A stretch of DNA of 64,000 bases from Thermoplasmata archaeon. GTDB lineage: Archaea; Thermoplasmatota; Thermoplasmata; Thermoplasmatales; GCA-001856825. The stretch's first letter is position 1. Each line of letters opens with the position of its first letter. The position numbers were made by a program, and so were the translations under genes. Positions 1 to 64,000 of this stretch are shown here, in pieces. The stretch lies in assembly GCA_021792255.1 (NCBI GenBank), contig JAJYUZ010000004.1:1-64000 (forward strand), written 5' to 3'. The notes beneath the pieces were generated by a model. The model saw only the letters and a list, made by a program, of their open reading frames with translations, was not told where the DNA came from and ran no database searches.

Positions 1-100
1 ATGAGGGAACATTTCTTGATGTTTTCGAATCCAAGATTGATGAGGAGGGCTAAGTCATAACAAGGTATCCGTAGGGGAACCTGCGGATGGATCACCTCCT
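1..100 (+). rRNA. 16S ribosomal RNA, 3' end (partial)
   Basis: The last 100 nt of archaeal small-subunit rRNA. The conserved decoding-site segment ATAACAAGGTATCCGTAG lies at 57-74 and the terminal GGATCACCTCCT ends at 100, giving an ACCTCCT anti-Shine-Dalgarno. The 5' part is outside the window. No 23S or 5S sequence and no spacer tRNA follows; a protein-coding gene starts about 300 nt downstream. Unlinked rRNA genes are known in Thermoplasma and relatives, so this supports that placement. Confidence 0.95.
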
Positions 101-406
101 AAGCTTGGAAGGATTCTCTTCCCATCAACATTCCTTTTTTTATCAGATCGACTTTTCTGTGAGGATGCTCCTGACAAATTTTGACCGCGATTGCATTCAT
201 GACAAGTCTTGGTAAACCCCCTTTTGGTTGAAGATTAGCTTCGTCCGGGCTCCCGACTGAGGCTACTTGGACTCCACCCTCTTTCGTCTATAAATGTGCT
301 TGATTTAACGTAGCGAGAACGTATGTCGAATCTAGATAGAAAAGTAGGTACTGTGAAGTAATAAGAAAAGGATTTTAACGAAAGGACGATTAACAGACGA
401 TGCACT
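101..406 (+). other. 16S-gap intergenic region
   Basis: About 300 nt without a gene. It holds the 16S trailer and T tract, a TATA-like CTATAAAT at 288-295, and an AT-rich GATTTTAACG at 371-380, about 31 nt before the gap start codon. I see no tRNA fold, no 23S and no convincing C/D-box sRNA. Confidence 0.5.
135..141 (+). terminator. Oligo-T tract after 16S rRNA
   Basis: A run of seven T residues lies 35 nt after the 16S 3' end. Archaeal transcription commonly ends at such oligo-T tracts without a strong hairpin, and the lack of a 23S gene means the 16S transcript could end here. Inferred from sequence only. Confidence 0.4.
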
Positions 407-1426
407 ATGCTCAAAGTTGGAATTAACGCTTATGGAACCATTGGAAAGCGAGTTGCAGAAGCGATCACCGGGCAAGATGACATGGAGGTAACAGGAGTCG
501 TCAAAGCACACCCAAACTACATGTCCTACGTGGCGAGCAAGAAATTCAAACTTTTTGTTCCTGATAACGGTGCATTGAAACTGTTTGAGAATTCAGGAAT
601 TAAGGTTGAGGGGACCTTAGACAATCTAATGGACGATTCAGAGCTCATAGTCGACTCGACTCCAGAGGGGATGGGGGAAGAGTACAAGAAAATCTACGAG
701 AAAGAAAAGAAGAAAGCGATCTTCCAAGGAGGAGAAGATCACGAACTGACGAATCTCTCGTTCAATGCATATGCCAATTACAAGGAGGCGTGGGGAAAGG
801 ATTTCGTCAGGGTCGTGTCTTGTAACACAACGGGTCTGATAAGGACACTCAACCCGCTCACCGAGTTCGGAAAAGTAAAGGTGAGAGCAAATCTGGTCAG
901 GAGAGCAACAGATCCAGATGATTACTCAAAGGGACCGATCAACTCGATCGTGCCTGATCTGAAGATTCCTTCCCATCACGGACCGGACGTGGCATCTGTC
1001 ATCCACGGACTAGATATACAGACCATGGCGGTAAAGGTCCCTACGACTCTCATGCACCTCCATTTCGTGAACGTCACATTCCCAGGTGAAGTAAAGGTAG
1101 AAGAAATAATAGCAAAATGGAAAGGATACAGGAGGATAGCCTTCGTCTCAGGTAAGGATGGTGTAAAGAGTACTTCTCAGCTGATGGATATAGGGAGGGA
1201 GACAGGAAGAGAGAGATCGGATCTTTTTGAGATAATGCTCTGGAAGGATTCGATCAGCGTCAAAGGAAACGAGTTGTTCTACTACCAGGCAGTTCATCAG
1301 GAGAGCGACGTGGTTCCAGAGAACATTGATGCAATGAGATCAATGTTCCAGCTCAGGGAAAAGCAAGATTCGATAGACAAAACTGATAAATCATTAAAGA
1401 TTGGGGAGCTTGCATATGCCAGATAA
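407..1426 (+). CDS. gap: Glyceraldehyde-3-phosphate dehydrogenase, archaeal type II
   Basis: A 339-residue protein of normal length for the archaeal phosphorylating GAPDH, which interconverts glyceraldehyde 3-phosphate and 1,3-bisphosphoglycerate using NAD(P). The Rossmann loop [11 protein letters not shown] is at residues 5-15 and the catalytic cysteine is in SCNTTGL (Cys139). In Thermoplasmata, which oxidise sugars mainly through non-phosphorylated Entner-Doudoroff steps, this enzyme is expected to serve gluconeogenesis; that is family knowledge, not visible here. The ATG at 407 is taken because a TATA-like GATTTTAACG lies about 31 nt upstream. The 3' end overlaps radA by 11 nt, so the two are probably cotranscribed. 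Confidence 0.95.
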
Positions 1427-2378
1427 AGCTAAGAAACCAAAGGAAATAGAAGACCTGACCGGAGTCGGAGAATCTATAGCGCAGAAGCTCAAAGAGAGTG
1501 GATATACAGACATAATGAGTTTGGCCGTGGCGTCACCAAGGGATGTTGCAGATGCGACTGATATAGGAGAGAACATCGCGGCTAAGATAATAATGTCGGC
1601 AAGAAAGGCGGCAGATATTGGCAATTTCGAATCTGGAGATGTTCTTTTAGAAAAGAGAAAGGAAATAAAAAAACTGACGAGTGGTTCAAAGGCCCTCGAC
1701 GACCTCCTCGGAGGAGGCATAGAAACGGCTGCAATCACAGAATTCTTTGGAGAATATGCTTCCGGAAAAACTCAGATAATGCACCAGCTGGCGGTAAACA
1801 CAACTCTTCCATTGGAAAAGAATGGACTGGCGGGTGAAGTTCTCTTCATCGATACAGAGAATACGTTCAGACCGGAAAGAATAGTTCAGATGGCAAAGCA
1901 CATCGAACTGGATCCGGTCGAAGTTCTGAAGAAAATTCACGTAGCCAGAGCGTACAATTCGAGTCACCAAATACTTCTTGTTGAAAAGGCGTACGAGCTG
2001 ACTGGGAAGTATCCCGTCAGATTGCTAATAGTGGACTCACTGACAGCTCATTTCAGGGCAGAATATACGGGTAGGGGCACACTCGCAGAAAGACAGCAGC
2101 TACTCAACAAACACCTTCACGACCTTCTGAGGTTTGGAGATATCTACAATTCCGCGATTGCCGTCACAAATCAGGTCGCAGCCAGACCAGATGTTTTCTT
2201 CGGAGACCCCACTCAGTCCGTTGGAGGAAATATCGTCGGGCATGCCAGCACTTACAGGGTCTATTTACGAAAATCGAAAGGTGGAAAGAGAATAGCGAGG
2301 CTGATAGATTCACCTCACCTTCCAGAGGGGGAAGCGGTAATGATGGTTTCGGAGAACGGAATCTCCGATAGCATTTAG
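1416..2378 (+). CDS. radA: DNA repair and recombination protein RadA
   Basis: Archaeal Rad51/RecA-family recombinase of 320 residues that forms filaments on single-stranded DNA and catalyses strand exchange. The N-terminal helix-hairpin-helix domain contains [15 protein letters not shown] (11-25), Walker A is GEYASGKT (112-119) and Walker B is LLIVD (203-207). The C-terminal DNA-binding loop region includes [15 protein letters not shown]. The ATG at 1416 is preferred over an in-frame TTG at 1401 because GGGGAG at 1403-1408 is a well-spaced ribosome binding site and the protein then starts like other RadA. It overlaps gap by 11 nt and the convergent pcm by 4 nt. Confidence 0.97.
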
Positions 2379-2965
2379 TCCACAATATTCACGAAGGCAA
2401 CCGATCCGATATCCTTCCTTTTTCCATTTTTGTAAGTGACCAGTCTCTGTGGAGGGTACGGACCTATTGGGAAAATTATTCGGCCGTTAGGTTTTATAAA
2501 TTTGTTCAAAAAATCAGGTTCTTCTTTGAAACTTGCAGTAGAAATTATCAAGTCGAATTTTTCCTTTAAGCACGTCCTGTTCACGTTACCTATTATTAGA
2601 TCTATGTTTTTTCGAGCATATTTGGAAATGTTTGCAGAGGCCCACTTCGATAATCCAGGTATGCGTTCCAGTGATACCACTCTTCTGCAGAGATATGACA
2701 TTATGGTAGTCAGATATCCACTTCCGGTGCCGATCTCTAGAACCGTATCTTCTTCCGCAGGCTTCCCGCGGTCAACGAAAATGGCATCCATGTGGGGGGC
2801 AGACTGGGTCTGATCGAAAGGTATAGGAACTGGCTCGTCCAAATCAGAATATTTCTTTAGCTCGTCAGATAGGAAATCGGATCGGTCAATGAAATCGAAT
2901 ACCTCAATGTACGTTGAATTACCTAGAAACCCTTCCTTGCTGAGAATAGTCCCCCAACTTTTCAA
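2375..2965 (-). CDS. pcm: Protein-L-isoaspartate O-methyltransferase-like protein
   Basis: A 196-residue SAM-dependent methyltransferase that should repair isoaspartyl residues in damaged proteins. The PIMT signature QTQSAPH is at 52-58 (usually QTISAPH or QTVSAPH), and methyltransferase motif [11 protein letters not shown], is at 75-84. It lies directly downstream of the PolD small subunit with a 4-nt ATGA-type overlap, indicating translational coupling. Its stop overlaps the convergent radA stop by 4 nt. It is slightly shorter than many family members; the methyltransferase core looks complete. Confidence 0.85.
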
Positions 2966-4287
2966 AATTTCACCGGGAAGTAACTCAGATCGCTGGTATC
3001 GACAACTGTGCCTATTCCGGGTTTGGGGTTGAAATTCATCATTCTCTGATAGTTTGTCTGCTCCTGAAATGTGGACGCATTTATGGCCAGAATCCCTCGA
3101 TGAGTAGTGATTGAGTGATTATGAACGTGCCCAGTTACAAGCACGTCGGGGATAGGGTCTATCAGATAGTAGTCAGACCTGAGAGGAATAAATGATAGGT
3201 TCTTTCCGTACTCTGGAGCGAGATGTCCTCTCTTGAGCATTTCTATCATTACTCTGTCTGTATCATTAAGAGTAGTACCCGGAATCGCCTCTAAAAAGTC
3301 AAAAATGGAAGTGCCATGGTAGAGGAGAAAGATTCTTCCTCCTATCTCTACCCACACGGGGTTAGACAAAGAAGTCACGTTTGAAGGGAAGAGCGCATTG
3401 ATCTCCTTTGGCAAGGGATTCTGAGGTTCCATTGGGTACACTATGTCGTGGTTTCCCGGTATTATTATTACTCTCACTTTGTTGCTGATTTTAGAGATGA
3501 GATCTGCCAGTTTCTTGTATTGCAGGTTTATGTCATTTATCGCCAGGTCACTTTCCTGATCGGGATAAACACCTATTCCATCGACCAGATCTCCATTCAT
3601 TATCAAAAAGGAAACTCCCTGGGTATTGACGTAATCTATCATGTTCAAAAAACTGTCTTCGATGAAGTTCTTCGAACCGACGTGAATGTCTGATATCACC
3701 ATCACCTTCACGCCACTTGCGTCGATTCTCGGTTCCTTCGAAACTTCAGGACGGTACACCCCATCGGCAAATATGGCCGTTCCATCTCTACTATATTGAC
3801 CCGAGACTCCTATCACTTCATCTCTGATGACAACATCCTTGTAAGTCTTCGGAAGAATAATCTTGATTGAACTATTTTCGTCCTCAAGCTCTAGTATTCT
3901 GTACCCCTTCTTTGACTCATTATATTCCACCACCATCCCTGAGACAAAGACACTTCCATTGTCCCTTTTCAGTCTAGACACGGGTGTGAAGAAGTGATTC
4001 TTGCTTCTCTCGTTCAGTTTGGCGTGAAGAAAAGAATATCTACTCTTGAAGATATCGACGAAACTCTCACTGATACCAGGATAACCATCTAGATGAAACT
4101 CTTTTATGATTGAAAACTCGTTAACTGAGGGCAGATCAGACATTGCAAAAATAGGAGAAGAGAAGTCCAACTTCTTTTCATTCTTGAGGATATAGTCCAT
4201 CCCTCCTCTCTTCTCTATTTCCTCTATTGCTCTCTCTTCTATAAGACACCCCTTTTCTAGAAAAAATTTTTCGATGTCCCCATTCAT
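2962..4287 (-). CDS. polB: DNA polymerase D (Pol II) small subunit DP1
   Basis: The 441-residue exonuclease/small subunit of the archaeal replicative polymerase PolD. An N-terminal region and OB fold (about 100-180) precede a calcineurin-like phosphoesterase domain with metal-binding motifs VISDIHVGS (197-205), NGDLVDG (231-237), PGNHD (277-281) and GHVHNH near the C terminus. These are the residues of the Mre11-like 3'-5' exonuclease active site, so it should be active. The large subunit is not in the window. A TATA-like tract at 4305-4317, centred 24 nt before the ATG, suggests a leaderless transcript shared with pcm. Confidence 0.93.
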   Translation of the reverse strand: MNGDIEKFFLEKGCLIEERAIEEIEKRGGMDYILKNEKKLDFSSPIFAMSDLPSVNEFSIIKEFHLDGYPGISESFVDIFKSRYSFLHAKLNERSKNHFFTPVSRLKRDNGSVFVSGMVVEYNESKKGYRILELEDENSSIKIILPKTYKDVVIRDEVIGVSGQYSRDGTAIFADGVYRPEVSKEPRIDASGVKVMVISDIHVGSKNFIEDSFLNMIDYVNTQGVSFLIMNGDLVDGIGVYPDQESDLAINDINLQYKKLADLISKISNKVRVIIIPGNHDIVYPMEPQNPLPKEINALFPSNVTSLSNPVWVEIGGRIFLLYHGTSIFDFLEAIPGTTLNDTDRVMIEMLKRGHLAPEYGKNLSFIPLRSDYYLIDPIPDVLVTGHVHNHSITTHRGILAINASTFQEQTNYQRMMNFNPKPGIGTVVDTSDLSYFPVKF

Positions 4288-4400
4288 TGAAGAGCTAATA
4301 ATCAGTTAGTAAAAACGTTTACTGAATGTTATGTGTGGAGTCGAGAAACTGAAATAAGAAATACAGTTAAACTCAAATAACAAATAAAGCTTGGTAAGGC

Positions 4401-4952
4401 GTGGATCAGAATTCCTTGTTCAACAAGGATACGAGGGTGTTCGCATTTGACGACTCGCCCTTTACAAGGAAGGACGAATATACAGTCCTCGTTGGAGTGA
4501 TAATGAGGAAGGATCGATACATCGAAACTATCGTAAGGAAAAAGATAGAGGTAGATGGAACGGACGTCACAGAAAAAATCCTGGAAGCCGTGGGAGAGAA
4601 AGGCTCTGGAGTCAGAGTAATCCTGACACAAGGAATAACATTTGGAGGGTTCAATGTTCTTGACGTGAACAGATTATTTGAGAAGACCCAGATTCCGATC
4701 ATCAACGTGGTGGATCACGAGCCCGACATGAAGAGAATAAAGAACGCTCTTCAAAAATATTTTGAAGATTGGGAATTGAGATATTCCTCTCTCTCTGCGG
4801 ATTTTAAGAAGTTCGATTTGCTCTACGTCCAAGCACTAGGGATGGAACCTTCATTGGCTTATAAATTCGTCACGCAGATAACAACTAGCGGCACAATCCC
4901 AGAACCCCTCAGGATTGCAGACCTTGTGGCCGGAATTTGTAAATCAAACTGA
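4401..4952 (+). CDS. DUF99 family protein (endonuclease V-like fold)
   Basis: A 183-residue archaeal DUF99 protein. The family signature FAFDDSPF near residue 13-20, with paired acidic residues, is followed by a VLVGVIMR beta strand and TVDG-like VDGTDVTEKI. The family is related in fold to endonuclease V, but no reaction is established, so a nuclease or nucleic-acid role is only inference. The GTG start at 4401 follows an AT-rich CAAATAACAAATAAAG about 20-25 nt upstream, consistent with leaderless initiation. It is convergent with the Dim2 gene and overlaps it by 9 nt. Confidence 0.8.
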   Translation: MDQNSLFNKDTRVFAFDDSPFTRKDEYTVLVGVIMRKDRYIETIVRKKIEVDGTDVTEKILEAVGEKGSGVRVILTQGITFGGFNVLDVNRLFEKTQIPIINVVDHEPDMKRIKNALQKYFEDWELRYSSLSADFKKFDLLYVQALGMEPSLAYKFVTQITTSGTIPEPLRIADLVAGICKSN

Positions 4953-5486
4953 ATCTAATTTTGCTAGTCTGATGTCCTTTCTCTTGCGTTCAAGATACTT
5001 GTAGACTGTGCTGTGCTGGTTTCCCCTGAGTATCATAAGGACACTTTCTCTCGAGATCTGATTCTGCACATAATCCCCGATAAGCGAAGCCGTATTGCCA
5101 TAGATCGAAACGTAAGATTCGGACAATTCTTCAATTAGATGCCTGGTCTTTCCTCTCGTTCCAATCAACCTCGCCCTGACTGTCTTTGCTCTCTTAGAGT
5201 TCTTGCCCGTGAAGTCCTTTAGATCTATTACCTCTAGGTAAGTTCCTGTATCGAAAAGTCTGAAAGCCCGCTGTGGAGAAAAACCACGTCCTATAGCCCT
5301 GATCACATCTCTTGCCCTCAATGTCATTTCAGGGTCAGTCGCCTTGCTATCATCTATAGTAATGTCTCCGCTTGAGGAATCGACTGTAAGAGTCACAAGG
5401 GATCGTTTTTCAATTTCGCTTTTAGTTTCTCCGTTCTTTCCAACCAGAACACCAATCCTCTCTTGAGGAATCTTAACGGAATACAT
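4944..5486 (-). CDS. KH-domain rRNA-processing protein (Dim2/Pno1-like)
   Basis: A 180-residue two-KH-domain protein of the archaeal Dim2/Pno1 type, a small-subunit assembly factor that binds the 3' end of 16S rRNA. KH1 has IGVLVGKNGETKSEIE near the N terminus; KH2 has RLIGTRGKTRHLIEEL near 108-123. The ATG at 5486 is chosen over a GTG at 5495 because AGGTGAG stands 5 nt before it and the KH domain begins immediately (MYSVKIP). It overlaps the upstream rio1 by 14 nt. The order aIF1A-Rio1-Dim2 is a recognised archaeal ribosome-biogenesis cluster. Confidence 0.9.
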   Translation of the reverse strand: MYSVKIPQERIGVLVGKNGETKSEIEKRSLVTLTVDSSSGDITIDDSKATDPEMTLRARDVIRAIGRGFSPQRAFRLFDTGTYLEVIDLKDFTGKNSKRAKTVRARLIGTRGKTRHLIEELSESYVSIYGNTASLIGDYVQNQISRESVLMILRGNQHSTVYKYLERKRKDIRLAKLDSV

Positions 5487-6222
5487 TCGACTCACCTACC
5501 GTGTATTTAAGTATCTTGTCTTCTAATAGTTTATACCCAAATTTATTAAAAAATTTTGTCATTATCTCAATATCCCTCCTTAGGAGAATCAAGGCCATCT
5601 TGTCGTTGGTCTGTATTGCTTGAGCGATGTCAATCATGTAAGGCCTTTTCCTGTATACCAGAAAGTTGTATTCGCTCAAATCTCCGTGGACCAGTTGAGC
5701 TTTCGTGTAAAGTGTCCTGATAGAATGCAACGTCTGCGTCAAAATATTCTCAGTGATGTCACAATCCTTCATTAGAGGTGCAGGGATTCTTTTGGTTCCG
5801 ACGTATTGCATCACTAGGACGTTTCCGATCACTTTGATCGGTCTGGGTGCAATTACTCCTGAAGCGGAAGCTAACTCAAGATTTCTGTATTCTCTATGGG
5901 CCCACTGAACGATGAACTTTCTCTTGTTTCTCGTGTTTTCGATTCCCCAGCGCTGTCCAGCATATCTTTCAATGTTTTTGAAGGTGGAAGCCACAGTTTT
6001 GTATATCTTCACCGCGTAGAATTTATCGTCGTTTGAAGCTGCAAACACCAGACTCTCTTTTCCGGAGGCGATGGGGAATTCGAACCTTCCTAAGGTCTTG
6101 TCCGTGAATAATTTGTATATGTTGAGAATCGTGAATTTGTCAAAGACATAGCCAAAGACCTTTTGAGTCTCCTTCAGACGATCCTCGATCTTCTCTTTTC
6201 TTTCAGAATCACTTGAAAACAT
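5473..6222 (-). CDS. rio1: RIO-type serine/threonine protein kinase Rio1
   Basis: A 249-residue RIO1 kinase/ATPase that acts in late maturation of the 30S subunit. The flexible nucleotide loop GKESLVFAA is at 54-62, the ATP-binding lysine at 72 (YAVKIY), the catalytic loop HGDLSEYN at 179-186 and the metal-binding DIA at 198-200. It lies between aIF1A (14-nt overlap upstream) and the Dim2-like KH protein (14-nt overlap downstream), its usual archaeal neighbours, so translation of all three is probably coupled. Confidence 0.94.
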   Translation of the reverse strand: MFSSDSERKEKIEDRLKETQKVFGYVFDKFTILNIYKLFTDKTLGRFEFPIASGKESLVFAASNDDKFYAVKIYKTVASTFKNIERYAGQRWGIENTRNKRKFIVQWAHREYRNLELASASGVIAPRPIKVIGNVLVMQYVGTKRIPAPLMKDCDITENILTQTLHSIRTLYTKAQLVHGDLSEYNFLVYRKRPYMIDIAQAIQTNDKMALILLRRDIEIMTKFFNKFGYKLLEDKILKYTVGESNVFR

Positions 6223-6544
6223 CCAGGATCTCCGGTAGAATCTGGTTTCTGGAAAGGTAGGACGCCTGTGTCTTCGTGTACCTGAAATTTACATCTGCTC
6301 GCTCGTCTTGAAAACTCCACGGTTTGACAATGACCAAATCGCCTTCCCTCATCCACATCCTCTTTCTGATCTTTCCCGGGATTCTTCCTGTTCTGGTCTT
6401 TCCATCTGCGCACATCACGGTGAGTCTCGAGCTTCCAAGAAGTTTTTCAACTATTCCAAACATCTCTCCCTTGTTTGGATTAGGAAGTATTACTCTCGAG
6501 ATTTCCTCTGTATAGGCTTTTTCTTTATCAAGCACTTCTCTCAT
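6209..6544 (-). CDS. Translation initiation factor aIF1A
   Basis: A 111-residue archaeal IF1A, an S1/OB-fold factor that binds the A site of the small subunit during initiation. Recognisable segments are GEMFGIVEKLLGSSRL, VMCADGKTRTGRIPGK and MWMREGDLVIVKPWSF, which match the OB fold and its basic loop. It is the first gene of the aIF1A-rio1-dim2 unit. AT-rich DNA at 6555-6570 upstream of the ATG is a probable TATA box for a leaderless or near-leaderless message. Confidence 0.95.
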   Translation of the reverse strand: MREVLDKEKAYTEEISRVILPNPNKGEMFGIVEKLLGSSRLTVMCADGKTRTGRIPGKIRKRMWMREGDLVIVKPWSFQDERADVNFRYTKTQASYLSRNQILPEILDVFK

Positions 6545-6675
6545 AATATCCAGATTTTATAAAAATTTTGCCAATTTATTCTTCAAGCGTGTTTGCTTAA
6601 TGCCGGGTAATGTCAAAGACTTTTAAATCCAAGATTTAGTTGTAGATAAATGAGCAAAAGGTGGCGGCTCCATAA

Positions 6676-7275
6676 GTGTCAATAGGAGTGGGATACACTA
6701 TTGGCGATCTTAACTCGAACTCTTGGCCAAAGTTCGAAGAGTTCTTCAACAAGTACAACGGAGTCCAAAATTCTTGCTGGTGCGTGTACTATCACAAGAA
6801 AACTCCTTCTCCTAGGATTAAGAAATCAGAAAAAGCTGATTACAACCACAATTTGAAAAGGAAGCTCGTAGAAGAAGGGAAGTCGAGAGCTGTGCTTGTC
6901 TATAAAGAAGGTAAAGTCGTTGCATCGTGTCAGTATGGAACCTTCGACGAATTGCCAAGAATCCAAAATGCCTCCAGGTACGAGGGTTTGGTTATGAAAA
7001 ACGAGAGCCAGAACGCGTGGAGAATAACTTGTTTCTTCGTCGATACCGCCCACAGACACAAAGGTCTAGTAAAGTTAGCCCTGGATGGCGTTCTAGACAG
7101 GATAGCAAGAAGTGGTGGCGGACTTGTAGAAGCTTATCCAGTCACAAAAAGGAACACGGTCGAGATATGGTTCGGTTCTGTCAATATGTACCTTGAGAGA
7201 GGGTTTGAGGTAATTTCCAAGTTTGGTAATAGCAATGTGCTCGTTCGGAGATTTGTCGAACCTATCGATGACTGA
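6676..7275 (+). CDS. GNAT family N-acetyltransferase, substrate unknown
   Basis: A 199-residue GNAT-fold protein. The core strand ITCFFVDTAHRHKGLVKLAL (about 119-138) contains the acetyl-CoA-binding R/H-x-x-G-like loop (RHKG), followed by the C-terminal helix-strand with NMYLERGFEVI. A CWCVYYHK segment near 34-41 is seen in a distinct group of archaeal and actinobacterial GNATs. The substrate cannot be told. The GTG at 6676 is chosen because GATAAATG at 6645-6652 sits 27 nt upstream. The next gene, a toroid-fold protein, starts 71 nt downstream on the same strand. Confidence 0.75.
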   Translation: MSIGVGYTIGDLNSNSWPKFEEFFNKYNGVQNSCWCVYYHKKTPSPRIKKSEKADYNHNLKRKLVEEGKSRAVLVYKEGKVVASCQYGTFDELPRIQNASRYEGLVMKNESQNAWRITCFFVDTAHRHKGLVKLALDGVLDRIARSGGGLVEAYPVTKRNTVEIWFGSVNMYLERGFEVISKFGNSNVLVRRFVEPIDD

Positions 7276-7346
7276 TATAGTTCGGTCAAAATGGTGGGCA
7301 ATGGCTCACAGCATTCGCGAAGGGAAGACGAGGATGGCGCAGTGAA

Positions 7347-8333
7347 ATGAATGATTATTTGAAGTCGGTTGAGTGGCTATTGAATTCGAAAGATCCCTCG
7401 GTGAGATATCTCACCATGACTGACGTGGAAGGAAAGTCCGGGGAATCTTACGAAGTCACGAAGACTAAGGAAAGAATTGTCGATGGAGAGAAGGTACGAA
7501 ATCTGCTCTCAGGTCAAGACGTCGAAGGCGGTTTTTCAGTACATCCATACAGAAAGTGGACAGGTTCACACTGGAGATTAGTTTCGCTTGTCAATCTAGC
7601 ACTGCCCAGTGACAACCCGGGCGCCATTAAGTCTGCAAAACTTTCCTTGGACTGGCTTTGCTCACCCAGAATTGACAGATCATTTAAGGAGAAAAACGGT
7701 AAAATCAGAATGCACGCTTCAGTCTACGGCAATGCAGTTTATTATTTCTGCTACTTTGGTCTTGCAAAAGAACCAAGAGTAAAAAAAATTGTTGAGTGGA
7801 TCCAGAAATCTCAATGGGAAGATGGTGGATGGAATTGCGACCCAAATCCAGCGGCGACTCACTCTTCTTTTCACGAATCCTTAGGGACACTGAACGGGCT
7901 CATAGCCTATCACAACATTACGGGTGACAAGCTCGTCAAGAAGAGCATAGATAAGTCAGCCGATCTCTTCCTTTCACACCGCATATTCAAATCGCATCAC
8001 AGCGGTAAGATCATAATGAAAGAATGGTTGAAGTTGCGATATCCTGTATACTGGCACTACAATTTTCTGGAGGCGATGAGGGTCCTGTGTCTTGCAGGCA
8101 AAGGTTCAGATGATAGGATGGAAGATTCGCTAGATTTACTAGAAAAAAAGTGCGATTCTGATGGTAGGTGGACAGTGGAGGGTCATTACTGGAATCCGAT
8201 TGAAAAGAACTATCTTTCAACCAGCAAAAGTCTTCCAAGCAGAGAGGTAGTTGACTGGGGGCGGAGAGGTCCGAATGAAATGATCACCCTGAACGCTCTG
8301 AGGGTGCTTAAGGCCACGGGTAGGGTCACATAA
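7347..8333 (+). CDS. Terpene cyclase/prenyltransferase-like alpha/alpha-toroid protein
   Basis: A 328-residue protein with QW-like repeats of the squalene-cyclase/prenyltransferase superfamily, for example QDVEGGFSV (about 52-60) and QWEDGGWNC (about 150-158), and alternating helices through the rest. The family DxDD motif of class II cyclases is not evident, and the protein is about half the size of squalene-hopene cyclase, so an enzymatic terpene cyclase role is not supported. It lies behind the GNAT gene with GAGGAT as a possible ribosome binding site. Function unknown. Confidence 0.65.
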   Translation: MNDYLKSVEWLLNSKDPSVRYLTMTDVEGKSGESYEVTKTKERIVDGEKVRNLLSGQDVEGGFSVHPYRKWTGSHWRLVSLVNLALPSDNPGAIKSAKLSLDWLCSPRIDRSFKEKNGKIRMHASVYGNAVYYFCYFGLAKEPRVKKIVEWIQKSQWEDGGWNCDPNPAATHSSFHESLGTLNGLIAYHNITGDKLVKKSIDKSADLFLSHRIFKSHHSGKIIMKEWLKLRYPVYWHYNFLEAMRVLCLAGKGSDDRMEDSLDLLEKKCDSDGRWTVEGHYWNPIEKNYLSTSKSLPSREVVDWGRRGPNEMITLNALRVLKATGRVT

Positions 8334-8362
8334 AAGAAATGATCTGAGAAACTACGACTTGT

Positions 8363-8373
8363 TCAAATATCAA
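8363..8373 (+). promoter_or_regulatory. TATA-like box of elp3
   Basis: TCAAATATCAA is centred 26 nt before the elp3 ATG, the spacing expected if transcription starts at the start codon. This supports a leaderless message and the chosen start. Confidence 0.5.
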
Positions 8374-8393
8374 TTATTACTATTCTCGAGGGA

Positions 8394-9938
8394 ATGCCCA
8401 CCATTCTAGAGGAGTACGTTCGCAAGTCAATGGAAACGGTAAGTACGAAAGAAGACCTCGAAAAGATGAGACTATCGGTCTCCAAGAAGTTCAAACTCCC
8501 AAGGGTAGTGAGCAACACCGATATTTTGCTTATGTTAAGGTCGGATGAGCGTGACAGATTCACGAATCTCCTGATTCGAAAACCCACAAGAACCTTGTCT
8601 GGGGTTTCCGTGATAGCGATAATGACTTCTCCCTACTCCTGTCCTCACGGGAGGTGCACTTACTGTCCCGGAGGAGTCGAGTTCTCCTCCCCGCAGTCCT
8701 ATACGGGATTTGAACCTGCGGCAATGAGGGGGAAACAGAACAATTTTAATTCCTATCTCCAGACCAAGAATCGACTCGAACAACTTAGAAGAATAGGTCA
8801 TCCCACCGACAAAATAGACTTGATAGTCATGGGGGGGACCTTTACGGCTAGAGACGAAGCCTATCAGAAAGAGTTTGTAAAGGGCAGTTTGGATGCAATG
8901 AATGGTTTCGTATCCAGCAACCTGAGTGCCTCGATTCTAGAAAACGAAGTGGCGGAAAATAGATGTATAGGCTTGACAGTTGAGACAAGACCGGACTGGT
9001 TTTTCGAAAGGGAAATGGACCTAGCCCTTGATTACGGGGCGACGAAGGTCGAGTTGGGGGTACAGACGGTCTTCAACGATATCCATCGTCAGACGAGAAG
9101 AGCTCATAGGCTTTACGATGTAATTAGGTCAACCAAGTACGCGAAGGATGCAGCGTTCAAGGTACTTTATCACTTGATGCCTGGAATAGGGGGAGTAGAT
9201 CCTGCGGCGGACGTGAAGTCTCTCACAAGATTGTTCGATGATGATAACCTGAGACCAGACATGCTCAAAATATATCCGTCTCTAGTCGTCGAGGGAACTC
9301 AATATTACGAGCTATTCAAGAATGGCGAGTATAGGTCCTATGAGAGTGAGGAAGCAGTAGAAGTAGTCTCCGAGTATTTTAGACACATTCCGAACTACGT
9401 CAGAATACACAGAATTCAGAGGGACATTCCAGTCTACAAGATTGTGCAGGGAGTTAAGAGAAGCGATCTCCACGATCTTGCACTAAGGAGAGCTCTTGAG
9501 AAGGGTTACGACGTCAAGGAAATAAGATACAGAGAAATTGGACATAGTGGTAGTGCCAAAGGGAAAGTGGAGTTGAAAATCACCAGCTATTTTGCATCAG
9601 ATGGACTTGAGAAATTCCTAGAATTTGTTGACGAAGATTATAGAATCATAGCATTCCTGCGGCTGAGGATCCCAGGGGAAAACGGAACAAGACCAGAACT
9701 ACTAGGAAAGTCTCTTATCAGGGAAATCAAGACTTTCGGGAAGGAGGCACGGATAGATGAGCAAGGGGAATATCAGCACAGAGGGTACGGGAGGAAACTA
9801 CTGCAGACAGCCGAAGAGATATCCAATGAAATGGGTCAGACCGGCATAGCAGTAATTTCAGGCATTGGGGCAAGAGAATATTTCAGGAAAAATGGTTACG
9901 AACGATTGGGTCCGTACATGTACAAAAAGACGGAATGA
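8394..9938 (+). CDS. elp3: tRNA uridine-34 modification enzyme Elp3
   Basis: A 514-residue archaeal Elp3, a radical-SAM and acetyltransferase enzyme that attaches carboxymethyl-type groups to C5 of wobble uridine in tRNA. The radical-SAM cluster cysteines are in CPHGRCTYC (83-91). The C-terminal GNAT domain (about 400-514) has the acetyl-CoA loop QHRGYGRKLL. Archaeal Elp3 acts alone without the other Elongator subunits. The full length matches the family. Confidence 0.96.
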   Translation: MPTILEEYVRKSMETVSTKEDLEKMRLSVSKKFKLPRVVSNTDILLMLRSDERDRFTNLLIRKPTRTLSGVSVIAIMTSPYSCPHGRCTYCPGGVEFSSPQSYTGFEPAAMRGKQNNFNSYLQTKNRLEQLRRIGHPTDKIDLIVMGGTFTARDEAYQKEFVKGSLDAMNGFVSSNLSASILENEVAENRCIGLTVETRPDWFFEREMDLALDYGATKVELGVQTVFNDIHRQTRRAHRLYDVIRSTKYAKDAAFKVLYHLMPGIGGVDPAADVKSLTRLFDDDNLRPDMLKIYPSLVVEGTQYYELFKNGEYRSYESEEAVEVVSEYFRHIPNYVRIHRIQRDIPVYKIVQGVKRSDLHDLALRRALEKGYDVKEIRYREIGHSGSAKGKVELKITSYFASDGLEKFLEFVDEDYRIIAFLRLRIPGENGTRPELLGKSLIREIKTFGKEARIDEQGEYQHRGYGRKLLQTAEEISNEMGQTGIAVISGIGAREYFRKNGYERLGPYMYKKTE

Positions 9939-9965
9939 TTTTTAACACAATCAAAATGTACGTTC

Positions 9966-10220
9966 ATGTCCACTTTGGTTCTGCTGTCCTTCATAATATT
10001 GCTACTCTCCATTCTTTTTCTGGCACTTTCAATAACTATGATTCTTAAGAAATATACGTTGAGAGGTTCAATAATTGCCGTCTTCTTCTTGATTCTGTCT
10101 GTGAAATACTTGATATTCATTTACTTTCAGTTCGTTGGAATTCCGGTGAATCTCCTGTTGTTCATAGGAGCAGATTTCGTAATGATATTCTCCCTCCTAG
10201 CTCTGATGATAACAAGGTGA
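9966..10220 (+). CDS. Small three-helix membrane protein
   Basis: An 84-residue hydrophobic protein with three predicted membrane segments (about 5-26, 34-54 and 57-81) and a short charged loop KKYTLRG. No family is recognised. GATTTTTAACAC at 9938-9949 lies 24-28 nt upstream of the ATG. The winged-helix regulator begins 4 nt after its stop, and the ribosome binding site for that gene (AAGGTGA) overlaps this stop, so the two should be cotranslated and may form a membrane-sensor and regulator pair; that is inference. Confidence 0.6.
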   Translation: MSTLVLLSFIILLLSILFLALSITMILKKYTLRGSIIAVFFLILSVKYLIFIYFQFVGIPVNLLLFIGADFVMIFSLLALMITR

Positions 10221-10224
10221 AGTA

Positions 10225-10731
10225 TTGAGCGCCCCTACCCGAAAGGATCAGATTCTGGATTTCGTGAACAAGAATCCAGGTCATCACTTTAGGGGAATAC
10301 AAAGGTCTCTCCGTGTCTCGACAGGGGTTCTGCAGTATCATCTCAGCAGTCTCATTAAGGAAAACGACATAATCGTCAGAGATATAAACGGCACAAGTTG
10401 TTACTTTCCCAGCAAGTCGTTCAACGAAGACCAATTCAAGGTGCTCAGTCATCTCCGTAATAGGGTTAGGAACAAGATTCTTAGAGTCCTCCTTGATGGA
10501 AATCCAAGGCCGCCTGCTGAACTCAAGAAGGAACTATCAGTAAGCTCTCCCACTCTGAGTTACCACCTCGCGCTTATGACTGACGATGGTATCTTGGAAA
10601 AGGTACTGGGAGAGAAAGGAACTGCGTACAGAGTAAAAGACCTCAAGATATTCAAAGGGTTAATCGTTGAGTACAAGGAATCGTTTGCAGACAAGCTCAT
10701 TCAGGACTTCGTCGAATTGTGGTCCAGATAA
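10225..10731 (+). CDS. Tandem winged-helix transcriptional regulator
   Basis: A 168-residue protein with two consecutive ArsR/MarR-like winged helices: residues 5-65 (KDQILDFVNKNPG...GVLQYHLSSL) and about 75-140 (RNKILRVLLDGNP...PTLSYHLALM). Both recognition helices share the YHL core. It starts with TTG at 10225, supported by GGTGA 4 nt upstream. Tandem winged-helix proteins of this kind are common archaeal regulators. It is convergent with, and abuts, the gene for a secreted anchored protein. The target genes are unknown. Confidence 0.75.
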   Translation: MSAPTRKDQILDFVNKNPGHHFRGIQRSLRVSTGVLQYHLSSLIKENDIIVRDINGTSCYFPSKSFNEDQFKVLSHLRNRVRNKILRVLLDGNPRPPAELKKELSVSSPTLSYHLALMTDDGILEKVLGEKGTAYRVKDLKIFKGLIVEYKESFADKLIQDFVELWSR

Positions 10732-11589
10732 TCATTTCTTTTTGTAATAAATGAACAATGCGAGCATCAAGATGACGAAGATTGCTCCGCCGGTAGCGAG
10801 TGAGATTGAATTAGAGAAGAGATTTTGCATGAGCAGGCTCGAGAATCCAGAGACCTGATAATAGCTCATCACGTAATCATTCACAGACTGTCCGGACGAT
10901 AGTATTTGGTTGAAGGTGAAGGTATAGTTGCCATTTTTTATCGGAAATGAAAAGCTCAGGAGAGAATTTCCATTTCTCATATTGGAGTTTATTGATAGAG
11001 AGATGTTTGTCAGCGCATTCCCTATGTAGATCAGTCCCGGGGAGTGGAGGACGAAGGAAGCATTTCCGTAGTCAATAGTGAGATTATAGATGGAGGAGCT
11101 CTGAACCTGTTGTATTCCATCGATCGAGACTCCATTGATCTGAATTTCATTTGCGGGTACCATTTCTACCATCGTAACGTAAGAATAAGAAGTGTTCCCA
11201 CTGACAGATATTGAATTTAGGTAGGATTGTTTTGGAGGAGCCGAGACCTCGAAAGTTCCGTTTTCAGAAAGAAAATCTTGATCGATTTGATTCTTTGAAA
11301 TGTGAATAGAATCGTTCACAGACAGCGTATCGTTTATTGGAGAGATCAGATCTGTTTCATAGGAAAGATTCAAAACATCAACAGTTCTGACGACCTCAGA
11401 TTTCCCTGGATGAATTTGAAACGTTTCCATTGCATCGAAGGGGTGATTTCCAAGTTCTACGGAGATTAGGTTTACCATCGGTACCTTTTCAGCCGATGAA
11501 TTACCATTTACTGCCTGAGCTGGTGCAAATGCCAGAACAGTGGCAACCGTGACTAGTAATGCGACTAAGACTAGGTGCTGTCTCAACAT
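10732..11589 (-). CDS. Secreted, C-terminally membrane-anchored protein
   Basis: A 285-residue surface protein of unknown function. It has an N-terminal signal peptide (hydrophobic core LVLVALLVTVATVLAFAP ending in AQA), a long extracellular region rich in N-x-S/T sites and beta structure, and a single C-terminal transmembrane helix (about 258-280) followed by KKK. The ATG at 11589 is preferred to a TTG three bases upstream because a TATA-like ATAATATTATAAC is centred 24 nt before it. The stop abuts the convergent winged-helix gene. Confidence 0.65.
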   Translation of the reverse strand: MLRQHLVLVALLVTVATVLAFAPAQAVNGNSSAEKVPMVNLISVELGNHPFDAMETFQIHPGKSEVVRTVDVLNLSYETDLISPINDTLSVNDSIHISKNQIDQDFLSENGTFEVSAPPKQSYLNSISVSGNTSYSYVTMVEMVPANEIQINGVSIDGIQQVQSSSIYNLTIDYGNASFVLHSPGLIYIGNALTNISLSINSNMRNGNSLLSFSFPIKNGNYTFTFNQILSSGQSVNDYVMSYYQVSGFSSLLMQNLFSNSISLATGGAIFVILMLALFIYYKKK

Positions 11590-11729
11590 CAATAGATGAA
11601 GAAGGTGTTATAATATTATCTGGTACGAATTTCTAACGGTCATTAATGCTACTGACAGAAGCTCCATCATACAATTCAGAAAAAATGATGGATAGCACCA
11701 CTAAAACCTTCCCTCCCGACTAGGAGTCC

Positions 11730-13517
11730 TTAGATGATGGAATACCTGATCTTTTGTCCGAGTGATATTGCCTTTCTCAGTGCCCTCCCTTGGACTGACT
11801 TGGTCTTTACTTGTATGATTCCATTTTTTGAAACCCTTGCGATGAACAGTGGCGAATCTTCTATCAGTACTTCCACTTCTTTGTCCTTAAGCTCCACTCC
11901 AACCTGAAGGTTGATCTTGTTTGCAGTTACTTCTGCACCTATGTTCTCGGCAGCCTTGAAATTCATCTCTTCAATGTCAATTGGCATTCCGATATCCTGC
12001 TCCAGCCCCTTTACCCTTCCTCCACCCTTGCCTATCACTTCTCCCATGTACTGTTCTGGAACATAGAGTTTCAGCCTGCCTGAGTCGTCGACATCTATCT
12101 TGTGGGGGACATCATAAAGTTCGTTCTCTATGTGATTGACAACGGATTTCATGTCCCGCTTCTGCCTTTTCTTCACAGGCACCACTACGACCTGCTCTCC
12201 GAAAGTGTAAATTTCGTACAACACCATTCCCGTGAAGAAATCCTTTATTTCAATAATTGGTCTGGCAAGGTCTTCCTCACTCATTCCAGAAGGGATCTTT
12301 ACAGAGTACGTCAAGTCGAGAACTTCCTTTATCCCACCGTTTTCAATGTAGATTATTGTGTCGATAATTTGGGGGATCAAACCGAGTTCAATTTTTCCGA
12401 CGAATCTTTGCATTGCGTCTATTGCTCTGGAGGCATGAATGACCCCAAGCATACCGACTCCGGCTAGTCTCAGGTCGGAATAAGTAGTGAAATCACTTGC
12501 GATCCTTATTTCGTCAAAAACAGTGTAATCAGGTCTCTCGAGCAACAGGATATCTCCAGTCTTCTCGATAGATCCGTCTAGCGGAGTGAGCTGAGTTATC
12601 TCTTGCGAAACCTGTAAGTCCCTAGGTTTCTCGATAGTCTTAACCACTTTCCCGAGAGAATTATAATACTCAGCCAGTGCCTGAACAAAAGTGCTCTTCC
12701 CGGCTCCCGGTTTTCCAGAGATGATAATTCCCTCTACCCTTTCCTTGAATCTCTTCATCAGGGAATCTCCGATCTGGTAGTCTTTAAGGTCCAGCCTCTT
12801 TATTGGCCTGACAGCCGTTATCTCCACTCCGTCACTTACTGGAGGTCTAGTTATGATAATCCGTATGTTCATGAGCTGAACTACTGTGGCTCCTCTGACA
12901 TCCATATCGATAAGGCTTTTGCTATCATTCCTTGCTCTCTCTACAATATCGTTCGCAATCGTGTTCAATTCCTCTCTATCTAGAACGACACTCCCATACT
13001 CCAGGTTCCAGTTGCCCGGTCTTCCAACTTTCATTCTAGCCCTAGTCCCTTCTTTGAGGTGAACCGACATAGTGTCCTCCGCGAAGAAAGTCTCAATTCT
13101 CTTTGAAAGTATCTGAATTGGTTCCAAGTAAAGTACTCTAATGCCCTTTATCTCTGCCACGGACTTCTGTATGAAATCTCCTGTGACGAGTACCGAATTT
13201 GTCTCGAGGGCTGATTGTCTAATCAGTTCGTCAATTTCCCCACTCCTCGCTCTCTTTATCTGCCATTCCGCTGGTCTTCTGCCCGTAAAACTTAGGGAAA
13301 TCTTCCCTTCATCGCTCATCTTCCTGAGCCTCTTCAATTCTTCAAGGCCCGTAAACCCTATGCTTCTTCCCTCATTCGCCTGATGTTCGATTTCAGAAAT
13401 GAGCGACTCTGGCACCACTACGTCCGCTGGTGTTCTTTCCTTGAGGAATTCGCAGAATCTTCCATCTACTATCACTGAAGTGTCCGGGATATAGGTCTCC
13501 TGCAATTCAATCACCAT
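11730..13517 (-). CDS. PIN-domain, PilT-type ATPase and KH-domain protein (PINA-like)
   Basis: A 595-residue three-domain protein: an N-terminal PIN domain (1-130; acidic residues D12, E43, E94 and D114 in VTGD), a PilT/VirB11-like ATPase (about 240-450; Walker A GKPGAGKST at 268-276) and a KH domain (about 485-525, with GEVIGKGGGRVKGLE). The Sulfolobus homologue PINA is a hexameric motor that drives Holliday-junction migration; the same role is inferred here. It is the last gene of a unit starting at the RAM-domain gene and follows guaAB by 9 nt. Confidence 0.9.
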   Translation of the reverse strand: MVIELQETYIPDTSVIVDGRFCEFLKERTPADVVVPESLISEIEHQANEGRSIGFTGLEELKRLRKMSDEGKISLSFTGRRPAEWQIKRARSGEIDELIRQSALETNSVLVTGDFIQKSVAEIKGIRVLYLEPIQILSKRIETFFAEDTMSVHLKEGTRARMKVGRPGNWNLEYGSVVLDREELNTIANDIVERARNDSKSLIDMDVRGATVVQLMNIRIIITRPPVSDGVEITAVRPIKRLDLKDYQIGDSLMKRFKERVEGIIISGKPGAGKSTFVQALAEYYNSLGKVVKTIEKPRDLQVSQEITQLTPLDGSIEKTGDILLLERPDYTVFDEIRIASDFTTYSDLRLAGVGMLGVIHASRAIDAMQRFVGKIELGLIPQIIDTIIYIENGGIKEVLDLTYSVKIPSGMSEEDLARPIIEIKDFFTGMVLYEIYTFGEQVVVVPVKKRQKRDMKSVVNHIENELYDVPHKIDVDDSGRLKLYVPEQYMGEVIGKGGGRVKGLEQDIGMPIDIEEMNFKAAENIGAEVTANKINLQVGVELKDKEVEVLIEDSPLFIARVSKNGIIQVKTKSVQGRALRKAISLGQKIRYSII

Positions 13518-13526
13518 CCTTTATTT

Positions 13527-14453
13527 TCATTCCCACTCGATTGTCGCCGGTGGCTTGTCCGTGATATCATAAACCACTCTACTTATTTCAGGAATACCAT
13601 TCGTAATCTCCCTCGATATCTTAGCCAGTAGATCCAGGGGGATGAAGCTAAAATTTGCGGTCATACCATCCAGTGAACCAACGCACCTGATCGCAACAGT
13701 GAACCCGTATACTCGTCTATCTCCGTGAACTCCCGTAGTCCGATCGGCCAGCAGTACGACGAAGTACTGCCAGGGGATATCTTCCATTGCCGAAACATTG
13801 GTTTCCAAAATGGAGGTTGCCTTCTTCAAGAGTTCGACCTTATCCTTGGTGACCTCCCCAATGATTCTTACGGCAAGGCCAGGACCTGGGAATGGCTGTC
13901 GCATATGAGGGATTTGATAGAATTCAGCAATCTTCCTCACCTCATCCTTGTAGAGGTCTCTGAGTGGTTCGATTATCTTAAGATTGACCTTTTCAGGTAA
14001 GCCACCAACATTGTGATGGCTCTTGATGGTGTCTCTCAGTCCACCTCCAGATTCTATCCAGTCAGGAGCGATCGTACCTTGCACTAAATATTCTGCACCA
14101 AAAGCTGCTGCCTCTCTCTCGAAGACGTCGATAAAGGTCTTACCAATTATCTTCCTCTTGGACTCGGGATCTGAGACTCCTTTCAGTCTCTCCAAGAATA
14201 GGTTCTCCTCTCTTACTATCTTGTGATTGACCGCAAGTCCAGTCAGAGTATTTTGAACGTCCTTTTCTTCGCCTGTACGCATGAGTCCCGTGTCGACGTA
14301 TATTGCTAGAACATCAGATCCAAGCGCATCTGAAACAATCTTTGCCGCTACCGTACTGTCTATGCCACCGGAGACCGCAATAACTGATCTTCCTTTGACT
14401 TCTTTCTTAATCTTTTTTACCGCTTCCGAAACAAACGATTGAGGAGAAAACAA
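13527..14453 (-). CDS. guaAB: GMP synthase subunit B (ATP pyrophosphatase)
   Basis: A 308-residue ATP-pyrophosphatase and dimerisation half of the archaeal two-subunit GMP synthase, which adenylates XMP and uses ammonia delivered by the glutaminase subunit to make GMP. The PP-loop SGGIDST is at about 25-31 and the C terminus ends with the typical KPPATIEWE. The glutaminase subunit is not in the window. It starts with TTG at 14453, 13 nt after the small membrane-protein gene, and precedes the PINA-like gene by 9 nt. Confidence 0.95.
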   Translation of the reverse strand: MFSPQSFVSEAVKKIKKEVKGRSVIAVSGGIDSTVAAKIVSDALGSDVLAIYVDTGLMRTGEEKDVQNTLTGLAVNHKIVREENLFLERLKGVSDPESKRKIIGKTFIDVFEREAAAFGAEYLVQGTIAPDWIESGGGLRDTIKSHHNVGGLPEKVNLKIIEPLRDLYKDEVRKIAEFYQIPHMRQPFPGPGLAVRIIGEVTKDKVELLKKATSILETNVSAMEDIPWQYFVVLLADRTTGVHGDRRVYGFTVAIRCVGSLDGMTANFSFIPLDLLAKISREITNGIPEISRVVYDITDKPPATIEWE

Positions 14454-14466
14454 TTCAGATCGGTCT

Positions 14467-14760
14467 TTAGGTCTTGAGCAGGACCGCGAGGAATATCAGT
14501 AGAGCAATGACAGCGCCCACTATTGCCGAAACGAGGTAAAGAACTCCGTTGTATATCACGCTCACGATGCTCACGTTTAGCGCGACTCTCGCAAAATAGG
14601 TGACCAGCCATACAACAAGGCCAACTACTGCAAGGACTATCCCAAAAGTTCTGACCTTTCCTGATCCGAAATATGCTGCAAATATACCAAGTACCAGCAA
14701 TGAAAGTCCTAGCATTAGGAGCAACACTGCAACAAAGATTTCTCCAAATGATGAAACCAT
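14467..14760 (-). CDS. Small membrane protein
   Basis: A 97-residue protein with three hydrophobic segments (about 7-30, 37-60 and 66-94), the last two rich in valine, isoleucine and alanine. No family is recognised. It lies 8 nt after a stand-alone RAM-domain gene and 13 nt before guaAB, in what looks like one transcription unit. Confidence 0.6.
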   Translation of the reverse strand: MVSSFGEIFVAVLLLMLGLSLLVLGIFAAYFGSGKVRTFGIVLAVVGLVVWLVTYFARVALNVSIVSVIYNGVLYLVSAIVGAVIALLIFLAVLLKT

Positions 14761-14768
14761 ATTATTAC

Positions 14769-15011
14769 CTACATTTTTATTCCAGTTAGTGTCTTCGTGT
14801 CCAAAATACCTTCTATTACTCTAATCTTTTCCATGACTATCTGACCCAACTCTGTAAAATCTTTCGTTTCGAGCTTGGCAATCAGGTCATACTCTCCAAA
14901 AAGAGGGTGTAATTCCACTATTTCCTTAATCTTCAATAGCTCGTTATATACCTGGTGCTCTTTTCCTGGAACTGTACTGATCAAAACAAAACCAACAGCC
15001 AGATTCACCAC
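14769..15011 (-). CDS. Stand-alone RAM (Lrp/AsnC ligand-binding) domain protein
   Basis: An 80-residue protein corresponding only to the C-terminal RAM domain of Lrp/AsnC regulators: AVGFVLISTVPGKEHQVYN, then HPLFGEYDLIAKLETKD and a final GILDTKTLTGIKM. It has no helix-turn-helix, so it is expected to bind small ligands such as amino acids or to pair with full-length Lrp proteins. The GTG at 15011 is supported by a TATA box 24 nt upstream (GATTTATAAG). It is the first gene of the unit leading to guaAB and the PINA-like gene. Confidence 0.85.
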   Translation of the reverse strand: MVNLAVGFVLISTVPGKEHQVYNELLKIKEIVELHPLFGEYDLIAKLETKDFTELGQIVMEKIRVIEGILDTKTLTGIKM

Positions 15012-15030
15012 CGAAGTTTAATCGACTGGT

Positions 15031-15040
15031 CTTATAAATC
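15031..15040 (-). promoter_or_regulatory. TATA-like box of the RAM-domain operon
   Basis: Read on the minus strand, GATTTATAAG is centred about 24 nt upstream of the GTG at 15011, consistent with leaderless transcription of the four-gene unit. Confidence 0.5.
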
Positions 15041-15162
15041 CTTTTCGAGTTTTCTCGTGCATTGGCTCAACATCAGAACATCCTTTTGGCATTGCGTTAC
15101 TATACTTAAATTGGTCCGAGATGACGCAAATACATTGAATTTTAGCTAAAATTTCCCAACAA

Positions 15163-15172
15163 AATTTTTTAA
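15163..15172 (+). promoter_or_regulatory. TATA-like box of korAB; decides the korA start
   Basis: AATTTTTTAA is centred 27 nt before the ATG at 15194 but only 12 nt before the GTG at 15179. The spacing therefore favours the ATG as a leaderless start. Confidence 0.5.
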
Positions 15173-15193
15173 CTCATAGTGACTAACGTAGTC

Positions 15194-18859
<3,666 letters not shown>

Positions 18860-18865
<6 letters not shown>

Positions 18866-20902
18866 TCCGTGGGTGACATCCCTTTCCACTAGTTTTTTTG
18901 CCTCCTTTACTATGCTCTCCGAAATCCTTTCTCCAAATCCCTGTATTCTTTCGAGATCTCTTGGAGCTGAGTTTGCAATCTTTTGCAGATCAAAGCCACT
19001 CATTTTGAGCCGTCTCGCTCTCACTCTACCAACGTTTGGAAGGAATACCAGAGGAATCAGGTCCTGTTGAATTCCGTTTGAAATTCGATAATTGAGTACT
19101 CTCAGCTCTGTTCTCCCCAGATTCAAAGTTCTGGATATTTCGTACAGAGAGTGAGAGAGCCAGTTCGCTATTTCTACCCTGTTTCTAAGGTCTGCTGGCC
19201 ATATGTGATACTTTTCCACAATAGCATCTTCGGGCAGTTCATCTATCCAGTCGCCCAGAATGAGAGCTACCTTCATCTGTTCAGGCTCAGGACGAAATGG
19301 GAGATGGGAGGGCGGAATGTAAGGAAAAGACTCGCTTTCGGACACATAGAGTGAAGGCATGTCAGGAGTGGAACTGATTCCAAGAAGGATGTCGTCTACA
19401 TTTTCAAGAGAAACTGTATTCCTGAGAATTACTCCCGTTAATGGGTCTATGTACAATTCCGAAACCTTTCTTCCGAAAGGAGTCGGTTTAAAGGAACCTT
19501 CACCCCTTATCATATCATTTTCTCTCAGGAATTCGAGACTGTTAGTAATCCACTCGTCCAGTTGAAGGCCTTCGTGATGGGCGAGGGTGGTCGAAAAGAA
19601 CTTGGTAAGTGACGTAAAATCCTTGCTCATTCCTGAAGAAATGAGGCCGAGGACGTGCATTCTGATCTTACCTTCGTTAATTCTCGAAGAGATGCTTTCC
19701 AGTTCCCCGTTCACATAAGTCGAAAAGACTTCCTGGAGCCGTATCTTAGAAGAGTAAATGTAACCATTTCCGATCCTGTCGTATTTCACTCTCCCCGCTC
19801 TTCCCAGCATCTGTTGTACTTCAAGATTCGGAATCAGAGACGAGCCGAACCCGTCATACCTGTAGACGTCTTTTATGACGACAGTTCTTGCAGGAAGGTT
19901 GAGGCCCGCTGCAAGGGTAGTCGTTGCGACTATGACCTTTATTTTTCTTTCCCTGAACAATCTCTCGACCAGTCTCCTCTGCTCAGAAAGCATGCCCGCG
20001 TGATGATATCCCACTCCCCTCTTTAGGACTGGTATCAATTTTTCATATCCGGGGGATTCAGATTCATTCTTTATCTCTCCCATCTCCCCTCTTTCTCTTT
20101 GACTTATTCTTCCCTCCACGTATCGGCTCATCTTTTCTGCAGTACTCTCCGCCGATTTTCTTGAACGTACGAAGATTAGAGTCTGACCAGAATCGTCGAG
20201 GGAATCGGTCACAAAGTCCTCGAAAGATTTCACGTCAGAAACGAGCATACCATCCTCATCTACAATAGAATCAGGGGTTATCACAAACTTTCGCAGTGGT
20301 ACTGGTCTAAAATCGCTAGTAACCTCTCTCGAATTGAGCCAGAATGCAATGTCCTTCACATTCTTCACGGTTGCAGACATAGCGATAAATTGTGCTCCTT
20401 CTACCAAGTGCCTAATTTTTGAAATGACGATCTCAAGAGTGCTTCCCCTTGACTCGTCCAGAATATTGTGGATTTCGTCGAAAACGATGAATCCTAGGTT
20501 GTCGAAGACAGAAGGGTTGTTCCTCAGGAGCGAATCAACCTTTTCGGAGGTCGAGATTATGACATCATAGCTCTTCAGATAGTTAGAGGGTCTATCATAA
20601 TCACCGGTGCTTATGCCTATTTTTAACCCCAGTTCTTCAAAGAATTTCAGTTCCTCAAATTTTTCCTCCGCCAGGGCTCTAAGCGGAACCACATAGAGGG
20701 ATCTAAGCCCCTTCTTCCAAGCCCTAAGGATTCCAAAATATGCAACAACTGTCTTCCCCGATGACGTTGGAGTTGCCAGCAGAAGTGACTCTCCCCTCGA
20801 AAGAATCTTGATTCCATCTAACTGTAGAGAGTATAGTCTTTCTATCCCTTCCTTCTTGAGATAGCTTAGAAATTCATCAGGTACGGGAAATCCAAAGTCC
20901 AA
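18860..20902 (-). CDS. hel308: ATP-dependent DNA helicase Hel308/Hjm
   Basis: A 680-residue superfamily 2 helicase that unwinds lagging strands at stalled forks. Walker A is TPTSSGKT (44-51), DEIH is at 142-145, motif VI is in QQMLGRAGRVKYDR, and a C-terminal helix-hairpin-helix is seen in LPNVGRVRARRLK and IQGFGERISESIV. It starts with TTG at 20902, 3 nt after serS, with AGGA just upstream. It overlaps the convergent nfo by 6 nt. Confidence 0.95.
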
Positions 20903-20905
20903 ATC

Positions 20906-22225
20906 CTAAATTACCTCTTTTCCCATCAGCTCTCTCAGTACCTTTGGTACAACTATGCTACCGTCCTCGAGCTGATTGTTTTCTATTATTGCTACAAGCG
21001 TTCTGGTCATAGCTGCCAGCGTTGAGTTCAAGGTGTGCACATATGCATTTCCGTCCTTTCCCCTATATCTGACCTTTAATCTCCTCGCCTGGTAATCCAT
21101 TACGTTGGATGCGCTCACAACTTCCCTAAACTGTGCCTGTGCTGGATACCACGCTTCTATGTCGAACTTCCTGCTAGCAACGTTGCCCAAATCTCCCGTT
21201 GCAATATCGACTATGCGGAATGGTATTCCGAGGGCTCGGTAAAACTCTTTCGCATTTTCTAGCAATTTCTGATGATAGCTTTTCGAATCTTCTGGCTTCA
21301 CGAAGGCAAATTGCTCTATCTTGTTGAATTGGTGAACCCTGAAAATTCCTTTTGTGTCTTTTCCATGAGCTCCTGCTTCCTTCCTGAAACAAGGAGATAT
21401 TCCTGCGTAGAGCAACGGAAGTTGGTTTTCCTCAAGGATGGTGTCATAATGGAAAGCAGCTATCGGGTGTTCTGAAGTTGCTATCAGATACAGATCCTCT
21501 CCCTCTATCTTGTAAAGGGTATCTTCGAAAGCAGTGAAGTCGGTGGCACCGTCGGTCGCTTGCTTGTTTAGCATGAATGGGGGCTCAACGAGTGTGAATC
21601 CTTTCTTTTGCATGAACTCAAGGGCAAAATGTTCCAATGAAGTCTCCAGCAGGACCAGACTTCCTAGCAAATAGTAGAACCTTGAGCCAGAGACCATTGC
21701 AGCACTTTCTAGATTTGCAAGATTTCTTTTCACCAGGAGATCGACGTGACTCTGAGGTTTGAATCTAGAAATTTCATACTCCATCTTGCCCATGCTCTGA
21801 GCTACGAACCCTTCGACATCACTTTCGAAGACCTTGGCCCTCCCCTCGAAATAGATCGGAAGATTTCCAGAGTCATCCTTTGCAACGGGTGCCTCCGGAT
21901 CGACAATATTAGGGATTTTCTTCAGTATCAAGTCTCTTTCTGATTCTATCTCTCTTAGCTTTGTTTCGTAGTCGCCTATGTTTCTATCTATTTCAGAGGC
22001 CTTTGACTTTATTGAATCCGAATTTCCTCCGGCCCTGATTATTTCTCCGATCTCTCTGACCAGCTTGTTCTTGTCCGCCTTCAGATTATTGGACTTTCTC
22101 AGAAGTTCCCTCCACTCTGAATCCAGTCTTATGGCCTCCTTGATGATTTCATCGCTCTGAAATCTTCTCTTTTGGCTGTCAAAGAGAATTTCGGGATTCT
22201 TTCTGAGAATGTTTACGTCTATCAC
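20906..22225 (-). CDS. serS: Seryl-tRNA synthetase
   Basis: A 439-residue class II synthetase of the common (bacterial/eukaryotic-like) SerRS type, not the rare methanogen type. The N-terminal coiled-coil tRNA-binding arm (about 30-105) is lysine- and glutamate-rich; motif 2 is in SPCFRKEAGAHGKDTKGIFRVHQF and motif 3 in NSTLAAMTRTLVAIIENNQ. GTG at 22225 is preceded by a TATA-like CTAATAAAATTG (complement) centred 26 nt upstream, so it is probably leaderless. It is followed by hel308 after 3 nt. Confidence 0.96.
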   Translation of the reverse strand: MIDVNILRKNPEILFDSQKRRFQSDEIIKEAIRLDSEWRELLRKSNNLKADKNKLVREIGEIIRAGGNSDSIKSKASEIDRNIGDYETKLREIESERDLILKKIPNIVDPEAPVAKDDSGNLPIYFEGRAKVFESDVEGFVAQSMGKMEYEISRFKPQSHVDLLVKRNLANLESAAMVSGSRFYYLLGSLVLLETSLEHFALEFMQKKGFTLVEPPFMLNKQATDGATDFTAFEDTLYKIEGEDLYLIATSEHPIAAFHYDTILEENQLPLLYAGISPCFRKEAGAHGKDTKGIFRVHQFNKIEQFAFVKPEDSKSYHQKLLENAKEFYRALGIPFRIVDIATGDLGNVASRKFDIEAWYPAQAQFREVVSASNVMDYQARRLKVRYRGKDGNAYVHTLNSTLAAMTRTLVAIIENNQLEDGSIVVPKVLRELMGKEVI

Positions 22226-22298
22226 TATTTGTCAACGTAATCATTCTAATAAAATTGTTCACCCAGACTTGATTTCTCGAAATGCTCTTTCGAAGTCA

Positions 22299-24236
22299 CT
22301 AGTTATCGGATTTTCCTATCACGTCTCTTATTTTCTTCGTCAACAGTTCAGAGATCTCCTTACCTTCAAACTGCCCTCTTGCCTCTTTCATGACCTTTCC
22401 CATTATCAGTTTGAATGACCCCTCTCCTCTCTCCTTTATCAGAGATTTATTTTCCTCTATCACGCTCTCAATAATTCTTACCAGTTTTTCCGTATCTTCG
22501 CTCTTTATTTTAAAATCAACCCCTATCTCTTTCATCTCGTGTTGGTCTTTGAGAATAAGGGTAAAGTCTAGCGATTCATTTTTGGTCAACATTATCTTTC
22601 TATTCTCAGAGAGACCGAACTCTCCGTCCTGGTATAGGGATTCCAGGGATTCGGAAGGTATGTTCCCTTTAGAAAATCGGTTGATCAGGGTCTTCGCCTT
22701 CTGCAGATCAGGAGGCTCAGATGAGAATACCACAGAGAGAAATTTTGCACAAATCTTGGGATTCCCGAATTCATTTACGAAAGATTCCAGCACATCATCG
22801 TACTCTTTCCATAGCGAATTAAAGGCCTCCTGCCTAGGTACACCTAGAGCCTCCAGAAGATTCACCCTCTGCTCTACAGTAGGCGGCAACTTCTTTTCCA
22901 CCTCTTTCAAATAGCTCGGATCCAGCCGAATAAGGGGAATGTCCGTTTCGGGGTACATTCTTGAACTTCCTGCTAAAGGTCTCAAATACCTTGTCCCGTT
23001 TTCTGTGGCCCCTCTGGTTTCAGCAGGGACTCCACCCAGAGCATCTTTGATCCTATTTTGAATTATCTCGATGCATACCTCTATTTTGGTCGGTTCAAGA
23101 ACTATAAGACCAAAGGCATCATCAGTTTTCGACCCGAGTTTTCTGGAAATCTCTTGCTTTTCGTTCTCACCTATTCCATAATTTGGCAGCTCATCTGAGT
23201 GAATAAATCCGCCAATTCCGACCACCTTCAGTCTCTCTGCTATTTCCTTTCCCAGTCTGAATCTTCCATTGTTAAGAACCCCAGACAATCCCGGAAGAGT
23301 GAAGCCAAATATCTTCTTCCCACTCTTTGCTCCCTTTGAAAAGAGTTCGTAATCTTTAAAATAGTTCGAGTTCGTCAAGTCTTCCAGGAGTAACCCCGTG
23401 GAAACGGCCCTACCTTTGAGTACATTTGCTATCTCAATGAGGGACTCCTGTCTTTCTATCTCTTTTGAAAGTACTTTCTCTATTTGTGATAGCGACTGAA
23501 CCCCCTTGATTTCAACCCTGTTCCCCCCCTTTATCGAGACGTTGAGATCCTGCCTTATACTGCTAGCCTCTCTCCTTATCATCCCACTCTGCTTGACCGC
23601 CAGACCTATACTCTGAGCCACTTCTCTCGCTTCTTTGGGGCTGCGCATGTCGGGATCAGTTGAAATCTCTATCAAAGGGATGCCAAGTCTGTCCAAATTA
23701 TAGACGATCTTTTCACCTTCTTCCCTGACTTTTTTGCAAGCTTCCTCCTCAAGCGTGACAGATGTAATTCCTATGTTCCTGGAATTTCCCTTGAAATTCC
23801 CGTGCAGTCCAATGATTCCGGTCCTCTGGAACCCGGAAGTGTTAGAACCGTCTATGACAATTTTTCTCATGAAGTGCACATTATCGACAATTCTGCAACC
23901 CATTATCAGGGATACCACCACTGCAGTCTCCAGCGTCTCCCTTCCAGGAAGGTGAGGCGGTTCTTCATCCATCTCCACTAGGCACGAATTTTCCGTTTTG
24001 ATGTATTCGTACTCCTTCCCCTTTGACGATTCTTGCATCGCTGCTGCATCCTTGTCAGATTTTTCTCCGGAGACCACGCTGAGTTTCCTCTCGAAGGATC
24101 CAAGTTCTAGTACGCTTTCCTCTCCGAGGCATTCACAGAATAGCTTCCTTCCCTTGACTTGGAAGTGTATCTCTAACCCTATCTTGGTATCATTCGGTTC
24201 TTCTTTCAGAGATCTCCCCCCTGAGATTCTTGTCAA
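22299..24236 (-). CDS. gatE: Glutamyl-tRNA(Gln) amidotransferase subunit E
   Basis: A 645-residue GatE, the kinase/amidotransferase subunit of the archaeal GatDE complex that converts Glu-tRNA(Gln) to Gln-tRNA(Gln). GLEIHFQV near the start is the GatB/GatE signature, EIKGVQSLSQIEKV lies in the core, an AspRS-like insertion follows about 290-410, and the C-terminal YqeY-like tail closes it. The start is uncertain: a TTG at 24236 gives a 47-nt overlap with gatD, while a GGGGGGAG ribosome binding site lies inside this stretch, with CTG at 24209 downstream of it. Confidence 0.95.
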   Translation of the reverse strand: MTRISGGRSLKEEPNDTKIGLEIHFQVKGRKLFCECLGEESVLELGSFERKLSVVSGEKSDKDAAAMQESSKGKEYEYIKTENSCLVEMDEEPPHLPGRETLETAVVVSLIMGCRIVDNVHFMRKIVIDGSNTSGFQRTGIIGLHGNFKGNSRNIGITSVTLEEEACKKVREEGEKIVYNLDRLGIPLIEISTDPDMRSPKEAREVAQSIGLAVKQSGMIRREASSIRQDLNVSIKGGNRVEIKGVQSLSQIEKVLSKEIERQESLIEIANVLKGRAVSTGLLLEDLTNSNYFKDYELFSKGAKSGKKIFGFTLPGLSGVLNNGRFRLGKEIAERLKVVGIGGFIHSDELPNYGIGENEKQEISRKLGSKTDDAFGLIVLEPTKIEVCIEIIQNRIKDALGGVPAETRGATENGTRYLRPLAGSSRMYPETDIPLIRLDPSYLKEVEKKLPPTVEQRVNLLEALGVPRQEAFNSLWKEYDDVLESFVNEFGNPKICAKFLSVVFSSEPPDLQKAKTLINRFSKGNIPSESLESLYQDGEFGLSENRKIMLTKNESLDFTLILKDQHEMKEIGVDFKIKSEDTEKLVRIIESVIEENKSLIKERGEGSFKLIMGKVMKEARGQFEGKEISELLTKKIRDVIGKSDN

Positions 24237-25419
24237 GAAGATTTCTAGCAGTGTCTACGTCGAAATTGCCCAGGAGGAATGATAGCTTTGTGTAGGCGAC
24301 CTCTGGCAGCATGTCATGAAGAGGGATCACTCCGGCTTCTAGAAGGTTCCTTCCAGTCGTGTATACTTCAAGATCCACCGCACCATAGAGACACTGAGTG
24401 GTCATTCCTATGATCTTACCCTGAGATGTATACTCCTTGACTCTTGAAGCGAATCTGTTTGTGATGTGCCCAAGTCCCGTACCCGCTAAGATGAGACCAT
24501 CGTTTACCTGCGCAAACTTTTCGAAGAGCTCTTCACTCAGCCCCGGATAGAAATAGAGAAGTCCAACTTTTTCGCTTAACTTGTCGTACAGTTTCATGGG
24601 TTTTTCGTTTATCTTTTCGTATTTTCTCCATTGAATCCTTAGATCTCTATCTACACGGCCTATAGGTTCAGAATTGATGCTCTTAAATGCATCCCGCCTA
24701 GACGAGTGCATCTTTCTAAGCCTGACTCCCGAGTGAATGTCGAGAGCGTCATCGCTGGTGGATGAATGCATCACCACGCAGACTTGACCAACATCAGACT
24801 GTGCGACTCTGACTGCACCTTTCAGATTAAAAAAAGCGTCCGAAGACGGTCTGTCTGGGGAGCGCTGAGAAGCAGTGAACACAATGGGCGCCTTGGGATT
24901 TTCTATCAAAAACGAGAGAGCAGATGAAGTGAACGATAGCACGTCAGTTCCATGAGTGATCACTACCCCATCTCTCTCACTGATTCTTTCGTACACTTTC
25001 TTTGCTATGTTGATCCAGTCCGCCTTTTGCATATCCTCCGATAGGATGTTGAGAATGATTTCGGTACCAATCGAAGCTATCTTTGCCAGATCTGGTTGAG
25101 CGTGCAACATCTCCTGGGGGGTTTCTGCCGGTTTCACTGCACCGGTCTCATAGTCCACATAGCTAGCAATAGTTCCCCCAGTCCCGAGCACAAACACTCG
25201 TTTCCCCTCTCCAGTTACCTTTTCTTCCGAAAATTTTCTCTGGACAAACTTGGAAAGCAAGCTGATCGAACCTATGCTAGAATTCTCGAGGGAGAGGTTG
25301 TAGCCGTTCTGAAGTTTAATTACGGTCACTTTTTCATCTTTTGAAATGAACATTCCTGAGAACTTGGTTCCTTTCCATTGAACTTCGACTTTGTCGCCTG
25401 ATTCTATGGTATCGGACAC
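24190..25419 (-). CDS. gatD: Glutamyl-tRNA(Gln) amidotransferase subunit D
   Basis: A 409-residue GatD, an L-asparaginase-like glutaminase that releases ammonia for GatE. An N-terminal SH3-like domain (1-60) precedes the asparaginase fold with the first catalytic threonine in GTGGTIAS (Thr83) and the second site in THGTD (155-159). It is upstream of and overlaps gatE. The GTG start is preceded by AAGTTTTTTTATG (minus strand), centred 24 nt upstream, suggesting leaderless initiation. Confidence 0.95.
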   Translation of the reverse strand: MSDTIESGDKVEVQWKGTKFSGMFISKDEKVTVIKLQNGYNLSLENSSIGSISLLSKFVQRKFSEEKVTGEGKRVFVLGTGGTIASYVDYETGAVKPAETPQEMLHAQPDLAKIASIGTEIILNILSEDMQKADWINIAKKVYERISERDGVVITHGTDVLSFTSSALSFLIENPKAPIVFTASQRSPDRPSSDAFFNLKGAVRVAQSDVGQVCVVMHSSTSDDALDIHSGVRLRKMHSSRRDAFKSINSEPIGRVDRDLRIQWRKYEKINEKPMKLYDKLSEKVGLLYFYPGLSEELFEKFAQVNDGLILAGTGLGHITNRFASRVKEYTSQGKIIGMTTQCLYGAVDLEVYTTGRNLLEAGVIPLHDMLPEVAYTKLSFLLGNFDVDTARNLLDKNLRGEISERRTE

Positions 25420-25562
25420 AGATAGAGATGTCTAATTCATAAAAAAACTTGCCGAGAATGCCAACGGCCTTCGATTAGCTATTTTGTCGAAGGGATGATT
25501 AAATGGTAAATATTGTGAGTGACCTAAAAGAAATGGTTTAATGGTAGTGTTAATTCAGTTGT

Positions 25563-26081
25563 ATGCGTCCGCTCTTGATAGGGAGGTTTCAACCATTCCA
25601 CAACGGCCACATGTGGCTTGCGAGGAAGATTATCAACGAGTACGGCTCCCTCATTATAGGAATAGGAAGTGCTCAAGAATCGCACACACTTTCGAATCCA
25701 TTCACCGCGGGTGAAAGGCAGTACATGATTCAACGAGCACTGGAAGCAGACTCAATACACGACTACTATCTAGTCCCGATAGAAGACCTGTACAGAAATA
25801 GCCTGTGGGTCAGTCACATAGTCTCGCTCACTCCTCCGTTCGATATCGCCATTTCTGCAAACCCACTGGTCAAGAGACTTTTCATGGAAGCCGGGAAGAA
25901 CGTCTTGGAACCAAAGATGAAATCCAGAGAATTGTATTCTGGCAGGGAGATAAGAAAGAAGATCATAGAAGGGGAGAAGTGGGATGACTTGGTTCCGGAT
26001 CAAGTATATAAGGTCATAATGGAAATAGACGGGATCAAGAGACTTCAGGATCTTGCAAAAACCGATGAGGTTAATAGGTGA
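25563..26081 (+). CDS. nadM: Nicotinamide-nucleotide adenylyltransferase
   Basis: A 172-residue archaeal NMN adenylyltransferase making NAD from NMN and ATP. GRFQPFHNGH (7-16) is the nucleotidyltransferase HxGH-type motif, and YSGREIRKKI (about 127-136) replaces the usual ISSTxIR motif. GGTTTAATGG centred 24 nt upstream supports the ATG. It overlaps rpoL by 4 nt. Confidence 0.95.
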   Translation: MRPLLIGRFQPFHNGHMWLARKIINEYGSLIIGIGSAQESHTLSNPFTAGERQYMIQRALEADSIHDYYLVPIEDLYRNSLWVSHIVSLTPPFDIAISANPLVKRLFMEAGKNVLEPKMKSRELYSGREIRKKIIEGEKWDDLVPDQVYKVIMEIDGIKRLQDLAKTDEVNR

Positions 26082-26383
26082 ATAAAAATAGGGTCCAAAT
26101 GAAAGAAATGGAGTTTGTTGTTGTAGATAAGGGGAAGGACTTCATAGTTTACGAAGTACTCAACAACGATAACACGATATTGAGGCCGCTGATGGAGGAG
26201 ATAGAAAAAGACAGCATGGTTGAGAACGTCAGGTACTATTTCGAGCATCCATATCTTTCAAATCCAAAAATCCACATAAATGTGAAGCAGGGAAAACCTC
26301 AGGCTGCCCTCAAGAGAAGCCTCAGGAGAATGGAAAAGATATACGAAAATCTGTACGGACAGTACAGAAAGACAAGCACTTAG
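26078..26383 (+). CDS. rpoL: DNA-directed RNA polymerase subunit L (Rpo11)
   Basis: A 101-residue RpoL, the small Rpb11/alpha-N-like subunit that dimerises with subunit D in polymerase assembly. NDNTILRPLMEEIEKD and the following YFEHPYLSNPKIHINVKQG and ALKRSLRRMEKIYENL fit the family. The GTG at 26078 overlaps the nadM stop and has GAGGT 7 nt upstream; an ATG at 26099 is a possible alternative that would start closer to the conserved core. Confidence 0.88.
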   Translation: MNKNRVQMKEMEFVVVDKGKDFIVYEVLNNDNTILRPLMEEIEKDSMVENVRYYFEHPYLSNPKIHINVKQGKPQAALKRSLRRMEKIYENLYGQYRKTST

Positions 26384-26723
26384 TTGAAAACATAACTACC
26401 CGCAAGACTTTTTTCGCAGATCGGATCTGCTAATCGTCGACTTGAAAATGTCCAGCAGAACAGAATCATAAAAAATGATGACGGGAGTTTGAAAACCTGC
26501 TGACTTGCGTCACTTAAGTAAATACGCAATCCGTGTTCGTATAGAGATCCAACCTTGTCTTCAAGAATATTGATGGTGGGGGTTTCAAGGGAAAGCAGGT
26601 ATATGGGAGTTGTACCCAAAGGGCTCGGCTTATCCTCTTAAATCGCCATCCCATACAAAACCGGGAATGATAGCCTAGTATTTCCGACATGAAAGTTTTT
26701 ATCCGCTTTCCTAATTGGTTCCC
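26384..26723 (+). other. Intergenic region between rpoL and the PAC2 gene
   Basis: About 340 nt without a supported gene. On the minus strand, 26380-26619 reads as a 79-codon TTG-started frame with protein-like composition (INILEDKVGSLYEHGLRIYL), but no ribosome binding site, promoter or homologue supports it. A TTGCGT...ACGCAA inverted repeat lies around 26504-26529. The TATA box of the downstream gene is at its right end. Confidence 0.35.
26693..26704 (+). promoter_or_regulatory. TATA-like box of the PAC2 gene; decides its start
   Basis: AAGTTTTTATCC is centred 26 nt before the ATG at 26724 and only 17 nt before the in-frame TTG at 26715, so the ATG is the likely leaderless start. Confidence 0.5.
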
Positions 26724-27467
26724 ATGAACCAAAACGAGCCACAAATTATTGAACTGGACAAGTTTGTCTCAAAGAATCCGTTAGTAATTCTTGGATTCGT
26801 CGAATCAACCACTTTGGGACTTTTGACTTCATCGTATCTCATAGAGCAGGTCAAGCTCCACCAGATCGCTCAGATCAAGAGCATCCATATTCCTCCGGTG
26901 ACCGTATTTGTGGGCGGGAAGATGAGGACGCCATTCAGGATTTACATGAACAAGGAAGGTACTCTTATGGTCATCACGTGCGAAGTTCCGATTGACGATG
27001 AGGGTCTTTATGAAATCTCATCTGCGCTAGTAAGGTGGCTCGAGAACGTAAAACCTAGTGAGCTTGTGGTCGTGGACGGAATCCCTATCAAGGGGTTGAT
27101 CGACAAGAGAACGGTCTATGCAGCTGCAGAGTCTTCTAACATCGAGAAACTGTCTATTACCGGAGTAGAAAGCGCTGGATCTGCGATTATTTCTGGAATA
27201 GGTGGTGCACTTATTAACGAATGCATAGGGCGGAAGATCGATGCAGTGTCTCTGATGACGGAGACATCTATCGATGTGCCCGATCCCGGAGCGGTCCTTT
27301 CGATCGTGGAAGTCTTAAATAAAGCTTACAATCTCAAAATAGGCACCGACATTTTGCATGATTCGGTGAAGAAGTTACAGGAACAGACCAACGAAATAAT
27401 CAGTAAGTTCAATCAACTACAGAAGGACAAAACTCAGAAGCAGCCAGAACAGTCCATATACGGTTAG
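26724..27467 (+). CDS. PAC2 family protein (proteasome assembly chaperone-like)
   Basis: A 247-residue archaeal PAC2-family protein. Recognisable elements are the early LVILGFVESTTLGLLTSSYLI, a central ELVVVDGIPIKG and VESAGSAIISGIGGALINEC, and SLMTETSIDVPDPGAVLSIVE. A predicted coiled coil is at the C terminus (about 212-240). The family is related to eukaryotic proteasome assembly chaperone 2, but a proteasome role in archaea is not firmly established. The LOG-like gene follows with no obvious break, although that gene has its own promoter candidate. Confidence 0.85.
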   Translation: MNQNEPQIIELDKFVSKNPLVILGFVESTTLGLLTSSYLIEQVKLHQIAQIKSIHIPPVTVFVGGKMRTPFRIYMNKEGTLMVITCEVPIDDEGLYEISSALVRWLENVKPSELVVVDGIPIKGLIDKRTVYAAAESSNIEKLSITGVESAGSAIISGIGGALINECIGRKIDAVSLMTETSIDVPDPGAVLSIVEVLNKAYNLKIGTDILHDSVKKLQEQTNEIISKFNQLQKDKTQKQPEQSIYG

Positions 27468-27486
27468 ATGGGAGAGAGACGTTCAG

Positions 27487-27497
27487 ATTTAAATTTT
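27487..27497 (+). promoter_or_regulatory. TATA-like box inside the upstream reading frame; decides the LOG-like start
   Basis: ATTTAAATTTT is centred about 25 nt before the ATG at 27516. An upstream in-frame ATG at 27468 lies ahead of this box and adds 16 residues that the family does not need, so 27516 is preferred. Confidence 0.45.
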
Positions 27498-27515
27498 CGA
27501 AGTGAATTAGCCTTA

Positions 27516-27989
27516 ATGCTAAATATCTCCGTAATCGGAGGAAGTGAAATTCCGGCCAAGACCTGCGAGGTTGCGCGTGAAGTAGGACGGTTGCTAGCCA
27601 AGGGAGGAGCAACGGTCTTTTGTGGAGGACTGTCCGGGGTAATGGAATGTGTCGCCAAAGGAGTAAGAGAAGAGAATGGTCTCGTAATCGGAATACTGCC
27701 TGGAAATCTCCCAGAGGAAGGAAACAAGTATTTGTCTGCCGCTCTTCCTACCGGTCTTGGCTATGCTAGAAATTTCTTGGTGGTTAGGGCAGGCAAAGTG
27801 GTAATCGCGATCGACGGTTCCACGGGCACAATCTCCGAAGCATCATTTGCCCTTGCAGAGGGTAAGGATGTCATCGCCATAGGGGATCTGGAATTCGTTC
27901 CAAAGAAGAAAAGCGAAGGCAAATTCATAAAGGTGACATCGCCGAAGGAAGCAGTAGAACTCTCATTAAGACTCGCATCTGAGAAATAG
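27516..27989 (+). CDS. LOG/TIGR00725-like nucleotide-binding protein
   Basis: A 157-residue Rossmann-fold protein related to the LOG (cytokinin phosphoribohydrolase, once called lysine decarboxylase) superfamily. Motifs are ISVIGGSE at the start, FCGGLSGVMECVAKG, a PTGLGYARNFLVVR stretch and the GSTGTISEASFAL loop (equivalent to the PGGxGTxxE motif). The family probably hydrolyses or binds nucleotide monophosphates; the substrate here is unknown. Confidence 0.82.
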   Translation: MLNISVIGGSEIPAKTCEVAREVGRLLAKGGATVFCGGLSGVMECVAKGVREENGLVIGILPGNLPEEGNKYLSAALPTGLGYARNFLVVRAGKVVIAIDGSTGTISEASFALAEGKDVIAIGDLEFVPKKKSEGKFIKVTSPKEAVELSLRLASEK

Positions 27990-28060
27990 GAAGACACGAT
28001 ACCGGGAATTCAAGCGCTTTGTGATACTTGATCAACTCTGCCCCCAAATTTCATCTCGTA

Positions 28061-28072
28061 AATATTTATTAA
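28061..28072 (+). promoter_or_regulatory. TATA-like box of glyA
   Basis: AATATTTATTAA is centred 26-27 nt upstream of the glyA ATG, fitting leaderless transcription. Confidence 0.5.
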
Positions 28073-28092
28073 TTCATATTAACTGATAGAAT

Positions 28093-29376
28093 ATGTCTTT
28101 CAATTCCTCGCTAAATGAAGCCCTGTGGATAAGACAGAAAGCAAGGGAACACACAGAATTATTCAGGAATTCTATTCCTCTGATTGCTAGTGAAAATCTA
28201 ATGAGCCCTCTCACAAAAGAGATGGTCATTTCCGATTTTAACAACAGATACGCAGAAGGTCTCCCGGGGCACAGATACTATCAGGGAAACAAGACGGTCG
28301 ATGAAATGGAAACCAGGGTCGAAGAGCTGGTGAAGAAATTGTTCGACTCTAAACAGGCAGACGTGAGACCGATTTCTGGCACAAACGCCAATCAAGCGCT
28401 AGTGTTTGCGCTCCTTCAACCGAGAGAGACCATTTTGACTCCGAGCTTGGATTCTGGAGCACACATTTCCTCCGCGGAATTTGGAGCCGTAGGGATGAGA
28501 GGTTGCAACATAAAGAACATGATTTTTGACACCGAGAATATGAAGGTGGATGTTGATGGAACCAGGAAAGTTCTGCTCGCAGAGAGACCGAAAGTGGTAC
28601 TCTTCGGGTTCTCAGTTTTCCTGTTTCCTGCACCTATCAGGGAGCTCAAGGATACGATCGATGAAGTGGGCAGTTCAGTTTGGTATGACGGGGCTCACGT
28701 ACTTGGACTGATTGCAGGTAAAAAATTCCAGGACCCCTTGAGAGAGGGAGCCGATGTGATATCTGGCAGCACCCACAAGACCTTCCCAGGTCCTCAGCAC
28801 GGGGTAATATTAGGAAACACTGATGATGAGAAGTGGAAGAGAGTCAGAAGAGGAGTCTTCCCTGGAGTGATTTCAAATCACCACATCGGAGCAATGGCAG
28901 GACTTGGAGTTACGGCGGCTGAAATGATAGAGTTCGGAGAATCGTATGCTTCTGCGATTATCGAGAACGCAAAGATGCTGGGAGGGGAATTATATTCAAG
29001 AGGCTTCAAAGTGCTTGCAGAAAAGAACGGTTTCACAGAGAGTCACACTCTGCTTATCGATGTCAAGGATAAGGGAGGAGGAAAACACGTCGCAGAGGAA
29101 CTCGAGAAGAATCTCATAATACTAAACAAGAACATGATACCTGGAGATACAAACACGAAGGCACAGAATCCTTCGGGCATTAGAATAGGAACCCAGGAAG
29201 CGACTAGGATTGGAATGGGTAAGAGCGAGATGTCTCACATAGCGGAACTTATTGATAGGGCCCTAAAGGGAAATGACGTCAAGGAAGAGGTCTTAGAACT
29301 CAAGAGAGGATTCCAGGAAGTCAGTTACTGCTTCGGTAAAGAGAGAGGATATGATTTTATAGAGCTCTACAAGTGA
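28093..29376 (+). CDS. glyA: Serine hydroxymethyltransferase
   Basis: A 427-residue PLP-dependent enzyme interconverting serine and glycine with transfer of a one-carbon unit to a pterin carrier. PLIASENLMSPLT is at 29-41, the pyridoxal lysine is Lys229 in SGSTHKTFPGPQHG, and PGVISNHHIGAMAGL and RIGTQEATRIGM are conserved. It has its own promoter and is monocistronic by spacing (98 nt to the next gene). Confidence 0.96.
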   Translation: MSFNSSLNEALWIRQKAREHTELFRNSIPLIASENLMSPLTKEMVISDFNNRYAEGLPGHRYYQGNKTVDEMETRVEELVKKLFDSKQADVRPISGTNANQALVFALLQPRETILTPSLDSGAHISSAEFGAVGMRGCNIKNMIFDTENMKVDVDGTRKVLLAERPKVVLFGFSVFLFPAPIRELKDTIDEVGSSVWYDGAHVLGLIAGKKFQDPLREGADVISGSTHKTFPGPQHGVILGNTDDEKWKRVRRGVFPGVISNHHIGAMAGLGVTAAEMIEFGESYASAIIENAKMLGGELYSRGFKVLAEKNGFTESHTLLIDVKDKGGGKHVAEELEKNLIILNKNMIPGDTNTKAQNPSGIRIGTQEATRIGMGKSEMSHIAELIDRALKGNDVKEEVLELKRGFQEVSYCFGKERGYDFIELYK

Positions 29377-29474
29377 CATTCCGGAATAAGATTGAAAGTT
29401 TGCATATGCGGCCATACTGGAAACGCAGTGCTCTATTAGGATAAATTAAATTAGGAATCAATACTTGCCATTAG

Positions 29475-30011
29475 ATGACTACTCTTAACGATTCCTTTGA
29501 GTACATCATGAACAATTTCGAAAACCTTAGGGAACTGGACGAAGGAACAGTGAGCAAGGTGATCCAGACACTCCTTGACTCAAGGCACATCTTTGTTTAT
29601 GGAGTTGGCAGATCTGGTATCGTAGGAAGGATGTTTGCAATGAGGCTTGTGCAGCTTGGAATGCATGCATACTTTGTGGGAGAGACGATTGCCCCCATAG
29701 TTACGGAAAAAGATTCCGTCATCTTATTATCGGGTACAGGAGAGACACAGGGCGCATTACTGGTCGCTCAGATTTGTAGGAAAGTGAATGCAAAAATCGT
29801 CTCCATAACTTCATCAAAAGACAGCTCGATCTACAAGGCAAGCGATTTCAAAATAGTCCTAAAGACAAACAAATCCTCTGACCTTGCCCCTCTCGGAACT
29901 CTCTTCGAAAGTTCTTGCCATGTTCTCCTAGATTCGATGGTAGCACTTTTGATGAACATGAAGGGAGAAAAGGAAGCAGATCTGAGAAAGAGACACGCAA
30001 TCTGGCTATGA
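29475..30011 (+). CDS. hxlB: 6-phospho-3-hexuloisomerase
   Basis: A 178-residue SIS-domain protein, normal for the archaeal hexuloisomerase that interconverts fructose 6-phosphate and hexulose 6-phosphate. The phosphosugar-binding residues are in VYGVGRSGIVGRMFAMRL, LLSGTGETQG and ITSSKDSSIY, and the C-terminal ADLRKRHAIWL is typical of the family. Archaea lacking the oxidative pentose-phosphate pathway use it with hexulose-6-phosphate synthase to make ribulose 5-phosphate; that partner is not in the window. AAATTAAATTA (29443-29453) is centred 27 nt upstream. Confidence 0.93.
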   Translation: MTTLNDSFEYIMNNFENLRELDEGTVSKVIQTLLDSRHIFVYGVGRSGIVGRMFAMRLVQLGMHAYFVGETIAPIVTEKDSVILLSGTGETQGALLVAQICRKVNAKIVSITSSKDSSIYKASDFKIVLKTNKSSDLAPLGTLFESSCHVLLDSMVALLMNMKGEKEADLRKRHAIWL

Positions 30012-30063
30012 CACTCGACGCAGCCATAAGAAAAAAACAAATAAAGCGACAATCTACAGAATC

Positions 30064-31068
30064 ATGCTGAAGGACCTGTCTAAGCTGGAATCCGTGGTTC
30101 AGGAAGTAATAACCGCAGAGGAACTAAAGTCGCTAGATACCGCGAAGGGATACTGTGGTTTTGAACCATCCGGTCCGCTTCACATCGGGACAGGTCTGTA
30201 CTGGACTAACATTTTCAATCTAGCGGTGGACGCCGGAATTGAAATGAGAATTCTTCTGGCCGATTGGCACGCTGCAGTAAACGACAAATTTGAAGGAAAT
30301 TTGGAAAAAATACAAAGAAATGCGGAGTACATGAGAGAAGGATTTCTCTCGCTTGGTCTGAACCCAAAAGTGAAATTTGTTCTAGCTTCTGAGCTGGTTT
30401 CTGACTCCGATTACTGGGCTCTTCTTCTCAGAGTTGCAAAAGCCTTGACCATATCTAGGATAAAGAGATCTCTTCCGATAATGGGAAGAAGCGAAGAGGA
30501 CGCAGACAAGGACTCGTCGAAATTGATATATCCTATGATGCAAGCGACCGACATATTCTACATGGACCTAGACGTAGCGTTCGGTGGAATGGATCAGAGG
30601 CACGTCCACATGCTCGCACGGGATATTCACAAGAAGGTCGGAAAGAAAGGATTCGTAGCGATACACAGTCCTTTGATCTCCTCACTCAAGGGAGGCAACA
30701 GGATGGACCCTATGAACAAGATGAGCAAGAGCAAGGGAGACTCAGCGGTGTTCATTCACGACTCTCCAGCTGATATTTCGAGAAAGATCAGGTCGGCATT
30801 CTGCCCCGAAAGGACTGTTGAAGGCAATCCGATACTTCAGATCTACAAAAACATAATTTTCAATTTCTACAATGACGGAATACGGATTGGAGAAAGAGAG
30901 GAATACCAAGCGTACAAGGAGCTGGAGCACGACTTTATTGAGGGGAAGATCCACCCCTCCGAACTGAAGGAGAGCCTCTCTCTGAAACTCGCTCAGATCC
31001 TGGAACCCTCCAAAGCGTACTTTGAAAAAGATTCCAGACGGAGGATTCTAATGGAGGAATTCAGATGA
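30064..31068 (+). CDS. tyrS: Tyrosyl-tRNA synthetase
   Basis: A 334-residue archaeal TyrRS (class I). PLHIGTG is at 38-44, a FGGMDQRHVHMLAR core at about 173-186 and the KMSKS loop at 219-223. The tyrosine-specific MQATDIFYMD is present, distinguishing it from TrpRS. It overlaps dys by 4 nt (ATGA). CAAATAAAG (30038-30046) upstream is a probable TATA box. Confidence 0.95.
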   Translation: MLKDLSKLESVVQEVITAEELKSLDTAKGYCGFEPSGPLHIGTGLYWTNIFNLAVDAGIEMRILLADWHAAVNDKFEGNLEKIQRNAEYMREGFLSLGLNPKVKFVLASELVSDSDYWALLLRVAKALTISRIKRSLPIMGRSEEDADKDSSKLIYPMMQATDIFYMDLDVAFGGMDQRHVHMLARDIHKKVGKKGFVAIHSPLISSLKGGNRMDPMNKMSKSKGDSAVFIHDSPADISRKIRSAFCPERTVEGNPILQIYKNIIFNFYNDGIRIGEREEYQAYKELEHDFIEGKIHPSELKESLSLKLAQILEPSKAYFEKDSRRRILMEEFR

Positions 31069-31976
31069 GACCAGTCGAGGACTTGAGGATCAAAAAAGGA
31101 ATGAAAGTATCGGAGCTTCTTCAGCAGTTTGCAAATTCTGGAGGCTTCACTGCTCCAAAGCTTGGTGCTGCAGTTGAAATTCTCAAGGAGATGAGGAAGA
31201 ATAAGGTCGAGACATTTCTTAGCTTCACGGCAGACATCGTTTCAACTGGAACCAGGGGCGCGATAGTCGACCTGATAAATTCTGGGATCGTCAATCATAT
31301 AATAACCACTGCGGGGACGGTCGACCACGATCTAGCAAGGAGTTTCAAGAACTATTATCGGGGAGATTTCATGCTCAACGACGGACAACTTTTGAAAGAA
31401 AAGAAATACAGGCTTGGCAACGTGGTGATTCCCCAAGATCATTATGGGAAAGTCGTGGAAGAGAGGATGATGCCATTTCTGGAGAGAGAATATGAAAAGA
31501 AAAAGAAGTGGGCTATCAGCGATCTCCTCAGGGACCTCGGGAAAGAGATGAAAAGTAACTCGATTCTGAAATCAGCTTATGCTAAGGGAGTCGATGTGTT
31601 CATACCGGGATACACCGACGGATCGTTCGGGTCTCAGCTCTGGTCATTCTGGGAGATGAACCGGGATTTCTCTATTGATTCACTTGAAGACGAGCACAGA
31701 CTTAGCGAGATAATGTTCAATTCATCAAAAAAGAAAATGGGAGCGATCATCATCGGAGGTGGAATTTCGAAACACCACGTCATATGGTGGAACCAATTCA
31801 GGGGAGGACTTGACTACGCCATATACATAACGACAGCACAGGAGTTTGACGGTAGTCTTTCGGGTGCACAACCCAGGGAGGCAGTTTCCTGGGGAAAGAT
31901 CAAACCCAAGGCAAAGCAGGTTTTGATAGAGGGAGAGGCGACTGTGATTCTTCCTCTGATCGTTGCTTCCCTCTGA
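31065..31976 (+). CDS. dys: Deoxyhypusine synthase
   Basis: A 303-residue enzyme that transfers the aminobutyl group of spermidine to a lysine of aIF5A. NAD-binding segments VSTGTRGAIVDLI, TTAGTVDHDL, IPGYTDGSFGSQ and the catalytic lysine region GGGISKHHVIWWN are all present, with TAQEFDGSLSGAQPREAVSWGK near the end. It is coupled to tyrS by a 4-nt overlap; the aIF5A gene is not in the window. Confidence 0.95.
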   Translation: MRPVEDLRIKKGMKVSELLQQFANSGGFTAPKLGAAVEILKEMRKNKVETFLSFTADIVSTGTRGAIVDLINSGIVNHIITTAGTVDHDLARSFKNYYRGDFMLNDGQLLKEKKYRLGNVVIPQDHYGKVVEERMMPFLEREYEKKKKWAISDLLRDLGKEMKSNSILKSAYAKGVDVFIPGYTDGSFGSQLWSFWEMNRDFSIDSLEDEHRLSEIMFNSSKKKMGAIIIGGGISKHHVIWWNQFRGGLDYAIYITTAQEFDGSLSGAQPREAVSWGKIKPKAKQVLIEGEATVILPLIVASL

Positions 31977-31979
31977 ACC

Positions 31980-32720
31980 CTACACGAATTTGTAGGTAAA
32001 CGACTCAGAATCCAGTAATTTCTTGAGCGAGTTCTTCTGTAAGGAATCAAAGGACTTGTTCTCTATAAGAAACCCCTTTGCTCCAATGGTCTTCTGAAAC
32101 ATCTCCTTCAGTGAATTGGAGGTAAGTGAGGCAAATCTGTACTTTGAGGCGATGTGCCCTAAAGCTATTCCTTCGTCTATAGCCATCTTGGTGAACTTGC
32201 TGGAGTAGTGCAACCCTCCGATACCACAGTATATCTCCGCGTCTTCGTCAAATGACTCGTATATCGATCTCGCCATCATGTAGCCAATCTCTTTGTCTCC
32301 ATACTCTAAGTCACTCGAACCTATCTCAACGAATATGAGCGGGTTCTCCGAAAAAGGACCGTGATGGGTTGCTTCGTAGGTGACTTCAAAATTCATACCT
32401 TTGCTGTATTTATTGATATTAAGGAGGACCCCTCTTGCGTACTTTGCATCGTAGCGGGTCATCTTGTTTTTTGCTCCACCGTATTCATTGGCTTCAAAAT
32501 TTCCTGCAGCGTGAACGGTGAGACTCCTTATGTTCTTCAGACTCTTGTGCTGACTCGGGATTATTATCAGCTCATCCTTTTTTGCATTTGCGTCCTTCTC
32601 CGGATAATCGTGATAGATAGGATGTTCGTTGAGGCCAATGACGTCGACTGAGAAGTTCTTCTCCAGAAAATAACTGATATTCTTACCAGCTACGTCATCG
32701 TTGCCGTAGACAACTTTCAT
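31980..32720 (-). CDS. dtdA: D-aminoacyl-tRNA deacylase DTD2
   Basis: A 246-residue archaeal/plant-type D-aminoacyl-tRNA deacylase, which removes D-amino acids from tRNA. Conserved elements are VHAAGNF (corresponding to the HxPGN core), a THHGPF block (EATHHGPFSENPLIFVEIGS), GIGGLHYSSKFT and ALGHIASKY. DTD2 of archaea and plants has also been linked to removal of aldehyde-modified D-aminoacyl-tRNAs. A TATA-like ATTTAAAC (complement) is centred 25 nt upstream of the ATG. Confidence 0.93.
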   Translation of the reverse strand: MKVVYGNDDVAGKNISYFLEKNFSVDVIGLNEHPIYHDYPEKDANAKKDELIIIPSQHKSLKNIRSLTVHAAGNFEANEYGGAKNKMTRYDAKYARGVLLNINKYSKGMNFEVTYEATHHGPFSENPLIFVEIGSSDLEYGDKEIGYMMARSIYESFDEDAEIYCGIGGLHYSSKFTKMAIDEGIALGHIASKYRFASLTSNSLKEMFQKTIGAKGFLIENKSFDSLQKNSLKKLLDSESFTYKFV

Positions 32721-32818
32721 CGAGCTTTATCACAGTTTTGATTTAAACTCTTTCTCAAGTTAAAGGACGAACAATTTAACAGAGTCGAAAGAACTTAAAT
32801 AAAGCGAGACACTACGAA

Positions 32819-33478
32819 ATGATAATAATGGACTTCCAAAAAGTTCCAGCTCAAATTGTGAGCTGGGAAGAGATCGAAAGATGGGCAGAAATTATCGTAG
32901 AAAAAATTGGCGACTTAGAATTCGATTGTGTAATTTCAGTTATCAGAGGGGGACTTGTACCATCAAGAATAGTTGCAGACTATCTGAGCATAAAGGACAT
33001 ATTCACTCTCAAAACGGAACACTGGGGGATCACGGCAACTCCGGACGGAAAGGCAGCTGTCACCTATCCCATAGTGAAAGATCTGAGTGGAAGATCCGTG
33101 CTCCTAGTTGATGACATAACGGATACGGGACAATCCCTGAAACTAGCACTTGATGCCACCAAGCAAAAGAACCCGAGGATAGTCAAGAGTGCGACTTTTC
33201 TTCACATAAACAAAGCAGAAATTGTACCCGATTATTTCGCAGAAGAGGTTACCGCAGACAATTGGAAATGGTTCATCTTCCCGTGGAACAGGAGGGAAGA
33301 TTTCAGAAATCTGATTCTAAATTGCATTGACGTGCCAAGAACAAGGGACGAGATTACCTCGTGTCTGATCAAAAAGAATGATCTGCACATATCTAGGAGG
33401 GAATTCGAGGAGACAATCTCGTGGCTGGAGTATCACGACAAGATCAAGAACGGCAATGGAAAAATATCAAAAGCCTAG
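32819..33478 (+). CDS. Purine phosphoribosyltransferase-like protein
   Basis: A 219-residue type I phosphoribosyltransferase. The PRPP motif VLLVDDITDTGQSL is at about 98-111 and the early loop CVISVIRGGLVPSRI at 40-54 suits a purine-base binding enzyme of the archaeal xanthine/hypoxanthine type; specificity cannot be assigned. The C-terminal 60 residues (about 155-219), including NLILNCIDVPRTRDEITSCL, look like an extra winged-helix-like region. Two ATG starts (32819 and 32828) are possible. It overlaps arcC by 4 nt, convergent. Confidence 0.82.
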   Translation: MIIMDFQKVPAQIVSWEEIERWAEIIVEKIGDLEFDCVISVIRGGLVPSRIVADYLSIKDIFTLKTEHWGITATPDGKAAVTYPIVKDLSGRSVLLVDDITDTGQSLKLALDATKQKNPRIVKSATFLHINKAEIVPDYFAEEVTADNWKWFIFPWNRREDFRNLILNCIDVPRTRDEITSCLIKKNDLHISRREFEETISWLEYHDKIKNGNGKISKA

Positions 33479-34404
33479 GTAGTAACTATAGTGCCTGCCT
33501 TATCCTTCAGAGCATCGTTCATATTTTCTGCGTTTGTCACGATCGCCTTTCTTCCGGTCTTCTCAACGAAGTTTACCGCTGCGTCAATCTTAGGAAGCAT
33601 ACTCCCAGCTGCAAAGTGACCCTCCTTTCTCAACTTCTTTAGCTCATCAACACCGATTAATCCGAGCTTCTGTCTCTCTGGTCTGTTGAAATTTATGTAA
33701 GCCGCATCGACTGCGGTCAATATTATAAAACAATCGACATCGAGTTCGACTGCTATGAGTGAAGAAGCTAAATCCTTATCTATCACAGCCTCGACTCCAG
33801 AATAACCTCCATCTGTCTTAACGACTGGAATCCCTCCCCCGCCCGCAGCGATGGGAACGAAATTTCCATTCATCAGATATCTAATCTGTTCTATCTCAAC
33901 GATGTCGACCGGGGCTGGAGATGGCACGACTCTTCTGTACCCTCTCCCAGCATCCTCCTTCATCACAAATCCGTTGTTCATTTCCAGTATCCTAGCTTCA
34001 TCTCTGGTGTAGTACTTTCCGACAGGTTTCGTAGGGTTCTTGAAAGCCGGATCATTTCTTTCCACTACTGTCCTAGTAATTAGAGTCACAACTTTCTTTT
34101 GGATCCCCATATCGTTGAAGATTTTCTGGAAGGATGTCTGCAGGAAATAACCAATGTTTCCCTGAGACATTGCTCCGCAAACGTCAAGAGGCATAGCAGG
34201 ACTCACGGAACTCGAAAACTCGTTTTGAAGTAATATTGCCCCGACCTGTGGACCGTTTCCATGTGTCAGTACTACTTCATTGTCTCTAAAAAATTCATAC
34301 GTCTTTTTGGCCGTGATTTCTGCACGATAGATCTGTTCTTCGGCAGTTCCTCGGTCATATTTTTCCAGAAGTGCATTACCTCCCACAGCCAAGGTAGCTT
34401 TCAT
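33475..34404 (-). CDS. arcC: Carbamate kinase
   Basis: A 309-residue amino-acid-kinase-fold protein of carbamate kinase type, which makes ATP from ADP and carbamoyl phosphate. AVGGNALLEK at the start, THGNGPQVGAILLQNE near 47-62, and AAGGGGIPVV and DKDLASSLIAVELDVDCFIILTAVD in the second half are diagnostic. No arginine deiminase or ornithine carbamoyltransferase gene is nearby, so the source of carbamoyl phosphate is not evident. GGAG lies 8 nt before the ATG and no TATA box is at leaderless spacing. Confidence 0.93.
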   Translation of the reverse strand: MKATLAVGGNALLEKYDRGTAEEQIYRAEITAKKTYEFFRDNEVVLTHGNGPQVGAILLQNEFSSSVSPAMPLDVCGAMSQGNIGYFLQTSFQKIFNDMGIQKKVVTLITRTVVERNDPAFKNPTKPVGKYYTRDEARILEMNNGFVMKEDAGRGYRRVVPSPAPVDIVEIEQIRYLMNGNFVPIAAGGGGIPVVKTDGGYSGVEAVIDKDLASSLIAVELDVDCFIILTAVDAAYINFNRPERQKLGLIGVDELKKLRKEGHFAAGSMLPKIDAAVNFVEKTGRKAIVTNAENMNDALKDKAGTIVTT

Positions 34405-34795
34405 TAGTCTACTCCAGAGAAGAGTGAAGTTCTTCCGACCTTATGAAAATTACCATAGATCCAGGCTGAGACGTACAGAGTGCATACAAGGAGTGGGTGC
34501 AGACCCTCGCAACGCCCTGGCACTCGGAATATGCAACGGATCCGGGAGTGCAGACTGAAAATTTGACAGCCTAAAGAGCGCTCCCCTCATTTGTACTGAT
34601 AGTGGAGGCGATGCAAACGAAATTGTATCAGAGAGGTGAAGGAAGATAGAGGGAAGATACAAGACAATCGAAGCCGGTCGCATTCCAGTGGTCACCAAAC
34701 CTGATGAAACGGTCCGAGCCATTTTAGACCTGTCAATTGGGTGAACCTAGAGCATGAATTACAAAGTCCTTAAAGACAGGCTTTAGCCCATGGTC
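34405..34795 (+). other. Gap with relic coding sequence
   Basis: About 390 nt between two divergently placed minus-strand genes. Most of it is taken up by the degenerate plus-strand reading frame described separately; the rest contains no recognisable gene, RNA or promoter apart from GGAG upstream of arcC. Confidence 0.4.
34424..34743 (+). pseudogene. Degenerate reading frame interrupted by two TGA codons
   Basis: One plus-strand frame reads coherently from GTG 34424 to TGA 34743 except for two internal TGA stops (34550-34552 and 34634-34636). The translated pieces include ADPRNALALGICNGSGSAD, SAPLICTDSGGDANEIVSER and IEAGRIPVVTKPDETVRAIL, which look like a real protein. I cannot identify the family. 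Both internal stops are TGA, as is the last one. The likely reading is a decayed gene; TGA readthrough is a much less likely alternative. Confidence 0.35.
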
Positions 34796-35410
34796 TCACT
34801 TTAGAATCCTTCCGGTCATCAAGTACCAGATAACGAGGTCCATTATTCCGGGTTCCAGACCATACTTAGTCGAAATATGGAGAAACAGTTTTTCTTCCCT
34901 TTCATAGTCCTTCTTGCTTTTGATTTGAATGTCCTTGTCAAAGTAGCTTGAAAGAAAGCTCTGAATGTGCTTATCCAGGATGGGATAGTCAAAATATCCA
35001 ATGTTCCTCAGAAAATGTGAAGATTCTTTCATCCCAATTCCCATATATCTTTCCATAAGCAGGCTCCTCCTATCTTTCGACTTCAGTATTTCTTCAAGCG
35101 AGGTTCTGTTCTCGTAGTTCATCGCAATGAATCGCGATCTTGTGTTTGGAAACCTATAATGACAGCCCACTAGAGCTTTCCTCAGGCTGGCTTCGTCAAA
35201 TCTACTGAGTCTATCCAGAGCTTCTTGGCATCTCAGTCCCATTTCGGCTGAGGTGTTAGCGGTCAGAGTACAGAATGTAAGTTCCGAGAATTTCTCGGCA
35301 TTGCTTGCCCGTCCTTTACTGGAAAACTCTTCTTTCTTTTTGAGAATGATAGCAAAAATTTTCTCGTCATTGATGACGGAATCAATCTTTCCGTCGAGAG
35401 ATTGGAGCAT
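34796..35410 (-). CDS. ogg: 8-oxoguanine DNA glycosylase/AP lyase, Ogg2 type
   Basis: A 204-residue helix-hairpin-helix glycosylase of the archaeal Ogg2 type, removing 8-oxoguanine and cleaving the backbone. The hairpin and catalytic lysine are in GIGMKESSHFLRNIGY (about 123-138) and the catalytic aspartate in PILDKHI a few residues on. The family N-x(4)-R region is represented by HYRFPNTRSRFI. A TATA-like TATAGA is centred about 22 nt before the ATG. Length is normal. Confidence 0.9.
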   Translation of the reverse strand: MLQSLDGKIDSVINDEKIFAIILKKKEEFSSKGRASNAEKFSELTFCTLTANTSAEMGLRCQEALDRLSRFDEASLRKALVGCHYRFPNTRSRFIAMNYENRTSLEEILKSKDRRSLLMERYMGIGMKESSHFLRNIGYFDYPILDKHIQSFLSSYFDKDIQIKSKKDYEREEKLFLHISTKYGLEPGIMDLVIWYLMTGRILK

Positions 35411-35534
35411 CCAAAAAGTTATGCGTTCTATAATCTATACTTTACGTTGATCTGCACCTCTCTGTAGATCTATTATGCTTTCACTAAAAGAAATTGCTTG
35501 TTTGCCATCAATAGAATTTGTCTACAACACAAAT

Positions 35535-35572
35535 CATATTTATATTTAATAGTTATACATTATAACGGTGAA
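35535..35572 (+). promoter_or_regulatory. TATA box and ribosome binding site of the winged-helix operon
   Basis: A long AT-rich CATATTTATATTTAATAG at 35535-35552 is followed by ACGGTGAA (35565-35572), a Shine-Dalgarno match 6 nt before the ATG at 35578. Transcription probably begins within 35560-35575, so this unit has a short leader, unlike most operon heads in the window. The strength of the AT tract suggests high expression. Confidence 0.5.
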
Positions 35573-35577
35573 TATAA

Positions 35578-35793
35578 ATGGGCGATCTTACACCACCCGC
35601 TCAAAAAGTTTATGATACCCTTAAAAGACTTGGGTCAACCACAGAAGACAAACTGAAGACCGCAGACGACATTATGAAGGGAAGTGCAATGGGCAAAGGT
35701 CTGGTAACCAATGCGCTTCAGGAACTTCAGAACAAGGGATATGTAAAGAGGGTCGTTAGGCAAAAGAGTGCAGGGTACTTCGTTGTCAAATGA
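35578..35793 (+). CDS. Small winged-helix DNA-binding protein
   Basis: A 71-residue protein that consists of a single winged helix: MGDLTPPAQKVYDTLKRLG (helix 1), a TADDIMKGSAMGKGLVTNALQELQNKGYVK helix-turn-helix and a RVVRQKSAGYFVV wing. It is too small to have an effector domain, so it may bind DNA broadly or be a general chromatin-type protein; that is inference from size, basic charge and the strong upstream AT tract. It overlaps the DUF373 gene by 4 nt. Confidence 0.75.
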   Translation: MGDLTPPAQKVYDTLKRLGSTTEDKLKTADDIMKGSAMGKGLVTNALQELQNKGYVKRVVRQKSAGYFVVK

Positions 35794-36962
35794 ACAAGAC
35801 ACTAGTCCTGTGCGTTGACCGGGACAATGATTTTGGAGAGAAAGCGGGAGTAAAATCTCCCATTATGGGAAGAGGTGCAAATCTAGATGCGGCAAACTCC
35901 CTCATCCTGAGAGACGCAGAGGATTCTGACTCTAATGCACTTTTTTCAGCTATTTCCACATACGATTCTTTGGTCAAGGGGGGAGAGAACGTTGAGATCG
36001 CAACGATATGCGGAAACAAGAACGTTGGAACGGTTTCTGACGAAATCTTGGGTAGACAGATAGACGAAGTGATTTCATCTCTAAATCCGAACGACGTCGT
36101 AGTTGTCTCCGATGGAGCTGAGGACGATTTTATTCTACCTTTGATTCAAAGCAGGATCAAGATTCGAGCGATCAAGAGAGTCACCGTAAGGCAAGCACCC
36201 CAAATAGAATCGCTGTATTACATAGTAATCAAAGCATTGAAAGAAGAAAAGTTTCTTAAAAAGGTGCTTGTGCCAATTGGAGTAGCTTTCTTGGTGCTGG
36301 GGCTCACAATACTTTTTGTCCTCGGGTTGAGAGTTTACTTCTATGGGCTAAATAGCCTGGATCCAGCTACTACGGGGTTCATGACCGTTGTTTCGGCAAT
36401 CGGAATTTATTTCATAAACAAAGCATACTCGATGGGAAAAAGGATACGAGACGGAGTTTCAAAGCTGGTCGAAGAATTCGTAAACACGAGGGTGACGGTA
36501 TTTTCGCTGCTCATCTCTATCGCTGTTTTCGCCTATGGCATTTACAGCGGTCTTGTTGTGGCTTTTAGTACAAAGTTGGCAATCCTAGGTATCATCTACT
36601 TGATCTACAGAATCGTTCCTTTCACGATAGCAGCTATTTTGATATTTGATACGGGAAGAATAGTAGAGGGATTTCTGATATATGAAAAGGGGAAGAGGTC
36701 AGAAGTGATTAAGTCCTACCTACTCTCGGCATCGTTTTACATTAGTTTCTTTGCTGCAGTTCTCGGTCTCCTTTCGTTCGTCATTTTCGGATATCAGACG
36801 GGGACGATAAAAGCTGACTATCTGGTGCTTGCAATTGTCTTGACGGTGCTTGGAGTGGGCCTCGGTGTGATAATATCCATATTTAGAAGGAAATATGCAA
36901 AAGGACTTCAGGATCTCAGCGAAGAAAGTGGAGCTTCACAAAAGGATAGTCGCGACCTTTAG
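35790..36962 (+). CDS. DUF373 family membrane protein
   Basis: A 390-residue DUF373 protein found widely in archaea. A soluble N-terminal domain (about 1-145) has LVLCVDRDNDFGEK and VVVVSDGAEDDFILPLI, which resembles a nucleotide- or metal-binding fold with acidic residues. The C-terminal half has about six or seven membrane helices (approximately 155-365). The function is unknown. It overlaps the winged-helix gene by 4 nt and the MptE-like gene by 68 nt. Confidence 0.85.
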   Translation: MNKTLVLCVDRDNDFGEKAGVKSPIMGRGANLDAANSLILRDAEDSDSNALFSAISTYDSLVKGGENVEIATICGNKNVGTVSDEILGRQIDEVISSLNPNDVVVVSDGAEDDFILPLIQSRIKIRAIKRVTVRQAPQIESLYYIVIKALKEEKFLKKVLVPIGVAFLVLGLTILFVLGLRVYFYGLNSLDPATTGFMTVVSAIGIYFINKAYSMGKRIRDGVSKLVEEFVNTRVTVFSLLISIAVFAYGIYSGLVVAFSTKLAILGIIYLIYRIVPFTIAAILIFDTGRIVEGFLIYEKGKRSEVIKSYLLSASFYISFFAAVLGLLSFVIFGYQTGTIKADYLVLAIVLTVLGVGLGVIISIFRRKYAKGLQDLSEESGASQKDSRDL

Positions 36963-37518
36963 GTTCAATCCATATAGAGATTTTCTAGCCGGGATTGAAC
37001 TGAACAGCATAATTGCAGAGAATCTATGGCACAAGCTTCCAAAGAAGAGAGTCGTAAGCGTCATAGGACCTTCCAATCCTTCCAGCGGGCCAGAAGGATA
37101 TGTGATAGTGGCAGACTCGGCCCTCGATCATTACGATGGAAGGTGCGATATGATCGTTTCAGACTTGGATGGGCCAGTTGACAAGATACTGAATCACGAA
37201 GAGAGCATCAAAGTAATTCACGCTCATGGAGATAACATTGAAAAACTTAGGGAACACGTCCCAAGCATGAAGGGGACCGTCCTGGGAACTACTCAGAGCA
37301 TTCCTCTCAAGAGAGTAAGGAACATAGGGGGATTCACTGATGGTGACCGGAGTGTGATCATGGGCACTTTGGTCGGTGCAAGCCTGATATATGTTCACGG
37401 TTTTGATTACGCTCATCCGGTGGATACTCCCTCTGAAGAAAAACTGAAAAAAATGCAATTTGGGAAAGAAATAATCGATAACATAAAAAGCGCAAAAGTT
37501 GTATACGTCCGAGGATGA
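36895..37518 (+). CDS. mptE: MptE-like 6-hydroxymethyl-dihydropterin diphosphokinase (DUF115)
   Basis: A 207-residue DUF115 protein of the MptE type, which in archaea makes 6-hydroxymethyl-7,8-dihydropterin diphosphate for the methanopterin or folate-like cofactor. Key segments are SVIGPSNPSSG, ADSALDHY, CDMIVSDLDGP, HAHGDNIEKLREHVP and GFTDGDRSVIMG, which correspond to the thiamine-pyrophosphokinase-like active site. Its start lies 68 nt inside DUF373, with AGAAGG upstream; an alternative GTG at 36928 is possible. The Mut7-C gene overlaps its end by 4 nt. Confidence 0.85.
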   Translation: MQKDFRISAKKVELHKRIVATFRFNPYRDFLAGIELNSIIAENLWHKLPKKRVVSVIGPSNPSSGPEGYVIVADSALDHYDGRCDMIVSDLDGPVDKILNHEESIKVIHAHGDNIEKLREHVPSMKGTVLGTTQSIPLKRVRNIGGFTDGDRSVIMGTLVGASLIYVHGFDYAHPVDTPSEEKLKKMQFGKEIIDNIKSAKVVYVRG

Positions 37519-37952
37519 TTATCGCTGATAGTATGCTCGGCAAGCTGTCAAGGTACCTGAGAATGATTGGCTATGACGTCGAGTACGTAGAAAGTGACAA
37601 GGATGATTCTTATATAGTCAACAGATCCGAAAACAACTTGATTCTCACGAGGGACAAACAGCTGCACGAGAAATTGAGGAATTCGGTTCTCATAAAATCC
37701 TACAGTCCTATCGAGCAGCTTGAGGAGCTTAAGGACAAATTGCCAGCTCCACAGCATCGCTTCATGGAATTGTGCAGCATCTGCGGCGCGGTCCTTGAAA
37801 AAACTGAAGTCAAGGAAGGTTTACCGGATTACGTCAATAGAGATGCGATAGAGATATTCTACTGCAGAAATTGTGACAAATTTTACTGGAACGGAAGTCA
37901 CACCGAAAACTTCAGAAAAATTGCGGAGAGGGCGGGCATTGAGATTCTCTAG
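37515..37952 (+). CDS. Mut7-C family RNase-like protein with zinc ribbon
   Basis: A 145-residue Mut7-C (PIN-fold) domain protein. The N-terminal acidic motif is ADSMLGKLSRYLRMIGYDVEY (D4), followed by LILTRDKQL (D47 region), which together with the later acidic residues would form a metal-dependent nuclease site. A C-terminal zinc ribbon has CSICGAV and CRNCDKFYW. The family is proposed to be RNases; the substrate is not established. It sits between an MptE-like gene and pelota, overlapping both (4 nt and 14 nt). Confidence 0.85.
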   Translation: MIIADSMLGKLSRYLRMIGYDVEYVESDKDDSYIVNRSENNLILTRDKQLHEKLRNSVLIKSYSPIEQLEELKDKLPAPQHRFMELCSICGAVLEKTEVKEGLPDYVNRDAIEIFYCRNCDKFYWNGSHTENFRKIAERAGIEIL

Positions 37953-38934
37953 CCAGAAAGAACTTTTGAATATCGAGGTCGCAAGCGGAGAAGATCTCTG
38001 GTACCTTTCTCTTCTGATTAAAGAAGGCGACGTTCTCGTTGCTGAAGTGCTGAGGAGAGTAGAACGGAAGGAGGACGTCATTAGAAGCAAGAAAACGGAA
38101 CGAGAACGGATAAAAGTATCTATCAAGATAGAAAGCTTAGAGTTCGAAGAAATCTCCTCGAGGTTACACATCTTAGGGCAGATAACGAGTGGGCCGGAAG
38201 ATTATCTTGGAGAACACCAGTCTATAAATGTTGAACCTGGGTCCAACCTCATTATCCTCCCACATGACAGAGATGGCTTCATCAGAAACTTGGAAGAGGC
38301 ATCAAATTTGACAAACTCGACCGTACTTGTCCTTTCCACAGACGATCAAAATATCACACTGTTCGGAATCAACGAATCGAGTAATGAAATGATCTGGAGG
38401 ATTCCGACAGGTTCGGGTAAAATGTACGAAGGAAAGGAGGCCAACAACCGTTACGAGTTCCTCGAGAGACTGGAGGGCTATAGACAGTCAGAGATCTACG
38501 TAATTGGGCCATCGATATTCAGGGATTCGACCTCCAAGCTGCTATCGCAGAACGGCTACAAGGCGATCAACACGCAGGTCGGGAGCTCTGAAGAGGACGG
38601 GATAAGGGAACTCCTACAGGAAGGGATCATAAATCTCAGGAGAAGTGTAGAAAGCAAGCTCGTCACCGATTTCTTGAAGGGAGTTGGAAGTGGCATGTCT
38701 TCCTACGGAAAGAAAGAGGTAGAAAGAGCTCTGGACATTCGTTCCGTATCTACACTGCTGATGTCGGATAAATTCTTCAAGAGCTCACGAGTGACCGACT
38801 ACTTGACAAAGTGCTATAATGGTGGGTGCAAGCTCTTCGTTGTCCACAGCTCTTGGGAAACAGGGAAAGTGATAGAATCCTACGGGGGTATCGTAGCTCT
38901 ACTCAGGTTCAGGACCGACTTTTCATCCGCCTGA
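37939..38934 (+). CDS. pelA: mRNA surveillance protein Pelota
   Basis: A 331-residue Pelota/Dom34, which with aEF1A-type GTPase recognises ribosomes stalled without a codon in the A site and promotes their splitting. The N-terminal Sm-like domain has SGEDLWYLSLLIKEGDVLVAEVLRRVERK, and the central and C-terminal eRF1-like domains include IYVIGPSIFRD, DFLKGVGSGMSSYG and a final FVVHSSWETGKVIESYGGIVALLRF. TTG at 37939 is chosen because an earlier in-frame ATG at 37873 would overlap Mut7-C by 80 nt and add residues absent from the family. It overlaps Mut7-C by 14 nt. Confidence 0.9.
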   Translation: MRFSSQKELLNIEVASGEDLWYLSLLIKEGDVLVAEVLRRVERKEDVIRSKKTERERIKVSIKIESLEFEEISSRLHILGQITSGPEDYLGEHQSINVEPGSNLIILPHDRDGFIRNLEEASNLTNSTVLVLSTDDQNITLFGINESSNEMIWRIPTGSGKMYEGKEANNRYEFLERLEGYRQSEIYVIGPSIFRDSTSKLLSQNGYKAINTQVGSSEEDGIRELLQEGIINLRRSVESKLVTDFLKGVGSGMSSYGKKEVERALDIRSVSTLLMSDKFFKSSRVTDYLTKCYNGGCKLFVVHSSWETGKVIESYGGIVALLRFRTDFSSA

Positions 38935-39120
38935 AAACGATTTGATTATGGTTATATCGTCTTCATCTCCGAGCTGGATATCCTCTGGAATGGGTCTCCC
39001 ATTTCTCATTATGATGGCGGAGCTGGAGCTCAGGCCTAGCTGTTTCAAAACGGTCTGACCGCTCTTGTCTCCTTCGATTTGAATTTCTCCATTTTCTCCG
39101 AAAATCTTTATCCTCACCAT
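38923..39120 (-). CDS. Ubiquitin-like small archaeal modifier / MoaD-ThiS-type protein
   Basis: A 65-residue beta-grasp protein ending in GG: MVRIKIFGENGEIQIEGD, then VLKQLGLSSSSAIIMRNGRPI and the terminal DDITIIKSFSGG. C-terminal diglycine is required for adenylation by an E1-like enzyme, for sulfur transfer or for conjugation to proteins (SAMP). No E1-like gene is in the window, so sulfur-carrier and protein-modifier roles cannot be separated. Its 3' end overlaps that of convergent pelota by 12 nt. Confidence 0.85.
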   Translation of the reverse strand: MVRIKIFGENGEIQIEGDKSGQTVLKQLGLSSSSAIIMRNGRPIPEDIQLGDEDDITIIKSFSGG

Positions 39121-39502
39121 TCTCTAAGCAAGTGGTAATTGGAAGGTGCGATAAAACCTTTGATAACCTTCATTTATTCTTCTTTGCCTTTCCAAGTTCC
39201 CACTAAAGATGGTAAAGTTAGCTTCGTTCCCATTATTATCTTCTTTATCCCGACATGGACCCCTCACCTCTGTTCTTCACACCCTCAAGGGGGTGAGGAT
39301 AACCTTCCTTGTCAGTGGCAGTAATGTGGTGAAGAGACTGGATGCAAAGGGTGATAATGAAATTAGGGAGAATTTCTAAGAACTTTATGGACTAGTAGTT
39401 GTGCTTGCAAAAAAATGTTGTTTACAATCGTTAGAAATTTACTGTTTTGGCCCTTTCTTCTGCGTAAGGTTTATTTTTGGCCATCAATTATTAAAAGCAC
39501 AG
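39121..39502 (+). other. Gap between the modifier gene and a small membrane-protein gene
   Basis: About 380 nt. CCTCACC (39262-39268) can pair with GGTGAGG (39292-39298), with a nested alternative CACCC/GGGTG pair, so a hairpin is possible. A frame ending at 39378 reads ITFLVSGSNVVKRLDAKG, which might be the tail of a lost gene. A TATA-like GGTTTATTTTTGG (39467-39479) precedes the next gene. Nothing else is supported. Confidence 0.35.
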
Positions 39503-39688
39503 ATGAAAGTGACTCCTGTAGTAACTAGCGCAGTTCTTATGGTGGTGGGAGTAGCGTTGTATTTCCTAGCCAGCTTTACGATATTTGGATGGATAGGGAT
39601 ATTTTTAGCAATAGGAGGGCTCGTCTTACTTGTCAGAGCCTTGAACCAAGGGACTCCAAAGAAGAAGGAAAAACTTCTCAAAAATTAG
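39503..39688 (+). CDS. Small two-helix membrane protein
   Basis: A 61-residue protein with two predicted membrane helices (about 6-26 and 28-45) and a basic tail QGTPKKKEKLLKN. A longer upstream frame exists but the ATG at 39503 is chosen because a TATA-like tract lies 25-35 nt upstream and the hydrophobic core begins at once. No family is recognised. Confidence 0.5.
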   Translation: MKVTPVVTSAVLMVVGVALYFLASFTIFGWIGIFLAIGGLVLLVRALNQGTPKKKEKLLKN

Positions 39689-39780
39689 TTCTTTGAATTT
39701 TGTAGAGGATTTCGAAAACCCTCTTGTTTGACCAAGTTTGATAACAGAAATCTTTATCCATGCTATGGCCATTAAACGGC

Positions 39781-40710
39781 ATGGCCAGCTTACTTGATGA
39801 ATCAATCAAGGAGAAGTACAGGCAGTACTTCATCAACGATCCCCTCAAGTTCATGAAGGAGTCAATAGACTGGCGCGTCTTTCCGCCTTTATTGAAGGAT
39901 CTATACCACAACGACACAGAAGAGGGAGGAAGGCCCAACATTCCCATAATCAACATGGTCAAGATACTCTTCCTCCAGTCTCTATACAACCTCTCTGACC
40001 AGCAGGCAGAGAAGGAGATTCATTACAGGACATCCTTGATGAACTTCCTTGACTACCCTGACATTCTTCCAGACTCAAAGACCATATGGTTCTTCCGTGA
40101 GAGGCTGTCGAAGACGGGAAGGGATAGAATCGTATGGAACGAGCTGCAACGGCAGCTTGATTCCAAGGGCATAAAGATAAGAAGGGGAACCATACAGGAT
40201 GGCACTTTCATCACCTCCGATCCCTGCCATGAGAAGCACAAGGAAACGAGAGAACTGGCAAAGACAAGAAGGTCAAAGGATGGAACGTTCACCAAGAAGA
40301 ACAACAAGACCTTCTTTGGTTACAAGGGTCGTATTCTGACGGACGACAATTCCGTACCGTTTATCAAGTCATATGCAGTGACATCAGCATCCGTTCACGA
40401 CTCAAGGATAGACCTATCAAGAAAGGGCATACCCGTTTACAGGGATTAAGGCTACTTCCGAGTTAGGCCAAAGGGATACGATGTCACTATGGCAAAGGCT
40501 CTCAGAGGTTTCAGTCTCAGCATAAGGAGCATCCTCAGGAATAGAAGAATATCTAGGAAGAGAGCATTGGTGGAATATCAGTTTGCCATCATCAAAAGGG
40601 TATTCCACTTCTCACACACCTTGGTAACTCTATCCAGAAGAGTTAGAGTCAAATTCATGTTCTCATGCTTCGCTTACAATCTCTTCGCACTGAATATTAT
40701 GAAGGGATAG
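39781..40710 (+). pseudogene. IS5-type transposase interrupted by one TAA
   Basis: A DDE transposase frame of about 310 codons. Family segments include GGRPNIPIINMVKILFLQSL, TIWFFRERL, QDGTFITSDP (first aspartate), SVHDSRIDLS (second aspartate) and RISRKRALVEYQFAIIKRVF (glutamate). A TAA at 40447-40449 follows VYRD where the family has a lysine before GYF, and the frame resumes immediately with GYFRVRPKGYDVTM and continues to TAG at 40710. A single A-to-T change explains it. All three catalytic residues remain, so the copy is probably recent but inactive. Confidence 0.88.
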
Positions 40711-40729
40711 CTATGGCTATCCATAATAT
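40694..40729 (+). terminator. Hairpin over the transposase stop
   Basis: ATATTATG...GGATAGC (40694-40711) pairs with GCTATCCATAATAT (40716-40729), with a short bulge and a 4-nt loop. The transposase TAG lies in the left arm. It is followed by CTAAAAAATAG, so termination or stem protection of the IS transcript is plausible. Confidence 0.5.
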
Positions 40730-40769
40730 CTAAAAAATAGGGAGAAAATAGAGCAAAAAGAGGTTATTC

Positions 40770-40976
40770 TACGGACACTGTAACAAGAATATCGGTCTCT
40801 CTGCCCTAACATCAATTTACTCTCTAAAACTGATAGGTTATTCGGAATCCTCTAGGGTGTATGAGCATCTAGATATAACGGCATAGTTTTGGCACTACAG
40901 AAGACTTAATCGGTCAATACCGAAAAATACGCTGTCGCAAGGCATTATTAGTGCACATCCACGTAAAGTCACGGCA
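40770..40976 (+). pseudogene. Possible transposase relic beside the IS element
   Basis: In one frame, 40770-40976 reads through a single TAG as YGHCNKNIGLSALTSIYSLK, then GYSESSRVYEHLDITA, stop, FWHYRRLNRSIPKNTLSQGI. The pattern (a CxxK-like remnant, a helix-turn-helix-like region with GYS, then a W-x-x-R-R segment) resembles the N-terminal part of several transposases. The match is weak, there is no complete domain, and the identity is not certain. Confidence 0.25.
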
Positions 40977-40981
40977 GTAAC

Positions 40982-40995
40982 ATTTATATATTGTA
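40982..40995 (+). promoter_or_regulatory. Strong TATA-like box of the secreted-protein genes
   Basis: ATTTATATATTGTA. Transcription would be expected about 26 nt downstream, near 41013, exactly at an ACG codon that opens an in-frame signal peptide. Confidence 0.5.
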
Positions 40996-41054
40996 TTTCA
41001 AGTCTTTCATTCACGAAAGTCAAATTCTTACTCATAGTTTTCGTAGGGGCAACA

Positions 41055-41981
41055 ATGATACTGTCAGCAGGATTCATCGGAATGGCTAACGCAACTAGCG
41101 AGCCAGGGACTGCCGCAATTCTGCATGAAACTCTTAACGCAAACGCTTACAACCTTAATGGCCATCAACAGCGGGCTCCTCCTAGCGGTTATGGAGCATG
41201 GGAGAGCATAAACGGTGGCCCTTGGATCAAACAGAAACTTTTAACCCAAAATGGCAGCAATTACACTGGACCGGTTCTGACTCCAGGTCAGGGTGGAGAA
41301 GGAGGAAGTAACGGGATCGAAGGCGTTTATGCATCTTCTGGAGTCATAAATAATGTGGAAGAGACAGTTGCTTTCTCTCAATATTCTGGGGAATATGACA
41401 GCATCACGGGCACATCCAATACGTGGAGTGTTCAGGTAAATAGTAACTATTTCGGTAGCAGTAACGACCGCTGGGTTCAGTGGGGTCTAATAAACAACTA
41501 CGATAGTTACTCTCAATTCACGGTCGTCGAATGGTACGATATCAATCAGCCTGGAGCCAATATAAATAATTTCGTTTACATACCTACACAAACGCTCTCA
41601 ACTTCCATTGATATTATAATAACCGCCAGTGCTGAGAACGGCAATCTTCAAGGAATTCTAGACATTGTTACACCGTCTGGTAGTAATGAATGGGTGGTGA
41701 ACCTGCAGGACAAGTACAACCTAGAAGGAAATTGGTCATCGGTCAGCGGTACTATCCTTGGTGCCGCCCAAGGAAGTACAGCAGAATTTACAAACCCTAC
41801 AACAGATATGAAATGGATTAATGCAAGTGCCCCATCGCCCATGAACGCATATCAGAGTCCTACATTCATAACCGGGGAACAGAACAACTTAAGCATCGAA
41901 TCGATCACAACGAACTGGGATAACTATCCAGGATTTTACGAGTTTAACCTGGGCGTAGAATCAAGTACGGAGGTACAATGA
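41055..41981 (+). CDS. Secreted beta-rich protein of unknown function
   Basis: A 308-residue extracellular protein if ATG 41055 is used; AGGGGC lies 4 nt upstream of it. It ends its signal sequence at AGFIGMANA. In frame upstream of the ATG, codons from 41013 encode KVKFLLIVFVGAT, which completes a standard signal peptide, but the first codon there is ACG. The mature part is rich in N, S, T, G and W, with segments such as NTWSVQVNSNYFGSSNDRWV and VVEWYDINQPGANINN. It shows no recognised catalytic motif. It overlaps the next gene by 4 nt. Confidence 0.65.
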   Translation: MILSAGFIGMANATSEPGTAAILHETLNANAYNLNGHQQRAPPSGYGAWESINGGPWIKQKLLTQNGSNYTGPVLTPGQGGEGGSNGIEGVYASSGVINNVEETVAFSQYSGEYDSITGTSNTWSVQVNSNYFGSSNDRWVQWGLINNYDSYSQFTVVEWYDINQPGANINNFVYIPTQTLSTSIDIIITASAENGNLQGILDIVTPSGSNEWVVNLQDKYNLEGNWSSVSGTILGAAQGSTAEFTNPTTDMKWINASAPSPMNAYQSPTFITGEQNNLSIESITTNWDNYPGFYEFNLGVESSTEVQ

Positions 41982-42466
41982 AACATCAAAAAATGTTGAT
42001 AGCTTTAATAGCAGTGACCGTAGTAGTCTTGACTGTTTCTGGATTTGCAGTGACATTTTACCCTGATCAAGAATCTCGAGTACTATTTAGTACTGGAACT
42101 CTAGTTATAGGGAATGGAGGGGAACTTTACGGTTTCACTGTGTATAAAAACATGACCAATGTTCACATCAGTGGGACTTTTGCTTCTAATAGCAGTGTTG
42201 ATTTTGTAATAGGGTACATTGGTCAAAATCTTACGGGTGGCATTCCCGTAAAAGACGCATATATTGCTTACTACGTATGGTCTAGCGGTAACACCACGGG
42301 TAAAAGTATATCCGTCTCTCTTCCGGCTCTTTCGAACTCACAATTTGATGTTGTTTACGCCGTTGGTTTCACCCATGGAAGTGCAATGGCCAATTCTAAT
42401 GGCACTCTCGACATCGTAGAGATAAATGTAACAACTCCGATAGTTCTGACTTATTTATCTTCTTGA
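41978..42466 (+). CDS. Secreted or membrane-anchored protein, partner of the preceding gene
   Basis: A 162-residue protein with an N-terminal hydrophobic segment (IALIAVTVVVLTVSGFAV, about 9-26) that is a signal peptide or signal anchor, and an extracellular part with many N-x-S/T sites (NMTNV, NSSVD, NLTG, NTTG, NGTL, NVTT). It overlaps the upstream gene by 4 nt (ATGA), so the two are translationally coupled and may form one surface structure. No family is recognised. Confidence 0.65.
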   Translation: MKHQKMLIALIAVTVVVLTVSGFAVTFYPDQESRVLFSTGTLVIGNGGELYGFTVYKNMTNVHISGTFASNSSVDFVIGYIGQNLTGGIPVKDAYIAYYVWSSGNTTGKSISVSLPALSNSQFDVVYAVGFTHGSAMANSNGTLDIVEINVTTPIVLTYLSS

Positions 42467-42844
42467 AATTTTGCTCGTATCTTCTGATGAGATTCCTGTA
42501 CCGCCCAAATAATCAACTTTTAAGGGGAAAGGGCCGAATGTATAATTCCTTCTAGAGAAGCAGACAAGAGACGAGATAATCAATAAAGAAAGCTATGACA
42601 TAATTCGAGCACGAATCAGGAGACATTAAACAAAATGTGGAGTTCGGTAGTTGTCGAAATAACGGACACCTTTTCTTTACAGATAGTAAGAGTACCTACA
42701 GGTTCTTTGTGCGATTCAAGTGTCATTACCAGGTCTGGATAAAGAGCAGTAGCTCGTTTGTCCACACTAACCCGATACAGATGCTCTGGGATTCTAAACA
42801 ATATTTTTCTTCAAATTCAAATAGGTGGTCAGAATTTCATTCGA
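42467..42844 (+). other. Gap before the BtuF-like gene
   Basis: About 380 nt without a supported gene. A 61-codon minus-strand frame (42616-42801) and a 35-codon plus-strand frame starting at 42634 read protein-like but have no homologue I recognise and no good start signals. ATTCAAATAGG (42815-42825) is a probable TATA box for the next gene. Confidence 0.35.
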
Positions 42845-43651
42845 TTGGTAAAACTCATAGACGATCGTGACAAGGAAGTGAGTGTTCCGGAAGAAATAAA
42901 AAGAATAATCAGCCTTAGTCCCGCAATAACAGAGATTCTCTTCGAACTAGGATTCGGTAGTAAAGTTGTCGGAGTCACCCCATTCTGTGTCAGGCCAGCA
43001 GAAGCGATGAAGAAGAAGAAAGTTGCGAGTTATGGTTATGCGAGCACAGAACAGTTCCAAAAACTCAAACCCGATCTCATACTGACGGTGACGGGATATC
43101 AGAATGCCGTCGCAGACCAGCTCGCTTCACACTTCAGCACATTTTCATTCGGGTTGCCTTCTTCACTCTCGGGGGTGATAGATCTCGTTACCAAAGTAGC
43201 CGTGGTGACGGGGCAAGAGGAGAAGGGAAGAGACATCGAAAGACAACTATGGGAAAGTATGAAAAGACTAAGAGTTGGAAGAAAGAAGGACGTGTACTTT
43301 GAGTGTGATCTAGGAGGATCGGTGACGTTTGGATCCCTTTCGTACATCACCGACGTACTTGGTTTCATGAATTTCAGATCCATCTACTCTGGAGTTCCAA
43401 AAGAATGGCTGCCTCCAGACTTCGATCTGGTCAAAAAAGAAGATCCAGATTACATAATTTTGGAACCCAAGATGTTTTCTAAGAGAGCTGAGGATTTGGT
43501 CGAAAGACTAATAGCCAACAGGGGATGGCAAAATCTGTCCGCATACCAGAATAAAAGAGTTTACCTAACTCCAGGAATGTACGACTTTTTCGCTCATCAC
43601 GGACCATCTCTGATTAGGGAGGTCCTTCCCTGGCTCGAACAGATCGAATGA
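42845..43651 (+). CDS. BtuF-like helical-backbone metal-receptor protein without signal peptide
   Basis: A 268-residue protein of the cobalamin/iron-siderophore binding family (helical backbone metal receptor). RIISLSPAITEILFELGFGSKVVGVT, KLKPDLILTVTGYQ and RVYLTPGMYDFFAHHGP are typical. The usual signal peptide and lipobox are missing. The TTG at 42845 is selected because ATTCAAATAGG is centred 25 nt upstream and the domain begins there; a longer frame upstream has no support. It may therefore be a cytosolic receptor-like protein. No permease or ATPase gene is adjacent. Confidence 0.8.
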   Translation: MVKLIDDRDKEVSVPEEIKRIISLSPAITEILFELGFGSKVVGVTPFCVRPAEAMKKKKVASYGYASTEQFQKLKPDLILTVTGYQNAVADQLASHFSTFSFGLPSSLSGVIDLVTKVAVVTGQEEKGRDIERQLWESMKRLRVGRKKDVYFECDLGGSVTFGSLSYITDVLGFMNFRSIYSGVPKEWLPPDFDLVKKEDPDYIILEPKMFSKRAEDLVERLIANRGWQNLSAYQNKRVYLTPGMYDFFAHHGPSLIREVLPWLEQIE

Positions 43652-43886
43652 GTCGATAAAACAATTCCCAGGATGAACAACGATGCCTTCAACCAAAATG
43701 CTTCCATGAGGTTGAAGCTCTCCTGCTTAAATGAGGAAATAATATTTTTATATGAAAATAGCAACAGAAACACAAAGAATATGTATGACAAATAGATAAG
43801 GTTGAGCAATTCCAGAGGTTAAAAATGAGTTTGTATCAAAATTCAACCATAGCGGGGGCTAAAAGCTTTGGATTGCTGGAGGGCTA

Positions 43887-43896
43887 GATTTTTACG
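43887..43896 (+). promoter_or_regulatory. TATA-like box of the RNA polymerase operon
   Basis: GATTTTTACG is centred 24 nt before the rpoH ATG at 43915. It is the only promoter candidate at the head of the six-gene unit. Confidence 0.45.
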
Positions 43897-43914
43897 GCTA
43901 AGTACAATATATTA

Positions 43915-44148
43915 ATGCACGAGATGGTTCCGGAGCACTGGTTGATTCCCGTCAAAGAGGAAGAGAAGATTTTGAAGTTACTGGGAGTCGCCAAGGGGCA
44001 ACTGCCAAAAATTAGAAAATCAGACCCAGTTATAAAGACTCTGGAAAAGGTAGAAGGGGAAATTGTTCCCGGCAGAATCATACAGATAGTGAGGAAGAGC
44101 AGGACCAGAGGAATCGCCAAGATATATAGAACCGTGATAGGTGAATAA
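43915..44148 (+). CDS. rpoH: DNA-directed RNA polymerase subunit H (Rpo5)
   Basis: A 77-residue archaeal RpoH, equivalent to the C-terminal half of eukaryotic Rpb5. HEMVPEHWLIP at the start, QLPKIRKSDPVIK in the middle and the C-terminal GRIIQIVRKSRTRG are diagnostic. It opens the rpoH-rpoB-rpoA1-rpoA2 operon and is 3 nt before rpoB. Confidence 0.96.
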   Translation: MHEMVPEHWLIPVKEEEKILKLLGVAKGQLPKIRKSDPVIKTLEKVEGEIVPGRIIQIVRKSRTRGIAKIYRTVIGE

Positions 44149-44151
44149 TAG

Positions 44152-47100
44152 ATGTATAGTATCTTGAACACGTTTTTTAAAGAGATGGAAGTAGTCAACC
44201 ATCAACTAGTTTCTTACAACGATTTTATTCCCACCGATGATAACTCAGATTCTGGAATGCAACGGGTATTCGACACTCTTAGAGTGACGGAAGATGACTT
44301 ACCTGGAGAGATGAAGTTAGACAGGTCCAAAACCGGCGGACTTGACATAAGGATAAGATTTGGACGACCAAAGAACTCAGAGAGTCCAGAACCGACAGTT
44401 TCCATAGAACTGCCAAAAATCAGGGAGCCAACCGGCTCCGAAAATTACATAACTCCGCTCGAGGCAAGACTGAGAGACCTAAACTACATGGCTCCACTAT
44501 TCCTAGATTTCACAGTTCTCGAAGAAGATAATGAAGTCAGGAATGAGAAGATCAAGATTGGGGAATTCCCAGTAATGGTAAGGTCCAAGATTTGCATACT
44601 TCATAAAAACAATACAGACGAGTTCATAAGGAGGATCAATCTAAGAAAAGACGAAAGGATCAGGGGTATGACAGAAGATGAGCTACTTTCCCTTCCATAC
44701 GAAAAGAAGCTTCAGCTCCTGGGAGAGGATCCCCAGGATGCTGGCGGTTACTTTATAATCGGAGGAACCGAAAGGACTCTGATATCGATGGAAGATCTGG
44801 CACCCAACAAGATTATAGTAGAGTACGAGGAGAAGTACGATTCGAGGGTAGAAGTCGCAAAGATATTCTCTCAGAAGGAAGGCTACAGGGCATTGATTGC
44901 AGTTGAGAGGAAGGCAGATGGTATTCTGACGGTTTCAGTACCTTCCATAGCAGGAACTATTCCGCTCGTCGTCCTCATGAAGGCGCTGGGCGTCGACAAA
45001 GATAAAGACATTTATGACTCTATCGTGACGGACGAGAGGATGATCCCGATCGTCCTAGCTAACATAGAGGATTCTGAAAATACAGAGCTGTACCCTCCCA
45101 CCGGTATTATGAGCGAAAGAGACGCTATCAATTATCTTGAGAAAAGGTTCGCAGCAGGACAGGCTAAGGAATTCAGGGAAAAGAAAATGTCTCAGATTCT
45201 GGACAAGAATCTCCTTCCTCATCTTGGTGACAGCTTGCAGGACAGAACAAAGAAGGGAATATATCTGGGAAGGATGGCAAGGGCCTTGCTGGAGTTGTAT
45301 CTGGGAGTTAGAAAGGAAGACGACAAAGATCACCTCGCCAACAAGAGAATAAAACTGTCTGGAGATTTGCTAGAGGAACTTTTCAGAAGCTCTGCTCAAG
45401 CTCTTCTCAAGGACCTCAAAGGACAGCTTGAAAAGACTTACAACAGGAAGAGGGGAATAAGGCTCAACGCTGCGGTCAGGCAGGACGTTCTCAACGAGAA
45501 ATTGAAACACGCAATATCAACAGGAAACTGGATAGGAGGGAGAACAGGAGTTTCACAACTTCTCGAACGAACTTCTTACATAGCTACTCTCTCACACCTT
45601 AGAAGAATATCTTCTCCACTCACGAGATCGCAACCACACTTTGAGGCTAGAGACCTTCACCCCACTCAATGGGGAAGGATGTGCCCCAACGAAACTCCAG
45701 AAGGGCAGAACTGCGGACTGGTGAAGAATGCAAGTTTGGTCATAGATATCACTGAAGGTTATCCAGAAGAAAATATCATAGAAATGCTGAAGAAGATGGG
45801 CCTGGAAGAGATACTTGGTGAGAGACCAGGGCTGTCAAGAATTTATGTAAACGGAAACCTGATAGGTTATCACAAGGACGGGCAAAGCGTTGTTTCTGAT
45901 ATACGCAAAAAGAGAAGATCCGGGAATCTCTCGAGCCAGGTTAACATTAGATTTGATGATACGACCAACGAGGTCATTATAAACACGGACAAGGGAAGGA
46001 TAAGAAGGCCCCTTGTAGTAGCGTACAATGGCAAGATAAAATTCAATTCGACGATGAGGGAAAACCTCATTTCAGGCAAAATGGGAATTAAGGATCTGAT
46101 ATCAAACGGGGTCATAGAATGGCTCGACGCAGAAGAGGAGGAGAATTCATTAGTTGCAATCTATCCTTACGAGAAACCGCTAAAATGTCCAAACTGCGGA
46201 ACCTACCTCTACAGTGATCTCACAGAATGGACCAATCCAGGAGAGGAATCAGTCAAGCTTAAGTGCCTGAAGTGTAACAATCAATTTGAGGGAAAGAAGA
46301 GCTACGGGCAAGAGCACACCCACATGGAGATAGATCCGATGATGATTCAGGGAGTGGTCGTCGGCGTGATTCCATATGCGGAACACAACCAGTCGCCGAG
46401 GGTCACCATGGGCGCGGCGATGACAAAACAATCTCTAGGACTTTCGTCCTCAAATTACCGGCTGAGGCCTGATACAAGGGGACACGTTCTTCACTATCCG
46501 CAGAAGCCTCTCGTGACGACTGGTGCGGCTAGGTACATAAAGTACAACAGGAGACCATCGGGTCAGAACGCGGTAGTCGCCCTGATATCGTACCACAACT
46601 ACAACATTCAGGACGCCGTGATTGTGAACAAGGCATCCGTGGAGAGAGGATTTGGAAGATCCGCCTTCTTCAGGACCTACAAGGCAGAAGAGAAAAGATA
46701 CCCTGGTGGTCAGGAGGATAAATTTGAGATTCCTCCGCCCGAAGTCAGAGGCGTCAGAAGCGAAGAGTCCTACAGGAACATAGATGAAAATGGAATGGTG
46801 TCCCCAGAGACTTACGTTTCAGGAGGAGACGTAATCGTAGGAAAAACTTCTCCGCCGAGGTTCATGGAAGAAGAGCAAAAGATATCGATCCAAAAGAGAA
46901 GGGAAAGCTCTATTACAAATAGGTCGGGAGAAACAGGGCACATAGATTCGGTTATCCTGACGGTATCTGAGAATAACAGCAGGCTACTAAAGGTCAAAGT
47001 AAGGGACGACAGGATTCCAGAGCTCGGTGACAAATTCGCAAGCAGACACGGACAGAAGGGTGTGATAGGGGCTATCATACCTCAGGAAGACATGCCATTC

Positions 47101-47769
47101 ACAGAGGATGGTGTAATCCCTGACCTGATAATCAATCCCCATTCCATTCCGAGCAGAATGACAGTCGGTCACCTCCTAGAGACCATTGGGGGGAAAGTGG
47201 GTGCCCTTGAAGGGAGATCCATTAATGGTACCGTTTTCGAAGGGGAACCTGAGGAATCCCTGAGGGAATCTCTGGAGAGAAACGGATTCAAGTTTTCTGG
47301 AAGAGAGACGATGTACGATGGAGTGACGGGAAGGAAATTCAGGGCCGATATATTCATCGGAGTTGTCTACTATCAAAAACTCCACCACATGGTCGCCGGG
47401 AAATTCCACGCAAGGTCTAGAGGGCCAGTCCAGATTCTGACTAGGCAGCCAACAGAGGGAAGGTCAAGACAGGGAGGACTTAGGTTTGGAGAAATGGAGA
47501 GAGATACTCTCATTGGCCACGGTGCAGCCATGGCAATCAAGGATAGACTACTGGATCAGAGCGACGGATTTGCAGTTTATGTCTGCGGTGACCCAGACTG
47601 TGGTCACGTGGCAGTCTACGACTACAAGACTCACCAACTCAGGTGCCCGGTCTGCGGAAACACAAGCAACATCAGGCCGGTCGAAACGAGCTATGCGTTC
47701 AAACTGATGAGGGACGAACTGATGTCACTTGGTGTTGTCATGAGATTAAGGCTGGGTGATCTTAAATGA
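44152..47769 (+). CDS. rpoB: DNA-directed RNA polymerase subunit B (fused B''-B')
   Basis: A 1205-residue second-largest subunit in one piece, unlike the B''/B' split of methanogens and haloarchaea. The [13 protein letters not shown] segment, the catalytic-domain GQKGV and MTVGHLLE, a zinc-binding CPNCGTYL...CLKC and the C-terminal RCPVCGN cysteines are all present. It overlaps rpoA1 by 4 nt. The unsplit form matches Thermoplasma and Thermococcales. Confidence 0.97.
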
Positions 47770-50414
47770 AGGTAGAGATTTCAAAGGGAATTGAGGAACT
47801 AAAATTCGCACTGCTATCCCCAGAAGAGATCAGAAGAATGTCTTCAGTAAAGGTGATAACTCCAGACACCTATGATGACGATGGTTATCCAATAGAAAAG
47901 GGACTTATGGACCCCTCAATGGGAGTGATCGAACCGGGACTGAAGTGCAAAACGTGTGGCGGCAAGGTCGATCAGTGCCCTGGACACTTTGGGCACATTG
48001 AGCTGGCCATGCCTGTAGTGCACATAGGATTCATCAAGGAAATATACTCGATTCTTTCAAGCACCTGTTCTAACTGTGGAAGGATAAAACTTCCGGAAGA
48101 GAAGCTGAAAGAATACTTCCTGAGGATACAGGATACCAATAACAGACTGAGTGACATTGAATACGATGACATAGTATCGGAGGTAGAATCCGACGCCTCT
48201 GAGGTAGTCATATGTCCTCACTGTCATTTTGAAAATCAGAAAGTGGCCCTCGACAAGCCCACGACTTTCAGAGAAGAGGGAAAGAAGCTGACCCCAAAGG
48301 AAATCAGGGAGAGATTTGAGAAGATACAGAAGGACGATCTGCCCCTGATCGGACTTGACCCGAAAGTGGCCAGACCGGAATGGATGATCCTGACCGTTTT
48401 CCCAGTTCCCCCAGTCAACGTAAGACCGACCATAACTCTCGAAACAGGAGAAAGGAGTGAGGATGATCTTACTCACAAGCTCGTGGATGTAATCAGAATC
48501 AACCAGAGACTCAGAGAGAACAGGGATCAGGGAAGCCCCCAACTTATCATTGAGGATCTTTGGGATTTGCTGCAGTATCACGTCACAACTTACTTCGACA
48601 ATCAGACTCCGGGCACTCCTCCCGCAAGGCACAGGTCCGGAAGATCGCTGAAGACACTTGTTCAGAGACTGAAAGGCAAGGAGGGGAGATTCAGGAGCAA
48701 TCTTTCGGGCAAGAGGGTCAATTTTTCTGCTAGGACTGTCATCAGTCCAGAGCCTTTCCTATCCATAAATCAGGTCGGCGTTCCTGCGAAGGCCGCAAGG
48801 GAGCTTACAGTGACAGAAACGGTGACCCAACACAATTTCGAGAAGTTGAAGGAGCTAATCAAGAACGGACCAGGTAAGGAGGAAGAGGTCTATCGTCCAG
48901 GAGTCAACTACGTTTACAGGGCCGATGGAAGTAGGATCAAGATATCCGACAAGAATGCCAGTGAAGTAGCGGAAAAGATGGAACTGGGGTGGCAAGTAGA
49001 AAGGCAGCTGGAAGACGGGGATATAGTTCTGTTCAACAGACAGCCGAGCCTCCACAGAATGTCAATGATGGCGCACGAAGTGAAAGTTCTGCCATACAGA
49101 ACGTTCAGGTTTAATCTCGCAGTCTGCGCTCCATACAATGCTGATTTCGACGGGGACGAAATGAATCTCCACGTTCTCCAGAGTCAGGAAGCGAGGGCCG
49201 AAGCAGAGATACTGATGAAGGTCCAAGAGAATTTCCTCTCGCCAAGATTTGGAGGACCTATAATGGGAGCCATACACGATCACATCACAGCTTTGTTCTT
49301 GCTCACGTACAGGAATCCGTTGATTCCACTCGAAGCCGGACTGCACATTATGAGTTATGTCAATGTAAGTCATACTCCAGAACCAGTGGAGATCGATGGA
49401 AAGAAGTACTTCAGGGGGAGGGACATATTTTCACTGATTCTGCCTGAGGGAGTAAATCTCGAGTTTAGAGGAAAGCTTGGAGACAAGAGCCTCGATCCAA
49501 ATGGTACGGAGGGTACCATAAGGATAGAGGACAGCAAGCTTGTAAACGGCGCAATAGACGAAAATGCAATTGGACAGTCGAAGGGTGCTCTGCTCGACTA
49601 TGTTCTGAGAAAATACGGTAATGCAGAAGGGGCGAAATTCTTGGATAATCTCACCAGACTCGCAGCAGGGGCCATAAGTTACACCGGTTTTTCCACTGGG
49701 ATAGACGACGAAGACGTCCCAGGAGAAGCGAAAGCTCAGCTCAGGGAGGTAGGTAACGAATCTGTTCAAAAGGTCGAAAAGCTGATCGAGAATTATAAGG
49801 CCGGACTAATCGGAATGGAACCCGGCAAGACTCTTGAGGATACATTAGAATCGATGGTAATGAAGGTCCTTTCGCAGGCAAGGGAAAAGAGTTCTGAGAT
49901 CGCTTCACACTACCTGGGAATGGATAACTCGACCGTCATAATGGCAAGGTCAGGTGCAAGGGCTAACATGATGAATCTTGCCCAGATGGCAGGTATCATA
50001 GGTCAGCAGAGTATCAGGGGACAGAGGCAGCACAGAGGTTATACTAACAGGACTCTCCCGCACTTTGAGAAGGGAGACATAGGGGCATATGCGAGAGGAT
50101 TTGTAAGTTCTTCGTACAAGGAGGGTCTCAACCCAACCGAATATTTCTTCCACGCAACAGGAGGAAGAGAAGGTCTCGTCGATATCGCCGTAAGAACGTC
50201 GAGGTCCGGTTATATGCAGAGAAGACTGATCAATGCCCTTGAAGATCTCAAGGTCTCTGAAGATGGAAGGGTACTCGACACGGAGAACTCCGTAATTCAA
50301 CTGGAGTACGGGGAAGATGGAACAGATCCGTCCCGATCTTTCGAGGGAGAATCGGTCAACGTGAACTACCTGATCAAAGAGATGTTTGGCAATAAGTATG
50401 GAGGGAAAAAATGA
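47766..50414 (+). CDS. rpoA1: DNA-directed RNA polymerase subunit A'
   Basis: The 882-residue N-terminal part of the largest subunit. The catalytic loop [14 protein letters not shown] contains the three aspartates that bind Mg. Zinc motifs [20 protein letters not shown] and CSNCGR...CPHCHF are near the N terminus, and the clamp region includes [16 protein letters not shown]. The C terminus is the usual A' end, so the split with A'' is at the normal place. It overlaps rpoA2 by 4 nt. Confidence 0.97.
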
Positions 50415-51952
50415 CGACTCTAGCGTGGAAGGACACACTCAAGAAGGTGAAGGAGATCATAGACAAGGCGCCTATAGGTTACTGCCTTGACTATGAAATA
50501 CCTGCCGAGAAATCGATGAAGGAGGCGCTGATCACCGTTACTGGGAAGACATTTGTCGCAAAGGCAAAGATATCGAAAATTACTCCTTACAAGAACGAGA
50601 AGAATATTCTAAAAAAGAAGAAAGACAAACTGAAGACCCTGGTAATGATAGAAAAGATAGAAGAGATCCAAGACGACATTGTAAACTACGAGGAAGTGAA
50701 TGGAGAATCGATTGACAAGATTCTTTCATTTGCGATTCTCACCCGAAAGGAAGAAGCCAAGATTGAGTTAAGGGAGCCGATGGAGGGGAAGCTGAGCGGT
50801 GAGGTCAAGAGTGTTCTCAGACAAGTCGAAAAGGAGGGAAACAGCCTGCCAATCAAAATTGCAGAGCAACTTGCAAATGCAAAGAAGCAGTACAATATCG
50901 GAGAAAAGGACTTTGACAAGCTGTTGAAGGTCACAGTCGAAAAGTACAAAGAGACGGAAGTTGACCCATTTGAGGCCGTAGGAATCGTCGGAGCGCAGAG
51001 TATAGGCGAACCAGGTACGCAAATGACGATGAGAACTTTCCACTTTGCAGGAGTAGCTGAAATGGACGTGACTCTAGGTCTTCCCAGACTCATTGAAATC
51101 GTGGATGCCAGAAAGACTCCGAGCACTCCATCTATGACAATCTATCTCTCAGAGAAGGCAAAGGGCGACGAAGACAGGGCCGTGGGTCTCGCAAGATCGA
51201 TCGAAGCCACTACCCTCCTAGACATAGCAGACATCGAGGTCAACACGACAGAAGGCTTTGTTCTCATAATGCTCGACAAACAGAAAATGCAGGAGAGGGG
51301 ACTTAAGAGAGAAGAAATCCTTCCAAAGCTGAAGAAGATCAGGATGCAGAAGACGACCATCACGGAAGAAGAAAATGAGATAAAACTCTCGTTGGACGAG
51401 CCTTCATTCAAGAAAATATACCAGCTCTACGAGAGTCTGAAGACGTTCCAGGTCAAGGGCCTCGATGGTATTAGGAGGGCAATCGTCAAGTTCGATCAAA
51501 AGGCCAAGGAATGGGTTCTATATACTCAGGGATCGAATCTAGCAGGAGTACTCGAACTCAAGGATGTTGACTTTGCAAGGACCAAGACCAACGACATCAT
51601 AGAGATATCACAGGTTCTTGGAGTTGAAGCCGCACGAGAGGCAATAATAGAAGAGAGCACATCTACTCTTCACAATGCGGGGCTCAATACGGACATAAGG
51701 CATCTCATGCTCGTTGCCGACATGATGACTTTTTCAGGAACGGTGGAGGCGATTGGCAGGCACGGCATATCGGGGAAGAAGGCATCAGTCCTGGCGAGAG
51801 CAGCTTTCGAAATCACGAGCAAGCACCTTCTGAATGCTGGATTGATCGGGGAAGTGGACAGGCTTAACGGTGTCGCAGAAAATATTATAGTGGGACAACC
51901 GATAACCCTTGGCACAGGTGCAGTAAAACTTGCGTATAGGAGAGAGGAATAA
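50411..51952 (+). CDS. rpoA2: DNA-directed RNA polymerase subunit A'' with N-terminal extension
   Basis: A 513-residue C-terminal part of the largest subunit. The usual A'' begins around residue 130-140 here and has [20 protein letters not shown] at about 193-212, followed by [20 protein letters not shown] and a C-terminal [15 protein letters not shown] and [13 protein letters not shown]. Typical archaeal A'' is about 390-400 residues, so some 130 residues are extra at the N terminus, including a lysine-rich [12 protein letters not shown] stretch. The A' C terminus is standard, so this is not a moved split site. It overlaps A' by 4 nt. Confidence 0.95.
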
Positions 51953-52228
51953 ATGGACTACAACTGGGAACTTGGAAGATTAAAGGAAACGGGAAAGTTT
52001 GTGCTTGGAGAAAAAGCTACTGAAAAATTGAGGAAGAAGGGAGGACTGAAGGCAGTCGTCTTTTCAAACGAACCACATCTCAAATCAAAGTTTGAAAACG
52101 TCGACATGGCAAAGTTCGTTGTTCCGATGAACTCGGTTCAGCTGGGCAATATTTTCGGTAAGCCATTCTCTGTTTCTGTCGTCGGGGTAGTAGATGCAGG
52201 CAGCTCTAAATTCCAGGAGAATGAGTAG
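51953..52228 (+). CDS. rpl30e: Ribosomal protein L30e
   Basis: A 91-residue L7Ae/L30e-family ribosomal protein with a divergent sequence: GKFVLGEKATEKLRKKGGLKAVVFSNEP and a C-terminal LGNIFGKPFSVSVVGVVDAG. Its position between rpoA2 (abutting) and nusA is the typical archaeal order, supporting the assignment more than the sequence alone. Confidence 0.85.
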   Translation: MDYNWELGRLKETGKFVLGEKATEKLRKKGGLKAVVFSNEPHLKSKFENVDMAKFVVPMNSVQLGNIFGKPFSVSVVGVVDAGSSKFQENE

Positions 52229-52230
52229 AA

Positions 52231-52662
52231 TTGGGTGAAATAACACTCGATACCCGAAGTCTAGATCTTATACAACACTTTGAGAAGTCTATCGGTCTAC
52301 CTGTCAAGGACGTGATGGAGACCGATGACGTAATTTTTTACGTTCTGGAAAAGGGGGGAACATATAAGCTCTTCACGAACGATGACAAAAAGAAAGGACT
52401 GGAGAGAATAAAAGAAAGCGTCAAGAAGAGGGTAAACGTACTCGACTTCTCTCCGGAACCAGAACAATTTTTCAGGAACCTTTTTTATAGGTACAAAGTG
52501 GTCTCGCTCAACATCACGGCAGGAGAAAGCGGTTACGTTGTGAACGTGAAAGTAGACCCCAACTATAAGGCGTCTGCAATCGGGAAAGAAGCAAAGAACC
52601 TGAAGACTGCCATGCAGCTCGCAAAGAGACATTTCACCATCGCTCGACTTTTCATAGAATAG
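52231..52662 (+). CDS. nusA: NusA-like transcription factor (KH domains)
   Basis: A 143-residue archaeal NusA of two KH domains without S1 or other domains. LFYRYKVVSLNITAGESGYVVNVKVDPNYKASAIGKEAKNLKTAMQLAKRHF contains the second KH signature. It starts with TTG at 52231, 2 nt after the L30e stop, and is the last gene of the operon. Confidence 0.9.
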   Translation: MGEITLDTRSLDLIQHFEKSIGLPVKDVMETDDVIFYVLEKGGTYKLFTNDDKKKGLERIKESVKKRVNVLDFSPEPEQFFRNLFYRYKVVSLNITAGESGYVVNVKVDPNYKASAIGKEAKNLKTAMQLAKRHFTIARLFIE

Positions 52663-52705
52663 ACCTTTCCTACAGATTCCAGCCGAACCAAGAGACGAAA
52701 GCTCT

Positions 52706-52936
52706 CTATTTTGTCGATAAAGAATCCTCCAATATTTCTATAATCTTCTTCTGAGAGGTGGCGCCAGTGACGATTCTTATTCTCGACTGTGACACAGAAT
52801 AATATCTCGAAAGCTGCTTTATCACATCCATGTTTGCCCTGTTGTTTTTTCTTTTCTCCTGAGTATGAACGATCAAGATTCCGTTCCTCTCTTCTATTGG
52901 ATCGTTCCCCGGACGTACCAAGACTCTGTGTCTCAT
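52706..52936 (-). CDS. DUF167 (YggU) family protein
   Basis: A 76-residue DUF167 protein. The family features are an early RVLVRPG strand, the conserved basic NRANMDVIKQLSRYYSVSQSRIRIVTGATSQKKI block and a short C-terminal helix. Function is unknown across the family. GGATATATCC (52957-52966, complement) is centred 27 nt upstream of the ATG. It is convergent with nusA. Confidence 0.85.
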   Translation of the reverse strand: MRHRVLVRPGNDPIEERNGILIVHTQEKRKNNRANMDVIKQLSRYYSVSQSRIRIVTGATSQKKIIEILEDSLSTK

Positions 52937-53130
52937 TTTATCACAATCTGGAACGGATATATCCTCTTTTCAGATTTCAATACAAGTCTGCATACTTGAC
53001 CGGCCCAATTGCGTACCCATACCGGATCATTTAATTGCATCGTATTTCCGCCGTCTTTACCATACAATGAGACAGTCAAGAAAGGACGGAACGGAATCCA
53101 AGAGGTCGATGTTCGAATGAGGATTGGCAC

Positions 53131-54315
53131 TTATGCTTTCTTTGTCATTGGTCTTCCTATGAGATAGAACTCTGAACTTCCCACGATCTTGACTCTCGTA
53201 TTGTCTCCCAGCTTTCCCTTATTCAAAATCACTGGATGATAGCTCTGATCCCTTGCGATAAAAGTGTTGTTCTTTCCAGGCTCCATGAGTCTGACTTCAG
53301 TTTTCCTGTTGACAAAGCGCTCGAGTGACTCTTTAGAAATATCTCTGTGGAGTTCCGTAAGTATTTGAGTCCACAGTGCGGTCTGATTGCTAGGGGGAGT
53401 TTTCCAGGCATAAGCAGCCGTACCTGGTCGAGGTGAATACTTTGTGACATTGAGAATTTCCGGTTTAACCTCCCTTACCACATCCGCCGTTGCTCTGAGG
53501 CCCTCTACGGTCTCGTATGGAAAACCCACTATGACGTCAGTGCTCAACATTCCCTCGGGGAATGAATGTCTGAACTTCCTCACGATCTCAACAAACTTCT
53601 CCACTTTGTACTGTCTTCCCATCTTCCTTAAAACCAATGGATCACCGCTCTGAAAAGGAATGTGTAGGAACCTGTACACCTTTTCGGATCTCATCACCAT
53701 TAACAATTCGTCTATGATAGAACTCGCGTTTTCGGGCTCCATCATTCCCACTCTGACTCTAAAATCACCCTCTAGATCGGTAATTTTGCGAACCAAACGT
53801 GGCAAAGTTTCGGATTTATCTTGCCCGTAAGACCCCGTATCCAACGCCGTCAGGCGTATTTCCTTTGCCCCTTTTTTGACGATTTCCTTTATACCTTGTA
53901 GTATAGTTTCTTCATCGAAGCTCTTGAGTCTTCCCCTAGCAATTCTAGAAATGCAGAATGAGCATCCTCCATCACACCCTTCAGCTATTGGTACTCCAAC
54001 ACTCAGATTTCCTTCCTTCAGAACTGGAAGTTTTCCATAGGATTCGGAAAAATCAATCTTCCTCACTTCCTTCAAAGGGAAATGCGTCAGGCACCCAGAG
54101 ACAAGAACCTCTTTTCCACCTCTCCTTATCTCTTCTATCCTTCTCATCATTCTGTCCTCGGTGTGTTTAATGACTACGCACGTCGATAGAAGGACAGTAT
54201 CCGCGGATTCCATATCCCACACCAGCTGATTCCCCTGAGAAACGAGCGAACTGGCTATCATCTCGCCCTGTGCCTGGTTGAGAGTACAACCGTAGTTCTC
54301 TAGGAAGAACTTCAT
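53131..54315 (-). CDS. CDKAL1/MtaB-type tRNA t6A methylthiotransferase
   Basis: A 394-residue radical-SAM methylthiotransferase that adds a methylthio group to t6A at position 37 of tRNA. The N-terminal UPF0004 domain has NYGCTLNQAQGEM and LLSTCVV and VSGCLTHF (cluster cysteines), the radical-SAM motif is EGCDGGCSFCISRIARG, and a C-terminal TRAM domain is at about 330-394. Length and order fit the archaeal e-MtaB type. No clear TATA box is seen upstream. Confidence 0.92.
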   Translation of the reverse strand: MKFFLENYGCTLNQAQGEMIASSLVSQGNQLVWDMESADTVLLSTCVVIKHTEDRMMRRIEEIRRGGKEVLVSGCLTHFPLKEVRKIDFSESYGKLPVLKEGNLSVGVPIAEGCDGGCSFCISRIARGRLKSFDEETILQGIKEIVKKGAKEIRLTALDTGSYGQDKSETLPRLVRKITDLEGDFRVRVGMMEPENASSIIDELLMVMRSEKVYRFLHIPFQSGDPLVLRKMGRQYKVEKFVEIVRKFRHSFPEGMLSTDVIVGFPYETVEGLRATADVVREVKPEILNVTKYSPRPGTAAYAWKTPPSNQTALWTQILTELHRDISKESLERFVNRKTEVRLMEPGKNNTFIARDQSYHPVILNKGKLGDNTRVKIVGSSEFYLIGRPMTKKA

Positions 54316-54424
54316 TTATGATCACTTGATTGTGAGGTAAGCAACAATTGATAGAAAATTCTAACGACAATTTTGGAGTGAAAATCGTGAAACAAGATTA
54401 TAAGTCAAGAACGAGTAAACATTC

Positions 54425-55984
54425 ATGAGAACCAGGCCAAGTACATTCTCAAAGAAGGGAGTGGTATCATCTGCTAGCATTCAGTCGTCGATCGCTGGAG
54501 CAAAAGTGCTTGAATCTGGGGGAAACATCGTTGACGCTGCGATCGCCACCAGCGCGGTATTGTGCGTCACGCAGAATAATATGTGCGGGTTGGGTGGAGA
54601 CACATTTCTTCTGTTAAAATTCAATGAAAAGCCAGTCATAGATCTCAATGGTAGCGGGAGGGCATTCAACAGTGTATCTATTGAACGGTTCACTAATAAT
54701 GACATGAAAAATATTCCAACGAAAGGAAAAGATTCAGTTTTGACAGTTCCAGGTCTCGTCAGGGCTTGGGAGGACCTTCACAAGAGATATGGGACCAAAG
54801 AAGTCAAGGACTTGTTAAATCCCGCATACGAGTACGCAAAGAATGGGTTTCCCATCACTCAAAACTACTCCGAATCGATAGAACTGAGTTCAAACCATTT
54901 GAGAGAATTTGCAAACTGGAGGGAAATATTCGTAAAAGATGGTTCTTTCCCTCTTCCCGGCACTATATTTAGACAGGAAGATCTAGCGAACACCATAGAG
55001 TCGCTGATTTCTGACGGGCTATCGTCATTCTACGAAGGCAATCTAGCAGACAAAACAATTCAAGGTCTCAACAAACTAGGTGTTGATATTTCTTCGGATG
55101 ATCTTAGCAAACACGAATCCACCTTTCAGGAACCACTCAAGACACAATTCAACGGGTTCGATGTTTATGAAACCGCTCCGAACAGTCAAGCAGCAACCGT
55201 GATCCTGTGGCTAAATATGCTGAGTTTTAAACAACCAGACCTTACTCTAGAGGATATTTTGACAACAGGGTACATCGCATATTCTCAAAGGGATAAATTC
55301 ATTGCAGACCCTGCATTCTTTCCATTACCAGGAAATTTCATCACGATGGAGCACGCTAAAGAGATATCTGAAGATAACAAATTCCCCAAGATCGCGGGTA
55401 ACAAAGCTGGAGACAGAGGGGATACAACCTATTTTTCGATTACAGACACGGAAGAAAACAGTATTTCGATGATTCAAAGCAACTACATGGGGTTTGGTTC
55501 AGGCATCGTTCCCAAGGGTACAGGCTTCGTTATGCAAAACAGAGGTAACTACTTCAGTTTGGATCCAAAGCATCACAATGCCCTGAGGCCAGGAAAACGG
55601 ACCTTTCATACGTTGTGTGCCGGGATGCTAGAAGATGAATCAGGATATCTTGCTTCAATTGGATCGATGGGTGGCGATATTCAGCCTCAACTTCACGTTC
55701 AACTGATCCTCGGACTGATGAAGCAGCAGGAGGATCCACAGGCGGTGATTGATACACCAAGATGGGCTTTCCCTTATACTATTTATGATAAACCTGCCAC
55801 TTTTCTCGTCGAATCAAAAATTTACTCGAATGATATCAAGAAGACTTTTCCAGACAGGGGATTAAAAAACATAGGATTCTCAACACAGCTTGGAAATGCA
55901 CACATAACGGCAAGGCTGAAGAACGGAGTGGTCGTCGGTGGGTCGGATCCGAGAGGCGATGGGATTTCCATACCCGCGACCTAG
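54425..55984 (+). CDS. ggt: Gamma-glutamyltransferase, cytosolic
   Basis: A 519-residue Ntn-hydrolase precursor that self-cleaves before the nucleophile threonine in GDTTYFSIT (Thr334). The large subunit has GGNIVDAAIATSAVL and NMCGLGGDTFLLL; the small subunit has GSMGGDIQPQLHVQ. No signal peptide is present, so it acts in the cytosol. Family members from Thermoplasma and Picrophilus have been studied and lack some bacterial sequence elements. GATTATAAG is centred 25 nt upstream, suggesting leaderless transcription. Confidence 0.95.
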   Translation: MRTRPSTFSKKGVVSSASIQSSIAGAKVLESGGNIVDAAIATSAVLCVTQNNMCGLGGDTFLLLKFNEKPVIDLNGSGRAFNSVSIERFTNNDMKNIPTKGKDSVLTVPGLVRAWEDLHKRYGTKEVKDLLNPAYEYAKNGFPITQNYSESIELSSNHLREFANWREIFVKDGSFPLPGTIFRQEDLANTIESLISDGLSSFYEGNLADKTIQGLNKLGVDISSDDLSKHESTFQEPLKTQFNGFDVYETAPNSQAATVILWLNMLSFKQPDLTLEDILTTGYIAYSQRDKFIADPAFFPLPGNFITMEHAKEISEDNKFPKIAGNKAGDRGDTTYFSITDTEENSISMIQSNYMGFGSGIVPKGTGFVMQNRGNYFSLDPKHHNALRPGKRTFHTLCAGMLEDESGYLASIGSMGGDIQPQLHVQLILGLMKQQEDPQAVIDTPRWAFPYTIYDKPATFLVESKIYSNDIKKTFPDRGLKNIGFSTQLGNAHITARLKNGVVVGGSDPRGDGISIPAT

Positions 55985-56134
55985 GTAGATCGGAAAAGGC
56001 GAACTGAGCCTAAGAAAAATGTCCTTAATTCTCCAAAATTAGTCCGGTTGGGTCCCACTACTTTCTCACAAACCCTTAGCTCTGTGCAGAATTCAAGGAG
56101 GCTTTCGGGAAAGGATCTTCCGAATTAGCAAATT

Positions 56135-56145
56135 AGATATATTTG
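56135..56145 (+). promoter_or_regulatory. TATA-like box of thrS
   Basis: AGATATATTTG is centred 24 nt before the ATG at 56163, consistent with leaderless transcription. Confidence 0.45.
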
Positions 56146-56162
56146 AGACCATTGCTTTTCCT

Positions 56163-58118
56163 ATGCTGATCAGGCTGCAGACTAAGGAAATGCAAAAGGA
56201 GATGAACTTTGAGAAGGGTAAAAAGGCGATCGATATTCTGAAGTCATTCGGTTCTCTCACAGCAACGACGGTCGCAGCCAAATTCAATGGTGAATTGATA
56301 GATCTTGAAAGGGAAATCGGAGGAGATGGTGAGATCTCGCCAATAGACTCGAACAGCCCAGACGGGCTTCACATACTGAGACACTCCGGAGCTCACCTTC
56401 TGGCCCAGGCGGTCACCGAATTATATCCAAATGCGAAGCCAGTAATAGGTCCAGTCACAGAAGATCCTCCAGGATTCTACTATGACATCAGGATGGAGGC
56501 CCTAAACGAAGGGGATATTACAAAAATAGAGGAGAAGATGAGGGAGTTGGCCCACAAGAATTACAAAATCGATAGAAGGGAACTCTCAAAGAATGACCTC
56601 GTAGAACTTTTCAGGTCTAACCCTTACAAAGTTGAGCTGATCCGGGAAAACGTCCCTGACGGTGCCAGTTCTTCCGTTTACGTTCAAGGAGATTTCACAG
56701 ATTTTTGCCGCGGACCACACGTTCCGTCAACAAACTATGTCAACGCTTTCAAATTGCTTTCCACATCGACGGCTTACTGGAGAGGAAAGGAGGAAAACGA
56801 TAGTCTGGTCAGAATTTACGGGACGGCCTTCCCCACGATGGACGCGCTCAAAGATTATTTAAGGATGACCGAAGAAGCAAAGAAAAGAGACCACAGAAAG
56901 CTGGGTACGGAATTAGATCTGTTTGTGATGAGACCCGAATACGGACCCGCTTTCCCACTTTACACTCCAAAGGGAACCATACTCAGAAACGAACTCATCG
57001 GGTTTATGAAGGAGCTCAATAAGAAATATGGGTGGGAAGAAATCTGGACCCCTCACGCATTCAAGACCACCCTGTGGCAGAAATCCGGTCATATGGCACA
57101 TTATCAAGAAAATATGTTCCTTATGGAAATAGAGAAGGAGCAGTACGGTATGAAACCGATGAACTGTCCGGGTCATATTCTATTGTTCCAGAGGAAATCC
57201 TGGAGTTATAGAGATCTACCAATACGATTTAGCGAGTTCGGAACGGTATACAGATACGAACGTTCTGGAGTTACGAGCGGATTGCTGAGAGTCAGGTCCA
57301 TGACCCAAGATGATGGGCACGCATTTGTACGGGCAGATCAGATAGAATCTGAAGTCGGAAACCTTCTGGACATGGTCACTGAGGTGTTCATCAATACCTT
57401 CAGAATATCCGAGGTAAAATACAAGCTGAGCACGAGAGACGAAAAGAACAAAGAGAAGTACACGGGTTCAACAGAAATCTGGGAGAGAGCTACTACAGCA
57501 CTTAAAGGAGCTCTGGATAAGAGAAATCTGAACTACGACGTCAAGGAAGGGGAAGCAGCATTTTATGGTCCGAAAATAGACGTGGATGTCAGGGATGCCC
57601 TTGGAAGGTACTGGCAGCTATCGACGATACAGTTGGATTTCTTTATGGCAGACAAAGATCACTTTGACCTCAAATACATAGACGAAAATAATCAACCCCA
57701 ACAGCCAATCATGATTCACAGAGCAATATTTGGAACGCTTGACAGATTCCTTGGAGTCATAATTGAACACTTTGCTGGCTCTTTTCCACCCTGGCTTTCT
57801 CCGGTGCAGGTCAGAGTCCTTAACATTTCCGAAGGAAACAAAGCATACGGAGAAGAAGTCCACAGCAATCTACTGAATAGAGGAATAAGGGCAGAGGGGG
57901 ACTTTTCGGGGGACACGATCAACAAGAAGATCAGAACTGCCCATGGCAGCAAGATACCGTACTTGATTATCGTGGGGGACAAAGAAGCGTCTGAAAAGAA
58001 GATTTCTGTAAGGGACAGGAAGGACAAGCAGAAGAACATGATCGATCTTAATGTGTTCATAGAGAACATTGAAATCGAGATCAAGAGGAAGGATCCTGAG
58101 CTGAACATCTGTAAGTGA
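56163..58118 (+). CDS. thrS: Threonyl-tRNA synthetase, bacterial-type editing domain
   Basis: A 651-residue class II ThrRS with an N-terminal TGS-like domain (1-60), an editing domain with HSGAHLL (about 77-83) and DFCRGPHVPST (about 182-192), and a catalytic core carrying PMNCPGH for zinc and threonine binding. The HxxxH editing domain is of the bacterial/eukaryotic (SAD) type; many archaea instead have a D-aminoacyl-tRNA-deacylase-like editing domain. The ATG is supported by the upstream TATA box. The C-terminal anticodon-binding domain is complete. Confidence 0.94.
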   Translation: MLIRLQTKEMQKEMNFEKGKKAIDILKSFGSLTATTVAAKFNGELIDLEREIGGDGEISPIDSNSPDGLHILRHSGAHLLAQAVTELYPNAKPVIGPVTEDPPGFYYDIRMEALNEGDITKIEEKMRELAHKNYKIDRRELSKNDLVELFRSNPYKVELIRENVPDGASSSVYVQGDFTDFCRGPHVPSTNYVNAFKLLSTSTAYWRGKEENDSLVRIYGTAFPTMDALKDYLRMTEEAKKRDHRKLGTELDLFVMRPEYGPAFPLYTPKGTILRNELIGFMKELNKKYGWEEIWTPHAFKTTLWQKSGHMAHYQENMFLMEIEKEQYGMKPMNCPGHILLFQRKSWSYRDLPIRFSEFGTVYRYERSGVTSGLLRVRSMTQDDGHAFVRADQIESEVGNLLDMVTEVFINTFRISEVKYKLSTRDEKNKEKYTGSTEIWERATTALKGALDKRNLNYDVKEGEAAFYGPKIDVDVRDALGRYWQLSTIQLDFFMADKDHFDLKYIDENNQPQQPIMIHRAIFGTLDRFLGVIIEHFAGSFPPWLSPVQVRVLNISEGNKAYGEEVHSNLLNRGIRAEGDFSGDTINKKIRTAHGSKIPYLIIVGDKEASEKKISVRDRKDKQKNMIDLNVFIENIEIEIKRKDPELNICK

Positions 58119-58249
58119 GCTATCTGCCATTTTCCGGCATTCCGTCTCAGAACTCTGAACTTCTTCTTGGATGAATTCACGAATCCAAAATTAAGAGAGC
58201 CAAAGACAGTGGTTTTGTAGAAGAAGTTAATTCCATCTCAGGTGATCCC

Positions 58250-59572
58250 TTGAATCTCGATGAACAGATTTATGAATACAGCACGGGCATTGATGCTCTT
58301 CTAAAGGATAGTTCTACCAGGGAAGAATTGAAGAAGCGAATCGTGGACTCACTTTTTGTATCTTACGGTGCTAGGGACTCAGAGGCTGTCAGGTTATCTA
58401 AGAGGGGACTCTTGCCATCATCTGGTAAGATGAACGCCCCGATCTACTTTGACAAGCGAACCGCTTCTGTCGACATAGCCACTTATCTAAATGGTTGCAT
58501 GACCAGGTATCTCGACTACAATGATACATATCTTTCAAAAGAAGCGCTTCATCCTTCAGATAATATACCTCCAATTTTGAGCTACGCGTACTCTTTGGGT
58601 GAAAGTGGTTTGCAAGTTCTCAGAGCTCTTGCTACGTCTTATCAAGTAGTGGGTGCATTTGCTGATGCATTTTCTATCAGGGACCGGGGGTGGGATCACG
58701 TGACATATATTTCCATCTCTTCAGCCGCGGGATTGGGAGTATTGAATGGTTTTGACAAGTCCAAGTTCATCAACACGCTAAATCTGGCTATAAACAACAA
58801 CATTTCACTTCGTCAGACAAGAGCCGGCGAGTTGAGCATGTGGAAAGGATGCACGGCAGCAAATGCAACGCGCAATTCCGTCTTTGCATCTCTTCTTGCT
58901 AACGAAGGATTTACTGGTCCATCACCAATATTTGAAGGGGAAATGGGGTTCTTCAAGCAGGTCACAGGTAACGTCAGTATCGATCTAAAAAATAACAGAA
59001 TCCTCAGGACGATGATCAAGAATTTTCCGGTTGAATATCACGCAATGAGTGCTGTTGAATCCGCTTTGTGGATAAAAGATCGGTTGAACGGGGAAATGAT
59101 AAATAGCGTAAAGGTCGACACATTTTCGGTAGCGCAAAAGATCATAGTGAAGGACCCAGAAAAGTTAAGACCAAAAACAAAGGAAACTGCGGACCACAGT
59201 TTACCATACATCATTGCCTACACACTCCTCTATGGTGAACCAGATTTAACTTCGTTCGATTCTAGATTCCTGAACGATCCATTGATCTTGAAACTGATAG
59301 ACAAGATGACTTTCAACGTGACAGAAGAATATGATGCTCTGTATCCAGAGTATCTGCCAGTAAAAATATCAGTAAGTACGAAAGCTGGTAGCTTGGATAA
59401 AGAAGTCAAGGTTCCGAAAGGTCATTTCAAGAATCCCTTCGACTGGAAAGACCTCGAGAACAAGGGATTCAAGGTAATGAAAAACAAAGAAAAGGTGAGG
59501 GAAATCATCGAAATTGGTCAGAAATTTGAAAATTCCTCGAGTAGGGACCTGTTTGATTTAGTCCATTCGTGA
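58250..59572 (+). CDS. MmgE/PrpD family protein
   Basis: A 440-residue protein of the MmgE/PrpD (2-methylcitrate dehydratase-like) family. ATYLNGCMTRYLDYNDTYLSKEALHPSDNIPPILSYAYS (about 80-118) is the signature region, and RAGELSMWKGCTAANATRN and PVEYHAMSAVESAL are further family segments. The family includes dehydratases acting on 2-methylcitrate and on other carboxylic acids; the substrate is unknown here. No methylcitrate synthase or lyase lies nearby. The TTG at 58250 has CAGGTGAT a few nt upstream. Confidence 0.9.
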   Translation: MNLDEQIYEYSTGIDALLKDSSTREELKKRIVDSLFVSYGARDSEAVRLSKRGLLPSSGKMNAPIYFDKRTASVDIATYLNGCMTRYLDYNDTYLSKEALHPSDNIPPILSYAYSLGESGLQVLRALATSYQVVGAFADAFSIRDRGWDHVTYISISSAAGLGVLNGFDKSKFINTLNLAINNNISLRQTRAGELSMWKGCTAANATRNSVFASLLANEGFTGPSPIFEGEMGFFKQVTGNVSIDLKNNRILRTMIKNFPVEYHAMSAVESALWIKDRLNGEMINSVKVDTFSVAQKIIVKDPEKLRPKTKETADHSLPYIIAYTLLYGEPDLTSFDSRFLNDPLILKLIDKMTFNVTEEYDALYPEYLPVKISVSTKAGSLDKEVKVPKGHFKNPFDWKDLENKGFKVMKNKEKVREIIEIGQKFENSSSRDLFDLVHS

Positions 59573-59604
59573 GTACCACAGTGTCATAGGAAAATTCGTG
59601 AATG

Positions 59605-59615
59605 AATTTAATAAC
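59605..59615 (+). promoter_or_regulatory. TATA-like box; decides the SCP2 gene start
   Basis: AATTTAATAAC is centred 25 nt before the ATG at 59635. An earlier in-frame ATG at 59602 lies upstream of this box, so a transcript from this promoter would lack it. Confidence 0.5.
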
Positions 59616-59634
59616 ATGTGAATCATATTATGCT

Positions 59635-60063
59635 ATGCCTGATGCTCTTTTGTTTCCCTCAGAAGAATGGGTAAAGGAATATTGCAAACGGCTCTGCGAA
59701 TCCCCGGACTACAATAAAACTGGGAAAGGTTGGAAAGACCCGATCAAGTTCAAAATGACGGAAATGGGCGATTTGAAGGGAGGAACCTCTTTTGATTCTT
59801 TCATCCTTAATCTTCACGACGGCAAGTGTGATGGATCTGAGATGGTAACTGACCCTGAAAAAACTTCACCGTTTGAGCTGACCGCGACGTACGCTAACTG
59901 GAAGAAAATTATAAGTGGAAAGATAAATCCCACTCAAGCGATGTTGACTGGACAGATGAAAGTGAAAGGGAATATCGCTCTGCTTTTGAGGTATGCATCT
60001 GCTGCAATAGCAATGGTCAAGACAGCTCAGACAATTCCAACTAAGTACCTCGGAGAAGAATGA
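59635..60063 (+). CDS. SCP2 sterol-carrier-like domain protein
   Basis: A 142-residue SCP2-fold protein with a hydrophobic ligand tunnel. The start LLFPSEEWVKEYCKRL, a central LHDGKCDG, FELTATYANWKKIISGKINPTQAMLTGQMKVKGN and a C-terminal amphipathic helix are characteristic. SCP2 proteins bind lipids or acyl-CoA esters. The ATG at 59635 fits both the family start and the promoter. It overlaps the alcohol dehydrogenase gene by 4 nt. Confidence 0.85.
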   Translation: MPDALLFPSEEWVKEYCKRLCESPDYNKTGKGWKDPIKFKMTEMGDLKGGTSFDSFILNLHDGKCDGSEMVTDPEKTSPFELTATYANWKKIISGKINPTQAMLTGQMKVKGNIALLLRYASAAIAMVKTAQTIPTKYLGEE

Positions 60064-61175
60064 GTCTATTTCAGTTTCCAAGAACTATATATTTTCAGCG
60101 CGACATTTTTGACAGTTTAGGGGACATATTACAGAAGGAAGGGATAAGAAGAGTACTTATTGTGAGTGATAAAATAATAATGGGATTTATTGGAAACAGG
60201 CTAGAAAAGACCCTAGCCCCAATCGAACGAGAACTTTTCGTCGATGTCACTCCTGAGCCGACGATAAGGCAGATTCAAAATGCCTTAACCGCTCTCAAAG
60301 GAAGACATTATGACGCAGTCCTTGCAATAGGAGGAGGAAGCGTCATTGACTTCTCCAAAGCCTTAGCCGTATTGATATCAAATCCAGGGGCCGATTTGAG
60401 TACTATAAGTCCATTCGAAGTCATTAATCTCAAGACTAAGCTAATCGCTATTCCGACAACTTCCGGAACAGGGAGCGATGTCTCATTCGGAGTTGTTCTG
60501 ACCGATGACGAAGGCAAACTGGCACTTGGCAACTACGCACTTGTTCCAGAAATAGACATCCTAGACTCCTCCCTAGCCCCTACAGACAAGAAGATTACGG
60601 CTGCGACCGGAATAGATGCATTTGTCCATTCCTTTGAAGCTATTGCATCAAATACGTCTACGGTGTTTACGGACGCACTTGCAGAGAGGGCAATCGAAAC
60701 GATTTTTCATAACCTAAAGAGAGCAATGGAAAACGAGGAAAATGCAAAGGATTTAATGCATATTTCTGCAACAATGGCCGGAATGGCTTTTTCAAATAGT
60801 GGGACAGCATCGGCCCATGCTCTAGGTCACAGTTTTGGAGCCACATTCCACATAACTCATGGAACTTCAGTTGGTCTGTTCCTTATTCCTTCCATACTTT
60901 TCAATTCACAGAATCAGGAGGCGAAGGAGAAATATTTGAGAGTATGCAGGATCCTAAATGTTAACGACATCGAAGGGCTTATCGAAGAGATAACGAAATT
61001 CTTTAAAGATGTGGGTCAGCCGTGTCGAGTAAGAGATCTAGGAATCGACAGACAGGTCTATGCATCAAAAATTGAGCAGCTCATCTCTCTTTCCATGAGG
61101 GACAGCGAGCTTGCGTTCAATCCAGTTCTAGCAGGAGAAGATGATCTCAGAAAGATTTTTACAGAAACCTACTGA
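60060..61175 (+). CDS. Iron-containing alcohol dehydrogenase
   Basis: A 371-residue group III alcohol dehydrogenase. GGGSVIDFSKA (about 95-105) binds the cofactor, TTSGTGSDVSF follows, and the metal ligands are supplied by GIDAFVHSFEA and SAHALGHSFGATFHITHG. The substrate is unknown; relatives act on alcohols, on lactaldehyde or as hydroxyacid-oxoacid transhydrogenases. It is translationally coupled to the SCP2-like gene by a 4-nt overlap, suggesting it acts on a substrate carried by that protein. Confidence 0.92.
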   Translation: MSLFQFPRTIYFQRDIFDSLGDILQKEGIRRVLIVSDKIIMGFIGNRLEKTLAPIERELFVDVTPEPTIRQIQNALTALKGRHYDAVLAIGGGSVIDFSKALAVLISNPGADLSTISPFEVINLKTKLIAIPTTSGTGSDVSFGVVLTDDEGKLALGNYALVPEIDILDSSLAPTDKKITAATGIDAFVHSFEAIASNTSTVFTDALAERAIETIFHNLKRAMENEENAKDLMHISATMAGMAFSNSGTASAHALGHSFGATFHITHGTSVGLFLIPSILFNSQNQEAKEKYLRVCRILNVNDIEGLIEEITKFFKDVGQPCRVRDLGIDRQVYASKIEQLISLSMRDSELAFNPVLAGEDDLRKIFTETY

Positions 61176-61179
61176 GTAT

Positions 61180-62055
61180 TTATGATACTATGAAATTGAC
61201 TCCCTTCTGCATCACATTAACCGTTATAGGCGACGTTCCCACCACTTCTCCATCCATTTCAACTAGGTTTCCCTTTTCAGTAAAACGGATCGATTTTACT
61301 TTACTTTCGAATGAAAAATTCTTCTCTATGTAACTTCCGTTCATCAGGTTCCTTAAGCGGAGTATAGTCGTAAGTCTGGACACTGGTTTCAGAATGTGAA
61401 CATCAAGAATTCCATCACTCAAGATGGAGTGAGGTGATGCCAGCATCCCGCCTCCGAAGTACTTTCCATTAGCAACGATAACTTCTATCGTCTCCAAGTC
61501 TTTCTGATCCCCATTTTCTATTCCGGGCTTGAATCTCTTAAGTTTTCGGACGGTGGAAAGAATTCCACGAACAAATGTATACCGACCTCCCTTGGGGTGC
61601 GAATTGACGTATCTCATCACTTCTGCTCCGAATCCTATCTCCAGAACGTTTATGAAGACTCTACTCTTGCCAGTCTCTTCAAAGGTGACGTTCGGTACAT
61701 CAATTCTTTCAACCTTATTTGCTTTCAACGTGCTTATCGACTCTTCCACGCTCCTGACTCCAATCGACTTTCCAAAATCAGAACCTGTTCCAAGAGGTAT
61801 CAATCCAACCTTGATCTCGGAACCTGCCAAACCATTGATCACCTCGTTTAGTGTCCCGTCTCCTCCGCAAGAAACTATGGCATCGTATCCCTTAAGGACG
61901 GCATTCCTCGCTATCTCAGTCGCTTGCAACGATCTCTGGGTAAATTCGACATCATATTCTGAGAAATTTTCTTGTATCAATTTTGCTATTGCTGGCCACT
62001 CCTTTTCTGCCTTCCCCTTCCCAGCGGCGGGGTTGACTATGAATAAAATGCTCAC
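61180..62055 (-). CDS. Diacylglycerol-kinase-type lipid kinase
   Basis: A 291-residue YegS/DAG-kinase catalytic-domain protein. VNPAAGKGKAEKEW is at 8-21, the nucleotide-binding GGDGTLNE at 64-71, and PLGTGSDFGKSIGV follows. C-terminal MLASPHSILSDGILDVHILK fits the beta-sandwich domain. It phosphorylates a lipid hydroxyl; the acceptor is unknown. The GTG at 62055 has an ATTTAATTT-like TATA sequence 26 nt upstream (complement). It is downstream of the FAD enzyme on the same strand, separated by 44 nt. Confidence 0.9.
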   Translation of the reverse strand: MSILFIVNPAAGKGKAEKEWPAIAKLIQENFSEYDVEFTQRSLQATEIARNAVLKGYDAIVSCGGDGTLNEVINGLAGSEIKVGLIPLGTGSDFGKSIGVRSVEESISTLKANKVERIDVPNVTFEETGKSRVFINVLEIGFGAEVMRYVNSHPKGGRYTFVRGILSTVRKLKRFKPGIENGDQKDLETIEVIVANGKYFGGGMLASPHSILSDGILDVHILKPVSRLTTILRLRNLMNGSYIEKNFSFESKVKSIRFTEKGNLVEMDGEVVGTSPITVNVMQKGVNFIVS

Positions 62056-62099
62056 AGACTTAAAATATCCCTGAAATTAAATGTTATCCGATGGTCTTG

Positions 62100-63668
62100 T
62101 CACTTTTTGTCAAGGATTCCAGGAACGAGCGAATTCTTTGGATCGAAATATGACTTGACCGTTCTAGTCAGGTCATACATAGTACCCTTGTATTCCTGAA
62201 GGTACTTGGACTGCAAATTTCCAATGCCGTGATGGTGCGAGATAGACCCACCCTTCGCCAATATGTTTTCCATTATTCCATCTCGGACTTGATTCAGAAT
62301 AGCTTCCCTGTTGTCTTGTGAATAGAAGAGAAACGTGAAGTAGAGAGCGGATCCAGTAACGTACTGATGAGAAGAATGACACAAGATCATTCCCTTTATC
62401 CCCAGTGTCTCTATGATTTCACTAAATCTCTTCCTGGTAGAGTTGTGGATTTCATCCAGTCTACCCCATTCTGCAGATGTCTCGATGGTCTCTGCCACTA
62501 TTCCTCTCTTAAGCAATTCGTTGTACATCAGGGGTCGTGAATACCTCTCCTTGTTCCAGTATTTCGCTGGGAGAGATCCAAGACTAATGCTGCTTTCAAA
62601 CTTGATCTCTTCCTTCCGGTCGCTGACAGCTATAAGTATTGCCCCTCGCTGATCGTGCATTCTGAGGGCCACGTACTTCTTGAATGCATTGTTGAGGAAT
62701 GTGTCTTCAATCCCAATCATCGAAAGTTCAGTTTCATCCTCATCCGACAATCTGGTTATGATCGGCACTTCTCCTTCTGTAAATTTCTTTCTTAGCGCTT
62801 CCAGTCCATCGCTAAACGACTCAAACATTTGTGCCCTGTAAAAGAGCTGTTTTGGCTTCTTCTGAACCTTCACCCAAGCTCTTGTGACAATGCCGAAGCT
62901 GCCTTCGCTACCAACAGCTAAATCAAATAACTTGAAGAAAGCTGATTCGCCAGGGACTATCCTGTCCTGGTAGGTTCCGGTTGGAGCTTCCATCCTCACA
63001 CCCAGCACCATCTCTTTCACTTTTCCATATCTGTTTGATTCCTGTCCAGCTGCATTGGTTCCAATCCAGCCGCCGAGTGTAGAAAAATGAAAAGATTCAG
63101 GAAAATTTCCGAGAGTCAGTCCGTACTTTTCAAGCTCTTCTTCGATCTTTGGACCTTTCACTCCACCTCCGGCCTCTAGAACATTGTTGTTTCGGTCGAT
63201 CATTAAATAGTCTAGTTTGGACAAGTCAAGACTCACAGAGAATTTTTTTCTGCCCGTTGGGGTGATACCTCCGGTCACTGAAGTGCCTCCTCCAAAGGGA
63301 ATGATCTCTATTTGGTCGTCTGCCTTCCTAAGTAAACATTTTATCTCCTCCTCTACAGGATAGACGACAGCGTCCACGGTCTTGATTGGTTGCACTTCCA
63401 TCAACCTGATATAATCTAGACCTCCTCTCCCAACTGAATGTTTTAGTCTGTCCATTTCGTCAAATTTCACGTTATCTGGTGAAACGCAGGAGTACAAAAT
63501 TTCCTTGAGTTCTGATGAAACAGGAAGGGGATCAATGTTCCTATATCCAGACCAGATGATCTTATCCTCACCTAGACCAACCTTTCGTCTGATATAGGTC
63601 AAAAGGGGCTTACTCATATCGTATTCTTTTTCACTATCTCCCCACAGGGTATACAACTGGCTGCCCAT
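62100..63668 (-). CDS. FAD-linked oxidase resembling alkyl-DHAP synthase
   Basis: A 522-residue vanillyl-alcohol-oxidase-fold flavoprotein. The FAD-binding loop IPFGGGTSVTGG is at 123-134, FSTLGGWIGTNAAGQES follows, and the C-terminal cap has ETSAEWGRL and GGSISHHHGIGN, where the histidine triplet and the preceding ETSA-W match the alkyl-dihydroxyacetonephosphate synthase group better than D-lactate dehydrogenases. Whether it makes an ether lipid or oxidises a 2-hydroxy acid is not settled. GAAATATAAGC (complement of 63687-63697) is centred 24 nt upstream. Confidence 0.85.
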   Translation of the reverse strand: MGSQLYTLWGDSEKEYDMSKPLLTYIRRKVGLGEDKIIWSGYRNIDPLPVSSELKEILYSCVSPDNVKFDEMDRLKHSVGRGGLDYIRLMEVQPIKTVDAVVYPVEEEIKCLLRKADDQIEIIPFGGGTSVTGGITPTGRKKFSVSLDLSKLDYLMIDRNNNVLEAGGGVKGPKIEEELEKYGLTLGNFPESFHFSTLGGWIGTNAAGQESNRYGKVKEMVLGVRMEAPTGTYQDRIVPGESAFFKLFDLAVGSEGSFGIVTRAWVKVQKKPKQLFYRAQMFESFSDGLEALRKKFTEGEVPIITRLSDEDETELSMIGIEDTFLNNAFKKYVALRMHDQRGAILIAVSDRKEEIKFESSISLGSLPAKYWNKERYSRPLMYNELLKRGIVAETIETSAEWGRLDEIHNSTRKRFSEIIETLGIKGMILCHSSHQYVTGSALYFTFLFYSQDNREAILNQVRDGIMENILAKGGSISHHHGIGNLQSKYLQEYKGTMYDLTRTVKSYFDPKNSLVPGILDKK

Positions 63669-63686
63669 GAATAGATAAGAGTGTCA

Positions 63687-63697
63687 GCTTATATTTC
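63687..63697 (-). promoter_or_regulatory. TATA-like box of the FAD-oxidase gene
   Basis: Read on the minus strand, GAAATATAAGC lies 24 nt before the ATG at 63668. It probably also serves the lipid-kinase gene downstream, although that gene has a weaker box of its own. Confidence 0.45.
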
Positions 63698-63805
63698 AGT
63701 TTCTGGACTAGAAAATTTTAACTGAAACGGATGAAACCTTCCAAAAGACGAGTCTTTTATTGGAAAACTGGTAAATATCTGACCGTCATTTACAACAGAC
63801 AAGTT

Positions 63806-63895
63806 ATGCCATGTAAGTGCAAGACGTGCGGAGAAATGTTTCCGAGTGCTAAGCAGAGAGATGCTCACGCGGCTAAGTCCCATGCCAAAAAGTAA
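63806..63895 (+). CDS. 29-residue C2H2 zinc-finger protein
   Basis: A very small gene: ATG at 63806 and TAA at 63893-63895. The product contains one complete C2H2 finger: C5-x2-C8-x12-H21-x4-H26 within CKCKTCGEMF and KQRDAHAAKSHAKK, with a third nearby cysteine at position 3. GTAAATATCT (63771-63780) lies about 30 nt upstream as a TATA-like box. Tiny single-finger proteins are known in archaea. It is divergent from the FAD-oxidase gene. Confidence 0.7.
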   Translation: MPCKCKTCGEMFPSAKQRDAHAAKSHAKK

Positions 63896-64000
63896 CTTCG
63901 CCGCGCAGTCCCATGTCGACTCTGAAAATGACTGGATTAGGCAGGGAACTGACCTGTAATTAGGCTAGTCCGATCGACACGACATTCTGAGAGTAAATAA
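63896..64000 (+). other. Window end, no feature seen
   Basis: About 105 nt after the zinc-finger gene with no recognised gene, RNA or promoter. Confidence 0.4.

Follow-up and report, generated by a model that had tools for sequence, protein, structure and literature searches.

The genes for a lipid kinase, an FAD enzyme, an SCP2 protein and an iron-type alcohol dehydrogenase (Fe-ADH) in the 64,000-nucleotide stretch of archaeal DNA analysed here (the window) form a real module found across the acid-loving archaea of the order Thermoplasmatales, often together with a gene for a GlpD-type glycerol-3-phosphate dehydrogenase. The FAD enzyme falls within the superfamily of alkyl-DHAP synthase (AGPS), which makes ether lipids in animals; on balance, the conserved archaeal genes probably constitute an ether-lipid breakdown module in which the AGPS-like flavoenzyme works in reverse. 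Superfamily membership, two of three catalytic residues, the clustering and the two genomic contexts described below are computed; direction, substrates and order of steps are drawn from context. To our knowledge very few enzymes are known for ether-lipid breakdown, and microbial glyceryl ether cleavage is poorly known. Within the open-licence PMC literature, which is no proof of absence, we recognised no publication on this module or on AGPS-type enzymes in Thermoplasmatales.

The locus and its FAD enzyme

All five genes of the locus are open frames with verified start and stop codons, and each Pfam assignment lies above its family cut-off. The plus strand carries an MmgE/PrpD family protein outside the module (58250..59572; 440 aa, TTG start, PF03972/PF19305), a single-domain SCP2 protein (59602..60063; 153 aa, PF02036) and the Fe-ADH (60060..61175; 371 aa, PF00465/PF25137), the last two frames sharing 4 bases. 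The minus strand carries the AGPS-like FAD enzyme (62100..63668; 522 aa, PF01565/PF02913, i.e. FAD_binding_4/FAD-oxidase_C) and, 44 bases downstream, a YegS/BmrU-type lipid kinase of the DAG-kinase type (61180..62055; 291 aa, GTG start, PF00781/PF19279). The kinase, with GGDGT from residue 64, belongs to the YegS/Rv2252/BmrU family (TIGR00147, 137.1 bits, cut-off 118.65). The genes, families, coordinates and SCP2/Fe-ADH overlap given in the initial annotation are thus correct, as are the motifs it named in the FAD enzyme, SHHHG (from residue 477) and ETSAEW (from 396).

Sequence, tree, motif and predicted fold all place the FAD enzyme in the AGPS superfamily, the identity first proposed for it. 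Against PDB sequences it matches Dictyostelium ADPS at E 9.7e-69 and AGPS at 3.3e-51, compared with 4.6e-20 for the best non-AGPS match and 1.1e-15 for the best lactate dehydrogenase; the GlcD-type protein of the same genome shows the opposite preference. In the tree, GlcD/LDH proteins split from AGPS-like enzymes at support 100, and the archaeal clade lies outside both bacterial clades at a support of only 86-87. The predicted model (pLDDT 93.9) contains the AGPS fold, including its N-terminal part, by both VIA and Foldseek. With Foldseek the first 37 of the 50 rows listed are AGPS/ADPS (best 7.8e-41), LDHD appearing from 2.7e-27. In the VIA comparison mammalian AGPS (5ae3) scores Z 41.5 (488 residues, model range 6-520), LDHD Z 35.6 (427 residues, model range from 50) and Dictyostelium ADPS Z 35.8-36.1 (2uuu at 36.1, range 5-519). 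The last is tied with LDHD, so that the lead in fold depends on mammalian AGPS and on Foldseek.

A D-2-hydroxyacid (lactate/glycolate) dehydrogenase, raised at first as the alternative identity, would share the FAD_binding_4/FAD-oxidase_C domains and the closeness in fold to LDHD, and the FAD enzyme does give a TIGR00387 match, a weak one (116.3 bits, cut-off 567.9). The outcome named beforehand as refuting the initial reading, grouping with D-lactate dehydrogenases beside unconserved neighbours, did not occur: the tree places the enzyme apart from GlcD/LDHD, and most of its neighbours are conserved. Where the FAD enzyme has His at 434 and 479 and Tyr at 443, six GlcD/LDH rows of the alignment have Asp, Glu and His, respectively, and the sequence similarity is much lower than that to AGPS. 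Hydroxyacid dehydrogenase identity is rejected on sequence, tree, motif residues, Foldseek and VIA, and we regard it as very improbable.

A legend in PMC3509576 names R352, Y508 and R447 as ADPS residues important for catalysis. Two of these three are kept in the window's enzyme, as R306 and Y443 (R419 and Y578 in guinea pig), and equivalents of both occur in all 101 AGPS-like rows of the alignment. The HHH motif is H478-480; a single row (L050) among the 20 of Thermoplasmatales type has Asp for the first His. The third catalytic residue, Dictyostelium R447, is replaced by Y382; this position is Y, A or G in 20/20 Thermoplasmatales-type rows, all of which have Arg at 378, while Arg at 382 is kept in 75 of the 81 other AGPS-like rows.

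Conservation of the module in Thermoplasmatales

Among 117 Thermoplasmatales genomes, some of them incomplete, the FAD enzyme is found in 57, the kinase in 59 and both in 56; one occurs alone in four genomes, three of which have the kinase. Fisher statistics for this co-occurrence ignore phylogeny. The two genes lie within 5 kb of each other in 51 of the 56 genomes and on different contigs in the other five. Among 40 fetched loci the kinase is present in 36, SCP2 in 27, GlpD in 25, Fe-ADH in 23, a PF04185-type phosphoesterase in 11, an aldehyde dehydrogenase (ALDH) in 10 and an aldehyde ferredoxin oxidoreductase (AOR) in four. At least three of kinase, SCP2, GlpD, Fe-ADH and ALDH occur in 28 of the 40, and all five in six. 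Because they are conserved across relatives, four of the window's five genes do not stand together by chance. Conserved co-occurrence, first proposed as a check on all five genes, is seen for kinase, FAD enzyme, SCP2 and Fe-ADH and not for MmgE/PrpD.

MmgE/PrpD was considered as a module member and rejected as a chance neighbour: it is in none of the 39 other fetched loci, some of which are short. The family is found in 89/117 genomes whether the FAD enzyme is present or absent, and at other genomic places in the relatives examined. A distance of about 9 kb separates an MmgE gene from the kinase in two genomes that have the kinase and no FAD enzyme (G059, G060); this is taken as chance.

The GlpD-type dehydrogenase is an added member of the module in many relatives, outside the window; in the window's own genome it is on another contig (C6). 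It is found in 53 of the 57 FAD-enzyme genomes, within 5 kb of the FAD gene in 40 of the 53, and was not found in the remaining four. Full-length similarity to solved GlpD/GlpO (3da1, 2.8e-110) and the HGGLRY, R and K motifs in invariant columns characterise this partner, although its best score of 250.9 bits is below the NCBIfam GlpD equivalog cut-off of 360. GlpD-type genes also occur in 17 genomes of the order that lack the FAD enzyme, and so may serve plain glycerol phosphate. PF01553 acyltransferase is found in 0/117 genomes of the order, some incomplete, as against 10/14 in the control. Acyl-CoA dehydrogenase is found in 97/117, among them every FAD-enzyme genome. A single-sequence model of the SCP2 protein (pLDDT 41.5) was too poor for use.

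Two genomic contexts outside the order

A scan of contigs with the single protein gave no relative, and an alignment-based scan succeeded. Of its matches, at least 584, the best 80 were kept, and the bacteria sampled are accordingly those closest in sequence to the archaea. A phylum sample of 391 genomes contains the enzyme in 46 at E <= 1e-50; seven of these, from outside the order, were fetched (L210-L216).

Within this sample the loci fall into two contexts. A PlsC-type acyltransferase is near the FAD gene in 31 of 40 loci of the eukaryotic-AGPS clade (12 of these 31 acyltransferases trained the profile) and in 0 of the 30 other non-Thermoplasmatales loci. Conversely, GlpD is nearby in 22/30 other loci versus 1/40 AGPS-clade loci, and a kinase above 90 bits in 8/30 versus 0/40, leaving eight of the 30 without GlpD and 22 without the kinase in the fetched stretch. 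The AGPS-clade context with its acyltransferase is a synthesis operon; the archaeal loci belong to the second context, with GlpD or kinase and no PlsC-type acyltransferase. In a proteobacterial record (L102) an AGPS-like enzyme and GlpD are fused, as domains 50-543 and 565-1079 of a single frame of 1,104 residues, which argues for successive steps. The order GlpD, TetR, FAD enzyme, lipid kinase occurs on one Tsukamurella and one Streptomyces plasmid. AGPS-like flavoproteins are also seen on plasmids of dioxane degraders, a Moraxella plasmid and a Rhodococcus plasmid; those of the dioxane degraders and Moraxella form their own tree group with other neighbours. These plasmid loci were left aside.

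In Chloroflexota nine of the ten loci sampled have GlpD nearby, and a FadR-type regulator adjoins the FAD gene in the three loci checked. This contrasts with the reading, in PMC11868695, of Agps homologues in many phyla including Chloroflexota as potential for making alkenyl ethers. On the breakdown reading, ether-lipid synthesis cannot be read from AGPS homology alone.

The FAD genes of three further Thermoplasmatota (L214-L216) are accompanied by an FGGY kinase, which in L214, the one checked, is GlpK, and by a GlpO/GlpA-like protein; the lipid kinase was not found in the fetched stretch around these FAD genes. The breakdown scheme proposed below gives no explanation for this association.

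A proposed breakdown route, its alternatives and known systems

In the proposed route the YegS-type kinase would convert 1-O-alkylglycerol to alkylglycerol phosphate, and oxidation of the latter at the C2 hydroxyl by the GlpD-type dehydrogenase would yield alkyl-DHAP. From this the AGPS-like enzyme would form a flavin N5-DHAP iminium adduct, expelling the alcohol, and the adduct could be resolved by water to DHAP or by a fatty acid to acyl-DHAP. Fe-ADH with ALDH or AOR may take the alcohol through aldehyde to acid for beta-oxidation, SCP2 may carry the lipid or alcohol, and in some genomes the phospholipase-C-type phosphoesterase is a possible source of alkylglycerol. Fe-ADH and SCP2 are versatile families, which counts against this reading. 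No published statement on AGPS reversibility was found in the open-licence PMC literature.

The initial suggestion, that an ether lipid is either made or broken by these genes, agrees with the findings, and the context, with GlpD and kinase partners and no PF01553, favours breaking. That the FAD enzyme is a biosynthetic alkyl-DHAP synthase, and that the cluster lets these archaea produce some unusual ether lipid, is unlikely: the shared superfamily, the retained HHH and Arg419 and Tyr578 equivalents, and an Fe-ADH that could supply alcohol as aldehyde reductase all agree with it, but the 117 genomes have no acyltransferase of the PF01553 family for acyl-DHAP, eukaryotic AGPS sits in another clade that carries that acyltransferase, and a kinase and a glycerol-3-phosphate oxidase are superfluous when DHAP is the start. 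YegS-type kinases phosphorylate acylglycerols, and the module might instead degrade ester glycerolipids, from monoacylglycerol through LPA and acyl-DHAP to fatty acid and DHAP. The FadR-type regulators of Chloroflexota would suit such a pathway; lipases, however, release the fatty acid from ester glycerolipids without cofactors, and the alcohol and aldehyde dehydrogenases of the archaeal clusters would be left without a role. This pathway too seems improbable, even with an AGPS first half-reaction that frees fatty acid from acyl-DHAP, as described in PMC3509576. There is a slimmer chance that the flavoenzyme is linked to glycerol phosphate or DHAP through some other chemistry, e.g. as an N5-adduct transferase with another leaving group. 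The GlpD fusion, the replaced third Arg and the pairing with either lipid kinase and GlpD or FGGY kinase and GlpO-like enzyme are in keeping with that, while the lipid-handling SCP2 and YegS kinase of the order speak against it.

If the breakdown reading is correct, it supplies enzymes of ether-lipid breakdown that can be tested in archaea and bacteria alike, and it suggests what the M. tuberculosis Rv2249c-Rv2252 set probably does. With considerable reserve, one may picture a complete route for cleaving glycerol ether bonds, oxygen-free at the cleaving step, common to Thermoplasmatales, Chloroflexota, Acidobacteriota and Actinomycetota including mycobacteria, with an ancient sister group of AGPS reversed and archaea recycling or scavenging isoprenoid ether lipids.

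Compared with AGPS/ADPS (EC 2.5.1.26; Dictyostelium 2uuu, guinea pig 4bby), the archaeal enzyme shares the fold over 5-520, HHH and the catalytic Arg and Tyr; it differs in its clade, in the change of the third Arg to Y/A/G, four residues after an Arg, and in having kinase and GlpD as partners in place of the acyltransferase. Rv2251 of M. tuberculosis is presumably homologous to the AGPS-like flavoenzyme. It is a flavoprotein gene in a row with Rv2249c (glpD1), Rv2250c and Rv2252 (diacylglycerol kinase), according to a table in PMC4564863. The same three-enzyme set is thus present, arranged as on the Tsukamurella and Streptomyces plasmids; unlike the archaeal module it has a TetR-type regulator in between, and SCP2 and Fe-ADH are not named alongside in that table. 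Glycerol catabolism by GlpK and GlpD/GlpA likewise has a kinase step followed by oxidation of the glycerol phosphate to DHAP, with GlpD-type motifs kept, whereas here a lipid kinase stands for GlpK and the AGPS-like enzyme is extra. GlpK and GlpA in Thermoplasmatales are treated in PMC11962113, from which the terms 'FAD-binding oxid', 'ether lipid' and 'diacylglycerol' are absent. Alkylglycerol monooxygenase (AGMO), described in PMC7911779 as the sole known alkylglycerol-cleaving enzyme, would serve the same end, glyceryl ether cleavage, by a monooxygenase reaction, whereas the proposed route would be oxygen-free at the ether-cleaving step.

The gene cluster and its FAD enzyme

The five genes noted in the initial annotation are confirmed in position by reading frames and Pfam families: MmgE/PrpD (58250-59572, plus strand), SCP2 (59602-60063, plus), iron alcohol dehydrogenase (Fe-ADH; 60060-61175, plus), a YegS-type lipid kinase (61180-62055, minus) and a 522-residue FAD enzyme (62100-63668, minus). 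The SCP2 and Fe-ADH genes overlap by 4 bases, the Fe-ADH and kinase genes converge across a 4-base gap, and the codirectional FAD and kinase genes are separated by 44 bases. The window covers contig 11 from its start to 64 kb, in a 1.59 Mb genome that is 93.6% complete. Directly beyond the window end, at contig 11 bases 64041-66517 (42-2518 of the fetched record L201), a 2-hydroxyacid dehydrogenase and a benzoylformate-decarboxylase-like ThDP enzyme adjoin the FAD gene; together these could remove one carbon from a 2-hydroxy acid. At 63806-63895 (plus) lies a 29-residue frame, with MPCKCKTCGEMF at its start and HAAKSHAKK at its end, whose sequence looks like a lone C2H2 zinc finger.

By sequence, tree and predicted structure the FAD enzyme is similar to alkyl-DHAP synthase (AGPS/ADPS). 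A PDB sequence search matched it to Dictyostelium ADPS (9.7e-69) and guinea pig AGPS (3.3e-51), with the top non-AGPS match a putative oxidoreductase (4.6e-20) and the top lactate dehydrogenase at 1.1e-15; the GlcD-type protein of the same genome gives the opposite pattern (LctD 7.8e-74, ADPS 4.5e-24). A hydroxyacid dehydrogenase had been proposed as the alternative, with a tree as the check. In a 107-row tree, built by a quick method with SH-aLRT as its only support measure, the six GlcD/lactate dehydrogenase rows split off with support 100. Thermoplasmatales-type rows number 20, of which 19 belong to the order and one to the same class, and they group together, likewise at 100. For the predicted structure (pLDDT 93.9, from a 48-row alignment), AGPS/ADPS entries are the top 37 Foldseek rows among the 50 matches listed. 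By VIA, mammalian AGPS scores Z 41.5 over residues 6-520 of the model, and Dictyostelium ADPS (Z 36.1) is tied with LDHD (Z 35.6, 50-520).

Conservation of the gene set in Thermoplasmatales

Neighbour proteins at 40 loci from the order were grouped by BLAST, with family names taken from representatives. The FAD enzyme is present at all 40, accompanied by the kinase (36), SCP2 (27), a glycerol-3-phosphate dehydrogenase-type protein (GlpD; 25), Fe-ADH (23), 2-hydroxyacid dehydrogenase (13), ThDP enzyme (12), PF04185-type phosphoesterase (11), ALDH (10) and AOR (4); these counts are lower bounds, since some loci stop at contig ends. At least three of kinase, SCP2, GlpD, Fe-ADH and ALDH occur at 28/40 loci, and all five at 6/40.

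Searches of 117 Thermoplasmatales genomes found the FAD enzyme (E <= 1e-30) in 57 and the kinase (E <= 1e-15) in 59. Both occur in 56, the FAD enzyme only in one and the kinase only in three, leaving 57 with neither (Fisher 1.7e-28, without correction for phylogeny). The two genes lie within 5 kb of each other in 51 of the 56 genomes with both and on separate contigs in the other five. A GlpD-type gene, located on contig 6 in the window's genome, is carried by 70/117 genomes. It accompanies the FAD enzyme in 53, within 5 kb of the FAD gene in 40 of these, and occurs alone in 17; in four genomes the FAD enzyme occurs without it. SCP2-domain genes occur in 110/117 genomes, so that only the clustered copy is informative. 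In the one-contig genome G097, a kinase match (C1:1505824-1506471) has an in-frame stop and the FAD enzyme was not found; joint decay is possible. In a Ferroplasmaceae record (L152, 9866-11420) the FAD gene is broken into two overlapping frames, a frameshift or sequencing error.

Two gene contexts of AGPS-like enzymes

Public genomes were scanned with the archaeal alignment and the best 80 of 584 loci, mostly bacterial, were kept. In the 107-row tree eukaryotic AGPS clusters with 40 bacterial loci (the AGPS group, support 97). A second group (support 95) includes Chloroflexota, several Acidobacteriota and Actinomycetota, and some Thermoplasmatota, and three loci (L085, L100, L114) are unplaced. 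Among these best 80 of 584 loci, neighbours differ sharply between the AGPS group and the 30 others (27 second-group and the three unplaced; two second-group plasmid loci with GlpD and kinase were excluded from the counts). A PlsC-type acyltransferase is found at 31/40 AGPS-group loci, 12 of which served as training set for its profile, versus 0/30 others. GlpD is found at 1/40 (8.7 kb off) versus 22/30 (19/27 second-group, 3/3 unplaced), and lipid kinase above 90 bits at 0/40 versus 8/30; three AGPS-group loci gave weak kinase matches. One 1,104-residue frame in a proteobacterial record (L102, 2100-5414) joins an AGPS-like domain (50-543) to a GlpD domain (565-1079).

Pfam scans of the nearest neighbours give the same picture. 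Families in 114 frames from 22 AGPS-group loci include acyltransferase (13), HMG-CoA-reductase family (7), short-chain dehydrogenase (7) and the fatty-acyl-CoA-reductase-like NAD_binding_4 (4). The 108 frames from 23 other loci, GlpD frames having been removed beforehand, include MFS (5), response regulators (5), aldehyde dehydrogenase (4), FadR_C (4) and kinase (4), with acyltransferase absent among the 25 of 99 neighbour families listed. From its neighbour families the AGPS group looks like a synthesis operon covering acyl-DHAP, alcohol, ether bond and reduction. HMG-CoA-reductase-like, PlsC-type and AGPS genes occur together in seven bacterial loci (L104 3316-7872, L139 8156-12486, L086, L089, L095, L107 and L131), five also with a short-chain dehydrogenase, a candidate ether-lipid synthesis operon. 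The HMG-CoA-reductase-like neighbour may be FcrA, a fatty acyl-CoA reductase according to a passage of PMC11948995. A passage of an older study (PMC1472686) puts forward an actinomycete ancestry for both rat AGPS and its acyltransferase, which fits descent from such an operon.

AGPS-like flavoproteins are also plasmid-borne in Mycobacterium dioxanotrophicus, Xanthobacter dioxanivorans, Moraxella and Rhodococcus (L183, L184, L187, L227), with AMP-forming or acyl-CoA ligases nearby; of these four, the three included in the tree cluster together. The FAD gene of L121, labelled a Bifidobacterium breve MAG, pairs with a Solirubrobacterales one (support 99), perhaps reflecting a mislabelled or contaminated bin.

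Active site and direction of the reaction

Window R306 and Y443, conserved in 101/101 AGPS-like rows, align with guinea pig AGPS R419 and Y578, the residues mutated in PDB 4bc7 (R419H) and 4bca (Y578F). The HHH triplet is otherwise conserved, but its first His is Asp in one row (L050) and its second is Gln in 11 (8 Chloroflexota, 3 Acidobacteriota). Dictyostelium R352, Y508 and R447, important for catalysis according to a passage of a review (PMC3509576), correspond to R306, Y443 and Y382 when counted by hand along the printed alignment (offset 3); the third catalytic arginine is thus replaced in Thermoplasmatales-type rows. These 20 rows have Tyr (9), Ala (6) or Gly (5) at 382 and, without exception, Arg at 378, which opens the helix (378-387) that also holds 382 in the predicted model. 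Other AGPS-like rows have Arg at 382 in 75/81 and at 378 in 0/81. Going by the alignment, Arg378 may be a relocated arginine; the replacement may alter the chemistry.

The archaeal loci have the second kind of gene context. The PlsC-type profile found no acyltransferase in the archaeal loci searched, and PF01553 acyltransferase was found in 0/117 genomes of the order (control 10/14) and not in the genome of archaeal locus L105 (ALDH, FAD, GlpD, kinase). Bacterial genomes of the second kind encode PF01553-type acyltransferases elsewhere, as expected from their ester lipids. A kinase and a G3P oxidase are superfluous for synthesis from DHAP, and both are required for alkylglycerol breakdown. The GlpD-type partner matches solved GlpD and retains the HGGLRY motif and the invariant R and K columns, which have a role in G3P binding. 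A passage of PMC7911779 names alkylglycerol kinase as an established activity, EC 2.7.1.93. In breakdown, the kinase and GlpD-type oxidase would act on alkylglycerol ahead of the AGPS-like enzyme running in reverse, and alcohol- and aldehyde-oxidising enzymes, then acyl-CoA dehydrogenases, would finish the path.

Three Thermoplasmatota loci (L214, L215, L216) fall outside this scheme: their FAD gene is accompanied by a GlpO/GlpA-like protein and an FGGY kinase, identified as GlpK at the single locus checked, L214. The 17 genomes with GlpD only and the four with the FAD enzyme but no GlpD sit poorly with it too. At L214 (9196-16673) the AGPS-like gene is followed by a CCG iron-sulfur protein, the GlpO/GlpA-like enzyme, a pyridine nucleotide oxidoreductase and GlpK, and L215 and L216 have similar layouts. 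Stereochemistry also bears on the substrate: GlpD takes sn-glycerol-3-phosphate, but the backbone of archaeal lipids is sn-glycerol-1-phosphate. Alkylglycerols from bacteria or eukaryotes and the lipids of the archaea themselves are therefore equally likely substrates.

The initial annotation, in which the genes may make or break an unusual ether lipid, was sound as an observation, and the outcome goes beyond its proposal: judged by gene context for both direction and substrate, the AGPS superfamily has a second branch, probably catabolic, whose partner genes are conserved in both archaea and bacteria. In known ADPS flavin chemistry, as outlined in a passage of PMC3509576, acyl-DHAP yields an N5-DHAP iminium that is resolved by alcohol; in principle the same iminium could be entered from alkyl-DHAP.
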